Shown here one piece after another: positions 1 to 59,805 of a stretch of DNA of 59,805 nt. The notes beneath the pieces were generated by a model. It saw only the letters and a program-made list of their open reading frames with translations. It did no database searches and was not told the DNA's origin. Source of the DNA: Candidatus Poseidoniaceae archaeon (lineage in GTDB: Archaea; Thermoplasmatota; Poseidoniia; Poseidoniales; Poseidoniaceae); the NCBI GenBank assembly GCA_949373075.1, contig CASIBX010000002.1:65019-124823 (forward strand), written 5' to 3'. The position numbers and the translations under genes were made by a program. The first letter of the stretch is position 1, and every line of letters begins with the position of its first letter.

Positions 1-2
1 AA

Positions 3-2864
3 GCGCAACAGAGTTGGAAATCATCAACTTCGAATAGCGAAATTTATCACCTTATGGTGGAATCAGAAAACCAGAGTATTTCTGCCATAGGCGACTTACT
101 ATCTAGGGTTGAAGGAGACGTAATGATAGTCGATGGAGACTCTAGCAATCTACGAAGAAACCTCACCTCACACTTTGAGAACCTGGGGATTCGTTTACGC
201 GGAGAGTCCTCATCTGTCTCTTCTAGCCCAGCAGTTTCTCGAATACTTTCGATTATTGGAATCTCACGTGGCGAAGAAGCCTGGTCATTGAATCGTCTTA
301 CAGATTTAGTGGAGCAAATCGGACTTCCAATGACCTGGGGGGTATTGAATATCGAACACCCAGACGATTCAGATTGGACTCCTAAATTACACCCCGAGAC
401 CCTAGTAGAGATAGCAAGAGGATTTCACGTCTTAGGCGGCCGAGGATCTTTGCGCAGATGGCTTTCAACCCTGTCTCAAGCAACACCTCGTTTTACAGGG
501 GATGAGGACCAATCTAGAGCCCTAGAAGAAAGCCAATGGTGGCTCGCTGCAATGGCCAGGTGGATGATACCTATTCTTTCCAAACAGGATAGAGAAATTG
601 CGATGCAGAAATGTATTGGGTGTATTTCAGGAGAAGAATTACCCCTGCCTGAACCGCCTGAAAGCCCCATTATTTGGTTCAATTCTCTATTGGAACAAAT
701 CGATTGGCAATTGCTATCAGCCAGAGACTCTGTAGAATCTAACTCAATCCCTGGTCTTCAATATCTTATTGAATCGATAACTAGGTTAACCCAAGAAACC
801 GGAATCGATTTTGACGGAGATGACTTTTGCGAAATGCTTCAAAACTTAGCAAGCAACACCCAACTCCCTTCTCGTAGAGGCACCGATACAGGGATTAGAA
901 TTCTTAGTCCAAGTCAGGCATTGGGCACAACTTGCGATATACTAATTCTAAGTGGGCTGAACTCAAATAAATGGTCTATGAAGTCTCCATCCGTTCCTTG
1001 GTTAGATGAAATTTCAAGAATGCGACTTGGAATAAACCGTCCAGATGATGGTTTACGAAAAGGCCGACATCATCTTCGCCATTTACTCAATAGTGCAAAT
1101 GAAGTAGTTATTCTCGACTCAAGTCTCCAAGATGGAATAGAGCCAGCTGGGCCTTTGGAAGAATGGTTTAGCATAATTAATTCCATTGAAGATGGTTTGG
1201 ATTTAGAAAACCCGCCTCCATTTATCGATCCAAATGATTGGAAACCAGATACTGCTAACCGTTCTTGGGCTTGGCAAACAATTCCAAATGTGGGCCTCCG
1301 TTTAGTGCACAAGGTTAGTTCGATGGAAATGCTAGCGCACGGAGTTAGAACTCACCGCAGTGGTAATCTCCCAAGAGACGAGGCCCAAAGAGCGGGCCTT
1401 GCGTCTATCGAAGGGCGAGAAATAACCAGCCAGCCATTGAATCAGGACTCTATTCTTGAAGCAGTCAAGAACGATCTGCTACCCGACCAGTATGAGCGGC
1501 GTAGAGAAATATCATCATTCGATGTGGGCGAAATATTCCCTTTCAAGGACTCAGGTAAATTGATTAGAACCAAAGATTACAGATTAACCCCCAATAGGAA
1601 TAATGTCGCAAATGCAAGGAACTCTTCACAATGGCCACATCTCGGTGAAGTCCTTGAAAAGAAAACCGTCCTTGGAATCGACCCTCGCCCGATAGTACCT
1701 TCTTCGACAGGCATCAAATCATTGGATGAGCGTATTGGTATTACAGGAGTTAACCTGAGGCTTCCAAAGATTTGGTCACAAAGCCGATTACAGGCCTGGT
1801 TATTCTGTCCGAGAAAAGCATGGTTTGACCGTCATTTAAGATTGGGGAGAGAGGAAAATATACCCGAGGACCTTGCTGCAAATGCCCGAGGCAATATTGT
1901 TCACTTTGTCGAAGAGGCTGTTTTACGAGCGCATGGATTGGAGGAAGGAAATACTCCCTCGCAACCAATTAAACTCATCGAAGGTCCACTTGCAGATATC
2001 AATGATGCTTGGCAAGTTGTACTCAAGACATTGATGGAAAAGGCTCCATGGATGAAGCGAGCAGATGGGGTCGCGGCACACCGTTGTCGAGATTTAATCG
2101 GAGTGTCTCCATCCCATTGGAACTCTTGGTTAGATGGAGAAGAAGCCATTTCAATAGGTGGCCGTCTAGGTAGAATGGTTCAATCTGATTTCGCGTTGAG
2201 AAACTGTGCTCCTCTGGCTAGTGAATGGAAAGTTCAGCAAAATAGTGACGGAAATGTCACGATTGTTCTACCTCCTTCACCTGAACTGGAATCCGAAGAA
2301 AAAAGTTTCAAACTAACTGGTTTTATCGATAAAGTGGATGCAGTAATTGTCGACTATGATTTGCAAAAAGAAGCCAAAACTATTCCTTTAGATTTGAATT
2401 TGAACCAAGATGTGCCTGTTAGTAAATTGGTAATAATCAGAGATATCAAATCCATGGATGGCCCTAAAGATGACGGTAAAGATTCACGTCATATGAAGGG
2501 GTTGTTTGATGAGGTCCAACTCGCTCTTTATGCAAGGGCCTGGGAAGTAGGTAATCCAGGCCATAGAGTAATCGGAGTAGGTGTAACTCAGGTCGGAATA
2601 GATACACAGCCTTTGGTGGAATTGGACCCTGAATTTGTGGACCTTTTGAGAGAGTCTCAAGTCGGTATTGTCACTCAAAACCTAGTTAACCAATACCGCA
2701 GACCTGGAGAATCAACACCTGCTGTATCAAACCCATTCAGGGCTTGGATGCGAGAAAGAATAACAACAGCTAACCGTGTTATTGAAAATGCTGAAGCGGG
2801 TAAAATACCCTGCAATTGTTCGACTATTGGCTCTTGCCTTAGTTCTAAAAGAGGTGGTTGGTGA
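3..2864 (+). CDS. AddB-like helicase-nuclease subunit, 5' end cut by window edge
   Basis: The frame is open from base 3 with no stop, so the true start lies outside the window; the first ATG inside is at 54 (936 codons from there). What remains resembles the second half of AddB, the partner of the AddA helicase in double-strand break resection. Counting from base 54, residues about 295-350 hold an AddB/UvrD-like stretch (SGLNSNKWS, then LGINRP). Near residue 585 lies a lone Cys (WLFCPRKAWF), followed by HFVEE. A PD-(D/E)XK nuclease core follows: FIDKVD, then IIRDIKS near residue 796, and the QLALYARAW helix. The last 20 residues hold CxCx5C. One upstream Cys plus three C-terminal Cys is the layout of the AddB/Cas4 Fe-S nuclease. 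No Walker A is seen; it may be in the missing part or absent, as in many AddB. The stop overlaps the next start as TGATG, indicating translational coupling. Confidence 0.8.
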   Translation, partial: AQQSWKSSTSNSEIYHLMVESENQSISAIGDLLSRVEGDVMIVDGDSSNLRRNLTSHFENLGIRLRGESSSVSSSPAVSRILSIIGISRGEEAWSLNRLTDLVEQIGLPMTWGVLNIEHPDDSDWTPKLHPETLVEIARGFHVLGGRGSLRRWLSTLSQATPRFTGDEDQSRALEESQWWLAAMARWMIPILSKQDREIAMQKCIGCISGEELPLPEPPESPIIWFNSLLEQIDWQLLSARDSVESNSIPGLQYLIESITRLTQETGIDFDGDDFCEMLQNLASNTQLPSRRGTDTGIRILSPSQALGTTCDILILSGLNSNKWSMKSPSVPWLDEISRMRLGINRPDDGLRKGRHHLRHLLNSANEVVILDSSLQDGIEPAGPLEEWFSIINSIEDGLDLENPPPFIDPNDWKPDTANRSWAWQTIPNVGLRLVHKVSSMEMLAHGVRTHRSGNLPRDEAQRAGLASIEGREITSQPLNQDSILEAVKNDLLPDQYERRREISSFDVGEIFPFKDSGKLIRTKDYRLTPNRNNVANARNSSQWPHLGEVLEKKTVLGIDPRPIVPSSTGIKSLDERIGITGVNLRLPKIWSQSRLQAWLFCPRKAWFDRHLRLGREENIPEDLAANARGNIVHFVEEAVLRAHGLEEGNTPSQPIKLIEGPLADINDAWQVVLKTLMEKAPWMKRADGVAAHRCRDLIGVSPSHWNSWLDGEEAISIGGRLGRMVQSDFALRNCAPLASEWKVQQNSDGNVTIVLPPSPELESEEKSFKLTGFIDKVDAVIVDYDLQKEAKTIPLDLNLNQDVPVSKLVIIRDIKSMDGPKDDGKDSRHMKGLFDEVQLALYARAWEVGNPGHRVIGVGVTQVGIDTQPLVELDPEFVDLLRESQVGIVTQNLVNQYRRPGESTPAVSNPFRAWMRERITTANRVIENAEAGKIPCNCSTIGSCLSSKRGGW

Positions 2865-5800
2865 TGAAACTAAATCACTCACAAAAGCTGGGTCTTGATA
2901 TTGATAGGCATATCGCTTTAGATGCGGGTGCAGGTACGGGTAAAACTACGGTAATGGCACATCGCTATGTTCAACACATATTGTCTCAAAATCAAAGAGC
3001 AACTAGGGTCCTTCCTCCTGCAGCCCGCGTTCCACTCAAAGGCATGGGTGCAATACGTTGTCCGGCCATCGAGAGGACTTCTCTGAAAGATTGGCGAGGA
3101 CTTCTGCCTACTGAAACTGTAGCTATTACCTTCACCCGAAAAGCAGCTGCCGAATTGAAAGGCAGAATTCGAAGACTGATAGCATCCCTTAGAGCAGCCC
3201 CTCCGGCTGAAGGTGATACTAACGGAGTACATGATACTAGGATTTCAGACCAAGGGGATGTAGAAATGCTTCTTTCATTGATGGAAGATGCTCCGATTTC
3301 AACTATCGACTCATTCCTTTCTTCAATCGTTTCACCATGGATTGGATTAGTTTGTGACAACCCTGGCGGTGAACAAGTTGACGAGGAAGGCAGTATTTTA
3401 CTTCGTGAAGAAGCCATTCGTACAGCTTGGAGACTCCAGAAAGGAATAGATGCTGTAGAGGTTGGAATGAGTGGAGATATCGAGGCGTTTTTGGAAGCAA
3501 GAGATCGCCTCTCGATTAGATTAGGGGGCCAGAGTGCATCTTCTACAGTGATTAGAGGATTGATGAAACGTTCGTTATTCGTCGAAGAAGCCGCAAGGTC
3601 GATGGGTGATAAAGGCAGAAATATCTTGGTTGAAGACCTTGACCATTTATTCTTGAATCCAACATCTGACATTCTCGATGCATGGTATCTAGACTTCCGT
3701 ACATTGATTGAAGAATGGGTCGACAATTGGTTAGATGGAGGTGCCCATTTCATTATTGGCGCAGACCGTATAGATGGAATGACTCGATTCAGATATGTTC
3801 AGAATTTATGTACGCTTAATTCCGAAGACCAAATTTGGAGATTACAGTGGATGTGGCTTGTATCTCATGCTATTACTCCAGCGGCAAATATTAGCAAAAT
3901 ACAGTGCAAACCATTGTCGAGAGCTTCACCACCAACCTCCCAAGGATGGCCATCTGGCATACTTTCAAAGTCTGCTAACAAAGCAATGACTGCCGATGTA
4001 AAGAATATGATAGCAAGTAATGCAGAAGCACTTTCGATACCAATTCGGTCAATGATGAATACTTCAAACGGATTACTTTTGAGAAGCATAGGACGCGCAT
4101 CGTTCTTACTCAATCCTTGTATTTCTGAGCCAGACCTGGTTGAAGGTCAATACGCCCATCCTCCAAGGCTTGGTACAAATCTGCCCCAATTACCAGTCGA
4201 CAGAGCCATGCGATTGACAACAGATTTAGAGATTGAAGTAATTCAAGACCTATTTACTGTAAACAATGGGGTTCAAGAGATTTTGACTCGCTTAAAATCC
4301 CTTGAGGGCGTGACTGATTATGATGACATGCATCGGTTTGCTGAAGACCTATTGTTGACTCGGTGTCCCGCTGTATGTCGCACATGGTATCCGGCAAATG
4401 TCATTGACGCATTAGATTCGATAGGGGATAAACCATGGTTAGATGAGCATCTTTCAAGAGCAATAGTCGCATGTAATGGTAAATCAGAGGTCCATGAAGA
4501 TTTGATGAGAAGAATCACTATCTTGCGGGAATTGAGGCGTGGTTATCGAGCATTCATTATTGATGAATACCAGGATACTAATCCCCAACACTTCCGTCTT
4601 CTAGCTCGCTTATGGGGCAGACGACACTTAGAATCAGATGAGATAAGGCCACCTGCAGGTGAATGGGACCCAACAGTCTGTATTGTGGGTGACATGAAAC
4701 AATCTATCTATCGATTCCGTCAGGCTGAACTTACAGTGATGCGAAGGGCTGTGGAGATTATTCGTAAGATAAATATCGATGAATCTACAATGGAACATCG
4801 CCTTGACGACCTCAAGAAGTCAGACAGTGCTAGAGATCCTCGCCCGATTCCCGGCAAAGGGGGAGAGGGAACTGGTTTTATCCGCTCTAGTGAGATGATT
4901 TCTGAGGACTCGAACAGAGAGGAATGGGTGTCGTTTGCAAAAGATGATGGTGCGTCTAAAGTAGATGCTGCTGCGATTACGAAACGTTCCCAAGGGCATA
5001 TTGAGATGCGTACTAATCATCGAACATTGCCTAGTTTGATGAACACAATGAATCATATCTTCCAAGATACCTTTTCGAGACGACATCAGACCTTACCTGG
5101 TCCTTGGCATGCTGAAGCACAAGACCTTTTACCCGGGCGGAAGTCTGACAGAGAGTCAGCTTTCGAATGGATTTTACCAGCGAGAACAGAAGTTGCAGAA
5201 ATACCCGAAGACCTTGCAACCCCGATAAATCCCTTCGAAAACATAGAATCAACCAATCGAGACCTATCCAATCAGATACTGGCAAAACGCCTAGTGTCGC
5301 TGTTGAATGGTCAGAAAGTCCGAGTTCGAGATTGTAAAAATGATTCATGGCAAGATATCGAGGGTGTTGGGCATCAAATCTTACCCGAAGATATCATGAT
5401 TCTTGTTGCTTCTAGAAGCCGTATTCCTGGTATCCTAAATGTCCTAGAAGAGCATGGAATACCCGCTGTCGCCGATAAGCAAGGAGTACTACTTCAACGT
5501 CCAGCAGTACAGCCTCTGATGTCTTTACTCTGGCTTGCTTGCTCTCCCAATGATAGAGCCGCTGCATTAGCGGTTGGGCAATCCTGTTTAGTTGGCTTGG
5601 ATGATTCAACACTCAACGACCATCTGTTACAATCTACGGGAAACCAGATAGTAGGTTTAGCAGATATAGCGCCTACTGCTGAATTAAAATCTCTTTTAGA
5701 GAAATTTGCATCATTGGTCGCCCATAATGATATGCGTCGTGCAATAATTACCATGATCGACCATTCAGACCTACTCAGAACATTCCCAAGGGAAGGTGAC

Positions 5801-7657
5801 AGGCAGGATGTCAATAATTGGCTTTCATTATTCGAGAGAATTTTGGATAAAGAGGGTGGAGATGCGGCCTTGGCGCAATTGAGATTAAGGGAGTTAGAGG
5901 CGTTAGATTCCGATGGGCCAAAGAGCACTTCAGATGGAACCGCTGGTGCAGTCCAAGTGCTGACTATACACAGTTCTAAAGGCCTAGAATCTCCAGTTGT
6001 AGTCCTTTATGACATATTCAATATCGGTTCTAGAGATTCTAGTCTTTCTTCTAGCGATAACGTCCTTGTTACTCCTGAAATGATAGCCGGCAGGATTCAT
6101 CCATGGAGGGGTGTTGCCAAACCGGAAAGCGGTTTGTGGACGCTAGCATCCCTGATGGAAGAAGGCCAAAGATTAGCCGAAAGACGTCGTCAATTTTACG
6201 TAGCTCTAACCAGGGCAAGAGACCGTGTAATAGTGGTTGGAACTCCAGGGGGTGGAGTCAATATTTCCTCCGATGGGTATTTGGAAATGAATCGTGGACA
6301 AGCGCGTGAAAACATGGGGTACATGCTCCTTGATGGGCTTGCTTATTCATCGATTAAAGCAGGCAATGAAGGAAGTACTTGGTCGGACGGAGGCCTAGAC
6401 CAAACTGGAAAAACCTTGCGTCTGGACCCAAGCGTTTTGATTGCAAATGGGTCTCTGCCAAATGATGGCGTAGATGGTATAGCGATTTTCCATCACCCCT
6501 CTTGTTTTGATTCAATGCCACTTCAATCACCGTTACAAAAATGGCAGGAAAGAATTTCTGCAATCTCTAATGCAACTTCGAAAAAGCCTCTACGTGGGGC
6601 ACGAAAAACAATCCATGAAATTGGACTTCCCTCGCATTCCTTAGATGCTGCGTGGAGTTGTCGTAAGAGGCACTGGCTTGCTGTGAGAATGAATTGGCGG
6701 GCTGAACCACTGAATTTCATCCCAATCAAAGCAAAAGAGGATTTCTGGCCTTCTGCACCAGAATTTGGTTCACTTTTCCACAGGCTGTTGGAGATTGGTT
6801 TGGCGAACCCAGCTACCGAATGTAAAGACCTTGATTCTACATGGACTAACTCCCAACCCAATCGGTTATTGGATGAAGGCACCTTTGATGAAGTATTAGC
6901 TCAATCCTCTTTCAGTGATTCTCAAATGACCAAAAGAGTACGTTCAAGAATGTATCATCTTGCAAAATTAGTCGACGATGGAGTTCTTGGGAAGTTAACT
7001 CAAGGTAAGGTCTTTGATGGAATGAAAGTAGAGGGCCTGAGGACCGAATTACCATTTAATTTTGTCAGTAAATCTAAACATGACATCGATAGAAAAGGCT
7101 GGTCTCCTAGAGGAGAAATACCACTGGTGAAAATAGAGGAAATCCATTCAACCTTTGATGGTAGGGCAGACCTTGTTTTGGCTTTGAGAGACAGTGAAGG
7201 CCAAGGTTGGTTACAAGTGGTAGATGCGAAAACCAAAGGATGCTTATCTGGATACAACCGAGAATCTCCTGAAGATGGACATCCTCTGCAGGCTGTGTTA
7301 GGAAATGAATCGCCCTATGGTGAAAGCGATTCAGAACTAGAAATATTGGAGGCTCACCGTTTACAACTTACTTTGTATTGTTTGGCATTGGAAGAGAATG
7401 AAAGTAAGAAACCACCTTCGCAACAACGCAATATTTTGCCACCTGCAATTCTAGTTGCTGCCTCGGGCAGAATGATTCGAATGCGAGATGAAGAATACAA
7501 ACAAGCGAAATCCGACCTAAAGGAATTGATTTCTTGGATGGGCTACATTTCCGCGGTTGAAGATGGCTATGAGCCCCCTCAATGCTCGAATCCAGGTATT
7601 TGTAAAGCGTGTAATTTCTTCTCAGGCACAATCGCTTTAGAAGAATCTAATGATTAG
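2864..7657 (+). CDS. AddA/RecB-like UvrD-family helicase with C-terminal nuclease
   Basis: An ATP-dependent 3'-5' DNA helicase fused to a nuclease, the motor of an AddAB-like end-resection complex. Helicase motifs appear in order: Walker A GAGTGKTT near residue 22, motif Ia (ITFTRKAAAELK), Walker B DEYQD at residues 567-571, motif III (GDMKQSIYRFRQ), motif V (TIHSSKGLESP) and motif VI (FYVALTRARDR). The C-terminal third has a RecB-type nuclease: WSCRKRHW, a GSLFHRLLE helix, FDGRADLVL, VVDAKTKG, QLTLYCLAL. It ends with CSNPGICKAC, so this subunit too may hold an Fe-S cluster. At 1597 aa it is longer than bacterial AddA (about 1230). TTG (2858) and GTG (2861) are alternative starts; the ATG at 2864 overlaps the upstream stop and is preferred. 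The 3' end overlaps the convergent methyltransferase by 11 bases. Confidence 0.9.
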   Translation: MKLNHSQKLGLDIDRHIALDAGAGTGKTTVMAHRYVQHILSQNQRATRVLPPAARVPLKGMGAIRCPAIERTSLKDWRGLLPTETVAITFTRKAAAELKGRIRRLIASLRAAPPAEGDTNGVHDTRISDQGDVEMLLSLMEDAPISTIDSFLSSIVSPWIGLVCDNPGGEQVDEEGSILLREEAIRTAWRLQKGIDAVEVGMSGDIEAFLEARDRLSIRLGGQSASSTVIRGLMKRSLFVEEAARSMGDKGRNILVEDLDHLFLNPTSDILDAWYLDFRTLIEEWVDNWLDGGAHFIIGADRIDGMTRFRYVQNLCTLNSEDQIWRLQWMWLVSHAITPAANISKIQCKPLSRASPPTSQGWPSGILSKSANKAMTADVKNMIASNAEALSIPIRSMMNTSNGLLLRSIGRASFLLNPCISEPDLVEGQYAHPPRLGTNLPQLPVDRAMRLTTDLEIEVIQDLFTVNNGVQEILTRLKSLEGVTDYDDMHRFAEDLLLTRCPAVCRTWYPANVIDALDSIGDKPWLDEHLSRAIVACNGKSEVHEDLMRRITILRELRRGYRAFIIDEYQDTNPQHFRLLARLWGRRHLESDEIRPPAGEWDPTVCIVGDMKQSIYRFRQAELTVMRRAVEIIRKINIDESTMEHRLDDLKKSDSARDPRPIPGKGGEGTGFIRSSEMISEDSNREEWVSFAKDDGASKVDAAAITKRSQGHIEMRTNHRTLPSLMNTMNHIFQDTFSRRHQTLPGPWHAEAQDLLPGRKSDRESAFEWILPARTEVAEIPEDLATPINPFENIESTNRDLSNQILAKRLVSLLNGQKVRVRDCKNDSWQDIEGVGHQILPEDIMILVASRSRIPGILNVLEEHGIPAVADKQGVLLQRPAVQPLMSLLWLACSPNDRAAALAVGQSCLVGLDDSTLNDHLLQSTGNQIVGLADIAPTAELKSLLEKFASLVAHNDMRRAIITMIDHSDLLRTFPREGDRQDVNNWLSLFERILDKEGGDAALAQLRLRELEALDSDGPKSTSDGTAGAVQVLTIHSSKGLESPVVVLYDIFNIGSRDSSLSSSDNVLVTPEMIAGRIHPWRGVAKPESGLWTLASLMEEGQRLAERRRQFYVALTRARDRVIVVGTPGGGVNISSDGYLEMNRGQARENMGYMLLDGLAYSSIKAGNEGSTWSDGGLDQTGKTLRLDPSVLIANGSLPNDGVDGIAIFHHPSCFDSMPLQSPLQKWQERISAISNATSKKPLRGARKTIHEIGLPSHSLDAAWSCRKRHWLAVRMNWRAEPLNFIPIKAKEDFWPSAPEFGSLFHRLLEIGLANPATECKDLDSTWTNSQPNRLLDEGTFDEVLAQSSFSDSQMTKRVRSRMYHLAKLVDDGVLGKLTQGKVFDGMKVEGLRTELPFNFVSKSKHDIDRKGWSPRGEIPLVKIEEIHSTFDGRADLVLALRDSEGQGWLQVVDAKTKGCLSGYNRESPEDGHPLQAVLGNESPYGESDSELEILEAHRLQLTLYCLALEENESKKPPSQQRNILPPAILVAASGRMIRMRDEEYKQAKSDLKELISWMGYISAVEDGYEPPQCSNPGICKACNFFSGTIALEESND

Positions 7658-8264
7658 CCCGTCCAAGCATGACTAAAGTTCCAGGGAAACCTTCCTTGGA
7701 AGCGACTTGATGAATTTCAATTTCGGTAAAACCTGCTTCCTTCATGGCTTCTTCCCATTGTGAAATACGCATTGTAGTCATATGCACGCCCACGTGTTCA
7801 GGCCAAGTCAAAGACTCTTCATGTTCCAAGTAATGGTCAACTCCTGCTATCAAAACACCACCATCTGTTAGCCATTCATCATGAATAATAGATATCATTT
7901 CAGCAGGATTCTGAAGATAGTATAGGAACTCCATTGAGTGAACTAATTCAAATCTCATTTCAGGTTTCCACTCGGGAAGGAAGCCGTGAGAATATTTGTG
8001 TTTAGTATCCACACTTTTCGCTTTGGTAATCATTTCAATAGCGCCATCTACGCCCTCAGCATGAGATGCTCCCAATTCAGATAGCAAGCGAACGACCCAT
8101 CCATTTCCACAGCCCAGATCGATAGCAGTGAAATCATCTTTCACTTTCGGTAAAGCAAGTTCTAGCATCGCCTTGACAGAAGGTGCGTGCCCTTTCTCCA
8201 TGCCTTCATCTTTACCGATTAGAGCCCATTGAGAAAACACATCAGTAGCGGACTTTTGTTCCAT
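7647..8264 (-). CDS. class I SAM-dependent methyltransferase
   Basis: A small Rossmann-fold methyltransferase of unknown substrate. The SAM-binding motif I is IDLGCGNGWVVRLLSELGA, followed by the acidic motif II region (AEGVDGAIEMITKAK) and a motif IV-like loop (FELVHSMEFLYYL), as in UbiE/Methyltransf_11 proteins. There is no signal peptide, so it should be cytoplasmic. The ATG at 8264 gives 205 aa; an upstream in-frame GTG at 8282 would add six residues. It is divergent from the iminopeptidase gene, with about 80 bases between the two starts, and its 3' end overlaps the addA-like gene. The family call is firm, the substrate is not predictable. Confidence 0.8.
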   Translation of the reverse strand: MEQKSATDVFSQWALIGKDEGMEKGHAPSVKAMLELALPKVKDDFTAIDLGCGNGWVVRLLSELGASHAEGVDGAIEMITKAKSVDTKHKYSHGFLPEWKPEMRFELVHSMEFLYYLQNPAEMISIIHDEWLTDGGVLIAGVDHYLEHEESLTWPEHVGVHMTTMRISQWEEAMKEAGFTEIEIHQVASKEGFPGTLVMLGRANH

Positions 8265-8344
8265 AGTCCGCGGGTAGGCCACGCCCTCAATAAACCGTGT
8301 GATGCAATCGAAAGGAACATGTTCTAGGTTTGATTGCCCAAAAT

Positions 8345-9304
8345 ATGCAACTCATCTCCCAGTCGATTGACGATGTACTCTATCCGGCAATAGAAGCCCA
8401 TACTAGCGGTTTTCTAAAGGTGTCAGAACTTCATACAATAGCATGGGAAAGAAGTGGTAATCCAGATGGGTTTCCAGTCATTGTAATTCATGGCGGCCCA
8501 GGTGGCGGTAGCCAGCCATCTTATCGTAGATATTTCAATCCTGACAAATTTGACATTATTCAATTTGACCAACGAGGGTGTGGGCAGTCCACTCCTTATG
8601 CCGAATTAAAGGATAACAATACACAAGCCTCAGTTTCTGATTTGGAGATGTTAAGAGAACATTTAGCGATTGATGAATGGCATGTATTTGGTGGTTCATG
8701 GGGCTCTACGCTAGCTCTAATCTATGCTCAAAACCATCCTGAAATAGTTCAGAGTTTAATTTTGCGAGGGATTTTCATGTGCCGCAAAAGTGAGCTGCAC
8801 TGGTTCTATCAAGATGGTGCTAGCCATATTTTCCCAGATGCCTTCGATTCATATCGAGACCACATTCCTGTTAGCGAACAAGGTAATTTGATCGAAGCAT
8901 ATTATTCAAGATTAACCAGTGATGATATCGAAATAAGAAGAGCTGCTGCTAGAGAATGGACAAGGTGGGAGATGGCAACTAGTAGGCTATTTCCTGACCC
9001 TGAATACCTTGACAAAGCCGAAGATTTAGATTTCGCAGTTGCATTTGCAAGAATCGAATGTCATTATTTCATCAATGCCATTTTTGTTGAAGAAGCATAC
9101 ATTCTAAATAACGCTACAAAAGTAGAGACTATTCCTACTTCAATCGTTCAAGGAAGGTATGACGTAGTCTGTCCTGCTAAGAGTGCATGGGAATTGCACA
9201 AAGCATTACCAAAAAGCAATCTAGTGATTGTTCCTGATGCCGGCCATTCAATGGGCGAAGTTAGTATTGCTAGGGAATTAGTTAGCATTACCGATGCGAT
9301 ATAA
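8345..9304 (+). CDS. pip: proline iminopeptidase (alpha/beta hydrolase, peptidase S33)
   Basis: Removes N-terminal proline from peptides in the cytoplasm and would serve protein-degrading heterotrophy. The oxyanion-hole motif HGGPGGG, the following FDQRGCGQSTP, and the nucleophile elbow GGSWGS are all hallmarks of bacterial-type Pip. The catalytic His is probably in VPDAGHSMGE near the end. At about 319 aa it matches the family length. A TTG at 8330 opens the frame five codons earlier; the ATG at 8345 starts MQLISQSIDD and is preferred. It follows a divergent promoter region shared with the methyltransferase. Confidence 0.88.
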   Translation: MQLISQSIDDVLYPAIEAHTSGFLKVSELHTIAWERSGNPDGFPVIVIHGGPGGGSQPSYRRYFNPDKFDIIQFDQRGCGQSTPYAELKDNNTQASVSDLEMLREHLAIDEWHVFGGSWGSTLALIYAQNHPEIVQSLILRGIFMCRKSELHWFYQDGASHIFPDAFDSYRDHIPVSEQGNLIEAYYSRLTSDDIEIRRAAAREWTRWEMATSRLFPDPEYLDKAEDLDFAVAFARIECHYFINAIFVEEAYILNNATKVETIPTSIVQGRYDVVCPAKSAWELHKALPKSNLVIVPDAGHSMGEVSIARELVSITDAI

Positions 9305-9402
9305 TGGTGCTAAGATAGTAATTTCCACACCCTAAAGAGGCGTCGGCTTGATATGTAGGTCCAATGTCGGTTGATAAGAAGGCCTAGCCTTAGGTGAGAT
9401 TA

Positions 9403-10359
9403 ATGTCCGAAACCGGAACCATCACTCCAGAGATACAAATAAAGAAACTCACAGAAGACCTTGAGGTCGAAACCGAACGCGTTCTCAAGCTATATGCTGC
9501 ATATGAGTTGCAGGAAAAGGAAATTGTAGATTTCAAAGCCGAAGTCGAAGTTCTTGAGAAAGAAATCGTCGAGCGAGAGATTGAAAAAGAAAGTCTAGAG
9601 TCTTTACTTACCGAGAAAGATGCTCGCATCCGTGAGCTCGAAATGAGGGCTAGCAAATCTGGTAAGCAAGTGGAACACCTTGAACCTGAATTGCAGAAGA
9701 TGGAAGAAAGGTTTGCTCGTGAAAAAGACCGCCTAGGAAAGATATTCTCTATTGCTGAAGAGTTAGATAATGACCTAAGGTTGGCTGTTATTGAACTTAA
9801 TACTCGTGACGAATGGTACATGGACCACATGTCATTATTCGAGGACCTAAACAAGGCAATAAAGCGACGCTATGAGATGGTCGAGACTGCAGTTGAAGCA
9901 GAAAGACAATCCCAACACATGGGCCGTGCAATCGCCGAAAGAATGGACGAAATGGTTGAAGCAAGAGCTGCTGAAATGACTATCGAAGAAGCATCCGATG
10001 TTTCTGCTACTGAGGCAGAAAATATGGATGTCTCAGCAACCCCTGATGAAGGGAACGAAGATGACGATTGGACTTGGTCAGACACAGTTTTAGTCGGAGT
10101 TATGGAAAAGAACGGAATCACTGACCGTGATGCGTTTGTCGAGTTTGCCAAGTCTTACGACATGGACGGCAACAAATATCTCAAAGGCTCAGAATTAGGC
10201 GCAGCAGCAGCAGATTTCGTTGCCAAAGACGCACCAGCAGAAGAAGTAGTTTCAGAAGAAGTAACTGCGGAAGAGCCGGCCGAAGAAGCATCTAGTGATT
10301 CTAAATCTGAACCAGAAGTCACCTGGAGAACCTCCGGGGACTCTTCGGAAAACCAGTGA
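9403..10359 (+). CDS. coiled-coil protein with single EF-hand-like loop
   Basis: Not a recognised family. Residues about 10-150 are a long, highly charged coiled coil (Glu/Lys-rich heptads), followed by an acidic Ala/Glu/Ser-rich linker. A C-terminal segment has a 12-residue EF-hand-like loop at residues 253-264 (DMDGNKYLKGSE); it keeps acidic positions 1, 3 and 12 but has Lys instead of Gly at position 6, so calcium binding is uncertain. No signal peptide or membrane segment is seen, so it is probably cytoplasmic and structural. The ATG at 9403 follows a clear AGGTGAG ribosome-binding site; a GTG at 9394 is a weaker alternative. It sits 11 bases before the decarboxylase gene and is probably co-transcribed with it. 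Confidence 0.65.
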   Translation: MSETGTITPEIQIKKLTEDLEVETERVLKLYAAYELQEKEIVDFKAEVEVLEKEIVEREIEKESLESLLTEKDARIRELEMRASKSGKQVEHLEPELQKMEERFAREKDRLGKIFSIAEELDNDLRLAVIELNTRDEWYMDHMSLFEDLNKAIKRRYEMVETAVEAERQSQHMGRAIAERMDEMVEARAAEMTIEEASDVSATEAENMDVSATPDEGNEDDDWTWSDTVLVGVMEKNGITDRDAFVEFAKSYDMDGNKYLKGSELGAAAADFVAKDAPAEEVVSEEVTAEEPAEEASSDSKSEPEVTWRTSGDSSENQ

Positions 10360-10370
10360 GGTGAACTAAA

Positions 10371-11210
10371 TTGGCTTTCTTAGCCAGAGGTGGATTCCTG
10401 CCAGTAATCACTCCTGCTTTGATGGGTAGTGGATTCATATTAGTAGGCTGGTTTGTAGATCCGTTGTTTGGAGTTGCACCTAGTTTGGGCATCTTTATGC
10501 TAATGCTATCAGCCTTCTTTGCAAACTTCTGGCGGGACCCAGACCGTCCAATTCCTCGTGATGAAGGAATAATTGTTTCACCTGCTGACGGCCATGTTAT
10601 GTTTGCAAAAAGAGAAAGAGCGACAGGGCGAAGACCATCCAATGATGAGATGGCAGATGCAGAACAAGACGAGCTAACTGGAACATGGCACCCAGAACCT
10701 TGTGCCGACGTCTTATCATTTTCAACCGAGCAAAGATTCGAAGCAGTTCCTGAAGGCGAGGAATCTGATGATGATGTTTGGCGAATCGCAGTTTTCATGT
10801 CGCCACTTGATGTTCATGTCAACCGCTCACCAATTGCTGGAAAGATTACAAGGATGGAGCACAGGACTGGAAAAGGAATGCGCAGAGGTCCATTTTTACC
10901 TGCTTTCAAGAAGGAAAGTGAATACAATGAGCGAGTGAGAACTCTGTTCGAAAGAGAAGATGGACTACTCGTCGAGGTCATGCAAATCTCAGGGGCACTT
11001 GCCCGAACAATCGTACCATGGACTAGTGAAGGAGACACCATGCGTCGTGGAGAAAGATTTGGGATGATCAGGCTAGGTAGCCGTGTTGATGTCAGAGTAC
11101 CCGCAAACAGATTCAAACCATGCGTAATTAGCGCTGAAGACGGAGATAAAGCATATCCGAAGGGAGAGTTTGTGCAAGCAGGCTCTACTATTCTGTACAA
11201 GGAGTTGTAA
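10371..11210 (+). CDS. psd: phosphatidylserine/archaetidylserine decarboxylase proenzyme
   Basis: Makes the ethanolamine head group of the membrane lipid by decarboxylating (archaetidyl)serine. After two N-terminal hydrophobic stretches come FWRDPDRPIP, SPADGHV and MSPLDVHVNRSP, diagnostic for the short Psd class. The autocleavage site is LGSRVDV with Ser237, which would become the pyruvoyl group of a roughly 43-residue alpha chain. Length (279 aa) is somewhat above the usual short form (about 210-230) because of an inserted acidic segment around residues 80-130. The start codon is TTG, chosen because GAGGTGA lies five bases upstream and no better ATG exists. A CDP-alcohol phosphatidyltransferase of the same pathway type lies 43 kb away at 54347. 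Confidence 0.88.
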   Translation: MAFLARGGFLPVITPALMGSGFILVGWFVDPLFGVAPSLGIFMLMLSAFFANFWRDPDRPIPRDEGIIVSPADGHVMFAKRERATGRRPSNDEMADAEQDELTGTWHPEPCADVLSFSTEQRFEAVPEGEESDDDVWRIAVFMSPLDVHVNRSPIAGKITRMEHRTGKGMRRGPFLPAFKKESEYNERVRTLFEREDGLLVEVMQISGALARTIVPWTSEGDTMRRGERFGMIRLGSRVDVRVPANRFKPCVISAEDGDKAYPKGEFVQAGSTILYKEL

Positions 11211-11212
11211 TC

Positions 11213-12268
11213 ATGGGATTCAAGAAAGAATTTTTACCATTCTTTTTGATGTTAATTTTAATAATGCCCTTTGGGTATTATTTTGCTGGAAAGCAGGTGT
11301 ATGATACAGTTGCTCACACCAATACTGATTGTTGGGGCAACTTCGACCAGAATACTCCTGAACAATTTGCCCCCTTAAGGAGTGAAGTTCCTCTCAATGA
11401 ATCGATTAATAGTGAGAATATTAGTTCCAATATAATGGAGGGGCTATCGCAATATTGGTGGTCCGGGTATGAACATGCTACCATCGAAGTAGAAGGTGAA
11501 GACATCTTCTTGTCAGCGTGGTACCTCATGCAAGATGAATCAATGCCTTGGGTTATTTTTGTTCATGGCATTAGAGGATGCAAGTCAGGCGGAGAACTGA
11601 TGATATCATCTGGAATGTTAGCTAATGCGGGTTTCAATGTAATTTCCTTTGACTTGAGAGATCATGGAGAATCATCGATTGATGATAACAGAGTATCTGG
11701 CGGTCAAGATGAATGGAAAGACGTTGTTGCGGTATTTGATTGGTTAATTGATGAAAAAGGCGCTGAGCCAGATGACATTGGGTTGTTTGGAACTTCAATG
11801 GGTGCAGGAACTGTTGCAATTGCTTTTTCTCTCGATGACAGAATGCAATCGGTTTGGTTGGATTCAGGATATTCTGACATGGGCAAAATTGTGGTCGAAG
11901 AATTAGAATTCCAAGGCCTTCCTACTTTCTTAGGACCGGCTGGTATCTTTGCAGGTAAAATTTCTGCTGGACAAAACTTAGTCGAATATTATCCATTAGA
12001 TGCAGCTTCAGAAATCGGTGATAGGCACATGTATGTCGTTCATGGAAATCAAGACAAGAGAGTTAGATTACATCATGGCGAAGAAATGTGCGAAGTAGCA
12101 TTGAAAGAGGGATTAGAAGGTAATGTCGAATGTTGGTTCAAAGATTCTGTAATTAGATATGATGTCGGAGACGGTATGCAAAGTGATGAACATGTTACTC
12201 TAATGTTAACCGATACAGAGGAGTATGAAACTAGGTTAGTCGGCTTCTTCACAGATTCCTTAATCTGA
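11213..12268 (+). CDS. membrane-anchored alpha/beta hydrolase
   Basis: An alpha/beta-hydrolase of unknown substrate, probably facing outside. Residues 7-25 form a membrane anchor or uncleaved signal, followed by an extracytoplasmic-looking region of about 85 residues. The hydrolase core has VIFVHGIRGCKSGG, the FDLRDHGES strand, and the nucleophile elbow GLFGTSMGAG (Ser). A His near DEHVTLM is a candidate for the third catalytic residue. It resembles the BAAT/DUF1749-like group of serine hydrolases. The ATG lies two bases after the decarboxylase stop, so the two genes are an operon; a role in lipid turnover is possible but only inferred from this linkage. Confidence 0.75.
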   Translation: MGFKKEFLPFFLMLILIMPFGYYFAGKQVYDTVAHTNTDCWGNFDQNTPEQFAPLRSEVPLNESINSENISSNIMEGLSQYWWSGYEHATIEVEGEDIFLSAWYLMQDESMPWVIFVHGIRGCKSGGELMISSGMLANAGFNVISFDLRDHGESSIDDNRVSGGQDEWKDVVAVFDWLIDEKGAEPDDIGLFGTSMGAGTVAIAFSLDDRMQSVWLDSGYSDMGKIVVEELEFQGLPTFLGPAGIFAGKISAGQNLVEYYPLDAASEIGDRHMYVVHGNQDKRVRLHHGEEMCEVALKEGLEGNVECWFKDSVIRYDVGDGMQSDEHVTLMLTDTEEYETRLVGFFTDSLI

Positions 12269-12304
12269 GCGAGCATTCAAACACGCGAAGCAGGACGGAT
12301 TACT

Positions 12305-13471
12305 ATGGCGAATGGTAAGTTGACAATGGTGGGGGAGTCGGACAAGCGTCCTGCTCGTATCCATGATTTAGTCAAAGCACCTGCTAATACTGCCTGGGCC
12401 CAAGAGAGAAAAAACTCCTGGGATGCTAAATTTCCAGCAACAGTTTACTACACCCCTGAAACCTTAGCGGATGGAACTCCAACCACTGCATTAACGGTTA
12501 TTTTGAGAACCAAAGGCTGCCATTGGTGGTGGTCTAGCGGTTGTACCTTCTGCGGCTATTTTAATGACACAAGAGATGATGTCACCAGTGCAGACCTTCA
12601 TTCTCAATGGGAAAAATCCCTCGCCAAATTTGATGATTTTGATACCATGGGTATGGTCAAAGTATACACATCAGGTAGTTTGCTAGAGGATAGAGAGATC
12701 CCAGTCGATTTTCAAGAGCGTGTCTTACAAGATTGTCATGACATGGGTAAGGAATTGGTAGTGGAAAGCCGAACAGAGCAATTATCGAAAGAGAAATTGA
12801 AATGGGCAACTAGCATCAATCCTAAATTTTCAGTTGCGATAGGGCTTGAAGCCTATGACGATGAAGTTCTACGATTCCATGTCAATAAAGGATTCACGAC
12901 TAAGAGTTGGGATAGAGCAGTAGAGAACCTTTCAGAATTTGGATTACGTATCAAGACTTACTTGATGTTTAAACCGCCATTCATGAGTGAGGGAGACGCT
13001 CTAATTCACGGGGCTAAATGGATTAGGGATGTAGCATCGCGAAGTGATGAGATAAGTGTCAATCCAATGAATATTCAAAGGGGTACGGTAATTGACAGGT
13101 TGTTCAGAGCCAATGAATACAGGCCTCCGTGGCTTTGGTCACTAATCCAGCTAATACAAGATGTCCACCAAGATATCCATCCAACCAACTCTGGTAACGG
13201 TTCAAAAGACCAGGTCAGTCGACTAATTATTCATCCAACCGCTGGCGGTAAGGTCAGAGGTGCGCATAATTGTGGCAAGTGTGATGGCGACGTAGTTGCA
13301 GCAATAGAGCGTTATTCCGTAAGTGGAGATATCCATGAACTCGATGGCCTAGATTGTAGTTGCAAAAAGGTTTGGAAAAGCGAAATAGAATTGGACAAAA
13401 GTATGCCAATTCCACTTGGAGCAGGCAAAAATCGCAGAGGAAATCCACTCCTACATTTACGCTCACCTTGA
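12305..13471 (+). CDS. archaeosine biosynthesis radical SAM enzyme RaSEA
   Basis: RaSEA works with ArcS to turn preQ0-lysine in the tRNA D-loop (position 15) into archaeosine. The radical-SAM cysteines are C72-x7-C80-x2-C83 (CHWWWSSGCTFC), the spacing typical of this family. The C-terminal part contains HNCGKCDGDVVAAIE and DCSCKKVW, the conserved metal-binding tail of TIGR01210-type proteins. Length (388 aa) fits. No ArcS or TGT gene is in the window. The stop codon lies within a CTCACC/GGTGAG inverted repeat at 13462-13478. Confidence 0.85.
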   Translation: MANGKLTMVGESDKRPARIHDLVKAPANTAWAQERKNSWDAKFPATVYYTPETLADGTPTTALTVILRTKGCHWWWSSGCTFCGYFNDTRDDVTSADLHSQWEKSLAKFDDFDTMGMVKVYTSGSLLEDREIPVDFQERVLQDCHDMGKELVVESRTEQLSKEKLKWATSINPKFSVAIGLEAYDDEVLRFHVNKGFTTKSWDRAVENLSEFGLRIKTYLMFKPPFMSEGDALIHGAKWIRDVASRSDEISVNPMNIQRGTVIDRLFRANEYRPPWLWSLIQLIQDVHQDIHPTNSGNGSKDQVSRLIIHPTAGGKVRGAHNCGKCDGDVVAAIERYSVSGDIHELDGLDCSCKKVWKSEIELDKSMPIPLGAGKNRRGNPLLHLRSP

Positions 13472-13486
13472 GGGTGAGATTAGTGA

Positions 13487-13507
13487 ATGTTTATCACCGA
13501 ACCATAG
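13487..13507 (+). other. possible six-codon leader ORF
   Basis: ATG to TAG encodes MFITEP. AGGGTGAG ends eight bases before the ATG. It lies in the leader of the small membrane protein gene, between two inverted repeats. It could be chance; no repetitive or regulatory amino-acid content is seen. Confidence 0.2.
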
Positions 13508-13517
13508 GTGGAGCAAA

Positions 13518-13534
13518 TGACCCCTACGGGGTCA
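13518..13534 (+). promoter_or_regulatory. palindrome TGACCCC-TAC-GGGGTCA before start codon
   Basis: A perfect 7-bp stem with a three-base loop. Its 3' arm runs directly into the ribosome-binding site AAGGTGA (13534-13540) of the gene starting at 13545. It holds the core ACCCC-N3-GGGGT that also occurs at 42381 and 50853. It could be an RNA hairpin controlling translation or a protein operator. Confidence 0.55.
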
Positions 13535-13544
13535 AGGTGATTTC

Positions 13545-13817
13545 ATGAGCAATAACACAGTACTACCCGATGTATCTGAAGGAGTGGCAGAACCCTCTTC
13601 TTCCCGAGTAATTATCGTCATCATGATGGTTGGCTTAGTTGGCTTACTAGCAATGTTTAGCAATATATTCGGATGGGACACTCTACCCGTCATTGGGGAA
13701 ATAATTCCTTTAATGGACAACTTAGGAGGCTCAGGAATTTGGTATTACCTAATCGGCATCATGGTAGGATGCGGGATGATTGTGGCCAATATGGTCGGAG
13801 GCGTCCTTTCGGACTAG
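13545..13817 (+). CDS. small two-helix membrane protein
   Basis: No family recognised. The 90 residues hold a soluble N-terminus of about 20 residues, a membrane helix at about 22-40, a short loop (GWDTLPVIGEIIPLMDNLGG), and a second helix at about 65-85. AAGGTGA lies four bases before the ATG. It ends 12 bases before the oxidase-like gene, whose own ribosome-binding site AGGAGGTG lies in the gap, so the two are almost certainly co-transcribed. By position and size it may be an accessory subunit of the neighbouring membrane protein. Confidence 0.65.
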   Translation: MSNNTVLPDVSEGVAEPSSSRVIIVIMMVGLVGLLAMFSNIFGWDTLPVIGEIIPLMDNLGGSGIWYYLIGIMVGCGMIVANMVGGVLSD

Positions 13818-13829
13818 GAGGTGTGATGT

Positions 13830-16004
13830 ATGTCAGACGTATTTCCAACTGCAGTAATTTTACTCGCAACAATTCTACTATTCACTCATTACATCCAGAA
13901 AGGAATGGGTGGAATGAGTACTCCGCTCCGACAATTTGGAATGTTTCTTCTTAACAAGGCAGCAGGTCCAGCAACTGCTTTGTTCCAAGACAAAGAAGGA
14001 TCTGGCGCTAAGACCTGGATGCAAACCGGAGTATTCTGGTTAGTTCTAGCAGGTGTTGGCGGATTCCTGTCAGCATGGCATAACTACGACCCTGTCGCCT
14101 TGGATTCACTATCCAATGTTGGCTGGTCATATGATGACGGCAGTGCTTTGACATACTTCAATGAAGTTGCAATGACTACTGCATTATTCGCAATTTTATT
14201 GGGTGGAGCATTAGTCGCTCATACTCGTGCTACTGGATCTAATCTTGCTAGTGAAGCAAACGCTTCACTGATAGCAATGGCCTGGACAGCTCAAGCCCTT
14301 GTGGGATTGGTTTTGTGCACACTAGATCACTGGGACTGGATTACATACGGTGCAACACAAATGGCACTCTATGGATTGGTTTCAGCAATGCTAGTAATGA
14401 GTCTATTAGTCAATTCATTAATCACTCTGGGTAACAGAGGAAACTCGCCTATTTCAGTTCCATCTTGGTTCCTTATTCTTGGCCTTCTAACTCTATTATT
14501 CAGCAGAGTAAGTAAGGCTCTAGGTGAGTTAATCGGCTTGACAGGTACTGTTTGGATTGCTGATGTCATAGCCTTTGGCTGGGTGCCTTTAGCACTGATG
14601 TTTGCAGTTGGATATCATGTATTGTCACATGTAACTGGACATCCAATCTGGTCGGGTAGTCTAACTAAAGCATCAATGCTCTTGCTATTCGTTACTATTC
14701 CACCATTCTTCTTAGGAGAGTCTTCCAATGCAGATTCGTTCACTCAATCAATCGGTGCAATTCTAGTAACAGTTGGTTTGTTCCCTGTTTTCGCAGCATC
14801 GACCAATATGATTGCTACAATACGTGGAAATGCTAGTGCAGTCTTCGACAGCCCGGGCGCTACTGCAGCAGCAGCAGGGGCTCTTCTTTTGCCTTTATTC
14901 GCATTATTAAGTTACTTCACCGGCCTCAATGTAATGGTAGGAGATGGCAGTCTTGCTAATGCAGCAGCAACTGTAAATCATGCGTTCTTGTATGTTGTAG
15001 GCGGCTTATTCGCACTCTCAGCCTTATTCCATTCATATCCATTAGCAGCCGGTAAAACCCTAACTGGTTCGGCTGGAGCAGCATCTTGGTTAGTTATTGG
15101 CGGTGGACTTCTTTCGACAGTGCTTTTCCTAATGGGAGATTGGTCCCAAAACGCACTGGTTGAAGCAGGTATTGAGGAATCATCTGCGGGAATAAATGGA
15201 TTCGCCCTGGCAGGAGCGTTTGCATTCTATGGAGTGACAATCGGATTCATCATGGCCGGTAATAGCGTCGTTAGAACTCTACTTGCAGGCAAACTAAAGC
15301 CATCTACAATGACTAAGCAAAGTGATATTTCAACATACAATCTAGTCGAAGGCTCAACTTCCATACGTGACCTACTGGGCCGTGGAGTAGGTCTTGATAC
15401 TACTTTGGTAATAGGTGAGTCTGAAGAAGAAGTTGAAGGAGGCTCAACTCTTATTGAAGTCTCAGCCACTCTTCACAATGATTCAGTTGATGAGTTCCCG
15501 GTTAGTTTCGATGAAGATCTCGTAACCCTGACCAAGTGGCTATGTGGCAGAGGAACTACAACTGCGCAATTCTTTGCTTGGGCAGATGTTGACAAGTCTG
15601 GAGAAATAGACATGTTCGAATTATCAAACGCCCTGAAAGTTGCAGACATTGCAGACCTTCCTCCTTGGGGCATTGAAGATTTAGTCAAAGTAATGGACAT
15701 AAATTCTGACGGCCGACTAAACCTACCTGAGCTAGATATCGCACTTCTAAACATAAGAAACACTCTTGGAATCGAGTTCATTCCTTTTGAAGAGGAAGCC
15801 GAAGAATCTGAAGAGGAAGCGGAAGAGGAAGCAGAAGAAGTCGAAGAACCTGAGGAAGAGGAAGCAGAAGAAACATCCTCTGTACCTTCTAAATCTGAAT
15901 TGAATAAGATGAAGAAAGCGGAATTAGTAGACTTGGCCAAATCCATGGACCTGTCTAGTAGTGGTACAAAAGCTGACTTGATTGGACGCATTACTAAGGC
16001 GTGA
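13830..16004 (+). CDS. heme-copper oxidase subunit I-like membrane protein lacking metal ligands, with EF-hands and SAP
   Basis: The first about 490 residues are a multi-helix membrane domain whose order of motifs follows CcoN (cbb3 oxidase subunit I). Examples are PIWSGSLTKASMLLL, then TQSIGAILVTVGLFPVFAAS with a following NMIATIRG, and later the HSYPLAAGKTLTGSAGAASW block. By eye the ligand positions are changed: the TM2 heme His aligns with YFNEVAMTT (about residue 109), the CuB helix reads VWIADVIAFGW (about 240), the His-His pair reads GESSNADSF (about 296), and the HxH pair reads NHAF (about 381), leaving one His. The cytoplasmic tail has two canonical EF-hands (586-597 DVDKSGEIDMFE; 623-634 DINSDGRLNLPE), a Glu-rich stretch, and a SAP-like motif from about 691. 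A respiratory role is unlikely; sensing or tethering is inference. The homology is read by eye and needs a profile search. Confidence 0.7.
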   Translation: MSDVFPTAVILLATILLFTHYIQKGMGGMSTPLRQFGMFLLNKAAGPATALFQDKEGSGAKTWMQTGVFWLVLAGVGGFLSAWHNYDPVALDSLSNVGWSYDDGSALTYFNEVAMTTALFAILLGGALVAHTRATGSNLASEANASLIAMAWTAQALVGLVLCTLDHWDWITYGATQMALYGLVSAMLVMSLLVNSLITLGNRGNSPISVPSWFLILGLLTLLFSRVSKALGELIGLTGTVWIADVIAFGWVPLALMFAVGYHVLSHVTGHPIWSGSLTKASMLLLFVTIPPFFLGESSNADSFTQSIGAILVTVGLFPVFAASTNMIATIRGNASAVFDSPGATAAAAGALLLPLFALLSYFTGLNVMVGDGSLANAAATVNHAFLYVVGGLFALSALFHSYPLAAGKTLTGSAGAASWLVIGGGLLSTVLFLMGDWSQNALVEAGIEESSAGINGFALAGAFAFYGVTIGFIMAGNSVVRTLLAGKLKPSTMTKQSDISTYNLVEGSTSIRDLLGRGVGLDTTLVIGESEEEVEGGSTLIEVSATLHNDSVDEFPVSFDEDLVTLTKWLCGRGTTTAQFFAWADVDKSGEIDMFELSNALKVADIADLPPWGIEDLVKVMDINSDGRLNLPELDIALLNIRNTLGIEFIPFEEEAEESEEEAEEEAEEVEEPEEEEAEETSSVPSKSELNKMKKAELVDLAKSMDLSSSGTKADLIGRITKA

Positions 16005-16009
16005 AAGCA

Positions 16010-17284
16010 ATGCGCATTGGCTTGGTAGGTAAGCCAAACGTTGGCAAATCGACATTTTTCAGTGCTGCAACATTAGCCAAAGTGGATATTGCAAACTATC
16101 CATTTTGTACAATTGAGGCAAATGTAGGTGTTGCTTTCTTGGCTGCACCCCAAGCCTGTCCTTGCAAAGATTTGCGAGAGCGTCTTGAATCGGATGGAAG
16201 ATTGGAGCCAGTTTCGCAAGATGACCCTCGGCAGGGAAGTATTTGTGAGCCAAGGACAGGAACATGTGTCGCACATATTCGCTTAGTTCCGACGTTCTTG
16301 GTAGATGTTGCAGGCTTGGTTCCAGGGGCTTCAGAAGGCCGAGGCAGAGGTAACGCATTCCTTTCAGATTTAGCAAATTGTGATGCCTTGATACAGGTTG
16401 TAGATGCTGCTGGCTTAACCGATATTGAAGGGAACCCAATCGCTGCAGTTGATGATGTAGAGGCATCCCTCAAAGAAGAAACAGCGTTCTTGACCGCTGA
16501 ATTAGATTCATGGATCCACAGCATCCTAGATGATGGATGGGCAAGAGGTTCTCGTCGTGTACAAGCCGAAGGGGAGAAAGGGTTGACCACATTCTTGCAT
16601 GAAAGGTTCACAGGACTAGGTGCTAATTTGTCACATGTACTCCAAGCCTTGGATGGTTTTAGAAATCAATGGGGCGATCTCGATACACCGTGGATGTGGC
16701 CTGAAGACAGAGTTCATTCTCTTGCATTTTATTTGCGTCAACAATTATTCCCAATTCACATTGCTGCCAATAAAGCGGATTCCGCAAAAGGAACTCCTTG
16801 GGATGCAATTCAAGCAAACGGTATGATTCAACCTACGATGGCAGATATGGAATTGGCTTTGAGAAGAGCAGATTCCAGTGAAATGATTTCTTATTCCCCT
16901 GGTAAGGATACTTTCGAAATTGTAGACGAGTCCAAACTGAATCCTGCTCAAATTAATGCGCTGTCTTCGATGAAAGAAAAGTTGGCGCAATCAGGAGGAA
17001 CTGGTGTCGCTGAATTACTATCACGTGTCTTATTCAACGCTCTTGACCACGTAGTTGTATATCCAGTTGCAGACGAGACTGCTTGGAAAGATGGAGAAGG
17101 AAGAATCCTTCCTGATGCCTTTGTAGTTCCTAATGGAATTGAAGCAAAAGCCCTAGCGTACAAAGTTCACAGCGATTTAGGAGACGGGTTCATCAAAGCA
17201 GTAGATGGTAGAACTCGCAGGGTGGTAGGTTCTGAACACGAATGTGGCGATAGTGACGTGATTAAAATCCACGCCAAGTCGTAA
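16010..17284 (+). CDS. ychF: YchF/OLA1-type GTPase
   Basis: A translation-associated P-loop GTPase of the Obg-HflX group. G1 is GKPNVGKSTFF, G3 is VDVAGLVPGASEGRGRGN, G4 is NKAD, and the C-terminus is a TGS domain ending near VHSDLGDGFIKAVD. NKAD predicts GTP rather than ATP preference, unlike bacterial YchF (NxxE). The ATG at 16010 (425 aa) starts exactly at the conserved MRIGLVGK; a GTG at 16001 would overlap the upstream stop as GTGA and add three residues. It is probably coupled to the oxidase-like gene. The stop codon abuts the convergent propeller gene with no spacer. Confidence 0.9.
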   Translation: MRIGLVGKPNVGKSTFFSAATLAKVDIANYPFCTIEANVGVAFLAAPQACPCKDLRERLESDGRLEPVSQDDPRQGSICEPRTGTCVAHIRLVPTFLVDVAGLVPGASEGRGRGNAFLSDLANCDALIQVVDAAGLTDIEGNPIAAVDDVEASLKEETAFLTAELDSWIHSILDDGWARGSRRVQAEGEKGLTTFLHERFTGLGANLSHVLQALDGFRNQWGDLDTPWMWPEDRVHSLAFYLRQQLFPIHIAANKADSAKGTPWDAIQANGMIQPTMADMELALRRADSSEMISYSPGKDTFEIVDESKLNPAQINALSSMKEKLAQSGGTGVAELLSRVLFNALDHVVVYPVADETAWKDGEGRILPDAFVVPNGIEAKALAYKVHSDLGDGFIKAVDGRTRRVVGSEHECGDSDVIKIHAKS

Positions 17285-18928
17285 TCATTCTTCTTGTCGA
17301 ATAGCTTCAACTTCAACACGAGTAATCATTTCTTCAGACATTTCAGGTGATGACGCAGGTATTGGCGACACCATTTCGCCCACGTCAAGGAATAGACTTG
17401 GACCGTTTGCCATGAAGTATACAGAGCCACGGCCGGTTCTAGAATCAGCAGGTTGTGGGTCTGGGCTTGATGCACAAGCGTCAATGCAGCCATCTGCAAA
17501 TGCGATGTAAACACGTCCTTCAAGGTCGATGTGAAGGTCGTTGAAATCCAATAAGTTACGGTTCGAACCACCTTGGTCACTTCGGCAATCTCCACTGTTC
17601 AGACACATTGCACCAACTTGTACAGGGTCGTCAGTAACTCTTCGTGTGTGGAATATTGGGTTTTCATCCAGTGCATTCAGACTGTAGGTAACATAGAGGT
17701 GGTAGTGAACTCCGTTAGGGGCATAGTGACCATTTCCATTCCAATTATTACCATCGATATCAGTGGTGTTTAGCAATGAACCATTCTCGCTTCCAAGATA
17801 GGTAATTGCGATTCTACCAGGGTCCCCTGCATCGGTTTGCGGGAAGGTGGTCGAAATCACTTCTGCTGGGCTAATACGGATACTCTCTGAATCCCAAGTA
17901 TCTCCAGAGTCAGTACTTCTGGCCATGTAAATTCCTTGGTCTGCCCCTGTCCAAATATGGTATGCGTTAGATTCACTATCGGTTGCAACTTCGGAATTCT
18001 TCCTCGGATTTGGAGTACTAGCATCTTGCCCCATCTCTCGAGTATCCCAGGTTAACCCGTTGTCTTTAGACAAAATAACTGCAGGTGTAGCGACTCTTGG
18101 AGTAACGTACACCGTGCCATCAGGTGCGGTGGTAATCGCTCCATGCAACCCTCCATCGCCAGTGGCAAGTCCGTAGATTTGTCCTCCTGTTGGGAATGTC
18201 GCTCCGCCATCATAGCTGGTATAGCAAAATATTCCTGCTAGTTTATTGTAACAAAAGTAGACTGCTTCCGAGTAAAATGGACTAAGTTGGCCAAAGCCAC
18301 CATATCCTGAATCAGTCCATGGGCCAGAACCCAATTTTATGTGATCGTTGAGAGGGATTGGACCACTGTCATACGGGTTTCCTAACCATGATTCACCATC
18401 GTTATCGGACCAACCAATCCAGGTGGTTGCGAGCCCCATCATATGGATATTGAATATCCGGTCAGTAACTGGGTCAACCCATCCGTATGGGTCACTAGTG
18501 AATGGTGCCTGAGTTATGTCTGCAGTATTTTCCCAAGTAGCCCCATAGTCACAGGAGCGCATTGGTTTTTCCATAGCGATAAAGAACATACAACCACTTG
18601 ACGTAATTCCAATACTGGGCTCCTTTCCAGTTTCACCTACGTCACTGAAGATGTAATCGACCTCTATGGGAGTTTCATCAACAGGCATCCCAGAACCATC
18701 GGTTACGAAAACACGTGGATCATTAATTTCAGCTTCAAAAACCTCTTTCTCAGCGACCTCTTCTGAAGAAAATACGTAATAGAGAACAGTTGATGACAAG
18801 AGTAGTATTACTAATCCGAAGGCCATTGCTTGTACCATTGTAAATGGGCCTGCCATGGCTGGTTCGAAGATTGCATCAGGGGTGCTATCTTCAATCAATT
18901 CTGCATCATGAATTTCTTCCTTGGCCAT
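17285..18928 (-). CDS. membrane-anchored Asp-box (BNR/sialidase-like) propeller protein
   Basis: A type II-looking anchor at residues about 28-50 follows a short acidic cytoplasmic segment; the rest is extracytoplasmic. Asp-box repeats are visible: RSCDYGATW, SDNDGESW, SYDGGATF, LSKDNGLTW and RSTDSGDTW, typical of the six-bladed sialidase/BNR propeller. The sialidase catalytic residues cannot be confirmed, so glycan binding or hydrolysis is only a guess. The ATG at 18928 follows AGGTGAT; a GTG at 18937 lies three codons upstream. It is the last gene of the minus-strand run that includes PabBA and the zinc-ribbon protein. Confidence 0.78.
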   Translation of the reverse strand: MAKEEIHDAELIEDSTPDAIFEPAMAGPFTMVQAMAFGLVILLLSSTVLYYVFSSEEVAEKEVFEAEINDPRVFVTDGSGMPVDETPIEVDYIFSDVGETGKEPSIGITSSGCMFFIAMEKPMRSCDYGATWENTADITQAPFTSDPYGWVDPVTDRIFNIHMMGLATTWIGWSDNDGESWLGNPYDSGPIPLNDHIKLGSGPWTDSGYGGFGQLSPFYSEAVYFCYNKLAGIFCYTSYDGGATFPTGGQIYGLATGDGGLHGAITTAPDGTVYVTPRVATPAVILSKDNGLTWDTREMGQDASTPNPRKNSEVATDSESNAYHIWTGADQGIYMARSTDSGDTWDSESIRISPAEVISTTFPQTDAGDPGRIAITYLGSENGSLLNTTDIDGNNWNGNGHYAPNGVHYHLYVTYSLNALDENPIFHTRRVTDDPVQVGAMCLNSGDCRSDQGGSNRNLLDFNDLHIDLEGRVYIAFADGCIDACASSPDPQPADSRTGRGSVYFMANGPSLFLDVGEMVSPIPASSPEMSEEMITRVEVEAIRQEE

Positions 18929-18972
18929 TGAAATCACCTAATAGTTCTGTAATTTCATATTTTGAAATTATC

Positions 18973-19359
18973 TCAGTGACCTTTAGGACGCTCATACTCA
19001 GGGGTCAACCTTGCCATAACGGCCATGTGCTTAGATGATAAGAAGAACATGTAAACCGGGGTCAGTAGTGTGAACACACCAAGAAGTATCAGCGTGTATA
19101 GTCCCCATGGGTCTACATCTTTGATGTACAACATCCATGCTATCCACACAACTGAAAGCCACATTAGCGGAGACCAGCGACGAGCTAGCGCAGAGAATCT
19201 AGCATTTGTGACCGACTTATCGTACAATGATGCCGCCTCCTCTTGTGTAACTAGTCCCTTCTCTACTCCACAGCGAACACAAACTTGTGCATAAGGTCCA
19301 TTCCCGTGAATAAACTGTTCACGAGCATAGGTGCCGTAGCAGTGACGACAGGTCGGCAT
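18973..19359 (-). CDS. small membrane protein with N-terminal zinc ribbon
   Basis: The N-terminus has two CxxC knuckles (MPTCRHC and CVRCG, Cys 4, 7, 27 and 30), a likely zinc ribbon. Two membrane helices follow at about residues 66-83 and 90-112, then a short cytoplasmic tail. The ATG at 19359 has GGAGGT six bases upstream, so the frame's earlier ATG at 19392 (inside the PabBA stop region) is rejected. No function is recognised. It lies 26 bases after the PabBA stop and 45 before the Asp-box protein gene. Confidence 0.7.
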   Translation of the reverse strand: MPTCRHCYGTYAREQFIHGNGPYAQVCVRCGVEKGLVTQEEAASLYDKSVTNARFSALARRWSPLMWLSVVWIAWMLYIKDVDPWGLYTLILLGVFTLLTPVYMFFLSSKHMAVMARLTPEYERPKGH

Positions 19360-19385
19360 GTTAACCTCCACCAACAGTCTCCATT

Positions 19386-21338
19386 TCAACAATGCGATGC
19401 CCTTGTGAGGAATTCAGCAAAGACCAACATTCCATTTGGTGAACCAATCGACTCAGGATGGAATTGAACACCGTAGGTGTTTCCATCCCGTATTTCCATT
19501 GGCAGTACGCCTGTTTCATCAGTTGAAGTAATATCAATTTCACCCTTTCCTGTCAAAGTTAGAGAGTTATATCGCGTCATAACATGTTCTCCTTCTTGCA
19601 ATAAGCCATTACCGTTGGAAATAATTTTTGAAGGTACGCCGTGAACTGGTCCTAGTGGACTTTCAATAAGTTCCATCCCTCGGTTTATTCCAATCGCTTG
19701 GTGTCCCAAACAGATCCCTAGAACTGGAATGTCAAGAGAAGCGGCATGCATGGATAGTGGAGATATTTCAGGACGACCGGGCCCCGGTCCAATCACTACT
19801 GCATCATGGTTAATTTCTGCAATTTCACCCCGCCCATCAAAGACTTCAACATCACAACCAAACGATTTCAATGCATGAATTATATTGTGAGAGAAAGAAT
19901 CTAAGTTGTCTATAAAGGCAATACTAAGGTCGAATTGTTGTTTGGGACTGAATGGTTGTTGTTCAAGATAAAGGGGGTAGATTCCCAATTCTCCCTTTGG
20001 CAAAGGTTTAGCTTCAGAGTTTAACCATCCACAAGCGCGTCTAAGAGCAGCAGCTTTCCAAATTGCTTCAGCAACCTCACCGTCGGGATTGCTTTCGATT
20101 GTAATCCCGCCTCCGGCAACAACTGTTCCTTGCCAACCTTCAGGCGAATATCTTGCTTCGAGAGTTCGAATCATGATATTCCAAGTAGAATCCCCTGAGT
20201 GAACATCTATCCATCCCATAGAACCGGTCCAGAACGACCTAGGCTTCTGCTCGATTTCATCTATTGCAGCACAAACTACCGTTTTCGGACAACCGGTAAT
20301 ACTGCCTCCTGGGAATAAGGCCTGTAATGCATCAATCCCGTCCTTTTCGTCATCTAACTCTCCGGTAATTTGTGAGACTAAATGTTGCACATTAGCATAT
20401 GCTTCGACATCAAATCTAGATTGAGAAACAGTGCCTGGTTGCGCCACTATTCCCAAGTCATTTCTTTCAAGGTCAACCAACATTCGGTGTTCTGCTCTTT
20501 CTTTTCTATCGTGAACTAAATCTCTCCGTAGTAGAGATTCTTGGTCTGGGTCTGAACCTCTAGGTCTAGTGCCTTTAATTGGAGCAGTCATAACTTCGCC
20601 ATCTTTTGTTTCCAGCAATATTTCAGGAGAGGAAGACGCTAGAGCAATACCAAGGTCAGCGGCTTCGATATATCCGCTAAATGGGGCTGGGTTATTCACT
20701 GCCAACCTGTGGAATATGGCTGAAGGGTCTTCTTCTAAAGGCCCAGTCCATGTTCTTCCAAAGTTAAGTTGATACAACTCTCCTGCAGTAATTGAATGTT
20801 TGATTTGTCTTACAATTTCAGCATGTTCTGAATCGCTATGTGATGACTCTTCACCTTCAACTCTAACCGCCTTTGCTACCTCTGGGATGATCACCTCTGA
20901 CTCATCCCAAGACTCAACCAGCCAAAGAATAGCGAGAATCTCACCTTCAGCAGGAGGGTATTGGAGAGAGAGGGGTTGAGTCCATTGTACTAGGTCATAT
21001 GATAGTGCACCCGCCCAAACTGAGCCATTTGGAGTATGGGGTTTTAGGGCCCGCAACATCGATTCTAGATTCATTGAATTGAGGAGATTCGTTACCTTCC
21101 AACCTTGGTCTGTAAAATCTTGAAGAGCACCTTGCATTGGCTTTTTATTTTTAGAGATAATAGTTTCACCATTAAGCGGAGAGTGTTTTTTTTGAGCATC
21201 AACCATTGGCTGAGTAATTACCAAACGTTTCTTCATACCTTTAGCAAACATACTCCGGGTTGCCTGGTGAGATTTTGGACCACCCGATAGTAATAGGATT
21301 CTATCTTCGCCACGCGAAGAGATTAGACGGTCAATCAT
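19386..21338 (-). CDS. pabB: aminodeoxychorismate synthase, fused PabB-PabA
   Basis: Makes 4-amino-4-deoxychorismate from chorismate and glutamine for p-aminobenzoate and folate-type cofactors. The N-terminal two thirds are the chorismate-binding PabB/TrpE domain; PIKGTRPRG carries the Lys typical of PabB (anthranilate synthases have Ala), and FPGGSITGCPK follows. The C-terminal third is a class I glutamine amidotransferase with GPGPGRPE, the nucleophile Cys in LGICLGHQA, and catalytic HPE in GVQFHPES. A PabB-PabA fusion in this order is less common than PabA-PabB. The ATG at 21338 overlaps the pabC stop as ATGA, so the two are coupled; an earlier start at 21368 would lie inside pabC. Confidence 0.92.
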   Translation of the reverse strand: MIDRLISSRGEDRILLLSGGPKSHQATRSMFAKGMKKRLVITQPMVDAQKKHSPLNGETIISKNKKPMQGALQDFTDQGWKVTNLLNSMNLESMLRALKPHTPNGSVWAGALSYDLVQWTQPLSLQYPPAEGEILAILWLVESWDESEVIIPEVAKAVRVEGEESSHSDSEHAEIVRQIKHSITAGELYQLNFGRTWTGPLEEDPSAIFHRLAVNNPAPFSGYIEAADLGIALASSSPEILLETKDGEVMTAPIKGTRPRGSDPDQESLLRRDLVHDRKERAEHRMLVDLERNDLGIVAQPGTVSQSRFDVEAYANVQHLVSQITGELDDEKDGIDALQALFPGGSITGCPKTVVCAAIDEIEQKPRSFWTGSMGWIDVHSGDSTWNIMIRTLEARYSPEGWQGTVVAGGGITIESNPDGEVAEAIWKAAALRRACGWLNSEAKPLPKGELGIYPLYLEQQPFSPKQQFDLSIAFIDNLDSFSHNIIHALKSFGCDVEVFDGRGEIAEINHDAVVIGPGPGRPEISPLSMHAASLDIPVLGICLGHQAIGINRGMELIESPLGPVHGVPSKIISNGNGLLQEGEHVMTRYNSLTLTGKGEIDITSTDETGVLPMEIRDGNTYGVQFHPESIGSPNGMLVFAEFLTRASHC

Positions 21339-22021
21339 CTCCAGTCCTCTCCTAGAGCAGAAATACAAACTTGCTGTAAATTATTGGTTCCATCTCCAAT
21401 TTCAACATCATCTAGGATTGTTAGTCTCGCAGCACCCATCCCAGTTCCCAGTAGAAGGAACTCCTTAGCACGGGCTACAATTCTTTCATTTATTCGCCCT
21501 TCACTAATCACAAATCCTGCTTCTTCGATTGCAGATTTACATATTTCAAAAGTTACAGAATCTACTCCGCCCATTTTGGAATCACTAACCCACACAACTC
21601 CGTCGTCATCCAATACCAATGGCATTACTCTGTCACCATCAATGATGCAAAACTCATGAACCAAAAGGGCAACATCTGCACCCTTTTTGAAAGATTCAGT
21701 AGTTATTTCTCTGTACGGATTCCAATCTCCATGTTTGGTTCCCATTACCTTACGAGTCCACCTAGGAGCAGGGACAGTGATCCCTTCTGCTTCCATATGT
21801 ATTTCTTGATAGAACGGCTTGGAATTGAACTTAACACCATTTGAATCCACTTGTATTCTAATCAAACCATCCAAACCAGGAGGTACTGCGATTTCCGGAA
21901 TAGAAATTCCAAGAACTGCAGCGTGCTTCTTCAACCGATTTAGATGTAAATCGAGATGGAATAAGTGGCCATCTCTAGCTCTGACGGTGGTAAACACCGC
22001 ACTCTTAGGGCCCTCCATCAT
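21335..22021 (-). CDS. pabC: aminodeoxychorismate lyase (class IV aminotransferase fold)
   Basis: PLP-dependent enzyme that releases pyruvate from aminodeoxychorismate to give p-aminobenzoate. The class IV signature is present (VWVSDSKMGGVDSVTF, then LLLGTGMGAARLTILD), and the length (228 aa) is near the small end of PabC/DAAT proteins. The PLP Lys is a candidate in RKVMGTKHGDWNPYR. Coupling to the pabBA gene by ATGA overlap supports PabC over a branched-chain or D-amino-acid aminotransferase. The ATG at 22021 lies four bases after the propeller gene stop; an earlier ATG at 22039 would overlap it. Confidence 0.85.
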   Translation of the reverse strand: MMEGPKSAVFTTVRARDGHLFHLDLHLNRLKKHAAVLGISIPEIAVPPGLDGLIRIQVDSNGVKFNSKPFYQEIHMEAEGITVPAPRWTRKVMGTKHGDWNPYREITTESFKKGADVALLVHEFCIIDGDRVMPLVLDDDGVVWVSDSKMGGVDSVTFEICKSAIEEAGFVISEGRINERIVARAKEFLLLGTGMGAARLTILDDVEIGDGTNNLQQVCISALGEDWR

Positions 22022-22025
22022 GTAA

Positions 22026-25000
22026 TCACAACAAGTCATCCAAGAAGGAGGTGTCTATTCCTCCCTGTGCAGGCTGCTGTTGCTGAACAGGCTGTGTCCA
22101 ACGCTGAGGTTGTTGCTGTTGAGCAGGTTCCTCGATACGCTGTGCAGCCGCGTAAATGTCACTCTGTTGAGCTGGCTGTATGGCTGCCGGCGGTGCGACA
22201 GGTGGTGCAACCTGTCCCCCGAAACTTCCCGAATCATCCCAGCCATCTCTGGCTTGAATTCCCCAAGTAGCTTCTTGCAATTCCCAATCCTTGTTCTTTG
22301 TAGGACTTCCTCCTCGTCCTCTGAATACTAGGATGAGTAGGATTACTGTCACAAGAAGTAAGCCTGCTAAAATCATGTTGTCTGTAGTCAATAATTCTCC
22401 CAAGTTTGTAGACGAATCATCACCATCGGAGGAGTCTTCTCCACTACCGGATTTGCCAGGAGGGTCAATCCTTTCAGAATCAATAATCTCACGGCTGAAT
22501 TGGCTATCTTTAGCAGAAACTCCAATCCACCAAGTTGTATCATCACTTAGTTCAGGGAAGACACTTGGAGTAATCATGAACGAATCTGATGAACCAGATT
22601 CACCAACCATCTCAGCATCTACAACTTCACTAAATTCAGTATCAGAGATGTATACGACATATGAGCGAACACTTGGGTCAGTACTGTGGTCCCAAGATGC
22701 CAATATGGAATCATCGACCCATTCTAATTCTAAACCTTCAATGTCAGGTAAGTACGCTGCCTTATCATCAACACCATCATCGATAGCGATAGCGGTTGAT
22801 GTAACTAAATTATTTCTGTACGCATTTCCTGAAGAATCAACAGCAACTACTGCAACTGTAACAGGCAGGTTTGGAATAACCAAAGCATCGTATGCTAAGA
22901 TCTCGATAGTTAGCGGTAACTCTGGACTTCTGTCGAAAGTAGCTATTGGGTTCTGAGGGCCATTTCCATCAGCGCCTACCGATGTGAAGGAGAATGCAGC
23001 AGCATAAACTTCGTAACTACCGATATCACTAGATTCTGATAATGCAAACTCTAGTTGAACTGCAGTACCGTCATCACTTGGCATATCATACAGGTCAATA
23101 TCTTCAAGGCGCTCAGGAGGTGTAGTATCTGCTAGATTGTCGATAGGCGTAACCATAGCTGTGTTCAAATTGTCAAGGTGTACGTTGCCCTTGATATCGT
23201 GAACTGTTATTGCCACATACAACTCAATATCTGGCTGAATCTGACCTGGTAATGCTGAAGAAATACTACTTCCTCCATACAGTGCTGTATTCAAAGTCAA
23301 CTGAATAGGACTCTTTTCAGTATCAATCCATTGTTTGTTCAACACGATACAGCCACATTTTCCTGGCTCAGTTCCTGCCTCAACCCAGAAGTCAGTCAGG
23401 TCATCCAATGGATATTCTGCAACCCAGATAACATAGTAATCGAAGTCATCAACTTCGGTTGGAGCCCATGATACATCTATTGCAGTACCGTCATCATCAG
23501 GGTGGTCCCAAGCGTTTAGTTCAACGATTCTATCAGGTTCAGTAGCACCATCGATATTGTTGACATATGGCGTAACTTCTAGAATCGTTACATCCCCAGT
23601 ATCTCCATTGAGCCACTTGTCATAAGCTACTGCTCCGATCCAATATGCTTGACCGTCAATCAATTGAGTTTCACCAATTGAATCGATGATTGTCATATTA
23701 GTTTCACAATCTGGAACGATTGCTGCTTCCTCCATTCCATCAACATTTGAAGGAGGTATCTGTTGCTCATCAATTCCTCCTTCAATGTTTATTGGTACCA
23801 TGTAAATTACAACATAGGCACAGTCACTGGCAACGGAATTATCCCAGCCCATCTGCACTCTTCCGCCGTCGTCTTCAGGAACATCTTCTGCCCAAACGCC
23901 GGTGAGTTTTGGCGGAGGAACGCCGTCATTGACTCCTCCTGTAGGTACTACTGGACCAATCACTGTTGCATTCATCAAATCCTCCTGACCGGATTCATCA
24001 ACACAAGTGAATGCAAGCCAGTGTGGCTTACCTGCTTCCAAAGTTAGAGTGCTGACGTTACCTACTTGCGGTAAGATTTCAGCGTTTAGAGTCAAGCCTA
24101 GAGCATCGGTAACTTCAGTTGTAGATGCGTAAACGTGAGTACTTGCAAGGTCCAATGCATTACATCTTGCCCATTCAGCAAAGACTTCACCATCAACAGC
24201 AACAAATTGGTCTCCTGATACAGCGGTAGCCCATGCAGGAGGTAGAGGGACTTCATCGGAAGGTGTAGCTGGGCCAAATGGCGTAGAAGGGATTCCAAAT
24301 CTTCCATCGTTGTATTCTACTACAACAACTGCCCAATATTCAACCCCGTCTTGAAGAGATTGTCCTTCAATAGTTGTAATTTCAGTCTGTAGCCTAGAGT
24401 GCAGGCTGACTGAAGCATCAGGCGTTCGAGGTTGTAATTCAGATACAGTCGGTTGTGAAGTCCACGGTCCTTCGTTCAGATAAACGAGATATCTTGAGAA
24501 GTCCTCATCGTGAACTAAGGTCCAATTTGCCATTAGAGTAGAGCCGCCGTCGTCAGGCCTATCCCATAGAGAGAGTCCTTGTATTGGAGTTTCAGTTCTG
24601 AACCAATCGTAGGTCAGTTTGACCCACATGCTGCCATTGGATGGAGAACTAACTTGAAGATTAACATGGCGAGTTCCATTGATCAATATTCCATTATCAA
24701 TTGCATATTGCATACTGGTAATGAACGTAGGGTCGTTGGAGAGATTAACAGTAGAGTTCCATTTCATACCAACTAACTTAGCCCATGTAGCAGCGCCATC
24801 TACTGGCGAGGAGAATGTCAGAGGAACGTTCTGCATAGATATTCCATGAGCACCTGCGGTTCCATCATCACTCAATGTAACAGCATTTGCAGAGTCGACT
24901 AATACAACTTGCATCCCTGGGTGAGTATAATCTGTAACATCTTGGAATTGTAACTGGAATCCTAATGATAGAGGGTCAGCCCTTCTTAGGTCAAAGGATT

Positions 25001-28000
25001 CAACCTCGTCACCGGTATTCAATGACCAAACTTTCAGTCCATTAGATGTTGAGATAGTCACGTATGAATTTGAAACAACGCTACCACCAGTTGCATCTTG
25101 TGCACTGTAGCGGCCAATTATTGGGTTTCCATTGATACCTGCTTGTATAACGGTCCCTCCGTTATCTCCAATTGCGAGTAGGTATGAACCATCAGACCGC
25201 ATACTGTAAACAGGCCAATCTTCCATAGAGAATACATTAGGTCCTGTGTTGAATTGATTACTACTTCGTACCCAGTGAACTAGAGGTCCTATGTCCGTTG
25301 CAATATGAACTCCCCAAATGTCTGAGGCGACCGCAGTAACCGAGTTTGAAGGCAATTGGTCAAATTGGTGTAGATCAATAATAGTTTGATTGCCAGCATT
25401 GAATTGAGTAATTCCTGGTCTTTCAGTACCTCTGCCATCATGCGATATGAACAAACTAGGCGTGCCTGCAGAAGAAGTTGTTTTTCCTACTAAGGCCCAA
25501 CTAGATGTGCCCATCATTCCATCAGCAGCTGTGAAGGTGGAGAATGAGTTTGCAGTTGTATCATACATCGATAATCCACTTGGTGTAGCCATCCAGATAT
25601 TCCCATCAAATTCGATAATATCTTCGACATAAGATATTGGTAAACCGTCGAGAGCGGTCCATGCGGTATCCCAAGTATTTCCTGTGCTATTCCATCTACC
25701 CACACCGTTATTTGTTGCTATGTAGATTGTTTCATCACCAATATTATTCGAGACTGTCAAAAATCCGTTTACATTGTTTGAAGGTAAACCAGCAAGTAAC
25801 CTTCCTGCAGTATATGCGTTAGATGTTGTATTGAAAACTTGAATTCCAGCAGATGATGTCCCTGAACCCTGTAAACCGATGAACAAATCATCCCCTACAA
25901 CAGCAAGACCATCTTGGAAATTATGTATTCCCGTAGGAAGAGCTTGTAGCGTACCAGTAGTGGTATCTAACATCCTGAGCCCTCGGTTGTTGCTAGCGAG
26001 GTACAGGTCAGTTCCTACCAATTCGATATCAGTAACGGCAGCATTTGCAGGGATAGTCCATCCCTTTTGCCACTCTACTGAACCATTCGCTAATTTTAAT
26101 CCCTGTAGAACTCCAGAACCGGTGTTCTGCCATGAGGCTGAAGCAACCCAAAGGTGAGTTTGGTTTCCAACCATTGAAGTTACTTGACCGCTGACTAAGT
26201 TAGGTAATGCATGAAGAGTGTTCTGTCCTAATTGACCCAATGTGTCTACATGAGAATATCCTGAAGTCCCTCCTGCTTGGCCGATTAGCCATTGGGTGCC
26301 AAGCCAATCTATTGAAGAAACAGCAGAACCAGTGGATAGGATACTCGCTGTTCCCACTGTAGCACCATTGGCAGAGAGTACTGCGTATCCGCCTCCGATT
26401 ACATTGTCACCTTGTGTTCCAATATCGTAACCAATAGCCAGTTTTCCTCCTGCGAATTCCATTGCACCCCACCAGACAGGGTCTGTTGGAATATTGTGTG
26501 AAGAGGATGTAAGTTCAGATAACCAAAGGCCAGTATTGTAATCGTGTCGAGAGATTGGCTCAGAATCGTCATTGTATCCTACGTAGAGAATGTTACTTGA
26601 ATCATCACAAGCCACCGCAGCAGCTTCACCGTCTGCCAATCGAGTAGAGGTTGTGAAAGTCGATAAGACAGTTCCATTGGCTAAGTCAAATCTGGCAACT
26701 CCGCCGTTGTTTGCAGTTACTGAAACGTGGAATATTCCTGCGCACATGGCCATTCCAATCGGGTACCCATTTGGTATTCCATTGGTACCCGTGTCCCACG
26801 AAGTCCAAGCTCCCGTGCCGTCTAGGTGCATAATTTCTCCATCAAGCCCTTGCCATCCCTGATTCCTTGCTGTACCTACGACTAAGTCTGTACCATTTGT
26901 CCACAACTCGTAAACAATATCATCTGCAGAGTTTGGTAATCCAGAACCTGCAGTCCAGGTGCTTAACCAAGAAGAACTAGATTCATCAAATCTAGCGACG
27001 CCATCTTCGGTTGCGAATAATATTTCACCATCAAATTCTAGGATTTCTCGAATCGGGAATTCAAAGTTATCCCATTCTCCAATTTTACTTCCGTTCGAAG
27101 CAAATGCTTCGAGTTTAGATTCGCCCCAAGATATCCAATTTGTTCCGGCTGAAGAGATGAAAGAAGTCACTCTATCTACCGAGCCGCTAGGCATCAATTC
27201 AGCCTGCCATGAATCAGTGGTAAGGTTGTAAAGTGCAATTCCTCCGCTGCCTTGTGTTTGCCACCACTGTCCGCTAGCAACCGATACATGAAGCACATCG
27301 CCGATAATCTCTAGGCCGTATACATCTCCTCCATTTTCATCGACTTGGGAGCCTGCATCAAGTGCAGATTTTGATGTAAAGTTCGCAATATCAATTCGAT
27401 AGACGCTATCTGAAGAGTACTGCTGATGGTAGTATAGCGTGTCGCCGTAGATCGCTAAATCGTATGGTTCGCCATTTCCTGAATAGAGACTGTCAGTTAT
27501 CTCAATATCATAAACTTCTGAACCAGTGGTAACATTGAGTAGCTGGAAACCATCACTTCCTCCAACCCAGATGTGCCCTGGTCTGAAATCTGCAACCAAT
27601 CCAGTAACTTCTTCATTTCCTCCATCTAGGTAATTGTCTTCAGTCCAAGTGGTTAACCAATTATTGTTTGGAACGTCATATCTTGCAACACCAATGCCGT
27701 TAAGCCCGATATATGCAATGTCATCAATAACGACCACTAAGGCGTTATCAGTTTCTTCTCCTGCTTCCCAGGTACCAGTTACGGAGAATGACGACTTATC
27801 GATAATTCCGACCCCACTGGTAGTCCCGCCAAATACGGTAGAACTATTCATGCCGATAGAATAAACTCCCCAATTTGGCATCCCATCTTGCGCATTTACA
27901 CAATCTTGAATTGAAGTTTGACTGTATTTACATACGCCAATATTTGTTGCTGAGTATGCAGTTGAGCCATCGAATATGAAATCAAAATGTTGGTCAGGTT

Positions 28001-28094
28001 GTAAATTCCAACTGCTGCCTTGGCTGAGGGCTGTGGCTGAGTTACCATTCCAGACAATTGCACCGTCGCCTGTACCGATGTATAGACCCGCCAC
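22026..28094 (-). CDS. giant surface propeller/Fn3 protein, C-terminal part after frameshift
   Basis: The third and largest segment of one gene that seems to run from 30329 to 22026 (about 2766 aa if repaired). Residues 1 to about 1130 of this segment are tandem propeller-type blades with repeated GVARFD/W, NNLWVA-like and SWTxxDGLP motifs, resembling two-component-regulator or WD/YVTN propellers. Next come about six Fn3-like domains, each led by a phrase like WDRPDDGGS or YDMPSDDGTAVQ. A membrane helix (near residue 1895; LAGLLLVTVILLILVF) is followed by a cytoplasmic tail rich in Gln, Pro and Ala. It is probably a cell-surface binding protein. The GTG at 28094 is the first codon after an in-frame stop and not a real start. 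PabC follows after four bases. Confidence 0.75.
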   Translation of the reverse strand: MAGLYIGTGDGAIVWNGNSATALSQGSSWNLQPDQHFDFIFDGSTAYSATNIGVCKYSQTSIQDCVNAQDGMPNWGVYSIGMNSSTVFGGTTSGVGIIDKSSFSVTGTWEAGEETDNALVVVIDDIAYIGLNGIGVARYDVPNNNWLTTWTEDNYLDGGNEEVTGLVADFRPGHIWVGGSDGFQLLNVTTGSEVYDIEITDSLYSGNGEPYDLAIYGDTLYYHQQYSSDSVYRIDIANFTSKSALDAGSQVDENGGDVYGLEIIGDVLHVSVASGQWWQTQGSGGIALYNLTTDSWQAELMPSGSVDRVTSFISSAGTNWISWGESKLEAFASNGSKIGEWDNFEFPIREILEFDGEILFATEDGVARFDESSSSWLSTWTAGSGLPNSADDIVYELWTNGTDLVVGTARNQGWQGLDGEIMHLDGTGAWTSWDTGTNGIPNGYPIGMAMCAGIFHVSVTANNGGVARFDLANGTVLSTFTTSTRLADGEAAAVACDDSSNILYVGYNDDSEPISRHDYNTGLWLSELTSSSHNIPTDPVWWGAMEFAGGKLAIGYDIGTQGDNVIGGGYAVLSANGATVGTASILSTGSAVSSIDWLGTQWLIGQAGGTSGYSHVDTLGQLGQNTLHALPNLVSGQVTSMVGNQTHLWVASASWQNTGSGVLQGLKLANGSVEWQKGWTIPANAAVTDIELVGTDLYLASNNRGLRMLDTTTGTLQALPTGIHNFQDGLAVVGDDLFIGLQGSGTSSAGIQVFNTTSNAYTAGRLLAGLPSNNVNGFLTVSNNIGDETIYIATNNGVGRWNSTGNTWDTAWTALDGLPISYVEDIIEFDGNIWMATPSGLSMYDTTANSFSTFTAADGMMGTSSWALVGKTTSSAGTPSLFISHDGRGTERPGITQFNAGNQTIIDLHQFDQLPSNSVTAVASDIWGVHIATDIGPLVHWVRSSNQFNTGPNVFSMEDWPVYSMRSDGSYLLAIGDNGGTVIQAGINGNPIIGRYSAQDATGGSVVSNSYVTISTSNGLKVWSLNTGDEVESFDLRRADPLSLGFQLQFQDVTDYTHPGMQVVLVDSANAVTLSDDGTAGAHGISMQNVPLTFSSPVDGAATWAKLVGMKWNSTVNLSNDPTFITSMQYAIDNGILINGTRHVNLQVSSPSNGSMWVKLTYDWFRTETPIQGLSLWDRPDDGGSTLMANWTLVHDEDFSRYLVYLNEGPWTSQPTVSELQPRTPDASVSLHSRLQTEITTIEGQSLQDGVEYWAVVVVEYNDGRFGIPSTPFGPATPSDEVPLPPAWATAVSGDQFVAVDGEVFAEWARCNALDLASTHVYASTTEVTDALGLTLNAEILPQVGNVSTLTLEAGKPHWLAFTCVDESGQEDLMNATVIGPVVPTGGVNDGVPPPKLTGVWAEDVPEDDGGRVQMGWDNSVASDCAYVVIYMVPINIEGGIDEQQIPPSNVDGMEEAAIVPDCETNMTIIDSIGETQLIDGQAYWIGAVAYDKWLNGDTGDVTILEVTPYVNNIDGATEPDRIVELNAWDHPDDDGTAIDVSWAPTEVDDFDYYVIWVAEYPLDDLTDFWVEAGTEPGKCGCIVLNKQWIDTEKSPIQLTLNTALYGGSSISSALPGQIQPDIELYVAITVHDIKGNVHLDNLNTAMVTPIDNLADTTPPERLEDIDLYDMPSDDGTAVQLEFALSESSDIGSYEVYAAAFSFTSVGADGNGPQNPIATFDRSPELPLTIEILAYDALVIPNLPVTVAVVAVDSSGNAYRNNLVTSTAIAIDDGVDDKAAYLPDIEGLELEWVDDSILASWDHSTDPSVRSYVVYISDTEFSEVVDAEMVGESGSSDSFMITPSVFPELSDDTTWWIGVSAKDSQFSREIIDSERIDPPGKSGSGEDSSDGDDSSTNLGELLTTDNMILAGLLLVTVILLILVFRGRGGSPTKNKDWELQEATWGIQARDGWDDSGSFGGQVAPPVAPPAAIQPAQQSDIYAAAQRIEEPAQQQQPQRWTQPVQQQQPAQGGIDTSFLDDLL

Positions 28095-28543
28095 TCACAG
28101 TATTTTCTTCCAAGGCGAATACACTGACTACTAGGAAGTACTTCTGTAGAGCCAGCATTACCTCTATCTGGCTCGACTGTAAGTGGAATCAAAATCTCAC
28201 CAGTTGAAAGGTCCTTTCGTGCCACTCCATAACCCGGTAGGCCCATGTGTAAGATTTGAGGATTGGTTCCATAAATCGCAACTGGTGCGAAATCGACATC
28301 ATTAATTCCCGTGGATACCCATGATCCTAGGAAAGTATTGTTTTCGATAATGTAGCGGTTTAGACCATCATCAGATGTTCCGATATATGCAACTCCATTG
28401 TGTATTGCAACACCTGTGGGCGAATCGCTATCGAGGTCACTATTTCCTTCATTCAAGTTAACGATTGAAGTAGAAGAAGACTGAGTTGAAAGCGGATGCT
28501 CCATCTTGTGGATGAATAGTAACGACCCAATCCCCTTCAGCAT
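27896..28543 (-). CDS. giant surface propeller protein, middle segment in shifted frame
   Basis: Only about 28135 to 28490 of this frame looks real: it encodes SSSTSIVNLNEGN, then GVAYIGTSDDGLNRY, then GLPGYGVARKDLSTGE, which continue the propeller blades of the flanking segments. Those flanks are in a common frame, so the segment is bracketed by compensating shifts. A single extra base at AAA 28489-28491 (plus strand) explains the entry. Extra bases at GG 28134-28135 and CCC 28087-28089 would join it through VVSVFALEENTVSGG to LYIGTGDGAIVW. The first residues of the listed frame and all after about 28135 are probably spurious. Confidence 0.6.
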   Translation of the reverse strand: MLKGIGSLLFIHKMEHPLSTQSSSTSIVNLNEGNSDLDSDSPTGVAIHNGVAYIGTSDDGLNRYIIENNTFLGSWVSTGINDVDFAPVAIYGTNPQILHMGLPGYGVARKDLSTGEILIPLTVEPDRGNAGSTEVLPSSQCIRLGRKYCEWRVYTSVQATVQLSGMVTQPQPSAKAAVGIYNLTNILISYSMAQLHTQQQILAYVNTVKLQFKIV

Positions 28544-30329
28544 CCAATCCAGAAATGATATCTGACTGCATACCGTCAGCTAGTGTCCCAAGTATCTCAG
28601 TACGTTGCCCATGAGTGTCAACAACGTGCACTCCACTTCCTAATGTTCCTACCAATACATTGACTCCATCATTTACAATTTGGGAAACATCATCGCCCAT
28701 GTCGATTGATGAAAGCCATCTTGCTTGACTAATTGAATACCTATCTAGGTAGTTTTCACTTCCAACATAAATGACTCCATCGAACTGCATTGCATCAGTC
28801 ATGTCGCCGGATGAAGGGCTACTGCCAATCACAAAGTCACCAGTGTATAGCGGAGTATTTCCTGGTTCCAGCATTGCAAATACGGCACTACCATCGGTGA
28901 CCAATACAGTATCGTTATTTGGGCTTCTTGCCCCTGCTGCTGGCCAATAAATGATATTTTGTCCACCATTCATTTGACCTATGGAGGACAGAGCAGTATT
29001 AGCCGCGAATGTACCAGTACTTGTATCGTATGTGTGCACTGTCGTGTCGGCTAGAATTAGAATATCATTGTTGACGACGGTCATTCCCTTCACATCATTT
29101 GACGACAACCAATTGCCGTCATTCCAAGTAGCCAACCAAAAGTTACCAGACAGATCTCTCCTAGCAATTCCTGCATCATATGAAGAAATTAGCAATTGGT
29201 TACCCGAAACTGCAAATTCGCTGATATCATCTGAATGCAAGTTGTTTGCAGTCGACCAAGGCGCCAATGCAGACATTGCAGATACATCCCACCTTCCAAC
29301 TCCTCCTCCAATTATCGCAGCATAGATTATGCCATTGTGTTCAAAGGTTTCCTCTGGTGTTCCTGCAGGCCAATTGCTAGTGGAACTTGCTTGTTCAAGC
29401 GTCCAGCCAGTACCTGCTGTGTTAAGCGTGAAAATGCCAGATTGGCTGAATGCAAACAAGTCTCCATTACTGCCAACATGAACTTGGTTCCAAGCTCCAC
29501 CCGAAGGCTCAGCAGGCAAGTCGGCATTCCAACTGGTGTCATCTAAATCGACTGAATGAAGTTCACCAGAACTAGTGGTGACGAGCATTCTGTTGTTCGC
29601 AGCATCCATTTCTAGGTCAGTAACATAATTGTCGTCTGCGCCGTTCTCAAGTTCGAATAAATCAATTATATTCGGCGAAGACTTTGCGTCTAGTACAGAA
29701 ATTGTATCGCCAATAGCCATGTACATTCTTCCATCTGCTGGATGAATTTCATAGTCTTCGATGTAAATCTGTACGGGTACAAGTGATGTGAACGGGTCAG
29801 CAGGAGCTAGAACCTCAAGAACAAAATCAGTGATTTCTGAAGAGGAAGGTACCGTGACTGTAGCGCCAACATCTGCGTTTGGTGAAAGCCTCCCTTGGTG
29901 GGGATTATTTCCATCGAAGCCGAAAGACTGGCCTAACCAGCCATTCCCTCTCCAGTCAAACAATACCTGCCCAGTGTCTGGCGAAAGCAGAAGAGGTTCC
30001 TGGATCGAAACTCCGTCAGAGCCATCGACTCTAACTTCCATGGATACATTCTCTAACGTTGCACCCGGAGCGAAATTCAACATCCAATCTGCGGTTGCTT
30101 GGGAGCCATTAATCGCATTTGCACCAGTGGCGTTTAGCAAAACCCAACCTGTATCTTCAGACCCTTCTTTTGGCCAAATTGTACTACTGCCCGTATCATG
30201 TGCACTGACCAGTGGCGATGATAGAATTGGGCCTAAAGATGCCAACAACATAACTGTCACGAGTAAGAGGGCTCGAGCGCCAGCACTAGCAGGGCCTGTG
30301 GCCCTGTTCAGATTGTTCATATTTCCCAT
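28458..30329 (-). CDS. giant surface propeller protein, N-terminal segment with signal peptide
   Basis: Begins with a Sec signal peptide (about ARALLLVTVMLLASLGPIL, cleavage near VSAHD), then a lectin-like or jelly-roll region with FDWRGNGWLGQSFG, then propeller blades (repeated DLSGNFWLATWNDGNWL-type motifs). It ends at a stop 28458 that follows a frame change near 28489; the sensible protein continues in the next frame. The ATG at 30329 is preferred; TTG at 30350 and ATG at 30320 are alternatives. No ribosome-binding site is obvious, so the transcript may be leaderless. Divergent from maeB across about 185 bases. Confidence 0.72.
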   Translation of the reverse strand: MGNMNNLNRATGPASAGARALLLVTVMLLASLGPILSSPLVSAHDTGSSTIWPKEGSEDTGWVLLNATGANAINGSQATADWMLNFAPGATLENVSMEVRVDGSDGVSIQEPLLLSPDTGQVLFDWRGNGWLGQSFGFDGNNPHQGRLSPNADVGATVTVPSSSEITDFVLEVLAPADPFTSLVPVQIYIEDYEIHPADGRMYMAIGDTISVLDAKSSPNIIDLFELENGADDNYVTDLEMDAANNRMLVTTSSGELHSVDLDDTSWNADLPAEPSGGAWNQVHVGSNGDLFAFSQSGIFTLNTAGTGWTLEQASSTSNWPAGTPEETFEHNGIIYAAIIGGGVGRWDVSAMSALAPWSTANNLHSDDISEFAVSGNQLLISSYDAGIARRDLSGNFWLATWNDGNWLSSNDVKGMTVVNNDILILADTTVHTYDTSTGTFAANTALSSIGQMNGGQNIIYWPAAGARSPNNDTVLVTDGSAVFAMLEPGNTPLYTGDFVIGSSPSSGDMTDAMQFDGVIYVGSENYLDRYSISQARWLSSIDMGDDVSQIVNDGVNVLVGTLGSGVHVVDTHGQRTEILGTLADGMQSDIISGLDAEGDWVVTIHPQDGASAFNSVFFYFNR

Positions 30330-30423
30330 CCGTTTGCAATGGTATATCAATCGAATGCCCAGTTGTTTTTCTTGCTAATATTAGATTGAATCGACTTTAG
30401 CACGTTTTTATTTCCTGCTCCCG

Positions 30424-30433
30424 TATAAAAAAA
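30424..30433 (+). promoter_or_regulatory. TATA box candidate for maeB
   Basis: TATAAAAAAA, the strongest TATA-like run in the divergent region 30330-30513. A transcription start about 25 bases downstream would fall near 30450-30458, giving a leader of about 60 bases before the ATG at 30514. Confidence 0.5.
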
Positions 30434-30448
30434 TCATTCCAAATATCG

Positions 30449-30459
30449 CCCGAATCGGG
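30449..30459. promoter_or_regulatory. palindrome CCCGA-A-TCGGG at predicted start site
   Basis: An 11-base perfect palindrome placed where transcription from the TATA box at 30424 should begin. An operator for a repressor is a reasonable guess. A second palindrome lies at 30486. Confidence 0.35.
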
Positions 30460-30485
30460 TTATGTTTCACAAAAAGGTCAAACCC

Positions 30486-30496
30486 CGTACTGTACG
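30486..30496. promoter_or_regulatory. palindrome CGTAC-T-GTACG in maeB leader
   Basis: An 11-base perfect palindrome 17 bases before the maeB start. It is followed by GGAGAG, a weak ribosome-binding site. Possibly a regulator site; could be chance. Confidence 0.3.
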
Positions 30497-30513
30497 AGGT
30501 ATCGTTTGGAGAG

Positions 30514-32829
30514 ATGAAAATGGACGAGGATTGGCGTGATCGAACCATCAAACAAGAAGCTCTCGATTATCATGAAGCATCTCCGCGTGGCAAGATCAAA
30601 GTCATGCCCACAAAACCTCATTCGACTTCACACGAATTATCTCTAGCCTATTCTCCCGGGGTCGCATATCCTTGCCTTGAAATTGCTGAGAGGCCCGAAG
30701 ATGCCTATCGGTATACTTCGAAGGGAAACTTAGTAGCAGTTATTTCCAATGGTACCGCCGTACTAGGGCTTGGAAATATTGGAGCATTAGCGTCTAAACC
30801 TGTAATGGAAGGTAAGGGATTACTCTTGAAAACCTTCGCCGACATCGATGTTTTTGATATTCAGGTCGATACCGAAGACCCTGAAGAATTTATCAAAACA
30901 GTTTGTAATATTGCCCCGACATTTGGTGGGATAAACCTTGAAGACATCAAAGCGCCGGAATGTTTTGAAATCGAGAGGAGAATTGCTGAAGCCACAAATA
31001 TCCCGGTAATGCATGATGACCAACACGGTACAGCGATTATTTCAGGCGCCGCTTTACTAAATGCTGCTGAATTACAGGGCAAAGACCTAGCTACAATCAA
31101 AGTGGTAGTGGCTGGAGCGGGTGCATCAGCAATCGCTTGTGCTTCACATTACCTTGCTCTTGGAGTAAATGTGGAAAATATTTTGATGTGTGATTCACAA
31201 GGAATCATGACTAAAAGAAGACTTGATGCAGGTGAATTAAACGAATACAAAGCAAAGTTTGCTGTTGAAAGAGCGGATGGCGATTTAGCAGATGCGTTAG
31301 TTGGTGCCGATGTTTTACTCGGGCTATCTAGAGGAGGGTTGGTTAGCGGGGAAATGGTCGCTAAGATGGCCGCTAAACCAATTATATTTGCTCTTGCAAA
31401 TCCAACTCCTGAAATTATGCCACATGAAGTTCTAGCCGTGCGTGACGATGCTATTATTGCAACAGGTAGGTCTGATTTCCCTAATCAGGTAAACAATGTT
31501 CTTGGATTTCCATACATTTTCCGCGGAGCCCTAGACGTTAGAGCAAGAGACATCACCCCTGGAATGAAGATGGCGGCTACACATGCTCTAGCCAAGTTAG
31601 CGAAGGAGCCAGTTCCAGATTATATTGCACATGCCTATTCTGGCGAATCAATGCAATACGGCCCAGAATATATTATTCCAAAACCGTTTGACCGTAGAGT
31701 CTTGATTTGGGAAGCGGCAGATGTTGCTGAAGCAGCTGTAAATGAAGGAGTGGCGGCGATTAAGCCAGAGGATTTTGACAAACAAGCGTACAAGGAGTCC
31801 CTTGAAGCAAGATTGGGAATGTCATATTCAGTAATGCGCGGAGTATTCAATCAAGTAAAGGGCCGAGGCAAGAGAATTGTATTCCCTGAAGGCGACCATG
31901 AGAAGGTAATTCGTGCAGCAGCCCAATGCATTGAACAGGATATCTGTAAGCCGATACTTCTTGGAAATGTGGAAAGTATTCATCAAAAAATGGCTGAGTT
32001 GAATATCGAGTTTGAATGTGAAATAACCAATCCTCGATACGATGATAGAAGAATTGGGAATTACGACCTTGAATTATTAGAGAATCGAAGCCGTAAAGGC
32101 ATGACAATTACCGATGCCCAAAGATTGCTGAAGAGCCGGCCATACTTTGCGGCTCAAATGGTTGAAATCGGCGATGCAGACGGTTTCCTCGGAGGCATTA
32201 GTCGAAACTATGCAGATGTTCTTCGACCATGTCTTGAGATAATTGGTAGTGATGAAGATAGCCACTGTGCTATTGGATGTTACATGATGGTTGTGAAGGG
32301 TAGACTAATTTTCCTTGGAGATGCCACTGTAAATGTTTACCCAGATAGTAAAGCCCTTGCAGACATCGCAGTTCAAACTGCAAAAGTAGCTCGAAGATTT
32401 GGTGTCGAGCCAAAGGTTGCTATGTTGTCATTTTCTAATTTCGGAAGTAGCCGAGCACAGCGCTCTGAAAGGATAGAAGATGCAATTAATATGGCTAGAG
32501 AGATGGACCATAAATTGCAAATTGATGGGCCTATGCAAGCGGACACAGCTCTTGATATCGATGTTCAGTCTGAGTATCCTTTCATGGCATTTGACGGACC
32601 TGCCAATGTGCTGATTTGTCCTAACCTGGCTTCTGCAAATATCGCTTACAAATTATTGGAACAATTAGCTGATGCAGAAATGACGGGGCCAATTTTAGAC
32701 GGGCTTGACAAGCCAGTCCAATTACTTGCCAGAGCAGATGGTGTTCGGCATATTGTCAATATGGCTGCAATTTGTTCACTGGATGCAATACGCCAAGAGT
32801 CGTATTGGGCTAGTCTGTCAAATGACTAA
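30514..32829 (+). CDS. maeB: NADP-dependent malic enzyme, MaeB type with phosphotransacetylase-like domain
   Basis: Converts malate to pyruvate and CO2 with NADP reduction, linking the TCA cycle to pyruvate and lipid or amino-acid synthesis. Residues 1 to about 420 are the malic enzyme part: [14 protein letters not shown], the Lys-containing [30 protein letters not shown], and the Rossmann motif [14 protein letters not shown]. Residues about 425-771 match phosphate acetyltransferase and in MaeB act as an acetyl-CoA-sensing regulatory domain without transferase activity. Length (771 aa) is normal for MaeB (about 760). An ATG at 30520 is an alternative start two codons in. The 3' end overlaps the convergent FGE-like gene by 20 bases. 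Confidence 0.93.
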
Positions 32830-33631
32830 CTTCACCATCTGAATTTAGGATCCAAGTTTTCCTTCTAGGTCTCCAAAATGCGCCCGTTACAAATCCGGCG
32901 CAAAGTCCTCCGAATAGGAGGTTTGACCACCCATCGATAGCATACGATTCGAAACCTCTGAGAATCGGAATCGTAAAACTCGGAATTATCCCCAATATCG
33001 TAGTCCAAAATAATTCACTACGAATATTTACCATAAGGTTTGCATTGTCAGGAACTATCTTACAATCCCCTTTCCTTTCTGGCGAGACTACCAACCTGAA
33101 ACCCACCATTGGAAGTGGTCTGCCTCCTGGCGTAGCGACTCTTGCAAAAATACCTTCACGCGTAGGATGCGCTGCTTGAGAAACTCTGTGCCCAGATAGT
33201 GGGCCAATCACTTCTCCAACCCTGGGTCTGCCATCTAAGGGCGCCCCTCTATGATTTCCAGTTGCCTCATCAGCAAGTAATTCGGTCCATCCGCATGGAA
33301 GAATTAGACTATCCTTAGCACATTCCCACTCAGATTGACTTGGTCTACGAACCTCGCCGTCGAAGTGAGATGATAATTTAGAACATAATAGGTCAATATC
33401 TTCGTGCGTAATCATATCTTTAGGTTCGTCAGAAGAATCCTCTCCCCCCATAATTTCAGCAAACTGAGATTTAGAAATTGGTCTTTCCAATATCAAATAT
33501 GATGGCAAATCCACTCTATGACGTGGTCTTTCATTAGCATAAACCCAGCCTCCTTTATCAGTTCCTAAGAAGACCTTTGATTGTTCAACTTTAATAAATC
33601 GAAGACCAAAAACATCTTCGACAAAATCCAT
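32810..33631 (-). CDS. FGE/SUMF1-fold protein with C-terminal membrane helices
   Basis: The N-terminal about 200 residues look like the formylglycine-generating enzyme fold: an early ERPRHRVDLPSYLI segment, then PISKSQFAEIMG, RRPSQSEWECAKD, and a closing VGFRLVV. The region where true FGE carries RGGSW and the catalytic Cys pair reads HRVSQAAHP here, so sulfatase activation is unlikely. Two membrane helices follow at about 205-225 and 233-252. The preferred ATG is at 33631 with AAGGTG upstream; GTG at 33637 would overlap the upstream stop. Last gene of a three-gene operon with the GST-like and 112-aa genes. Confidence 0.65.
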   Translation of the reverse strand: MDFVEDVFGLRFIKVEQSKVFLGTDKGGWVYANERPRHRVDLPSYLILERPISKSQFAEIMGGEDSSDEPKDMITHEDIDLLCSKLSSHFDGEVRRPSQSEWECAKDSLILPCGWTELLADEATGNHRGAPLDGRPRVGEVIGPLSGHRVSQAAHPTREGIFARVATPGGRPLPMVGFRLVVSPERKGDCKIVPDNANLMVNIRSELFWTTILGIIPSFTIPILRGFESYAIDGWSNLLFGGLCAGFVTGAFWRPRRKTWILNSDGEVSHLTD

Positions 33632-33633
33632 AT

Positions 33634-34356
33634 TCACACCTTCAAAGTTGCTTCAACAGACCTATACCATTCCATGCCAATTTCGTGTTCTTTGATTTGT
33701 GAAAACTGGGGGTAAGGAGAGATAGAGCGAACATATCCAAACGCTGCGATGTCAACAAGGTCTGGAGAATCTCCTCCAAAGAATTGCTTTCCTTCGAATG
33801 CACCAACAAACTCTGTGAGTAAGTCGTGCCACAGTTTTTTCGGGGTTCTTCCATCCTTTTTCACTCTGCTACGAGCAATTATGCCCCACATAACCGGAAA
33901 CCCTGCCCAAGCATAAAGTCGCTTGGAAAAGAATCCAAAATTTTCTAATTTAGAAACCCTGGTTGTGGTTTTTAGAGCAGACAATATGCTTCCATACAAG
34001 ATTGGAATTGTCGCCTTGGACATGTGCAAGTCGACCCAAGCCATCCACTGGTCACGCCGTGCTTCATCGCCATTATTCCATAATTTACCTTCATTATGAA
34101 CTGCATCTATATGCTTCATTATAGGTGTTGAATCTACATGGATTTCTTCCTTAGCATCGACCCAAACTGGGACTTTTTTCCATTCAGGAGCACTTGGTAA
34201 GGTCTTCTTTTGTTTCAATGGATTAACTTGCACCCTTTCGTGTTCAATATCAAGGTGCTCAAGAAGACTGCGCACCTTCCAACAGAATGGGCAGCTGTAC
34301 AACATGTGCAACTTACCTACGTTCGCCATGCTACTGCGGGGAATGCTCTCCTTCAT
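33634..34356 (-). CDS. glutathione S-transferase-fold protein (PGES2-like)
   Basis: The N-terminus is a thioredoxin-like GST domain with LYSCPFCWKVRSLLEHL; the CPFC motif is redox-active in membrane-associated prostaglandin E synthase 2 and related glutaredoxin-like proteins. VPVWVDAKEE and DSTPIMKHID fit the cis-Pro and substrate-binding Ser positions. The C-terminal part is alpha-helical with GGDSPDLVDIAAFGYVRS, a typical GST-C segment. Whether this cell makes glutathione is unknown; another thiol may be used. The ATG at 34356 overlaps the upstream stop as ATGA; an internal ATG (MANVGKLHML) nine codons in is also possible. Confidence 0.75.
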   Translation of the reverse strand: MKESIPRSSMANVGKLHMLYSCPFCWKVRSLLEHLDIEHERVQVNPLKQKKTLPSAPEWKKVPVWVDAKEEIHVDSTPIMKHIDAVHNEGKLWNNGDEARRDQWMAWVDLHMSKATIPILYGSILSALKTTTRVSKLENFGFFSKRLYAWAGFPVMWGIIARSRVKKDGRTPKKLWHDLLTEFVGAFEGKQFFGGDSPDLVDIAAFGYVRSISPYPQFSQIKEHEIGMEWYRSVEATLKV

Positions 34357-34691
34357 GATTCATCCGTATCTCTGGACCCTTCTGGTCTCCAGCCGGGTTT
34401 CCAAAAATTTAGATCATCTAACCAACTTGAAAAGTCTTCATCTGTGCAATTCAGTATCCTAAATGCTCTCATGTTCAATCCTTCAAGTAAAGAGTCCTCC
34501 ATGACTCCTTCATCATTAGCATCTTTCCATTCGCCTACCATTTGCCGAATTTGTCTCTTTGCTTCTTCAGGAGAATCAAAGTTTCTTTCACATGTTTCTT
34601 GTAAATCGGCGAGCCATGAACGCGTATCTTTGCGGATAACGTCGGGAATAGCGGGCCCTTTCCGCTTGCTCTTGAATGGCCACCATCCCAT
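34353..34691 (-). CDS. hypothetical protein, 112 aa
   Basis: Not recognised. Starts with a basic, Trp-containing stretch (MGWWPFKSKRKG), followed by predicted amphipathic helices rich in Glu and Asp, and ends with an acidic tail. No membrane segment, metal site or catalytic motif is visible. It heads a three-gene operon and overlaps the GST-like gene by ATGA. Divergent from rlmH, with 57 bases between the starts. Confidence 0.6.
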   Translation of the reverse strand: MGWWPFKSKRKGPAIPDVIRKDTRSWLADLQETCERNFDSPEEAKRQIRQMVGEWKDANDEGVMEDSLLEGLNMRAFRILNCTDEDFSSWLDDLNFWKPGWRPEGSRDTDES

Positions 34692-34748
34692 GCTCTCTGC
34701 TCAGGCTACACCATCAATAGTCTTGGGGTTGAACATCTTGGGCGGGTC

Positions 34749-35162
34749 ATGGGGCGAATAATTGTTCATTTGCACGGCAAACCTTCTGACAAGAAAATGG
34801 CAGGGCTTATCGATGATTATTCCCAGCGATTGAAATCTAAGGTTAGACTTGAGGTTCATAGTGCCAAATTATCTAACGAAGATTATTTTTCAAGAATACC
34901 AAGCGATGCGATTTTGCTTGACGAGGCAGGAGAGATGATGACCTCATACAAGTTTTCAGAATTGTTTGCTGAATGGGGGCTTGCGAGTAAGGAGACTCAT
35001 TTAGCAATCGGTTCTGCTGATGGTTTTCCCAAGGACCATGGCCGCAAATCTATTTCATTATCACCGATGACATTTCCTCATGAATTAGCCACAGTTTTGC
35101 TTATCGAACAACTGTATAGGTCTTATGAAATATCTAGAGGCAGTTCTTATCACCGTGTTTGA
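34749..35162 (+). CDS. rlmH: RlmH-type 23S rRNA pseudouridine methyltransferase (SPOUT)
   Basis: RlmH methylates N3 of pseudouridine 1915 in helix 69 of 23S rRNA, using SAM bound in a trefoil knot. The protein shows LDEAGEMMTSYKFSE (LDERG-like), LAIGSADGFP (IGGxxG-like) and the C-terminal EQLYRSYEISRGSSYHR, which ends in the family's YHR. Length (137 aa) is close to the usual 155. RlmH is best known from bacteria but orthologues occur in some archaea. The stop overlaps the next gene's TTG start. Confidence 0.85.
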   Translation: MGRIIVHLHGKPSDKKMAGLIDDYSQRLKSKVRLEVHSAKLSNEDYFSRIPSDAILLDEAGEMMTSYKFSELFAEWGLASKETHLAIGSADGFPKDHGRKSISLSPMTFPHELATVLLIEQLYRSYEISRGSSYHRV

Positions 35163-35914
35163 CAACAATCAAGAAGAGTGCCCACTTCCCTCACCCAATG
35201 GAGACTTGGTGGTTTCTGGCCCTGGAGTTTGCGGTTGCGCTTGCTCTGATTACAATGAGCAAATGGCAACCATTCCCAGGGCCATCTAAGAGATATGGGT
35301 ATCTTCTACTATCAATCGCCTTTCTTCTCTTAGTTGGCGAAACCGCTCCTAGGCCAACTGGGGTCCAAGTGCATCTCATTTTCTTGTTAATTTATGGAGC
35401 TTTAGGATTGATTAGAGGTATCCCCAACATGCTCAATTCACGGGATGAAGTTGTGGTGGCACCTTTCGCAGGTGTGTTATTCTCAGTTTCAGCAACAGCG
35501 CTGATGTCGGAGCAATGGGGCACGCTTTCTGTGTTTGAAGAATATGCGGCATTTTCAACAATAGTTGTAATTGGAGCCTGTCAAACATGGCTTGTATTCA
35601 GAGGACTACTAATTGGAAGACTACCTCTTGCTTGGTCTAAAGCCGGATTAGTAGCGTTAGAGCGGGGTCAGGTTTCTGGCGAGCATGGAGCGCTTGAGTG
35701 TTTTGAAAACGCATGGGATTTAGAAGAAGAGCACCTCAATCCAATGGCTTGGGTCGCTTTAGAGAGGATTCAAAAGTTCTTAGGAAATTCAGAAGAGGAA
35801 CAACATTGGTCAAAGAGATTAGCAGAATCCGGTGGGGAACAGGCAGTTGCTAAAGAGTGGATAGATGCTATAGATTCGGCGATTTCTAAGCTCAAAGTGC
35901 TGGAAGAAGAGTGA
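35159..35914 (+). CDS. membrane protein of unknown function
   Basis: No family recognised. Residues about 15-145 hold four or five membrane helices (WWFLALEFAVALALI, then YLLLSIAFLLLVG, and others). The last about 95 residues are soluble and helical (ECFENAWDLEEEHLNPMAW), resembling a short TPR-like pair. The TTG at 35159 overlaps the rlmH stop (TTGA), implying coupling; the first ATG is at 35198 and would shorten the N-terminus by 13 residues. Confidence 0.55.
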   Translation: MTTIKKSAHFPHPMETWWFLALEFAVALALITMSKWQPFPGPSKRYGYLLLSIAFLLLVGETAPRPTGVQVHLIFLLIYGALGLIRGIPNMLNSRDEVVVAPFAGVLFSVSATALMSEQWGTLSVFEEYAAFSTIVVIGACQTWLVFRGLLIGRLPLAWSKAGLVALERGQVSGEHGALECFENAWDLEEEHLNPMAWVALERIQKFLGNSEEEQHWSKRLAESGGEQAVAKEWIDAIDSAISKLKVLEEE

Positions 35915-35987
35915 TCAATTCAAAAACAATGCTTTAATTGATACATCAAAGGGTATCTCTTAAGTGGGTCGAAGTCGATTAGTTACT

Positions 35988-36284
35988 ATGGGAGAGACAG
36001 AGAAACAGGAAGATTGGTCAATATCGACGATTAGTTGGTACGCAATATTCGTCTGGTTCGGAGCCTCATTGTTTTCTCAAGTCGTGTACATGGCATTCAA
36101 CGGAATGCCCTATGATACGAGCCTGATGTTAGCTGCAATCGGCCCTGTTGCTTGGTTTATTATTGGGATTGAGATTTTAGCATGGATATTTATCGCGATT
36201 TTCTTTTCGGGCAAAGTTGTTAATCGCCTAAACGTAAAACCCCACGAAACGTCTAGTTCTGATACAATTTCACCACAGGCTTGA
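35988..36284 (+). CDS. small two-helix membrane protein
   Basis: A 98-residue protein with an acidic N-terminus, helices at about 15-36 and 47-73, and a short polar tail. No family recognised. A GTG at 35964 would add eight residues; the ATG at 35988 is preferred because no ribosome-binding site supports the GTG. It stands alone between the rlmH pair and the DUF2203 gene. Confidence 0.5.
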   Translation: MGETEKQEDWSISTISWYAIFVWFGASLFSQVVYMAFNGMPYDTSLMLAAIGPVAWFIIGIEILAWIFIAIFFSGKVVNRLNVKPHETSSSDTISPQA

Positions 36285-36311
36285 AGAAGCCTCACTGATA
36301 GTGGTCCATTC

Positions 36312-36794
36312 GTGCAGAATGAATGGAATCCACCGCCGCTTGCAGGCCAACCGATGAATTTGAGCGAACTACTCGATGAGATGGCTCTTCTGGCATTACC
36401 GGATGGCTCTAAAGTCGTAACAATTGAAGAGGCAAGGTTAGAGTTGCCGCTGGCGAATAAACTCTTAATATCCCTCCAGTCACTACAAGATGAAGCTCAT
36501 GATTTGACTGGTGAGTTAGAAGTATTGGTTGAGGAATTACCGCCTCATCATGAACATGTAGTTGAGGTCGCAGACCAACTCGGCTCCTTGGTCAAAGAAT
36601 GGCAGGCGATTGGAGATGCGTTAGAAAACATGGGTGCTAGAATCGCAGGTTTTGACCCTGGCCATCTTGAGTGGCATGGCGTAGTTGACGGTTACCTTGT
36701 ATTGTATTCATGGTGTCAAGGCGAAGATGACATCGAATGGTGGCACCCTTTAGATACAGGCATCAACGGCCGCAGACCTCTTGTTGAAGCATGA
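36312..36794 (+). CDS. DUF2203-like protein
   Basis: Residues about 15-95 form an antiparallel coiled-coil-like helical region. The C-terminal part carries the DUF2203 signature as seen from memory of the family: HGVVDGYLVLYSWCQGED, then IEWWHPLDTGINGRRPL. Function unknown in the family. Starts with GTG; an ATG 14 codons later (MNLSELL) is an alternative. It ends 12 bases before the adenosyltransferase gene, so the two are probably co-transcribed. Confidence 0.7.
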   Translation: MQNEWNPPPLAGQPMNLSELLDEMALLALPDGSKVVTIEEARLELPLANKLLISLQSLQDEAHDLTGELEVLVEELPPHHEHVVEVADQLGSLVKEWQAIGDALENMGARIAGFDPGHLEWHGVVDGYLVLYSWCQGEDDIEWWHPLDTGINGRRPLVEA

Positions 36795-36806
36795 CTTCGG
36801 GTAGGC

Positions 36807-37466
36807 ATGGTCCGAATCACAAAGGTACACACCGGGGGCGGAGATTCTGGTGAAACTTCACTGGTTGATGGTAGTAGAGTTCCTAAGAGCGATGCACGTA
36901 TTGAGGTAGTTGGCACATGCGACGAAGTCAACGCTTTACTAGGTCTTATCTTGATGGAATCTAATCGCTTATCGGATACACATTCCGACGGAGGAAATCG
37001 AGTAACAACTCGACGTGTCAAAGATGTGTGTAATTCTGCAATAGGCCGCCTTCAAAGCGAGTTGTTCGATTTGGGTGCGGAACTTGCCTGCCCGCCTGAA
37101 CAAATCCCAGAATATATGCAATTGATTGACCAAGAGGATTCAGATAGATTATGTGAAGAGATGGATGCTTGGAACGAAGAGTTAGATCCCCTGGAGAGTT
37201 TCATTCTTCCTTCAGGCTCAGGCCCTATTGTGGCCATGCATTTGGCTAGGACAGTAATTAGAAGATTAGAGCGCTCCATGGTTTGTATGAAGGATGGAAT
37301 TAGACCCATCGCTTTGCAATATGTAAATCGTTTATCCGATTGGGTATTCGTACTTACGCGATGGGTATCTTCCAGATTAGGAGAAGATGAGAGTTTGTGG
37401 ATTCCTAAGGGTAAAAGAGAATCCGGCACAGCGGGAATGACTCGTCGCCAAAATGCAAACCGTTAA
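36807..37466 (+). CDS. pduO: PduO-type cob(I)alamin adenosyltransferase
   Basis: Transfers the adenosyl group of ATP to cob(I)alamin, making coenzyme B12 for mutases or ribonucleotide reductase. The ATP-binding N-terminus reads KVHTGGGDSGETSLVDG (consensus TGxGDxGxT), followed by VGTCDEVNALLG; LARTVIRRLER and LNRLSD-like VNRLSDWVFVLTRW complete the four-helix bundle. A 219-residue length fits. The family salvages imported corrinoid as well as synthesised corrinoid; no cobalamin-synthesis gene is in the window. The stop abuts the convergent Nudix gene. Confidence 0.9.
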   Translation: MVRITKVHTGGGDSGETSLVDGSRVPKSDARIEVVGTCDEVNALLGLILMESNRLSDTHSDGGNRVTTRRVKDVCNSAIGRLQSELFDLGAELACPPEQIPEYMQLIDQEDSDRLCEEMDAWNEELDPLESFILPSGSGPIVAMHLARTVIRRLERSMVCMKDGIRPIALQYVNRLSDWVFVLTRWVSSRLGEDESLWIPKGKRESGTAGMTRRQNANR

Positions 37467-37877
37467 TCATTCACGACCGATTGATTTCATGTGAGCACTT
37501 GCAGCAGCAAGTACACCTTGGCTTTCGTGGTGGGTAAGTTGACTCATTGCATCTTCCCATTCTAGCCAAAGGTGCTCAGTATGTTCGTGACTAATCTTGA
37601 CAGCCATCGTTTCAGTTTCTGCGATATACCAGAAAACCTGTTTGTCAATTCTCTTGCCCTTGTGTCGGAAATCATAGGCGGTTCTGTATTCAAAACCATC
37701 AACAAATTGAATATCATTTATCCCCGTTTCTTCAGCTAACTCCCTTGCAGCAGTAGCCTTTCTGTCAGCATCTTCATTCTCGATATGACCTTTAGGAAAA
37801 TCCCAGTGACCTTGAGGATATTGTAGGAGTAGAATTGAACCATAGTTCACTAAGACGACTCCACAAGAGGTCTCCAT
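37467..37877 (-). CDS. Nudix hydrolase (Ap4A-type)
   Basis: Cleaves nucleoside diphosphate-linked compounds; the short size and WDFPKGHIE lead-in resemble diadenosine tetraphosphate hydrolases. The Nudix box keeps its catalytic core RELAEETGI, but there is one extra residue between the GHIE start and RE, and Asp replaces the first Glu. The ATG at 37877 (136 aa) is preferred; the frame also opens at a TTG at 37892. Its start faces the DHH gene across about 86 bases. Confidence 0.82.
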   Translation of the reverse strand: METSCGVVLVNYGSILLLQYPQGHWDFPKGHIENEDADRKATAARELAEETGINDIQFVDGFEYRTAYDFRHKGKRIDKQVFWYIAETETMAVKISHEHTEHLWLEWEDAMSQLTHHESQGVLAAASAHMKSIGRE

Positions 37878-37963
37878 GGTTGTGTGGCTCAACTCCCTAT
37901 TGATAGCCCCATCGCTTCTAAATCGCCCTATACATTGATGTCTTGGTCTCTCTCGCCAAAATC

Positions 37964-38953
37964 ATGTCGCCTTTAGACGGGATTGTCCGTGTCGTTGCAG
38001 ACTCCGATTTAGACGGTTTGATGGCAGCAGCAGTTCTCAAGGCTAGCAATCCTGAAATCGAAGTTCATTTTGCTCATCCAGCCTTATTGCGAGGGGGCAG
38101 TCTCGACCACTTAATCGACCGGGGCACGGCTATTTGCGATTTACCATTTCATCCAGATTGTGGATTATATTTGGACCATCACCTAACCAACAGACCATCC
38201 CCTGAAGAGCAGGAGATTTTTGAAAAAGGTGGCGGAGTTTGCCACTGGCGCGACACCCCGTCTGCCGCAAGAGCCGCGTATGATTTGATGAAAAATCAAC
38301 TCGACTTATCACATCTAGAAGAGATAATGCCGATTGTCGACGCACTAGATTCAGGAGGAATTACCCTTGAAGAATTCACTGAAGATGGGCCAGTGATACG
38401 CCTTTCTCGCTCACTGTCATTATCTGACCCTAATCATTTGCAAGTCGTACTTGACCAATTTGCATCAGGAGTAAGTCTTGAGGAAATCCTTGCAAGCCAT
38501 GCTGTGCGACTAGATTTATTGGGTGCGGAGCGAGAGAACCAGTCTAAATTAGTCAAGGAAAAAACGGTTATTGTTGATGGTCTAGCAATCTGTGATTTGA
38601 GCGAAACAGGAGTTCGAAGCAATGGTTACCTAATCACCGCTTTAGCTGGAGATGAAGCCTATGCTTGTTGCGTAATTCATGGTTTCATGGATGGAAGTAT
38701 CGAGGATGCAAACTACCCTGCTTTAGGCGCATCTTTCTACGCCAATTCGTTCAGAGACCATGAAAATCCGTATGACCTCTCTAAACTTGCAACATTACTG
38801 GATGAGACTGGCGGTGGTCATGCAAACGCCTGTGGTTGCCGAATACAGCCATCAGATGGAAGCAAAAGAAAATTGATTTCAGGGGATAAAAAACACAATC
38901 TTGAGCAGTGGCTAAATCTTTGGAATAATCGAGAAAACAAGATGCTTCGTTAA
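37964..38953 (+). CDS. DHH/DHHA1-family phosphoesterase
   Basis: A metal-dependent phosphoesterase of the RecJ/NrnA superfamily. Motif I is VADSDLDGLMAA, DLP follows in motif II, motif III is YLDHH, and the C-terminal DHHA1 domain has TGGGHANACGCR. The family includes nanoRNases, RecJ-like exonucleases and archaeal proteins with unknown nucleotide substrates; this one (329 aa from the ATG at 37964) is in the NrnA size range. A TTG at 37943 would add seven residues. Cytoplasmic. Confidence 0.82.
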   Translation: MSPLDGIVRVVADSDLDGLMAAAVLKASNPEIEVHFAHPALLRGGSLDHLIDRGTAICDLPFHPDCGLYLDHHLTNRPSPEEQEIFEKGGGVCHWRDTPSAARAAYDLMKNQLDLSHLEEIMPIVDALDSGGITLEEFTEDGPVIRLSRSLSLSDPNHLQVVLDQFASGVSLEEILASHAVRLDLLGAERENQSKLVKEKTVIVDGLAICDLSETGVRSNGYLITALAGDEAYACCVIHGFMDGSIEDANYPALGASFYANSFRDHENPYDLSKLATLLDETGGGHANACGCRIQPSDGSKRKLISGDKKHNLEQWLNLWNNRENKMLR

Positions 38954-38966
38954 TACAATTAAGTTA

Positions 38967-38994
38967 ATACACTCCCAACAAGTGAGGAGTGTAT
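38967..38994 (+). promoter_or_regulatory. hairpin that includes the lipoprotein start codon
   Basis: ATACACTCC (38967-38975) pairs perfectly with GGAGTGTAT (38986-38994), a 9-bp stem with a ten-base loop. The 3' arm contains most of the GGAG ribosome-binding site and the first two bases of the ATG at 38993. Such a stem would hide the start region in the mRNA. Confidence 0.5.
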
Positions 38995-39457
38995 GAGTAA
39001 ATCAAGAATCTTGAACACTTTACTATTGACTGCAACACTTTTGCTAGCCGGTTGTACAGGTGATGCAGAAGACGAAGAAGACGTAGCACCTTCCGATGAC
39101 ACCCCCCAATTATCTACGTACTCGTTCACGGGCTCAGATTCTGCCCAAACGAATACAGTGAACGGTGAGGACGAGTTACTTCAAGTCGTGATGGATCAAG
39201 GGAACTCAATAGGTTGGGCAGCAGTAGAAGTCAAAATCCAAGTAAATAATGGAGCACCTATGATATGTGACTCCCAAGATTCGGCGGTGTCTTGCACCTA
39301 TGATATTGATAATGACCCAGAATGGAGTGCCGGAGAACAAATTATTATCTCTGAGGGTCAAGACGATTTATGTTCAGGTGACTGTAATATTACTGTGACA
39401 ATCGAAAATTCACAGCAGGAAAAGGTATTGGGTTCCTTTGAAGTTGCAGTGAGTTAA
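38993..39457 (+). CDS. small secreted lipoprotein
   Basis: A lipoprotein signal with n-region MSKSRILN, a hydrophobic stretch, and lipobox LLAGC (Cys 21). The mature part is acidic (EDEEDVAPSDD) then beta-rich with four Cys (CDSQDSAVSC and CSGDC), likely two disulfides. No family recognised. A stem-loop overlaps its start, and a second stem-loop follows 33 bases after the stop. Confidence 0.7.
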   Translation: MSKSRILNTLLLTATLLLAGCTGDAEDEEDVAPSDDTPQLSTYSFTGSDSAQTNTVNGEDELLQVVMDQGNSIGWAAVEVKIQVNNGAPMICDSQDSAVSCTYDIDNDPEWSAGEQIIISEGQDDLCSGDCNITVTIENSQQEKVLGSFEVAVS

Positions 39458-39490
39458 TTTTTCAGCATTAGAAACATTTCCCAGTACAAC

Positions 39491-39509
39491 TAATCTGATT
39501 GTCAGATTA
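39491..39509 (+). terminator. stem-loop TAATCTGA-TTG-TCAGATTA
   Basis: A perfect 8-bp stem with a three-base loop, 33 bases after the lipoprotein stop. No T-run follows, so it may be a processing or mRNA-stability element and not a true terminator. It could also act as an operator for the exporter gene downstream. Confidence 0.35.
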
Positions 39510-39512
39510 AAG

Positions 39513-39560
39513 TATTTCAGTTACTAATGATGTACACGGATACAACCATCAACTGAAATA
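39513..39560. promoter_or_regulatory. inverted repeat TATTTCAGTT...AACTGAAATA before exporter
   Basis: Two perfect 10-base arms (39513-39522 and 39551-39560) separated by 28 bases. The right arm lies directly beside the TATA-like ATGTTTATA (39563-39571) upstream of the MMPL gene at 39582. The spacing and position fit an operator for a dimeric or looped regulator. Confidence 0.4.
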
Positions 39561-39581
39561 GTATGTTTATAGCGCCCAGCC

Positions 39582-41909
39582 ATGGAAGGTGTAACCGACC
39601 CTAAGATGCTTGAAGGCCGTTCCTTCTACAAGCTCGGTGAGTTTACTTATGACCATAGAAAGAAAGTTTTGGTCATTGGAATCCTTGCATGTGTCGCTAT
39701 GGCTTCATTGATGACAATGGGACCAAATTGGGCTGAATCTTGGGGCGAGGGAGACCTCGAATCAATGAATGCAAGTAAGATGTATGATGACGCCTTTACC
39801 CCAGAAGAAGGCACCCAGTCCTTCACTTACCTCGTATATCACCCTACTTTAGATGATACATCTAGCGTATGGCAAGATGCTGTTACCGAAGCATTGAGTG
39901 ATTTTGCTAGCCTAGATGATGTTAGCATCGAATACTCATGGGAAAAAACTGATGATGAGAGACTCGAATTCATTAACGAAGATGGTGAAGGTTTCTGGGC
40001 TTTGAATGTTGTAACCATAAATTTGGAGCGTACTGAAGCAAAGGAATTGTATGCGGAAAACTGGGAAGATGTGGAAATAGACGATGAGGATTTTGAGACC
40101 TGGCGAACAGGCGGGGTTGCTATCGATGTGATTTTCGATAAGAGAATCCAAGATGATTTGATTACGGCAGAACTCGTTTCAGGTCCATTATCTCTAATTA
40201 TTTTATTAATTGTTTTCGGAACAATAATTGCAGCATTATTGCCAATTGGGATAGCATTCTTGACCGTGCTTTCAGCCATGGGGATTACCATTTGGTTATC
40301 GAATGTCACGGACGTAACTCAATATGCTGTGAACATTATTTCGTTGATTGGAATAGGGGTTTCGATAGACTATTCTTTGTTCATGGTCAACCGTTTCCGT
40401 GAAGAAATGAATCGTGGTCATGACATCAGGACTTCAACAGCAATGACCGTTGCAACTGCGGGCAAAGCGGTGTTCTTCAGTGGAGTCACAGTTGGAATTG
40501 GCCTAATGGGAATGTTATTCTTTGAAAATACGGGAATTCCTAGTCTTGGAATCGGTGGAACTTTGGCGGTTTCGGTAGCTATGATTTATTCTTTAGTTGT
40601 TTTACCTAGCATACTCGCTATGCTTGGCACCAAGGTTAGTGATGGCTGGAAATTACCCTTCTCTTTCAAGACTGAAAACGATACAGAGGATGGTATTTGG
40701 TCAAGGATTGCAAAGACTGTAATGGACCGTCCTTGGACGGTTTTAATCCCTACACTAATCATTCTTCTTGGAGCAGGATTACCTTTCTTCCAGGCCGAAT
40801 TCTCTATGGCATCTAGAGATGCTTTACCTCCGGATGATGAAACTCGTGTAGGGTTTGAACACTTAGACGAGAAATGGCCAGAAAGTGCAGCGAATTCTGC
40901 ACTGATTGTTATCGACTTTGACGGGGAAGACCCATTGGAAGAAACCAACATTCGTCTGATGCATAAATGGGCGAGTGAACAGGTCAATGACTCTCGAGTC
41001 CTCGATGGATTTGGTTATTCTTTAGGACCAGTTCCTGGAATGTCGGCGGATGAAGTCGTAGAGTTTTGGCAAAGCGAAGAACTGACTCCGCAAATGAATG
41101 CTACAAGAGAATATCTTAGGCAGCAATTTTTAGCAAATAGTACCACGTTCTTCGTCTTCTCTTTAGACGGTCCAATGACCGGAGTAGATAGTAGAGAATT
41201 TGTCAGTCAAATTCGTAGTGAAAGGAGTTCTTTAATCGACGATTTGGTAATCGGAGATGATGGTGCCCTGTTGGTAGCTGGATTCGCAGCATACAGCCTA
41301 GATACGCTAGATGCAATTTCAGATAATTTACCAATAGCGTTGGCATTCATTTTCATCTCAACAATAATTCTAATCTTCATCCAAGTGCGCAGTGTAATCA
41401 TTCCAATCAAAGCAATTGTGATGAATATTCTATCGATTTCTGCATCGTTTGGAATGTTAGTATTCGTATTCCAATGGGGTTATGGTGCTGATTTACTGAA
41501 CTTTACGCCTCAACCAATAGAGGCAACTAACCCTGTGATTATGTTCTGTATTGTATTTGGATTATCGATGGATTATGAAGTTCTAATGCTATCGAGAATA
41601 CACGAAGAATGGGAGAGAACTGGTGACAATACCTTAGCGGTAGCAAATGGATTGCAAAGGACTGGACGCCTAATCACTGGTGCAGCCGCAATCATGGTTG
41701 TCGTATTCAGCGCATTCGGCCTTTCCTCAGTTGTAATCTTGAAACAGATTGGACTGGGTCTTGCTTTGGCAATTCTAATCGATGCAACAATTGTTCGAGC
41801 ACTCGTAGTTCCTGCAACTATGAGATTGATGGGTAAGTGGAATTGGTGGTCTCCAGCATGGCTTGGAGGCTCAAAGAACATTGAAAATGTTAAGGAATCC
41901 GAGGAATGA
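39582..41909 (+). CDS. MMPL/RND-family exporter (HAE3-like)
   Basis: A proton-driven exporter of hydrophobic compounds or lipids, twelve membrane helices in two repeats. Each repeat has one helix, a large outer loop (about residues 48-200 and 410-580), then five helices. The conserved RND motif appears twice: SIDYSLFMVNRFREEM in the first half and SMDYEVLMLSRIHEEW in the second. Length (775 aa) is normal for archaeal MMPL proteins. Substrate unknown. Its last 39 bases overlap the convergent gene at 41871. An inverted repeat and TATA-like sequence precede the start. Confidence 0.87.
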   Translation: MEGVTDPKMLEGRSFYKLGEFTYDHRKKVLVIGILACVAMASLMTMGPNWAESWGEGDLESMNASKMYDDAFTPEEGTQSFTYLVYHPTLDDTSSVWQDAVTEALSDFASLDDVSIEYSWEKTDDERLEFINEDGEGFWALNVVTINLERTEAKELYAENWEDVEIDDEDFETWRTGGVAIDVIFDKRIQDDLITAELVSGPLSLIILLIVFGTIIAALLPIGIAFLTVLSAMGITIWLSNVTDVTQYAVNIISLIGIGVSIDYSLFMVNRFREEMNRGHDIRTSTAMTVATAGKAVFFSGVTVGIGLMGMLFFENTGIPSLGIGGTLAVSVAMIYSLVVLPSILAMLGTKVSDGWKLPFSFKTENDTEDGIWSRIAKTVMDRPWTVLIPTLIILLGAGLPFFQAEFSMASRDALPPDDETRVGFEHLDEKWPESAANSALIVIDFDGEDPLEETNIRLMHKWASEQVNDSRVLDGFGYSLGPVPGMSADEVVEFWQSEELTPQMNATREYLRQQFLANSTTFFVFSLDGPMTGVDSREFVSQIRSERSSLIDDLVIGDDGALLVAGFAAYSLDTLDAISDNLPIALAFIFISTIILIFIQVRSVIIPIKAIVMNILSISASFGMLVFVFQWGYGADLLNFTPQPIEATNPVIMFCIVFGLSMDYEVLMLSRIHEEWERTGDNTLAVANGLQRTGRLITGAAAIMVVVFSAFGLSSVVILKQIGLGLALAILIDATIVRALVVPATMRLMGKWNWWSPAWLGGSKNIENVKESEE

Positions 41910-42293
41910 ATGGAAAATCATCAGCGCGATTAACAGATCCGCTGCTCTTCCATGCTTTCTTTTAGCCATCTTATCCTTACGTGAAAATCGTCCCCATCTT
42001 GCAGTTATCCAAAGCAAGGTAATCCCAATCGGCCCGGTAAAGCCGTGCAGGCTATCTGGAATTAATCCAAGACCGGTATACCATCTTGCAAAAAAGGCGA
42101 TTAAAACTGTAAGAATTGCCGCCTGAAGTATACGCTCCCCCACCCTTTCGTGGCGTTCCAACGCCTCTCGGCGGGTTTCACCTTTCAGTTCCCGGCTTTT
42201 TCGCTTCCAGCCATATTGCCACCACATCCAAGCAAGTATTGCTACCGCCGTGATGGGATGCAGCAATAGGATAACGGTTCGGAGCACCTCCAT
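41871..42293 (-). CDS. four-helix membrane protein, possibly DUF4079/cytochrome b561-like
   Basis: Four membrane helices, with His residues near their ends: LLHPITAV, ERHERVGERIL, DSLHGFTGPIG and FHSFLGFL. This pattern is like DUF4079 or cytochrome b561-type proteins, where four His bind two hemes, but the family call is by eye only. The ATG at 42293 gives 140 aa; a GTG at 42317 would add eight residues. It shares a short divergent region with the PIN-protein gene. Confidence 0.5.
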   Translation of the reverse strand: MEVLRTVILLLHPITAVAILAWMWWQYGWKRKSRELKGETRREALERHERVGERILQAAILTVLIAFFARWYTGLGLIPDSLHGFTGPIGITLLWITARWGRFSRKDKMAKRKHGRAADLLIALMIFHSFLGFLNIFNVL

Positions 42294-42377
42294 TAATCTG
42301 TGTTCAGATGGTCCCACATGATGGTTGTTTGGAACAAATTGTACAGCCGGTGGCTCTAAAGGCGTCCGGCTTAGGGC

Positions 42378-42396
42378 CTCACCCCGGAGGGGTGAG
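42378..42396 (+). promoter_or_regulatory. hairpin CTCACCCC-GGA-GGGGTGAG sequestering ribosome-binding site
   Basis: A perfect 8-bp stem with a three-base loop that ends two bases before the ATG at 42399. The 3' arm contains GGTGAG, so folding would block the Shine-Dalgarno site. The core ACCCC-N3-GGGGT is shared with the palindromes at 13518 and 50851. Confidence 0.6.
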
Positions 42397-42398
42397 TG

Positions 42399-45300
42399 AT
42401 GCTACAGGAAAATAACCTCGCCGCTTGCCTAAAATCCGGCATGAAGGAGAACCTACCTTTTGCAACTCGCCAACGCCTAGTTGCTAAGACTCCAGAATGG
42501 AGAATGTTGGATAAACCTTGGAAGTCTCTTCTTTTAATCGCATTAAATGAACTACAGGTTCCAAGTGAAGATGAGGATGGTCAGCCATCCAACATGATGA
42601 GGGGTCGAAGGTCACCTCGAGGCCGCCGTGGAGGACGAGGTGCTAGTAGTGGCCCAATGGAATGGCTCCCTGAATCAAGTGAGGTTTTGTTGGATGATGG
42701 CGCATCATCACCGGCTTTCAGACTTGCAGTATTGCTAATTCGCAAAACATTGTTCACTGATGATTGGGAAGAATCCTCCGATGCCGTAGTAGATGATTTA
42801 CGAGACCAAGTTACCTCAAATGGAGTTCACCCTGTGTGGGCTAAAATGGCCGAGTCAACACCTATCCTCGCCCAATTCGCAGCATTTCCACAATCAGATG
42901 TCGTCGAAGAAGAAGAAGACTCATTCGATTTAGGCGCTGGTTGGATTGACCCTTCGAAATCAAAATCACTTTCTCTTTCTCTGGATAAACTTGATTCTAG
43001 TGTAACTAATGCAACCGTCAAAATGGCATTACAGAAAGCTAGAGCACAACTCAATGGCAAGAGAGGACTTCGTGACATCAAAGGACTTGAAGCTCTTGAA
43101 GGAGAGGCAAGTATCATCAGTGTATTATTGAATATCCATTTAGATAATGATGCAACTGATTCGTTGAAAGAATTGGCAAAGAGTGACTCAGGTTTAGCCG
43201 ATGCGTTAGCCGACTTGATTCAACTCCGCGCTGGCAATCCTAGCGATTGGCAGAACTCTCGTTCATTGTCTGGCGAAGACGAATTATCCTTGGCACGAAA
43301 GAAGGCTGCTTGGGATTTAATGCCCGCAGATGCCTCTGAATTGACTAGTGAAGAACTCGCAGAAGGGCTAGGGATTGCATCCACTCCTCAGCAGAAAGAG
43401 ACTCTAACTTGGTGGAGATTAGCCGCCCTGGTTAAGGAAGGCTCTTCGGAAATGGCCCTTGAATTACTAACTTCATTATCGGTAGAGTCGGATGCAGACA
43501 TGAGCGTTTTGATGCCACTTGTCAAGGAGTTAGGGGATGAGGCATTCGCTTGGCTTGCATCACAGATTGAGAATCTGGCTCCAGATTCACTTTCTGATAT
43601 CATAGTCGATGAAGGAGTTGGCATCACACTCCGCGCAGCAGCAGCACGCAGACTTCACGACATGGGAGCATCAGTAGGCATCGAGGCATCGATTGACCTG
43701 TTTACTCGTATTCTCGATTTGACACGCCTCGCTCAAGTGTTGTTAGTCGATGATCAACGCTGTGCAGACAACCCTTACTCCACATTACTAGTGGCTCATT
43801 TACTTCCAGCAAGAACCAAAGGTTGGAATTTTGAAACCATTCGTAAAGCCAGGCGTAATGCACTTTCAACCGTTGACCAAGCAGAAGTGCCAAGCGCCTT
43901 TTCACCGGCTAGCAGAGGATTGATTCTGATGCTTGACGGGGCTGCTCAATCAGACGACAACTGGGTAGTAGACACTCTTAATAAAAACGGAATTAAAGCA
44001 TTCAACCATTGTCGCCAAGCCTTGAAAGATGGAGGCGATGGTCTAGCAGACTCCAAGGTAATTGATACTCTAGCCAAGAGTGTTGAAAGCGCTGATTTAA
44101 CCGATGTTGAATCTAGATTATTCAATGCAGTAATCGATACTCTAAGGCTGAACCGTGCCTCCTGGTTACTGCAGACAGGCAATGCCTCTGGAGTAATTGA
44201 ATTACTAGACGGTTTACTTTCTGGTGAAGTGACTGCAATGCCTATGATGCATGCTGTGCGCCACCTTGTATTGGAATATGATATTGGTTTGGCCAATCTC
44301 GTTTCGTGGTACCAAGACAACGATCCTCAATCTCCTTGGCACACTCTTGCACGTGCAGCAATTCATGCTGGCAACGGTGAAGAATTAAACGCGGCTAGAG
44401 ATTACCGCAGAGCTGGTGAACATGCAGACTTCGATTATGAGCACAGGATTTTACTTCACCGTAAAGCTCTCATCCACCTAGCGCATGCTGAGCAATGGTC
44501 TGAAGCAGTGGCTCTTTTGGAGCAAGAACCTGCTCTGAAATCCGCTCTTACCAAGAGGTTCCAACTTTACCTTAATGTTTCACATATTGCTGCAAGTAAG
44601 CGCAGTTCTGATGAAGCGACAAGATTGCTGAAGAGTTTCGTTAAGAGGACGGAAATGGTAAATCAAGAGGACCAACAAGGACAAACTCAACTTGTCGAGA
44701 GAGTCAAGCATTCTGAAGAAGAATTAGACATGCTACGAAACTACCCGACATCTCACCCTAGACCACTTCCCCATGAGCCATTTTCTGGACGTGTCAAAGC
44801 CGCACTAAACACCCTTCAGCGCGAAAGAAGACGCAACCGGCACACCTTTGAGAATCGCTATTCACAAGCTATGATGCTTGAGCCTTCAGGGGAAGAGATT
44901 TACGAAATCGCTCTCGAAGCATCTGCAGAAAAGCCGCTTGAAGGATTGATGCTATTGGAGAGAGCGCAGAACTCTGGACGGTTTTCAATTCTAGATATCA
45001 AGAGGCTTGGAGATGCAGAGCGTAGTTTGTTCGCAACTCACAGACACAATCTACCGATTAAGCAACGTTCATACTTACGAAATTTAGCCTTGAGCCCTCT
45101 AGTAATCGTAGATACGAATATTCTAATCGATGAATTACAACACAGAATCTCTGATAAATTAGGAATCAATACTGAAGCATCCCTTGACATTGGCGGAAGA
45201 GGTAGATTCCATAGAATCCTCAAGCACCGTGCACAGCAAGGAGTAATTCAGTTGTGGCTACCGAAGGTTGTCAGGCATGAATTAACTATTATTGCAGGCG

Positions 45301-45779
45301 ATATTGAACGAATTAGAAGCCGATTTGTAGATACTCTTGTTGACTCTAAAACCCTTGACAGTATACTAACCTCAGAAAACCTTACGGAGATAGTCGATGC
45401 AATAGTTAGTGACTTCTCTACTTGGAAGCCAATGGATTTACATCTTGAAGATGAGGCAGATGATGAAGAAATCAGGAGTTCATTCAAGCAATTCTTTGTA
45501 GACCACACCGAAGTGTATGACGAAATAACTACCATGAAGAGGATGAGTGGGGAGCCAATGCGCACGGTTATCGGCAAGCGAGATATCTATCCTGAAACAG
45601 CAGACCAGAACCTGATGTGCCTAGCAACTGCAATGGCTAATCGCCCCCTCGGCGAGATTGGCAGTATTCTAATCGCTACAAGGGATTCAGATTTCACACT
45701 TGTAGCACGGGGAATCGAAGAGCGATTCGGATTTGGAGTAGTGGCAAATAGCCGAGACCTCAACTCTTGGCTACGTTGA
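42399..45779 (+). CDS. large helical protein with RG-rich segment and C-terminal PIN nuclease domain
   Basis: An 1126-residue cytoplasmic protein. Residues 66-84 are an RG-rich stretch (MMRGRRSPRGRRGGRG), of a type that binds RNA. The middle, to about residue 830, is helical and repeat-like (YRRAGEHADFDYEH, then LIHLAHAEQWSEAVALLEQE), suggestive of TPR. The last about 220 residues are a PIN domain: VDTNILIDEL with Asp905, acidic LEDEADDEE, and ATRDSDF with Asp1096 as metal ligands. PIN domains are usually single-strand RNases. No antitoxin gene is adjacent, and the size argues against VapC. A role in RNA decay or ribosome quality control is inference. GTG at 42396 is a minor alternative start. 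Confidence 0.75.
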   Translation: MLQENNLAACLKSGMKENLPFATRQRLVAKTPEWRMLDKPWKSLLLIALNELQVPSEDEDGQPSNMMRGRRSPRGRRGGRGASSGPMEWLPESSEVLLDDGASSPAFRLAVLLIRKTLFTDDWEESSDAVVDDLRDQVTSNGVHPVWAKMAESTPILAQFAAFPQSDVVEEEEDSFDLGAGWIDPSKSKSLSLSLDKLDSSVTNATVKMALQKARAQLNGKRGLRDIKGLEALEGEASIISVLLNIHLDNDATDSLKELAKSDSGLADALADLIQLRAGNPSDWQNSRSLSGEDELSLARKKAAWDLMPADASELTSEELAEGLGIASTPQQKETLTWWRLAALVKEGSSEMALELLTSLSVESDADMSVLMPLVKELGDEAFAWLASQIENLAPDSLSDIIVDEGVGITLRAAAARRLHDMGASVGIEASIDLFTRILDLTRLAQVLLVDDQRCADNPYSTLLVAHLLPARTKGWNFETIRKARRNALSTVDQAEVPSAFSPASRGLILMLDGAAQSDDNWVVDTLNKNGIKAFNHCRQALKDGGDGLADSKVIDTLAKSVESADLTDVESRLFNAVIDTLRLNRASWLLQTGNASGVIELLDGLLSGEVTAMPMMHAVRHLVLEYDIGLANLVSWYQDNDPQSPWHTLARAAIHAGNGEELNAARDYRRAGEHADFDYEHRILLHRKALIHLAHAEQWSEAVALLEQEPALKSALTKRFQLYLNVSHIAASKRSSDEATRLLKSFVKRTEMVNQEDQQGQTQLVERVKHSEEELDMLRNYPTSHPRPLPHEPFSGRVKAALNTLQRERRRNRHTFENRYSQAMMLEPSGEEIYEIALEASAEKPLEGLMLLERAQNSGRFSILDIKRLGDAERSLFATHRHNLPIKQRSYLRNLALSPLVIVDTNILIDELQHRISDKLGINTEASLDIGGRGRFHRILKHRAQQGVIQLWLPKVVRHELTIIAGDIERIRSRFVDTLVDSKTLDSILTSENLTEIVDAIVSDFSTWKPMDLHLEDEADDEEIRSSFKQFFVDHTEVYDEITTMKRMSGEPMRTVIGKRDIYPETADQNLMCLATAMANRPLGEIGSILIATRDSDFTLVARGIEERFGFGVVANSRDLNSWLR

Positions 45780-45806
45780 ATCTAGCAGATTTATTGTGCT
45801 AAATCC

Positions 45807-47042
45807 TCACATGTGAGAAATCATTGCTTTCCCAAATGCAGAGCATGATAGTAATTCAGCATCATCCATCAATCTTTCAAAGTCGTAAGTTACAGTCTTT
45901 GCAGAGATTGCTCCTTCCATACCAGTTACGATCAAGTCAGCCGCTTTGGACCATCCCATGTGTCTTAGCATCATTTCGGCTGAAAGGATTAGTGAACCAG
46001 GGTTAACCTTGTTCTGTCCTGCATATTTTGGTGCGGTTCCATGTGTTGCTTCAAAGATTGAGATTCCAGTGTCGTAATTGATGTTGGCACCAGGAGCGAT
46101 ACCAATTCCGCCTACTTGCGCCGCTAATGCATCAGAGATGTAGTCGCCATTCAGGTTCATAGTAGTCAATACTCCATATTCAGCGGGGCGGGTGAGGATC
46201 TGTTGTAGCATTGCATCTGCGATAACATCCTTCACGGTTATTGTGTTACCTGTATTTGGGTTTTTGAAGGTACACCAAGGTCCTCCGTCTAGTTCAGTAG
46301 CACCGAATTCATCCTTAGCTAATTGGTATCCCCAATCACGGAATCCTCCTTCTGTGAATTTCATGATGTTACCTTTGTGAACAATGGTTACACTATCTTT
46401 GTCATTATCTACTGCATATTGCATTGCAGCACGAACAATACGAGCAGTTCCTTCTTGACTGATCGGCTTGATACCAAGGCCTGAGGTATTAGGGAATCTG
46501 ATTTTATCAACACCCATTTCATTGATTAAGAAATCCATGACCTTTGCAACATCTTCAGACCCAGCTTCCCATTCAATACCTGCATAGACGTCTTCACTAT
46601 TTTCTCTGAAGATAATCATGTCAACATTCTCAGGTGATCTTACTGGGGAAGGAGTTCCTTCATACCAACGAACAGGTCTTACACATGCAAACAGGTCGAG
46701 TTTCTGTCTTAGTGCAACATTGAGTGAGCGGATTCCTCCGCCAACAGGGGTTGTGAGTGGACCTTTGATTGAAACTAATCCGGAGCGCATAGCCTCCAGT
46801 GTCTCTTCAGGTAGCCATTCTCCTGTATTGTTGAAAGCCTTTTCACCAGCAAGAGTTTCAACCCATGTTATCGCTTTATCGCCCGAATATGCCTTGGAAA
46901 CTGCAGCATCTACAACCTCCATCATTACAGGGGTTATGTCTACTCCAATACCGTCACCTTCGATATAATGTATAATCGGGTCATTTGGTACGACTAGGTT
47001 TCCATTTTCCATGGTGATTGGGGTGCCTGACATGGTGCTCAT
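45807..47042 (-). CDS. icd: isocitrate dehydrogenase (NADP type)
   Basis: Oxidises isocitrate to 2-oxoglutarate in the TCA cycle. It matches the E. coli-like icd group: [34 protein letters not shown] (substrate Ser and Arg), [13 protein letters not shown], the metal-binding DAMLQQ region, and [29 protein letters not shown] and [11 protein letters not shown] near the end carry the cofactor loop; KTVTYD with Lys and Tyr fits NADP. Length 411 is normal. A second ATG at 47033 is possible. 27 bases separate its stop from the convergent PIN gene. Confidence 0.92.
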
Positions 47043-47118
47043 ACCGGCCCAACTTGAGCCCCTTCATCAACACAGCGGTCAACGGTGGTTTCATTTCTAA
47101 GCACTATCTGGCTGGGAT

Positions 47119-47505
47119 ATGCAAGGACGTGTTGAATGGACTGGGGCCCAAAATATGGTTGGAATTACCTCCAAGGGCCAAAAAATCGAGATGGATTGGG
47201 ACGATGGGCCGAGTCCTATGCAAATCACATTGCAGATGGTAGGAGCCTGCTCATTGGTCGATGTGATTCTTGGTTTGAAAGACCGCAAATTTAGTGACGC
47301 TTGGGTGGAAATGGATGCAACCCGTTCAGAAGAATCAACTCGTCATTTCACTTCGATGCATTTAGTATATCACGTCAAAGGGAACGTCCCTCTAAAACTC
47401 GTCCAAAGAGTCGTAGAAAAATCTCATGAGAAACATTGTGGAGTATCTTCTAGCATACGCAAGGATTGTAAAATTACTACTGATGTAGTCATTCATTCTG
47501 AATGA
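47119..47505 (+). CDS. OsmC-family peroxide-reducing protein
   Basis: OsmC/Ohr proteins reduce organic hydroperoxides using two Cys. GACSLVDVILGL holds the first Cys in the typical helix, and EKHCGVSSSI the second; SPMQITLQMVGAC is the conserved segment leading into the first. At 128 residues it matches the YhfA/OsmC-like branch. Its start faces icd across about 76 bases; no clear ribosome-binding site is seen. Ends five bases from the convergent 47511 gene. Confidence 0.82.
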   Translation: MQGRVEWTGAQNMVGITSKGQKIEMDWDDGPSPMQITLQMVGACSLVDVILGLKDRKFSDAWVEMDATRSEESTRHFTSMHLVYHVKGNVPLKLVQRVVEKSHEKHCGVSSSIRKDCKITTDVVIHSE

Positions 47506-47510
47506 TACAA

Positions 47511-48557
47511 TTATTCGATATTGTGGACAACCCACTCGCCATCGAGTTTTGGCACTTGTATACTAACTTCGCACCCACCGGCGAGTAACAATTGTCTTGG
47601 CAATGTTTCTAGTCCAGTGATTAGTAAACCAGCCAGAGCATCATGAATCATAACCCAATTATCTGAAATCCCTTCAGGTGCAGGAACGATACTAGGCTCT
47701 CCATCGACCTTTACCGACGCCCAGGGCCTGACTAAACCCCCGTCACCTAAATCAACAATCATTGAGAGTGTCATGATATTACCCTCGCTTTTTAATTCAG
47801 TAGAAGAGGGCATCAAGCGACAGTTTTCGGGAAGCCCCGAAAGACCACCTTCTCCTCTATCCCTTCGCATTGCAACCAATCTTCTTACCCATGCTAATAG
47901 AACAGTTTGGGAATAAACCATCGGTTTAGATGGCATATCTGATTCAATCGTAGTGTCATTATCCCAGCCCCATTCACAGCCTTCGGAATCGATAGGCAAT
48001 AGATTAGGCATCCATGATAGGAATTCAGGGTTGGCATCTGGGTGGTTGATCGAAACAAATGCGGGTCCTTTGGTAAATTTAGCAACCTTCTGCACAGCAA
48101 TACTCGGTACTGACATTACCAATCCTAAGATTATTGCAAGAGGGTCCAATGCAGTAGGCCATCCCTTTAGGGGTTCAGCCTCTTTCTCTAGCCAAACTCC
48201 AGCTGCTAATTCTTCTCCTAGCCCAAGTCCACTTGCGAACTGAATCGCTTCTTTCCAACCTTTTTTTGACAATCCTACATCTAAGGCGGCTCTACCCATT
48301 GAGCGGGCGGCAGGAGCTAGGCTCTCTCGGTCGTTTAATCCCTCAAGCCATTCCCGCAAAATCTGGTCACCGTCCCCGAAAGACCTTCTGGCAGTTTTAG
48401 AAACTTCAACCATCCAAGATTGCTCTTGCTCGGCTCTTTCACTATCATTGATTCCAAGTTGCTCCTGTAAGTTCTCCAGCATTATAGCGCCATCTCTAGA
48501 CAGGGCACCATCTGACCAAGCCAAGGCTAAGCCATGCTCAAAAGGAGTAGGTGACAT
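47511..48557 (-). CDS. hypothetical protein, TerB-like N-terminus
   Basis: No firm family. The N-terminal region (FEHGLALAWSDGALSRDGA) resembles the TerB/DUF533 type of acidic helical domain, with DG and DGA in its loops. The rest is a mixed alpha/beta region with no recognisable motif and one hydrophobic stretch (DPLAIILGLVMSVPSIAV). The ATG at 48557 is chosen because GGAGGT lies just upstream; the frame extends to 48605 but that start lies inside the upstream gene. Co-transcribed with the gene at 48562, which ends five bases before. Confidence 0.55.
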   Translation of the reverse strand: MSPTPFEHGLALAWSDGALSRDGAIMLENLQEQLGINDSERAEQEQSWMVEVSKTARRSFGDGDQILREWLEGLNDRESLAPAARSMGRAALDVGLSKKGWKEAIQFASGLGLGEELAAGVWLEKEAEPLKGWPTALDPLAIILGLVMSVPSIAVQKVAKFTKGPAFVSINHPDANPEFLSWMPNLLPIDSEGCEWGWDNDTTIESDMPSKPMVYSQTVLLAWVRRLVAMRRDRGEGGLSGLPENCRLMPSSTELKSEGNIMTLSMIVDLGDGGLVRPWASVKVDGEPSIVPAPEGISDNWVMIHDALAGLLITGLETLPRQLLLAGGCEVSIQVPKLDGEWVVHNIE

Positions 48558-48561
48558 CGAA

Positions 48562-48960
48562 TTAACCTCCGATAATCCCTCTAACCAATTGTAAATGTCT
48601 CTCAAAAGAAAGCCCTAACTCTCCTCTTTTACGAGCCAATAATTCAACTTCCGAAGGGTCTAGAATGTCATCGATCCAAACAGTTTCGAGAAGAAGTTTG
48701 TAGGTGGCTTCAGCGTCATTGCCAACCGGGGTCTTTTCGATTGCAGGAGCATCATCGTCGTCAAAAGAGATTACTATGTCCTCAAAGTCGGTTTCATCAT
48801 CATCGGTAAATGCAGAAAGGGGGTCATCATCTTCCTCAAAAGCAGCGAGAGGATTACTTTGGCTAGCGGAAGGCACACTTGTACCAATCTGAAGTTCAGC
48901 GAAAGGGTCAATATCCTCTTCAACATCTTCTGGCATATCAGTCGTCTCAAATGGTAACAT
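48562..48960 (-). CDS. hypothetical acidic protein, TerB-like C-terminus
   Basis: About 85 residues of acidic low-complexity sequence (EDVEEDIDPFAEL, then DDDPLSAFTDDDE) precede a helical segment, VWIDDILDPSEVELLARKR, that looks like one TerB-type helix pair. No enzymatic motif. The ATG at 48960 (132 aa) is preferred; longer starts at 49038 and 49020 would encode an unlikely N-terminus. First gene of a pair with 47511, with which it shares the TerB-like feature. Confidence 0.5.
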   Translation of the reverse strand: MLPFETTDMPEDVEEDIDPFAELQIGTSVPSASQSNPLAAFEEDDDPLSAFTDDDETDFEDIVISFDDDDAPAIEKTPVGNDAEATYKLLLETVWIDDILDPSEVELLARKRGELGLSFERHLQLVRGIIGG

Positions 48961-49051
48961 ACTATTCAACAAAAGTCCTAACCTGCAATAGTTATTGAAA
49001 TCATGTATTGATTCATTCATGAAACAACGATGAAACACTCGTTAACATTTG

Positions 49052-49678
49052 ATGATTAACATTGAAGATGAGCGGCTTGTAGGGGGATTTGTGAGGCAAG
49101 TATTGACATTACTGTTTATTCTGGTCTTAGCAGGGCAAAGTTATGCTTTACCAACAGGAATTAACGACCGCGGCGATGATGGTTGTTTGTGCCATGGAGG
49201 TTCTGATGAATCGACAACAGTTACTCTTTCAGGTCTACCTGAAATGTACAATTCCTCTCAAGAATATAATGTCACACTGACCATCGATTCTTTAGTCGAG
49301 ATGAACGAGGTTCAAGGAGGTTTCAGGATTTTAATTTCTCAAGGTGAGTTAGTTGGCGATGGCTGGCAAGTTATTGATAATGGATACACTCATACTTCAG
49401 AGATTAATGACAGAAGGGTTTGGAATGCTGTTTGGATTGCACCTGAAGAAACAGATAAATTAGCAACATTTGTAATTCACGGCAATGCAGTAAATGGAAA
49501 CAATGAGGTTAGTGGTGATGAATGGAACTCGCAGTCGATTGCAGTGCCTGGGCCCGATTATACCGGCGATGTTTCAGCCCCAGAATTATCTACTACTCCC
49601 AGCAACTACAGGTTTGCAATTGGAGGAATAGCGATTGCACTAGTAATTGGTTTAGCAATATTTGCAGTCAAGGACTGA
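49052..49678 (+). CDS. secreted, C-terminally anchored protein with CxCH motif (choice-of-anchor V/Reeler-like)
   Basis: N-terminal signal-like helix (VLTLLFILVLAGQSYA), then GDDGCLCHGGSDES with C45, C47 and H48. The following beta-sandwich (LSGLPEMYNSSQEYNVTLTI) is like the Reeler or choice-of-anchor V domain, where a CxxCH heme site usually occurs near the start. Here only one residue separates the Cys, so heme c binding is doubtful. A C-terminal helix (FAIGGIAIALVIGLAIFAV) anchors it. The ATG at 49052 is preferred over TTG at 49049. Its stop abuts ftsZ. Confidence 0.65.
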   Translation: MINIEDERLVGGFVRQVLTLLFILVLAGQSYALPTGINDRGDDGCLCHGGSDESTTVTLSGLPEMYNSSQEYNVTLTIDSLVEMNEVQGGFRILISQGELVGDGWQVIDNGYTHTSEINDRRVWNAVWIAPEETDKLATFVIHGNAVNGNNEVSGDEWNSQSIAVPGPDYTGDVSAPELSTTPSNYRFAIGGIAIALVIGLAIFAVKD

Positions 49679-50812
49679 TCAGTTTACAAACTCGATATTA
49701 CGGGATTTGAGAGCACGTAATTGTCTGTTTTCACTAGCGCCATGAATTTGTTCTGACCTGACTCCAGTCAGCACTAACATTACGCGGATATCTTCGCCGA
49801 GACTTTCATCAACAGCAGCACCCCAGATAATTCTAGCATTTTCAGAAACCTTTCCTTGGATTAGTTTCGCACACTTTTCGGCCTCGCCCAAAGTTAGGTT
49901 AGGACCACCTACGACATTGATTAGAGCGCCTCTAGCATCGGACACGTCCAAATCGAGGAGTGGTGAATGTAGTGCTTCAAGAGTAGCAGCTTCTGCTCTT
50001 CCAGGTCCACTAGCAGAGCCTAATCCAATCATAGCAACCCCGGAACCGGAGTTGATTACAGCCTTGAGGTCCTCAAAGTCCAAGTTGACCATACCGTCAG
50101 TTGTTAGGAGTTCAGTTACGCCGGTAATTGCACGAACTAATAATTCGTCACCTACTCTAAATGCACTTGCAAGAGGTAGGTCTCTAACGCCTTCAATCTC
50201 TAGTAGGCGTTCATTTGGAATAACTAGAATTGTGTCACAGTATTCACGTAATCTTTCAAGTCCCCATTCTGCATTTTGCCTTCGTAGAGTTCCTTCAGAG
50301 TTGAATGGGTATGTAACAACTGCAACAGTTAGTGCGCCTTGCTCTTTAGCAAGTCTAGCAATATGTCCTGCGGCTCCAGTTCCTGAACCACCGCCCATAC
50401 CTGCTGTAATGATTGCAAGTTGAGTATCATCAGTAATTCTTCTTAGACTGTTCTCGCTTTCTAGTGCCGCGGCTTCACCCTTAGTTGGGTCTCCACCTGC
50501 TCCTCTTCCACGTGCAGTTCTTCCAATCAGAATCTTGTTTTCTAGCGGACTCATCAACAATGCTTGCGCATCGGTATTGATTGCATGTCCCGTGACATAG
50601 CGATTATCGAATAAACCTTCATCGTGTAAACGGCTAACTGCGTTGCATCCTGCACCGCCTGCACCATATACTCGGATCCTAGGTTGAAGTGACTCTAACA
50701 GGCTGCGTAGTTCAGCGTCATTCGAATCCATATCTTCAACACTAGTTGGCCTAATTGAAGGCCCTTCTTCTTCTTCAGCAAGTTCGAGAACACGCTCTAT
50801 GAGGTGACGCAT
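49679..50812 (-). CDS. ftsZ: cell division protein FtsZ
   Basis: Tubulin-like GTPase that forms the division ring. VYGAGGAGCNAVSRL begins the nucleotide fold at residue 48; the GTP signature GGGSGTG is at residues 140-146, and the T7-loop region is DLDFEDL-like (MVNLDFEDLKAVI). Length 377 aa, with a 43-residue N-terminal extension and no conserved C-terminal FtsA-binding peptide, as in archaeal FtsZ1/FtsZ2. Which of the two archaeal types it is cannot be told here. A palindrome lies 39 bases upstream. Confidence 0.95.
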   Translation of the reverse strand: MRHLIERVLELAEEEEGPSIRPTSVEDMDSNDAELRSLLESLQPRIRVYGAGGAGCNAVSRLHDEGLFDNRYVTGHAINTDAQALLMSPLENKILIGRTARGRGAGGDPTKGEAAALESENSLRRITDDTQLAIITAGMGGGSGTGAAGHIARLAKEQGALTVAVVTYPFNSEGTLRRQNAEWGLERLREYCDTILVIPNERLLEIEGVRDLPLASAFRVGDELLVRAITGVTELLTTDGMVNLDFEDLKAVINSGSGVAMIGLGSASGPGRAEAATLEALHSPLLDLDVSDARGALINVVGGPNLTLGEAEKCAKLIQGKVSENARIIWGAAVDESLGEDIRVMLVLTGVRSEQIHGASENRQLRALKSRNIEFVN

Positions 50813-50850
50813 GACGCTTCATCCTCTTTCCACCTACCTTGAATGTGCCG

Positions 50851-50867
50851 CCACCCCTTAGGGGTGG
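50851..50867 (-). promoter_or_regulatory. palindrome CCACCCC-TAA-GGGGTGG between radA and ftsZ
   Basis: A perfect 7-bp stem with a three-base loop, 23 bases after the radA stop and 39 before the ftsZ start. It has the ACCCC-N3-GGGGT core also found at 13518 and 42378. It could end radA transcripts or regulate ftsZ. Confidence 0.55.
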
Positions 50868-50890
50868 GAAGCCGATTACGGAAGTGCTGC

Positions 50891-51913
50891 TCAATCACGG
50901 AGCCCGTCTTCACAGACCTGGTATACACATTCTCCATCCGGAAGGTTTGGAGAGTCTACTAGGCGAGCGATTCTGCGTCCGCCTTTCGCCTTACGAAGGT
51001 AGAGTCTGAATGTGGATGCGTGAGCTAGAACGTGCCCACCAATCGGTTTGGTTGGATCTCCCCACATAGCATCAGGCTTGCTCATAACTTGGTTAGTTAC
51101 AAGGACCAATGCATTGTTGACATCAGCTAATTGCTTGAGGTCTTTGAGATGCCTGTTGAGTTTTTGCTGTCGGTTAGCAAGCATTCCACGGCCTATGAAT
51201 TCAGCTCTGAAGTGACTTGTCAGTGAATCGACGATAATCATCTTGACATTTATTCCTCTACTCATTCTCTTAATCTCTTCAGCGAGAAGCATTTGGTGAG
51301 CGGAGTTGTATGCTCGCGCAACATGTATTCTCTCAAGCACAGCTTCTGGGTCTAGTCCATGTCCACGGGCCATTTGAGTAATCCTCTCTGGACGGAATGT
51401 ATCTTCAGTATCGATGTAGAAAACATCTCCATCAAATCCACCTTGGTCTACTGGCATTGTGCAGTTGACTGCTAATTGGTGACCGATCTGGGTTTTACCT
51501 GAACCAAACTCCCCGTAAACTTCTACAAGAGATTGGGTTTCAAATCCACCAGATAGTAGGTCATCAATCGATTGAACCATGCTGGATAGTTTCTGAACTT
51601 CACGCCTTCTCTCAAGAAGGGCGGAACCAGATACGAATCCACCGATGTTAGCCATTTTCTTAGCGGCTTGAATTATCTTACCTGCTACTGCTTCACCTAG
51701 TTCAGCTTGTTCTGCAAGGTCACCTGGGCTCATTACTGCTAGTGCTAGTAATTCATCAAAGCCTGCTTCACGCAACTTTTCAGCGGTTGCTGGGCCCACG
51801 CCTGGAAGGTCTTCGATTGTCGCCTCAGGCTCTAGTTCCTCTTTCATTATCATTACCTCTGCATCAGGGGCTTCTTCTTCTTTCTGCTTACTCGACTTGC
51901 TCTTTGCTGCCAT
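50891..51913 (-). CDS. radA: DNA recombinase RadA
   Basis: Archaeal RecA/Rad51 homologue that catalyses strand exchange in homologous recombination. Residues 35-80 are the helix-hairpin-helix DNA-binding domain ([17 protein letters not shown]). Walker A is GEFGSGKTQ (134-142), Walker B lies in [16 protein letters not shown], and the L2 region follows [13 protein letters not shown] long charged N-terminal tail precedes it. The ATG at 51913 (340 aa) is preferred over the upstream 51943 start. Placed upstream of ftsZ on the same strand. Confidence 0.96.
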
Positions 51914-52026
51914 GAAGCGAACTGTCCAGCCTAAGTATATCAAGGCAAGAAGGAGTCCTTACTGTGGTCTTGAAAGTGGTATCTATTGAACCCATGCATC
52001 AATAACGAGTCACTGCAAGGTCGCAG

Positions 52027-52048
52027 TTTACTTTCACTTTACTTTCAC
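52027..52048. repeat. tandem 11-base direct repeat
   Basis: TTTACTTTCAC occurs twice in a row (52027-52037 and 52038-52048), covering the stop codon of the frameshifted lipoprotein gene. On the minus strand it reads GTGAAAGTAAA twice. Probably slippage or a terminator-proximal element. Confidence 0.6.
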
Positions 52049-52713
52049 TCTGGACGAGGGTTAGTAGGGTCTTCAGCACCTTCAGCATAGGCAATAGTAA
52101 CATCATTGTTGACATTCACTGGGTCTGTGTTTGTTCCTTCTTGTGACACTTCAACATTTATTGACCATACTCCTTCAACAGTGTCTCTAGTTGTGAAGTC
52201 CCAGGTTTCAGCTGCCCCTGCGCCAATTGTTCCACTGGAATCTCCCACGGTTTCTTCACTAGGGTTTGTCAAGGACCAAGTTACATCAGAACTACCTCCC
52301 GGGGCCCATGGCGGACCTGATGGGTTATCTGCCGTTGAACTGAGTGTAATTCTATCCGGTAATGGATCTCCGTCTTCGCAGTCAGGAGTAGCATCAAAAT
52401 TCATTGTTGATGATGCAGTACTCGATTCAGTCCAAACAATGTGCATGTCGATTTTCACCTTGACCATGATACTGTGGGAGTTACCTTCACTATCTTCTGC
52501 GGTTAGAGTTACTGTGAATACACCGTGAGTCATCCAGGTGTAGGAAATAACTGCATTATCTGCAGGGTCTCCTTCTACAGGGTCTGACCCATCATCAGGG
52601 TCAATCATAATTTTAGTAATACTGCCATCATCAGAGGTGGTATCTGCGAAAGTCAAAAGACAACTCAACTCCTGTTTTTGGACCCGTTTGGCCGTTATTG
52701 TCCGATTCTTCAA
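52045..52713 (-). CDS. frameshifted lipoprotein, C-terminal part (PKD-like)
   Basis: The reading frame is the continuation of the lipoprotein starting at 52861; codons before about 52650 here are spurious. The real part begins near ADTTSDDGSITKI and has one PKD-like domain (SDDGSITKIMIDPDDGSD, then AVISYTWMTHGVFTVTL), followed by a second beta-sandwich (VTWSLTNPSEETVGD). Joining the two parts needs the removal of one base in AAA 52649-52651 (plus strand), giving ELSFDFADTTSDDG and an intact protein of about 271 aa. Confidence 0.65.
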   Translation of the reverse strand: MKNRTITAKRVQKQELSCLLTFADTTSDDGSITKIMIDPDDGSDPVEGDPADNAVISYTWMTHGVFTVTLTAEDSEGNSHSIMVKVKIDMHIVWTESSTASSTMNFDATPDCEDGDPLPDRITLSSTADNPSGPPWAPGGSSDVTWSLTNPSEETVGDSSGTIGAGAAETWDFTTRDTVEGVWSINVEVSQEGTNTDPVNVNNDVTIAYAEGAEDPTNPRPE

Positions 52714-52861
52714 TCATACCGGAGGTGGAATCATAATAGACGATTAGATCGATTGGACCAGAGTAATCTCCAGTGTCACTATCCTCGTCTCCAAAACATC
52801 CTGCTAGGCTTGCGCAAAGCAGAGTTAGGGTCACGGCTAATAGTCGTAGATTCATCTTCAT
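52631..52861 (-). CDS. frameshifted lipoprotein, N-terminal part with lipobox
   Basis: A lipoprotein signal: MKMNLRLLAVTLTLLCASLAGC with the lipobox SLAGC (Cys 22), then an acidic linker DEDSDTGDYSG and the start of a beta domain. The frame leaves sense near 52650 (GVELSFDF, then RRYHL and stop) while the other frame continues the PKD-like fold. Single-base error, mutation or slippage cannot be told apart. The ATG at 52861 follows a GTG at 52864. Confidence 0.65.
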   Translation of the reverse strand: MKMNLRLLAVTLTLLCASLAGCFGDEDSDTGDYSGPIDLIVYYDSTSGMIEESDNNGQTGPKTGVELSFDFRRYHL

Positions 52862-52890
52862 CACTATACCCTAGAAGGTCATTATGCAAA

Positions 52891-52930
52891 AACCCGCCGT
52901 TGTGTGGGCAGAAACAAGTGTCGGTGGGTT
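52891..52930. promoter_or_regulatory. inverted repeat upstream of initiator tRNA
   Basis: AACCCGCCG (52891-52899) pairs with CGGTGGGTT (52922-52930) along nine positions with one G-T pair, around a 22-base loop. It lies 31 bases before the tRNA. Possible small RNA or regulator site; no good TATA box was found next to the tRNA. Confidence 0.25.
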
Positions 52931-52961
52931 CAAGAGTGGTAACCGTCGCCGATGGCTTGTT

Positions 52962-53036
52962 AGCGGGATAGGTTAGCATGGTTCGACCGACGGGCTCATA
53001 ACCCGTAGATCGATGGTTCAAATCCATCTCCCGCTA
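52962..53036 (+). tRNA. initiator tRNA-Met (CAU)
   Basis: Acceptor arms AGCGGGA (52962-52968) and TCCCGCT (53029-53035), discriminator A at 53036. The anticodon stem ACGGG/CCCGT flanks the loop CTCATAA, anticodon CAT at 52997-52999. The T-arm is GATGG-TTCAAAT-CCATC. The A1-U72 end pair and the three G-C pairs next to the anticodon loop mark it as the initiator. No intron. CCA is not encoded in full (ACC then T), and TTTT at 53039-53042 could end transcription. Confidence 0.95.
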
Positions 53037-53051
53037 CCTTTTACTCACCAA

Positions 53052-53747
53052 TTAGTTCGTACTGTAAGTGTGATAGTCGTGAGTTGGGACTAGGGAATCG
53101 ACCGCTGCCTGTAGCCTAGCATTTGCTGCTTGCTCTCCTGAAGATATTGCGGCGATCTGCCGCTCGATGTCCACTTGAATATTTCCACCAAGTACCACAC
53201 CAACTCTCTTCGCATCAGCCGCAGGCCTTCCTTCAATTTCGAGAATGTAGGCTCCATTCCTGCTAATTACGGGGCCGGCTAGCGGGTATAATTTTGCAAG
53301 ACGCTTACTATGACCGCATTGTTCAGCCGTATCAAGAGCAGCAGCAAGATGCCCTGGTTGTAATTTCTCACATTTTGCAAATGCCTTTTTCGCCGCACCT
53401 TTTTTTCCAGCATTAGCATGAACAAATCCAGCGAGGTGATAGTCTGAAGCTGCGGCAGCAAGGTCGTGGCCTACTGCTTTTCCGTGTTTATTTCTGTGTT
53501 TGTGAAGAAGGGCAATCATCACCCTAGCGCGCTTGTATTTTGCACGGCTGTTCAACACAGCCGATAATATTCGCAAACCTTTGACGAGGATACCTTGGGT
53601 GGCATCATCTCGAGATTTCTGAGCCATCAATTGGTCAACGAGTGCAGAAGCCATAACTTCTGCTCTTTCCCCACGCCCTTCTTGGTGATATGCTTCAAGT
53701 TGAATAATCGCCTGTTCAGGGTCAGCAGCACCAAACATGAGTATCAT
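53052..53747 (-). CDS. hypothetical helical (TPR-like) protein
   Basis: Not a firm family. The N-terminal 150 residues are helical with repeat-like units (AIIQLEAYHQEGRGERAE, then AGFVHANAGKKGAAKKAFA, then LQPGHLAAALDTAEQCG), suggestive of TPR repeats. The C-terminal third includes VVLGGNIQVDIERQIAAI. No membrane segment. An ATG at 53738 (MFGAADPEQ) is an alternative start. Cytoplasmic, next to the initiator tRNA on the other strand. Confidence 0.55.
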   Translation of the reverse strand: MILMFGAADPEQAIIQLEAYHQEGRGERAEVMASALVDQLMAQKSRDDATQGILVKGLRILSAVLNSRAKYKRARVMIALLHKHRNKHGKAVGHDLAAAASDYHLAGFVHANAGKKGAAKKAFAKCEKLQPGHLAAALDTAEQCGHSKRLAKLYPLAGPVISRNGAYILEIEGRPAADAKRVGVVLGGNIQVDIERQIAAISSGEQAANARLQAAVDSLVPTHDYHTYSTN

Positions 53748-53798
53748 TCATCTTATCATGGCATGGTGTTTAACACTTGGCCACTTTAGGATTAACCA

Positions 53799-54314
53799 AT
53801 GGCAGTAGAGTCCACAATCCGCTCTATCGGGGTAATTGGTACTCCTGGTTGTGGAAAGACAACATTTTGTCAGCAATCAAATCTGCCAGTAATCGATATG
53901 ACAGATTATGCAAGAGAACATGGTTGCCTGGGTGAAATCGAAGATGACGGAGCGGCTGAAATGGATGTTGAAATGTTGTCTAAATTATGGAGGAGCCCAG
54001 ACAATTTAACGTTGATTGATGGTCATTTAGCACATCATTTGCCAGTCGATGCAATCTTAATTCTGCGATGCAACCTCGATGAGTTATCTAAACGCTTAGA
54101 GTCCAGAGGATATTCGGCTAAGAAAGTTAGAGATAATTACGAAGTTGAGTTGATGGGAGGGCCTTGGATTGATGGTTTGGTCGGCGATAAAAGGCCGATT
54201 TATGAAACGGTTTCCTCCGACCTAGGTTTCAAGAACGCAATTGAATGGATTAATTCAGGCTGCCCACCCCATACTACTGCTAGAACGGCTCTGGATTGGA
54301 TTTCTCAAGAGTAA
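53799..54314 (+). CDS. AK6/Fap7-type adenylate kinase or NTPase
   Basis: A short nucleoside monophosphate kinase-fold protein. P-loop GTPGCGKTT is at residues 14-22; LPVIDMTDYAREHG resembles the AMP-binding region, DGHLAHHLPVD is the AK6-type HxxHxxP-like segment, and ILRCNLDELSKRL precedes the small LID. In eukaryotes and archaea this family (Fap7/AK6) acts in small-subunit ribosome assembly. 171 aa fits. No ribosome-binding site is evident. Followed after 32 bases by the phosphatidyltransferase, with a hairpin between. Confidence 0.85.
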   Translation: MAVESTIRSIGVIGTPGCGKTTFCQQSNLPVIDMTDYAREHGCLGEIEDDGAAEMDVEMLSKLWRSPDNLTLIDGHLAHHLPVDAILILRCNLDELSKRLESRGYSAKKVRDNYEVELMGGPWIDGLVGDKRPIYETVSSDLGFKNAIEWINSGCPPHTTARTALDWISQE

Positions 54315-54325
54315 TGCACAAAAGT

Positions 54326-54342
54326 CTCCGGTTACGCCGGAG
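54326..54342 (+). promoter_or_regulatory. hairpin CTCCGG-TTACG-CCGGAG before phosphatidyltransferase start
   Basis: A perfect 6-bp stem with a five-base loop that ends four bases before the ATG at 54347. GGAG, the likely ribosome-binding site, lies in the 3' arm, so folding would block it. Confidence 0.45.
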
Positions 54343-54346
54343 CAAC

Positions 54347-55048
54347 ATGGCACTGGAAAAAGGTCGCAACCTCTTCAAGAACTTGAGCGAGCCGCTAGTT
54401 TCTCGTCTCGAAGGGGTAAACCCGGCAACTTTGACCTGGCTAACTCTGCCTACAGGCCTTGCTGCTGCATGGTTAATGATGTGTGCGGGAGAGGGCGAAG
54501 AAGGAGCTTTGATGTTCCTTGGTGCTGCCTTTTTAATGGCCTCAGCGATGGCATTAGATGGCTTGGACGGCAACTTGGCAAGAGCAACAGGCCAAGTCAC
54601 TCGTTGGGGTGATTATCTCGACCATACACTCGACCGTGTTTTGGATGTAGTTTGGATTTTAGCACTCGGTTACAATATGGTGTGGTTTGGACATATTGAG
54701 TTAGCATGGACGGCTGCAATGCTCACTATGTTTGGCTCCTATTTGGGGACCCAAGCACAAGCAGTTTCCGGCAATCGGAATTACGGTGGATTTAGCCGCG
54801 CAGACAGAATGGTCTTGACATTCATAGCGCTTCTAGGTGCATCACTTATGGCCTATCTCGGTAGCGATGCATGGGGTGTTTGGCAAGGTATAGAATTCAA
54901 TCCGATTTCATTGATTTTAGCGATCTCTGGAGTAGGTGGGATTTACACATTCGTTGTTAGATTTTACAAAGCTCGAGCAGACCTACAGGCACAGGATTTA
55001 TCCAAGCCTCTTTCAACACCTAAGGATAGCAAATCCGACAATGAATGA
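54347..55048 (+). CDS. CDP-alcohol phosphatidyltransferase (archaeal lipid head-group synthesis)
   Basis: Joins an alcohol to a CDP-activated lipid in the membrane. The catalytic motif is complete: DGLDGNLARATGQ followed by VTRWGDYLDHTLD, i.e. DxxDGxxARx8GxxxDxxxD. Five or six membrane helices follow. It could make archaetidylinositol-, glycerol- or serine-phosphate; the substrate cannot be told from the motif. Start at ATG 54347 (233 aa) with GGAG five bases upstream; the frame opens earlier at TTG 54296, inside the AK6 gene. The decarboxylase at 10371 may act downstream in the same pathway. Confidence 0.88.
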   Translation: MALEKGRNLFKNLSEPLVSRLEGVNPATLTWLTLPTGLAAAWLMMCAGEGEEGALMFLGAAFLMASAMALDGLDGNLARATGQVTRWGDYLDHTLDRVLDVVWILALGYNMVWFGHIELAWTAAMLTMFGSYLGTQAQAVSGNRNYGGFSRADRMVLTFIALLGASLMAYLGSDAWGVWQGIEFNPISLILAISGVGGIYTFVVRFYKARADLQAQDLSKPLSTPKDSKSDNE

Positions 55049-55097
55049 GAAAGACTTACGGAATGCACCCAAGATGTCCAAAGTCGGCATCATTACC

Positions 55098-55112
55098 ACC
55101 GCCTACGGCGGT
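55098..55112 (+). promoter_or_regulatory. hairpin ACCGCC-TAC-GGCGGT before Fn3 surface protein gene
   Basis: A perfect 6-bp stem with a three-base TAC loop, 17 bases before the ATG at 55130. The loop and flanking CC/GG match the palindrome at 13518. Confidence 0.45.
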
Positions 55113-55129
55113 ATCCTCATAACCGATTC

Positions 55130-58100
55130 ATGAAAAGCAACCAAGTGATGGCTAGCGAATTGCTGAACGGTGGAAATCGCAGAACGACCTTTTTAGTTCT
55201 CTCTATCTTACTACTTTCTTCGTTACCGATGGTCCCGTCTGTTTCTGCAGATGAGGGCATCCCGAGTGAATTACAAGCCCAAGGCATCACGGCTATTTTC
55301 GATGACACAAGCGAGACGACCACCGTTTCTTGGCGAAACATCGCCCAATCAGGCGGAGACCAAGACCTGTATGAGGATTTGTGGGATGCAACATATCACG
55401 TCTATCGTAGCTCGTCTCCAATAACTTCTCAAAATGTCCAGTCCCTTTCTCCATGGCATTCTGTCGATGCTTGTGACTCTGAAAGTTCAGAACCTTGGGG
55501 CTCTAACCCGAACAGATGCCGCGGTTCAGGTTCAGCAGGTTATCACCCGGGGCACTCAACTACTTACCAAGTTGGAGCAGGTACTGATGGAGCATTCTTC
55601 TATGCAATCACTACTGAATTGGGAGATGGAAATATCACCACCACGCTCAGTGTTAATGCTAGTTTAGTGTTTGAGCCAGTGATGGAAGTTACGACTCCAA
55701 TCCGCTCACCATACAACTTAGTTGCCAATTTCGACCCTGGAACCAGTGAGACTACTCTCCAGTGGATCAATTACAACTCAATCAATCCAGTTCTGCCTGA
55801 AGATGGTGATGATGCCTTTGACATCCACATCTGGCGCACTGAATACAAAATAGATAGAGAGAACGGACAGAACTTACTTTCTGATGTTCCGATAGCGACA
55901 CTAGCGCCAACAACCGCCCAGTACGTTGTTGATGTTCCTCCTATGACCAACCGCGAGGTCTACTATTCAGTCACCTATATGTTGCCAAATTGGACTTCTG
56001 AGGGTGCTGCGTATGAAGATACCAGATTCCTATCTAACAATGCTATGGACACCGCTATACTCGAAGATAACACTCCTCCAGATGGTGTAGACACAGTGGA
56101 AGCATTGTTCACACCAAATGATAACGGTACAGGATTTACGACCATCGTTTGGGACGATATCATCTCGGAAGAAGGCGAACAGTACCGTATTTATCGCCAC
56201 GGTGAATATTTCAACTCGACCAATAATCCGTACGTCCAACTTATCGCAACCGTGCAAGAAGGTGTCTCATCATTCCAGTATAATGTACCATTCAACACAT
56301 ACGGCGATTTCGTTTACTGTGTTGTAATCGTTGACCAATTTGGTGCTACCAATTCTGAAATAGCACAGTCCTCTTGTGACATTGTAGACGAAGACTCCGA
56401 TACAAATTGGGTTAAGGAACCGAGTGACGTTAATGCAACATTCATTGGTGACGGAACTACTAGAGTAACTTGGAAAGACCAAGCTGGTATAGAGGGCGAG
56501 AGATACCACGTCTGGAGAGCAAGCCAACGTTTCGTCGGTAACGAATTCGTTGAAAATCAATCCTTATTCTGGATGGGAAGCGTTCCTGATGGAATCGAAC
56601 AATTCGATGTATCATTGCCTGATGAGATCTCAATGTCCAATGTTTACTATTACGTAACCAGCGAAGCAATGTACAATTGTCCTGGTTGTAATGGGACGAT
56701 GATGTATACTGAATTGGTTCAGAATTATGATGGTCCAATAAGTGAGGATACCAAGAAACCAACTCCTGGCAGAATTACTGACCTTTTGATGTTAGGAGGA
56801 CTACAAGTCGTTGATATCGAATGGATGAACTCCGACCAAGAAGTGGGAGAGTCATACTCGCTTTATCGTCACTTAGGAGACCCATTCGGTAACGCCGAAT
56901 TTGCTCTTTCTAACTATACAGATGAGGGTTGGGAATATGTTGAGGGCCCAATACCAGAAAACGGATTCTCGACTATGGTCCGCCAAATCCCTGTAGCAAA
57001 TAATACCGAAAGGGACGTATGGTATGCCATCATTATGGAAGACTCATCTGGGAATATCAACCCACAAATCTTCCCTGGTTCAGGTGGTAACTCGATGATA
57101 GTATCTGAAGATACAAAGGCCCCGGATATCGTTTACGCAATACATGATGAAAATAATATTCCTGTTGAACAAACTTCATTGATACGTGGAGAATATACTC
57201 TAAGAATAGAGGTTTCAGAGACTTTAGAGGAGTTCCCGATTGTAAATATTTCAACCGCTGGAGGTTCATTGACTGGCGGAAGTGAGCAATCGATGGTTTT
57301 GCTTTCACAAAATAACAACGACCCAGACAAAGGTCCCGAGTACTTCCAAACATTCTCGATATCTTCAACCGCTACTGCAGGAGATTTATTCATCGCAATC
57401 AATCTAACCGATATGTCGTTGAATTCAATAGACCGTGTGATATCTGAATTTTCAATCGATGCAAAGTCCCCTACAGTTACTATCTTCAGTCCGACATCTT
57501 CCGATGATGGCGCAATGTACCTCTATGGTAATGACATCAAGGTTGTAGCCGGTGCAAACGACGATGTAGCAATCGCATCGATGCAGATGAGGTTCGTTCA
57601 GAACTATGGAACAAGTTCCTCTATCACCGAGCCTTGGCGCGAGGTGTCTGGCCTAACTGTCAGTGAAGATGGAGATTGGGCAATCGAGATGGTATTCAGT
57701 TCTGGTAACTTCCTTCCTGGTACTCATGAGGTTTCAGTGAAGGCTACCGATACTGCGGGCAATGAACGCACTTCAAAGGTCAAATTCATCACTGACTGGT
57801 GCCGTCACAGAGACGATGGTTCTACTGTATGTGAGTACACAGACCCAGTTCAAGCAGACCCGGATACAATCTATCCTGAATTGAATGTAACCGACCCTCC
57901 ATACATGATAGCATGGGTTACTGCAGGTATCTCTTTACTGGCTGTTATTGCCTCTTTACTAGTCATAGCATCTGCTATGTCTGGCCCTAAGAAGAAGAAG
58001 GGCGAAGAAGATGATGAAGGCGATGATTGGATGAATGAATTCATTGGAACATCGGCTGAACCAGATATGGCCGAAATTACTGGTGGAGCTCCTGCGGAGA

Positions 58101-58303
58101 AGACATCAGAAGTTGTTCCTGAAGAAGACGATCCATTCGCAGTTAACGTTATTCAGCCTAAACGCCGTAAGAAGAAGTCTGCGAAAGACGATGATGACGA
58201 CGATGACGACGATGACGACGATGATGATGAGGACGATGAAAAGCCAAAGCGAAAGCGTCGTTCAGCAGGTCGAAGAAAGGCACCTAAGCGTAAGAGAAGT
58301 TGA
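55130..58303 (+). CDS. large Fn3-repeat surface protein with single anchor and charged cytoplasmic tail
   Basis: Residues 1-40 are a Sec signal peptide (FLVLSILLLSSLPM, cleavage near SVSADEG). Five Fn3-like domains of about 100-120 residues follow, marked by repeated TTVSW, TTLQW, TTIVW and TRVTW strands with YHVYR/YRIYR partners, then two Ig-like domains (KSPTVTIFSPTSSDDG). A membrane helix (WVTAGISLLAVIASLLVIA) is near residue 930. The cytoplasmic tail is acidic, then PKRRKKKS, then an Asp-rich run (residues about 1020-1036), then a basic end (KPKRKRRSAGRRKAPKRKR). Function unknown; surface binding is likely. The stop overlaps the antiporter start as TGATG. Confidence 0.8.
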   Translation: MKSNQVMASELLNGGNRRTTFLVLSILLLSSLPMVPSVSADEGIPSELQAQGITAIFDDTSETTTVSWRNIAQSGGDQDLYEDLWDATYHVYRSSSPITSQNVQSLSPWHSVDACDSESSEPWGSNPNRCRGSGSAGYHPGHSTTYQVGAGTDGAFFYAITTELGDGNITTTLSVNASLVFEPVMEVTTPIRSPYNLVANFDPGTSETTLQWINYNSINPVLPEDGDDAFDIHIWRTEYKIDRENGQNLLSDVPIATLAPTTAQYVVDVPPMTNREVYYSVTYMLPNWTSEGAAYEDTRFLSNNAMDTAILEDNTPPDGVDTVEALFTPNDNGTGFTTIVWDDIISEEGEQYRIYRHGEYFNSTNNPYVQLIATVQEGVSSFQYNVPFNTYGDFVYCVVIVDQFGATNSEIAQSSCDIVDEDSDTNWVKEPSDVNATFIGDGTTRVTWKDQAGIEGERYHVWRASQRFVGNEFVENQSLFWMGSVPDGIEQFDVSLPDEISMSNVYYYVTSEAMYNCPGCNGTMMYTELVQNYDGPISEDTKKPTPGRITDLLMLGGLQVVDIEWMNSDQEVGESYSLYRHLGDPFGNAEFALSNYTDEGWEYVEGPIPENGFSTMVRQIPVANNTERDVWYAIIMEDSSGNINPQIFPGSGGNSMIVSEDTKAPDIVYAIHDENNIPVEQTSLIRGEYTLRIEVSETLEEFPIVNISTAGGSLTGGSEQSMVLLSQNNNDPDKGPEYFQTFSISSTATAGDLFIAINLTDMSLNSIDRVISEFSIDAKSPTVTIFSPTSSDDGAMYLYGNDIKVVAGANDDVAIASMQMRFVQNYGTSSSITEPWREVSGLTVSEDGDWAIEMVFSSGNFLPGTHEVSVKATDTAGNERTSKVKFITDWCRHRDDGSTVCEYTDPVQADPDTIYPELNVTDPPYMIAWVTAGISLLAVIASLLVIASAMSGPKKKKGEEDDEGDDWMNEFIGTSAEPDMAEITGGAPAEKTSEVVPEEDDPFAVNVIQPKRRKKKSAKDDDDDDDDDDDDDDEDDEKPKRKRRSAGRRKAPKRKRS
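58187..58237 (+). repeat. GAC/GAT codon run encoding poly-Asp tract
   Basis: About seventeen consecutive GAC, GAT and GAG codons, mostly alternating. The codon mix keeps the run short of a perfect microsatellite but still prone to in-frame length change. Confidence 0.7.
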
Positions 58304-59430
58304 TGCCCATGAGCGAAACTGACACTCCCAAAATTGGGGTTTTACAATCATTTAGTCCGTTTGAGAATAAACTGAATTGGTTGCTTATTGCAGTTCCAAT
58401 AACAATTTATTTTTCTTGGATTGCGCACGATACAGGAATGAGTTTTGTCTTCTCGATGATAGCAATAATGCCTCTTGCCTTACTCATGGGACACGCCACC
58501 GAAGAGATTGCATTACGTACCAGCGAGTCGCTTGGTGGCTTACTAAACGCTACTTTTGGTAATGCAGTTGAGATAATCATTGCTGGATTGGCAATTTACA
58601 CTGCAGCAAAACACCCGGATCAGGCTGAAACTATGCTCATTGTCGTTCAAGCAAGCTTGGTTGGAAGTATTTTGGGCAATTTGTTACTCGTTCTGGGCCT
58701 ATCCTTGCTATGGGGTGGTATTAGGCACCAAAAGCAGACTTTCAACCAACCAGCCCTGAGTATGAGCGGGTCTCTATTGCTTCTGGCAGTACTTGCCATG
58801 CTGATTCCTGCAGCAGTAAATATTGGAGGAGGCGAATCGGATAGTATTCTGGAACTTTCTCGCTATGCAGCAATCGTCTTACTAGTAATGTATGGTTTGG
58901 CTTTATTTTTCCAACTAAAAACCCATTCTCACATCTTTGCTTCAGATGCAGAAGTTGAGCATGAAGAACCTAAGATGGCCAACAAAGATGCCTGGAAATT
59001 GTTGATTCTAGCGACTGTATTAGTTGCTTGGATGGCGGAAGTATTGGTTCATTCAATCGATTCAGCGGCTGATGAATTGAAGATGCCTACTTTATTCATC
59101 GGTGTCATTTTACTACCATTCTTTGGTAACGCGGCAGAACATTTCACTGCAGTAATCGTAGCGGGCAAAGACAAGATGGATCTGTCCTTAGCAATAGCAA
59201 TCGGCTCCAGCGTTCAAATCGCAGTCTTCGTAGCGCCTTTGATGGTTGTATTCGCTTGGTTGATGGGAGTAGGGCTATCACTAGAGTTTGGACCACTTGA
59301 GACAGCAGCAACTTTCCTTTCAGTCCTGGTGGCTAATTCAATTCTAAATGATGGTACAACAAATTGGCTTGAAGGAGCAATGCTTCTGGCATGTTACACC
59401 ATTCTTGGACTGAGTTTCTGGATGATGTAA
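58303..59430 (+). CDS. Ca2+/H+ antiporter (CaCA family)
   Basis: Exports calcium in exchange for protons, with eleven or so membrane helices in two inverted repeats. The two ion-binding motifs are NATFGNAVEIIIAGLAI and PFFGNAAEHFTAVIVA, with the essential Glu residues. HATEEIALRTSESLGG starts the first repeat. It fits the ChaA/VCX1 branch (376 aa). The ATG at 58303 overlaps the upstream stop (TGATG), so it is coupled to the surface protein gene; an ATG at 58309 is also possible. Stop abuts the convergent 59431 gene. Confidence 0.9.
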   Translation: MPMSETDTPKIGVLQSFSPFENKLNWLLIAVPITIYFSWIAHDTGMSFVFSMIAIMPLALLMGHATEEIALRTSESLGGLLNATFGNAVEIIIAGLAIYTAAKHPDQAETMLIVVQASLVGSILGNLLLVLGLSLLWGGIRHQKQTFNQPALSMSGSLLLLAVLAMLIPAAVNIGGGESDSILELSRYAAIVLLVMYGLALFFQLKTHSHIFASDAEVEHEEPKMANKDAWKLLILATVLVAWMAEVLVHSIDSAADELKMPTLFIGVILLPFFGNAAEHFTAVIVAGKDKMDLSLAIAIGSSVQIAVFVAPLMVVFAWLMGVGLSLEFGPLETAATFLSVLVANSILNDGTTNWLEGAMLLACYTILGLSFWMM

Positions 59431-59805
59431 TCAATCACAATCTGATTCCCATTCTGGATGAATAATAATCGAGTGCACATGACCATCGTGTCCCCAAAAG
59501 AATTGGCCTGGATTTTGAATCTTCCAATACTTCGTGACAAACGGCGGAGAATCTCCTTCTTTGCCAAGTTGTGGGTGGTCGTCCATCATGAATACAGCAA
59601 CTCTATCTCTATCTCCACTCGATATGTGTGCTCTCCTTCCATCGATCATCACTGCAAGATGATGCTTGTCTGAAACCCAATCTTCAGGAGGATAGGTGCC
59701 TCTGTTGTCTGGAATCATCGATGAATTAACCGGTACTGTGAATTCATCCATCCATTCTATTGCTCCGAGCCTCGGCACCAGCCTCGGGTGCAAGGCCACC
59801 ACAGC
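59431..59805 (-). CDS. unknown protein, 5' end cut by window edge
   Basis: The frame is open to the right edge, so the start lies outside; a GTG at 59802 opens the visible part. No family is recognised. Visible features are a Trp- and His-rich segment (YWKIQNPGQFFWGHDGHVHS), DRDRVAVFMMDDHP, and a mixed charged composition with no membrane helix. GHDGHVHSIIIHP could be a metal site. Confidence 0.5.
   Translation of the reverse strand, partial: AVVALHPRLVPRLGAIEWMDEFTVPVNSSMIPDNRGTYPPEDWVSDKHHLAVMIDGRRAHISSGDRDRVAVFMMDDHPQLGKEGDSPPFVTKYWKIQNPGQFFWGHDGHVHSIIIHPEWESDCD

What the first reader, a model, noticed from the sequence alone, without database searches (positions are those of the whole stretch)
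42399..45779. RG-rich, helical-repeat protein with a C-terminal PIN nuclease
Seen: RG-rich segment (residues 66-84), about 750 residues of TPR-like helices, and a PIN domain with VDTNILID and ATRDSDF. Known: PIN RNases are mostly small toxins or parts of decay complexes, and RG boxes bind RNA in eukaryotes. Inferred: an RNA surveillance or decay factor built in one chain, reminiscent of SMG6-like layouts, with translation possibly limited by its leader hairpin.
Basis: partly seen in the sequence, partly recalled or inferred. Interest (0 to 1): 0.55.

Follow-up and report, generated by a model that had tools for sequence, protein, structure and literature searches.

The report
Large PIN-nuclease protein of marine archaea
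A very large protein, seen here only in one group of abundant ocean archaea, joins a long spiral of helices to a conserved nuclease-type domain that probably cuts RNA; it has no named family and its target is unknown.

Summary
The 1126-aa ORF is real and conserved in Candidatus Poseidoniales (Marine Group II): 116 of 127 order members matched, 0 of 262 other genomes of the phylum. Predicted structure: N-terminal helices, a disordered arginine-rich stretch (58-84), an almost all-helical solenoid (90-884) and a C-terminal PIN domain (888-1126). Structural alignment groups the C-terminus with PIN nucleases (VapC11 Z 11.0, SMG6 Z 7.6), although Foldseek alone gave nothing significant. Acids D905, E961, D1069, D1096 and D1098 are invariant in 32 of 32 rows. 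Best reading: a lineage-specific single-chain endoribonuclease, solenoid and Arg stretch for docking, PIN for cutting. SMG6 likeness is one of layout; no sequence link was found. RNase P RNA, PIN_6, RNase_PH and RMMBL genes remain in nearly all order genomes tested, so it looks like an addition. Two genera lack it at an otherwise kept locus, so it is dispensable there. The 'leader hairpin' is a palindrome conserved in the genus, one copy in the own (60% complete) assembly; it may overlap the transcription start and be a DNA operator. New variant of a known kind; function inferred.

The parts
42399..45779 (+). Whole ORF, 1126 aa (GTG at 42396 is an alternative start one codon upstream)
   Evidence: orthologues
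42399..42569 (+). N-terminal helices, residues 1-57
   Evidence: AlphaFold2 model
42570..42650 (+). Disordered arginine-rich stretch, residues 58-84 (R76, R77, R80 conserved)
   Evidence: pLDDT <50; conservation; composition
42666..45050 (+). Almost all-helical solenoid, residues 90-884, with one beta-hairpin at 749-771
   Evidence: partial TPR/solenoid structural matches
45060..45776 (+). PIN domain, residues 888-1126
   Evidence: AF2 of the domain alone, VIA-align to PIN structures, weak Pfam PIN_12 in 14 of 27 members, best E 0.00098
45111..45113 (+). PIN acidic residue D905 (VDTN)
   Evidence: 32 of 32 rows
45279..45281 (+). PIN acidic residue E961
   Evidence: 32 of 32 rows
45603..45605 (+). 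PIN acidic residue D1069 (E1066 at 45594-45596 also 32 of 32)
45684..45692 (+). PIN acidic residues D1096 and D1098 (RDSDF)
   Evidence: both 32 of 32 rows
45303..45545 (+). Helical insert within the PIN fold, residues 969-1049, between the E961 helix and the D1069 helix
   Evidence: secondary structure; residues 961-1000 are the least conserved 40-residue block of the protein (0.45)
42378..42396 (.). Palindrome CTCACCCC-GGA-GGGGTGAG; its 3' arm holds the Shine-Dalgarno-like GGGGTGA
   Evidence: Shine-Dalgarno reading is from recall
42347..42361 (+). CCGGTGGCTCTAAAG, candidate core promoter (TATA-like), similar in most genus leaders
   Evidence: leaders printed; one exact copy in the window; promoter role is inference

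Best explanation
The gene encodes a chromosomal, vertically inherited, metal-dependent PIN endoribonuclease of Candidatus Poseidoniales. The roughly 800-residue alpha-solenoid is the docking surface (for an RNP, the ribosome or another decay factor), the flexible arginine-rich stretch adds RNA affinity, and the C-terminal PIN domain cuts the RNA that is brought in. Shown by sequence or prediction: the gene, its architecture, order-wide conservation, invariant active-site acids, presence beside the usual archaeal RNA-processing genes. Inferred: that the substrate is RNA, the docking role of the solenoid, the role of the Arg stretch, and participation in RNA turnover or quality control.
For: PIN fold by structural alignment: VapC11 6a7v Z 11.0, rmsd 3.0 over 138 residues; SMG6 2hww Z 7.6, rmsd 4.4 over 130; after row 40 of the 50 shown, Z falls to 4.8 and to unrelated proteins. 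D905, E961, D1069, D1096, D1098 in 32 of 32 rows and among the invariant columns of a second, overlapping alignment of 43 rows. This PIN type matched in 114 of 389 phylum genomes, all in the order, and inside the long protein except in what look like broken copies. Protein matches in 116 of 127 order members, 101 of them in one near-full-length stretch by my count of the rows. Neighbourhood kept: of 80 named loci, 63 hold both the divergent DUF4079-like gene and the convergent isocitrate dehydrogenase; of 14 f2 loci (short flanks), 10 hold the DUF4079-like gene. No relative among viral contigs with the pattern-based search; no PADLOC family above chance level. Arg patch (6-9 Arg) in 32 of 32 rows.
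Against: No assay, substrate or expression data. Foldseek by itself gave no PIN match for the domain among the rows shown (50 of 79 matches at E <= 10, best 0.89 and unrelated); the window protein has no Pfam hit. PIN-like folds also include DNA nucleases and inactive members (recalled). Two genera lack the gene with the locus otherwise kept, so it is not essential throughout the order. The solenoid points to no specific functional relative.
Confidence: 0.6

Rival explanations
1. A stable-RNA processing factor (rRNA, tRNA or a spacer) rather than a turnover factor: the solenoid binds a ribosomal particle or precursor and the PIN makes a maturation cut, as Nob1 and protein-only RNase P do.
For: Protein-only RNase P rows at Z 6.0-7.6 and a pre-40S entry at 5.9 in the structural list; the gene is a core chromosomal gene of the order.
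Against: Archaeal RNase P RNA in 37 of 40 and PIN_6 (Nob1 type, recalled) in 38 of 40 order genomes, so those two cuts are already served; the gene is absent in two genera.
Confidence: 0.2
2. An immune or suicide effector: the solenoid senses a viral trigger and unleashes the PIN domain on cellular RNA.
For: A repeat sensor joined to a nuclease is common in defence proteins (recalled); absence in two genera fits a dispensable gene.
Against: Kept neighbourhood with housekeeping genes; no PADLOC family for 3 full-length proteins, and for the PIN alone only a chance-level Cas13a hit, E 0.014; no Pfam NTPase or TIR domain in the protein; conservation fairly even, 0.45-0.71 per 40-residue block.
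Confidence: 0.12
3. A DNA structure-specific nuclease of the wider PIN/FEN fold, working in repair.
For: The wider fold includes FEN1-type nucleases (recalled); a Rad51-family gene lies 5 kb downstream.
Against: The structural list is filled by VapC, SMG6, exosome and protein-only RNase P entries; the Rad51-family gene is several genes away. FEN-type features were not looked for.
Confidence: 0.06

Closest known systems
VapC-type PIN ribonucleases (e.g. M. tuberculosis VapC11, 6a7v)
   Same: PIN fold (Z 11.0, rmsd 3.0, 138 residues); acidic residues in the PIN order (order recalled)
   Different: The VapC11 chain has 139 residues and an antitoxin partner; this PIN has 239 residues with a helical insert, is fused to 887 further residues and has no antitoxin-like neighbour
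SMG6 (EST1A)
   Same: Layout: long helical part and C-terminal PIN endonuclease (SMG6 layout recalled); PIN folds align (2hww Z 7.6)
   Different: No sequence relationship detected; archaeal; solenoid not matched to the SMG6 helical domain; no UPF1-type partner looked for
Pfam PF16289 PIN_12
   Same: Best Pfam relative of the PIN domain: 14 of 27 members hit, best E 0.00098
   Different: Window PIN reaches E 0.11, 13.3 bits against a cut-off of 32, so not filed there
Protein-only RNase P (PRORP, HARP)
   Same: Helical part plus PIN-like nuclease (recalled); HARP-type rows Z up to 7.6, PRORP Z 6.4
   Different: Order genomes keep RNase P RNA (37 of 40); no sequence match in PDB searches

Membership tests
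PIN-domain nuclease superfamily | PIN fold | tested here: met
   VIA-align rows up to Z 11.0, drop to 4.8 after row 40; Foldseek alone not significant
PIN-domain nuclease superfamily | Conserved acidic metal ligands | tested here: met
   D905, E961, D1069, D1096, D1098 in 32 of 32 rows
PIN-domain nuclease superfamily | Metal-dependent RNA cleavage | not testable with these tools
   needs an assay
Pfam PF16289 PIN_12 | Score above the curated cut-off (32 bits) | tested here: not met
   window PIN 13.3 bits
SMG6 | C-terminal PIN with active acids | tested here: met
SMG6 | Detectable sequence homology to SMG6 PIN chains in the PDB | tested here: not met
   no SMG6 chain at E <= 10 with PIN profile A3 (2 matches) or full profile A1 (7 matches)
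SMG6 | 14-3-3-like TPR domain before the PIN | tested here: inconclusive
   solenoid gives only generic helical-repeat matches
SMG6 | UPF1 and exon-junction-complex partners | not tested
   no search made
VapBC toxin-antitoxin | Small toxin with an adjacent antitoxin gene | tested here: not met
   1126 aa; neighbours are a divergent DUF4079-like gene and a convergent isocitrate dehydrogenase
TPR proteins | Pfam TPR match above cut-off | tested here: not met
   no Pfam hit in the window protein; TPR_7 in 2 of 32 members, best E 0.32
TPR proteins | Helix-pair solenoid of TPR type | tested here: inconclusive
   P58(IPK) Z 9.1, LGN 8.9 and similar, below the tool's helical background
Known anti-phage systems (PADLOC) | Match to a PADLOC model | tested here: not met
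   0 families for 3 full-length proteins; PIN alone only Cas13a E 0.014

The most novel reading that the evidence does not exclude
Poseidoniales independently evolved a single-chain, SMG6-like RNA surveillance endonuclease: a giant alpha-solenoid that docks on ribosomes or RNPs and presents a PIN domain, working beside the archaeal exosome, and (in the window's genus) controlled by a palindromic operator at its own transcription start.
Probability: 0.22. Interest if true: 0.7.

Novelty: new variant of a known kind. Interest (0 to 1): 0.42.

Why it matters
Poseidoniales are described as the most abundant planktonic archaea of ocean surface waters and as lacking cultured representatives (starts of abstracts listed, papers of 2018 and 2019 among them). 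A large, unnamed PIN protein kept in nearly the whole order would be a lineage-specific addition to archaeal RNA metabolism, and a test case for whether scaffolded endonucleolytic decay arose outside eukaryotes. It offers one protein, one predicted active site, and natural lineages without it for comparison.

Tried and rejected
Substitute for RNase P: rejected, RNase P RNA in 37 of 40 order genomes (the own, 60% complete assembly is one of the 3 misses). Substitute for Nob1: rejected, PIN_6 in 38 of 40 at E <= 0.001 and 35 of 40 over the cut-off (the own genome is under it). Substitute for the exosome or for RMMBL-domain (RNase J/CPSF type, recalled) nucleases: RNase_PH in 26 of 26 and RMMBL in 25 of 26 chosen genomes (24 of the order, 2 of f3), including all 8 tested genomes of the two genera that lack the gene.

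Diverged copy in those genera: a 1211-1246-residue open frame beyond OsmC in five of the eight fetched loci looked like a candidate by length, but no frame of 40 aa or more in the eight loci matched profile A1 better than E 1.5; by eye it reads like a ribonucleotide reductase (recalled, not searched).

Solenoid identity: Foldseek gave 695 matches at E <= 10, 2 at E <= 0.001 (a CAND1-SCF chain and an IFT-A chain) with TM-scores 0.11-0.14, not usable. No SMG6 helical-domain chain was listed for the solenoid, which does not exclude it. PDB sequence searches gave nothing useful. The solenoid was not folded or searched alone.

RNA hairpin: covariation inconclusive, 85.7% of cells paired against 85.3% in shuffles, 209 of 500 shuffles as high, though slid versions fall to 40-55%; the fold energy of the leader is not unusual, z -0.42; a loose test (any stem of 6 or more pairs, G-U allowed) is passed by 13 of 44 window genes. 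A first pattern with a 4-nt centre found nothing.

General promoter motif: CGRTGNNTTNAA has 2 matches in the window against 1.15 expected, one ending 29 nt before tRNA-Met; the upstream regions of the six tRNA genes found in 648,170 bases show no clear shared motif. The argument for the transcription start is therefore weak.

Literature: listings only, with the starts of abstracts; no paper was opened. Searches (10 of 78 shown; 10 of 1,464,286; 12 of 12; 8 of 47; 12 of 31): none shown describes this protein by title or start of abstract.

Full report
What it is. The window lies in a genome of Candidatus Poseidoniales (Marine Group II archaea): the closest named relative, whose protein is 93% identical, is titled an uncultured Candidatus Poseidoniales archaeon, and the other titles among the 80 loci kept (of 174 found) are Poseidoniales, Poseidoniaceae, Poseidonia or unspecified Euryarchaeota/euryarchaeote. 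The ORF at 42399-45779 encodes 1126 residues. Of 41 genomes searched, own included, 38 match, 33 of them in one near-full-length stretch. In a draw of 389 genomes of the phylum, 116 matched. All 116 belong to families f1 and f2 of the order; 11 further members of these families are listed without a match, and the remaining 262 genomes, taken as outside the order because the list is sorted by kinship, have none. So this is an order-level chromosomal gene.

Architecture. AlphaFold2 on 43 rows gives mean pLDDT 83.3 and pTM 0.64: N-terminal helices, a stretch at 58-84 under pLDDT 50 that holds the Arg-rich segment, an almost all-helical region from 90 to 884 with one beta-hairpin at 749-771, and a C-terminal alpha/beta domain. 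All 32 rows have 6-9 arginines in the segment (R77 32 of 32), but RG dipeptides vary from 0 to 5, so 'arginine-rich' is safer than 'RG box'. The solenoid aligns with TPR and other solenoid chains at Z up to 9.1; the tool warns that under about 13 this can be common helical background. I claim the fold class only.

The PIN domain. Predicted alone (239 residues, pLDDT 81.8, pTM 0.82) and aligned by VIA-align, its first 40 of 50 listed rows are, by title or by my recall of the entry, PIN or PIN-like nucleases, except row 8, a chain of a Cas9-PcrIIC1 complex that I could not identify. They are led by VapC11 (Z 11.0); SMG6 is at 7.6, an exosome chain at 7.5 (Rrp44 by recall), the T. brucei RRP44 PIN at 6.7 and RNA-free RNase P at up to 7.6; row 41 is at 4.8 and unrelated. 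Against this, Foldseek itself gave no useful match, the window protein has no Pfam hit, and PIN_12 is a weak relative. D905, E961, D1069, D1096 and D1098 are invariant in 32 of 32 rows and among the invariant columns of the second alignment of 43 rows (some proteins are in both). In the model they lie after the first strand, in the helix after the next strand, at the start of a later helix, and after the following strand, which is where I recall PIN ligands to be. A helical insert separates the second and third. In the phylum this PIN type matched in 114 of 389 genomes, all in the order; the two order genomes that matched but not here (G001, G209) showed only the N-terminal part there. The short open frames look like broken copies: in eight genomes (G007, G103, G138, G170, G324, G361, G380, G400) other parts of the protein lie on another contig or in another frame, and the G005 fragment ends at a contig edge. 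I did not check every contig edge.

Context. The gene is divergent from a DUF4079-like gene (E 1.7e-6, 28.8 bits, below the cut-off of 31.4) and convergent with isocitrate dehydrogenase. Of 80 named loci, 65 hold the DUF4079-like gene, 77 isocitrate dehydrogenase and 63 both, in all 63 on the strands seen here; several of the rest are cut by contig ends. Of 14 f2 loci, most with flanks of about 1.5 kb, 10 hold the DUF4079-like gene, 12 the gene at 37943 and 2 isocitrate dehydrogenase. The Pfam scans of 20 neighbouring ORFs show no antitoxin, nuclease operon or defence gene (several had no hit at all); 0 PADLOC families for the full-length protein. RNase P RNA, PIN_6, RNase_PH and RMMBL genes are present in nearly all order genomes tested, so it adds to the standard machinery.

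Loss. Of the 11 order members without a match, six are genus g4 and two g17, and no member of these genera matched. I fetched the eight loci. In seven, the 37943 gene and isocitrate dehydrogenase are kept close together and the PIN gene is gone; the eighth (G031) ends at a contig edge before isocitrate dehydrogenase. No frame in them matched the profile. In the four I scanned (three g4, one g17) a methyltransferase gene stands beside isocitrate dehydrogenase; in the other g17 locus there is no room for one between the two flank genes. G293 and G302 have the flank gene at a contig edge and G378 gave no flank hit, so these three are not tested. The protein is dispensable in at least two lineages.

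Leader. A perfect 8-bp palindrome with a 3-nt centre lies at 42378-42396, just before the ATG. Its 7-bp core occurs once in the own assembly, which is 60% complete; of six other genomes, G003 and G007 have one, G004 and G021 two, and G010 and G055 none. Of 20 genus leaders, 18 have a stem of 6 or more pairs with at least 5 G-C pairs; L005 has the variant CACTTC-GGA-GAGGTG and L017 has lost it. Two of 31 other leaders pass the same test and L077 has a 5-bp form; two of 14 f2 leaders, both of genus g5, have a different hairpin with the same GTA loop; 2 of 44 window genes pass, this gene included. Some leaders are near-identical, so these are not independent counts. The element is real, but a TATA-like CTCTAAAG ends 37 nt before the ATG; if it is the promoter, transcription would begin inside the palindrome, leaving only the Shine-Dalgarno-like arm in the mRNA. 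I favour a DNA operator over an RNA hairpin, with low confidence.

Mechanism. Most likely (0.6): a metal-dependent endoribonuclease, scaffolded in one chain. The solenoid and Arg stretch choose the RNA or RNP, the PIN cuts. Acids and architecture rest on sequence and prediction; substrate, docking partner and pathway are inferred. It works like SMG6 in layout, but is not filed as a member: no sequence link was found.

Novelty. PIN nucleases and solenoids are well known. This combination, at this size and order-wide, matched no Pfam family and no NCBIfam family near its cut-off (17.6 bits against 94.7; the PIN members gave only weak hits to other families), and no paper shown in the listings describes it by title or start of abstract. 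I file it as a new variant of a known kind.

Noticed in passing
window 42378-42396: Palindrome before the start codon, in 19 of 20 genus leaders counting one variant, with a hairpin of different stem sequence and the same GTA loop in two f2 leaders (L024, L035).
   Followed up: partly
L038 (G005 contig C17): A second, contig-edge PIN fragment (34% identical to the window protein) in a genome that already has a copy at 67%; perhaps a misbinned contig.
   Followed up: no
genomes: 21 of 24 Poseidoniales genomes tested have three RNase_PH-domain matches, typically two adjacent and a third elsewhere, while the two f3 genomes have two.
   Followed up: no
L161-L164, L167: In five loci of genus g4, which lacks the PIN gene, a 1211-1246-residue open frame lies beyond OsmC and reads by eye like a ribonucleotide reductase (not searched).
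   Followed up: partly
window 49679-51943: FtsZ and a Rad51-family gene lie side by side downstream; both are also on 54 of the 80 named loci, several of the rest being cut short.
   Followed up: no
window 22026-28094: A 2022-aa ORF on the minus strand, not examined.
   Followed up: no
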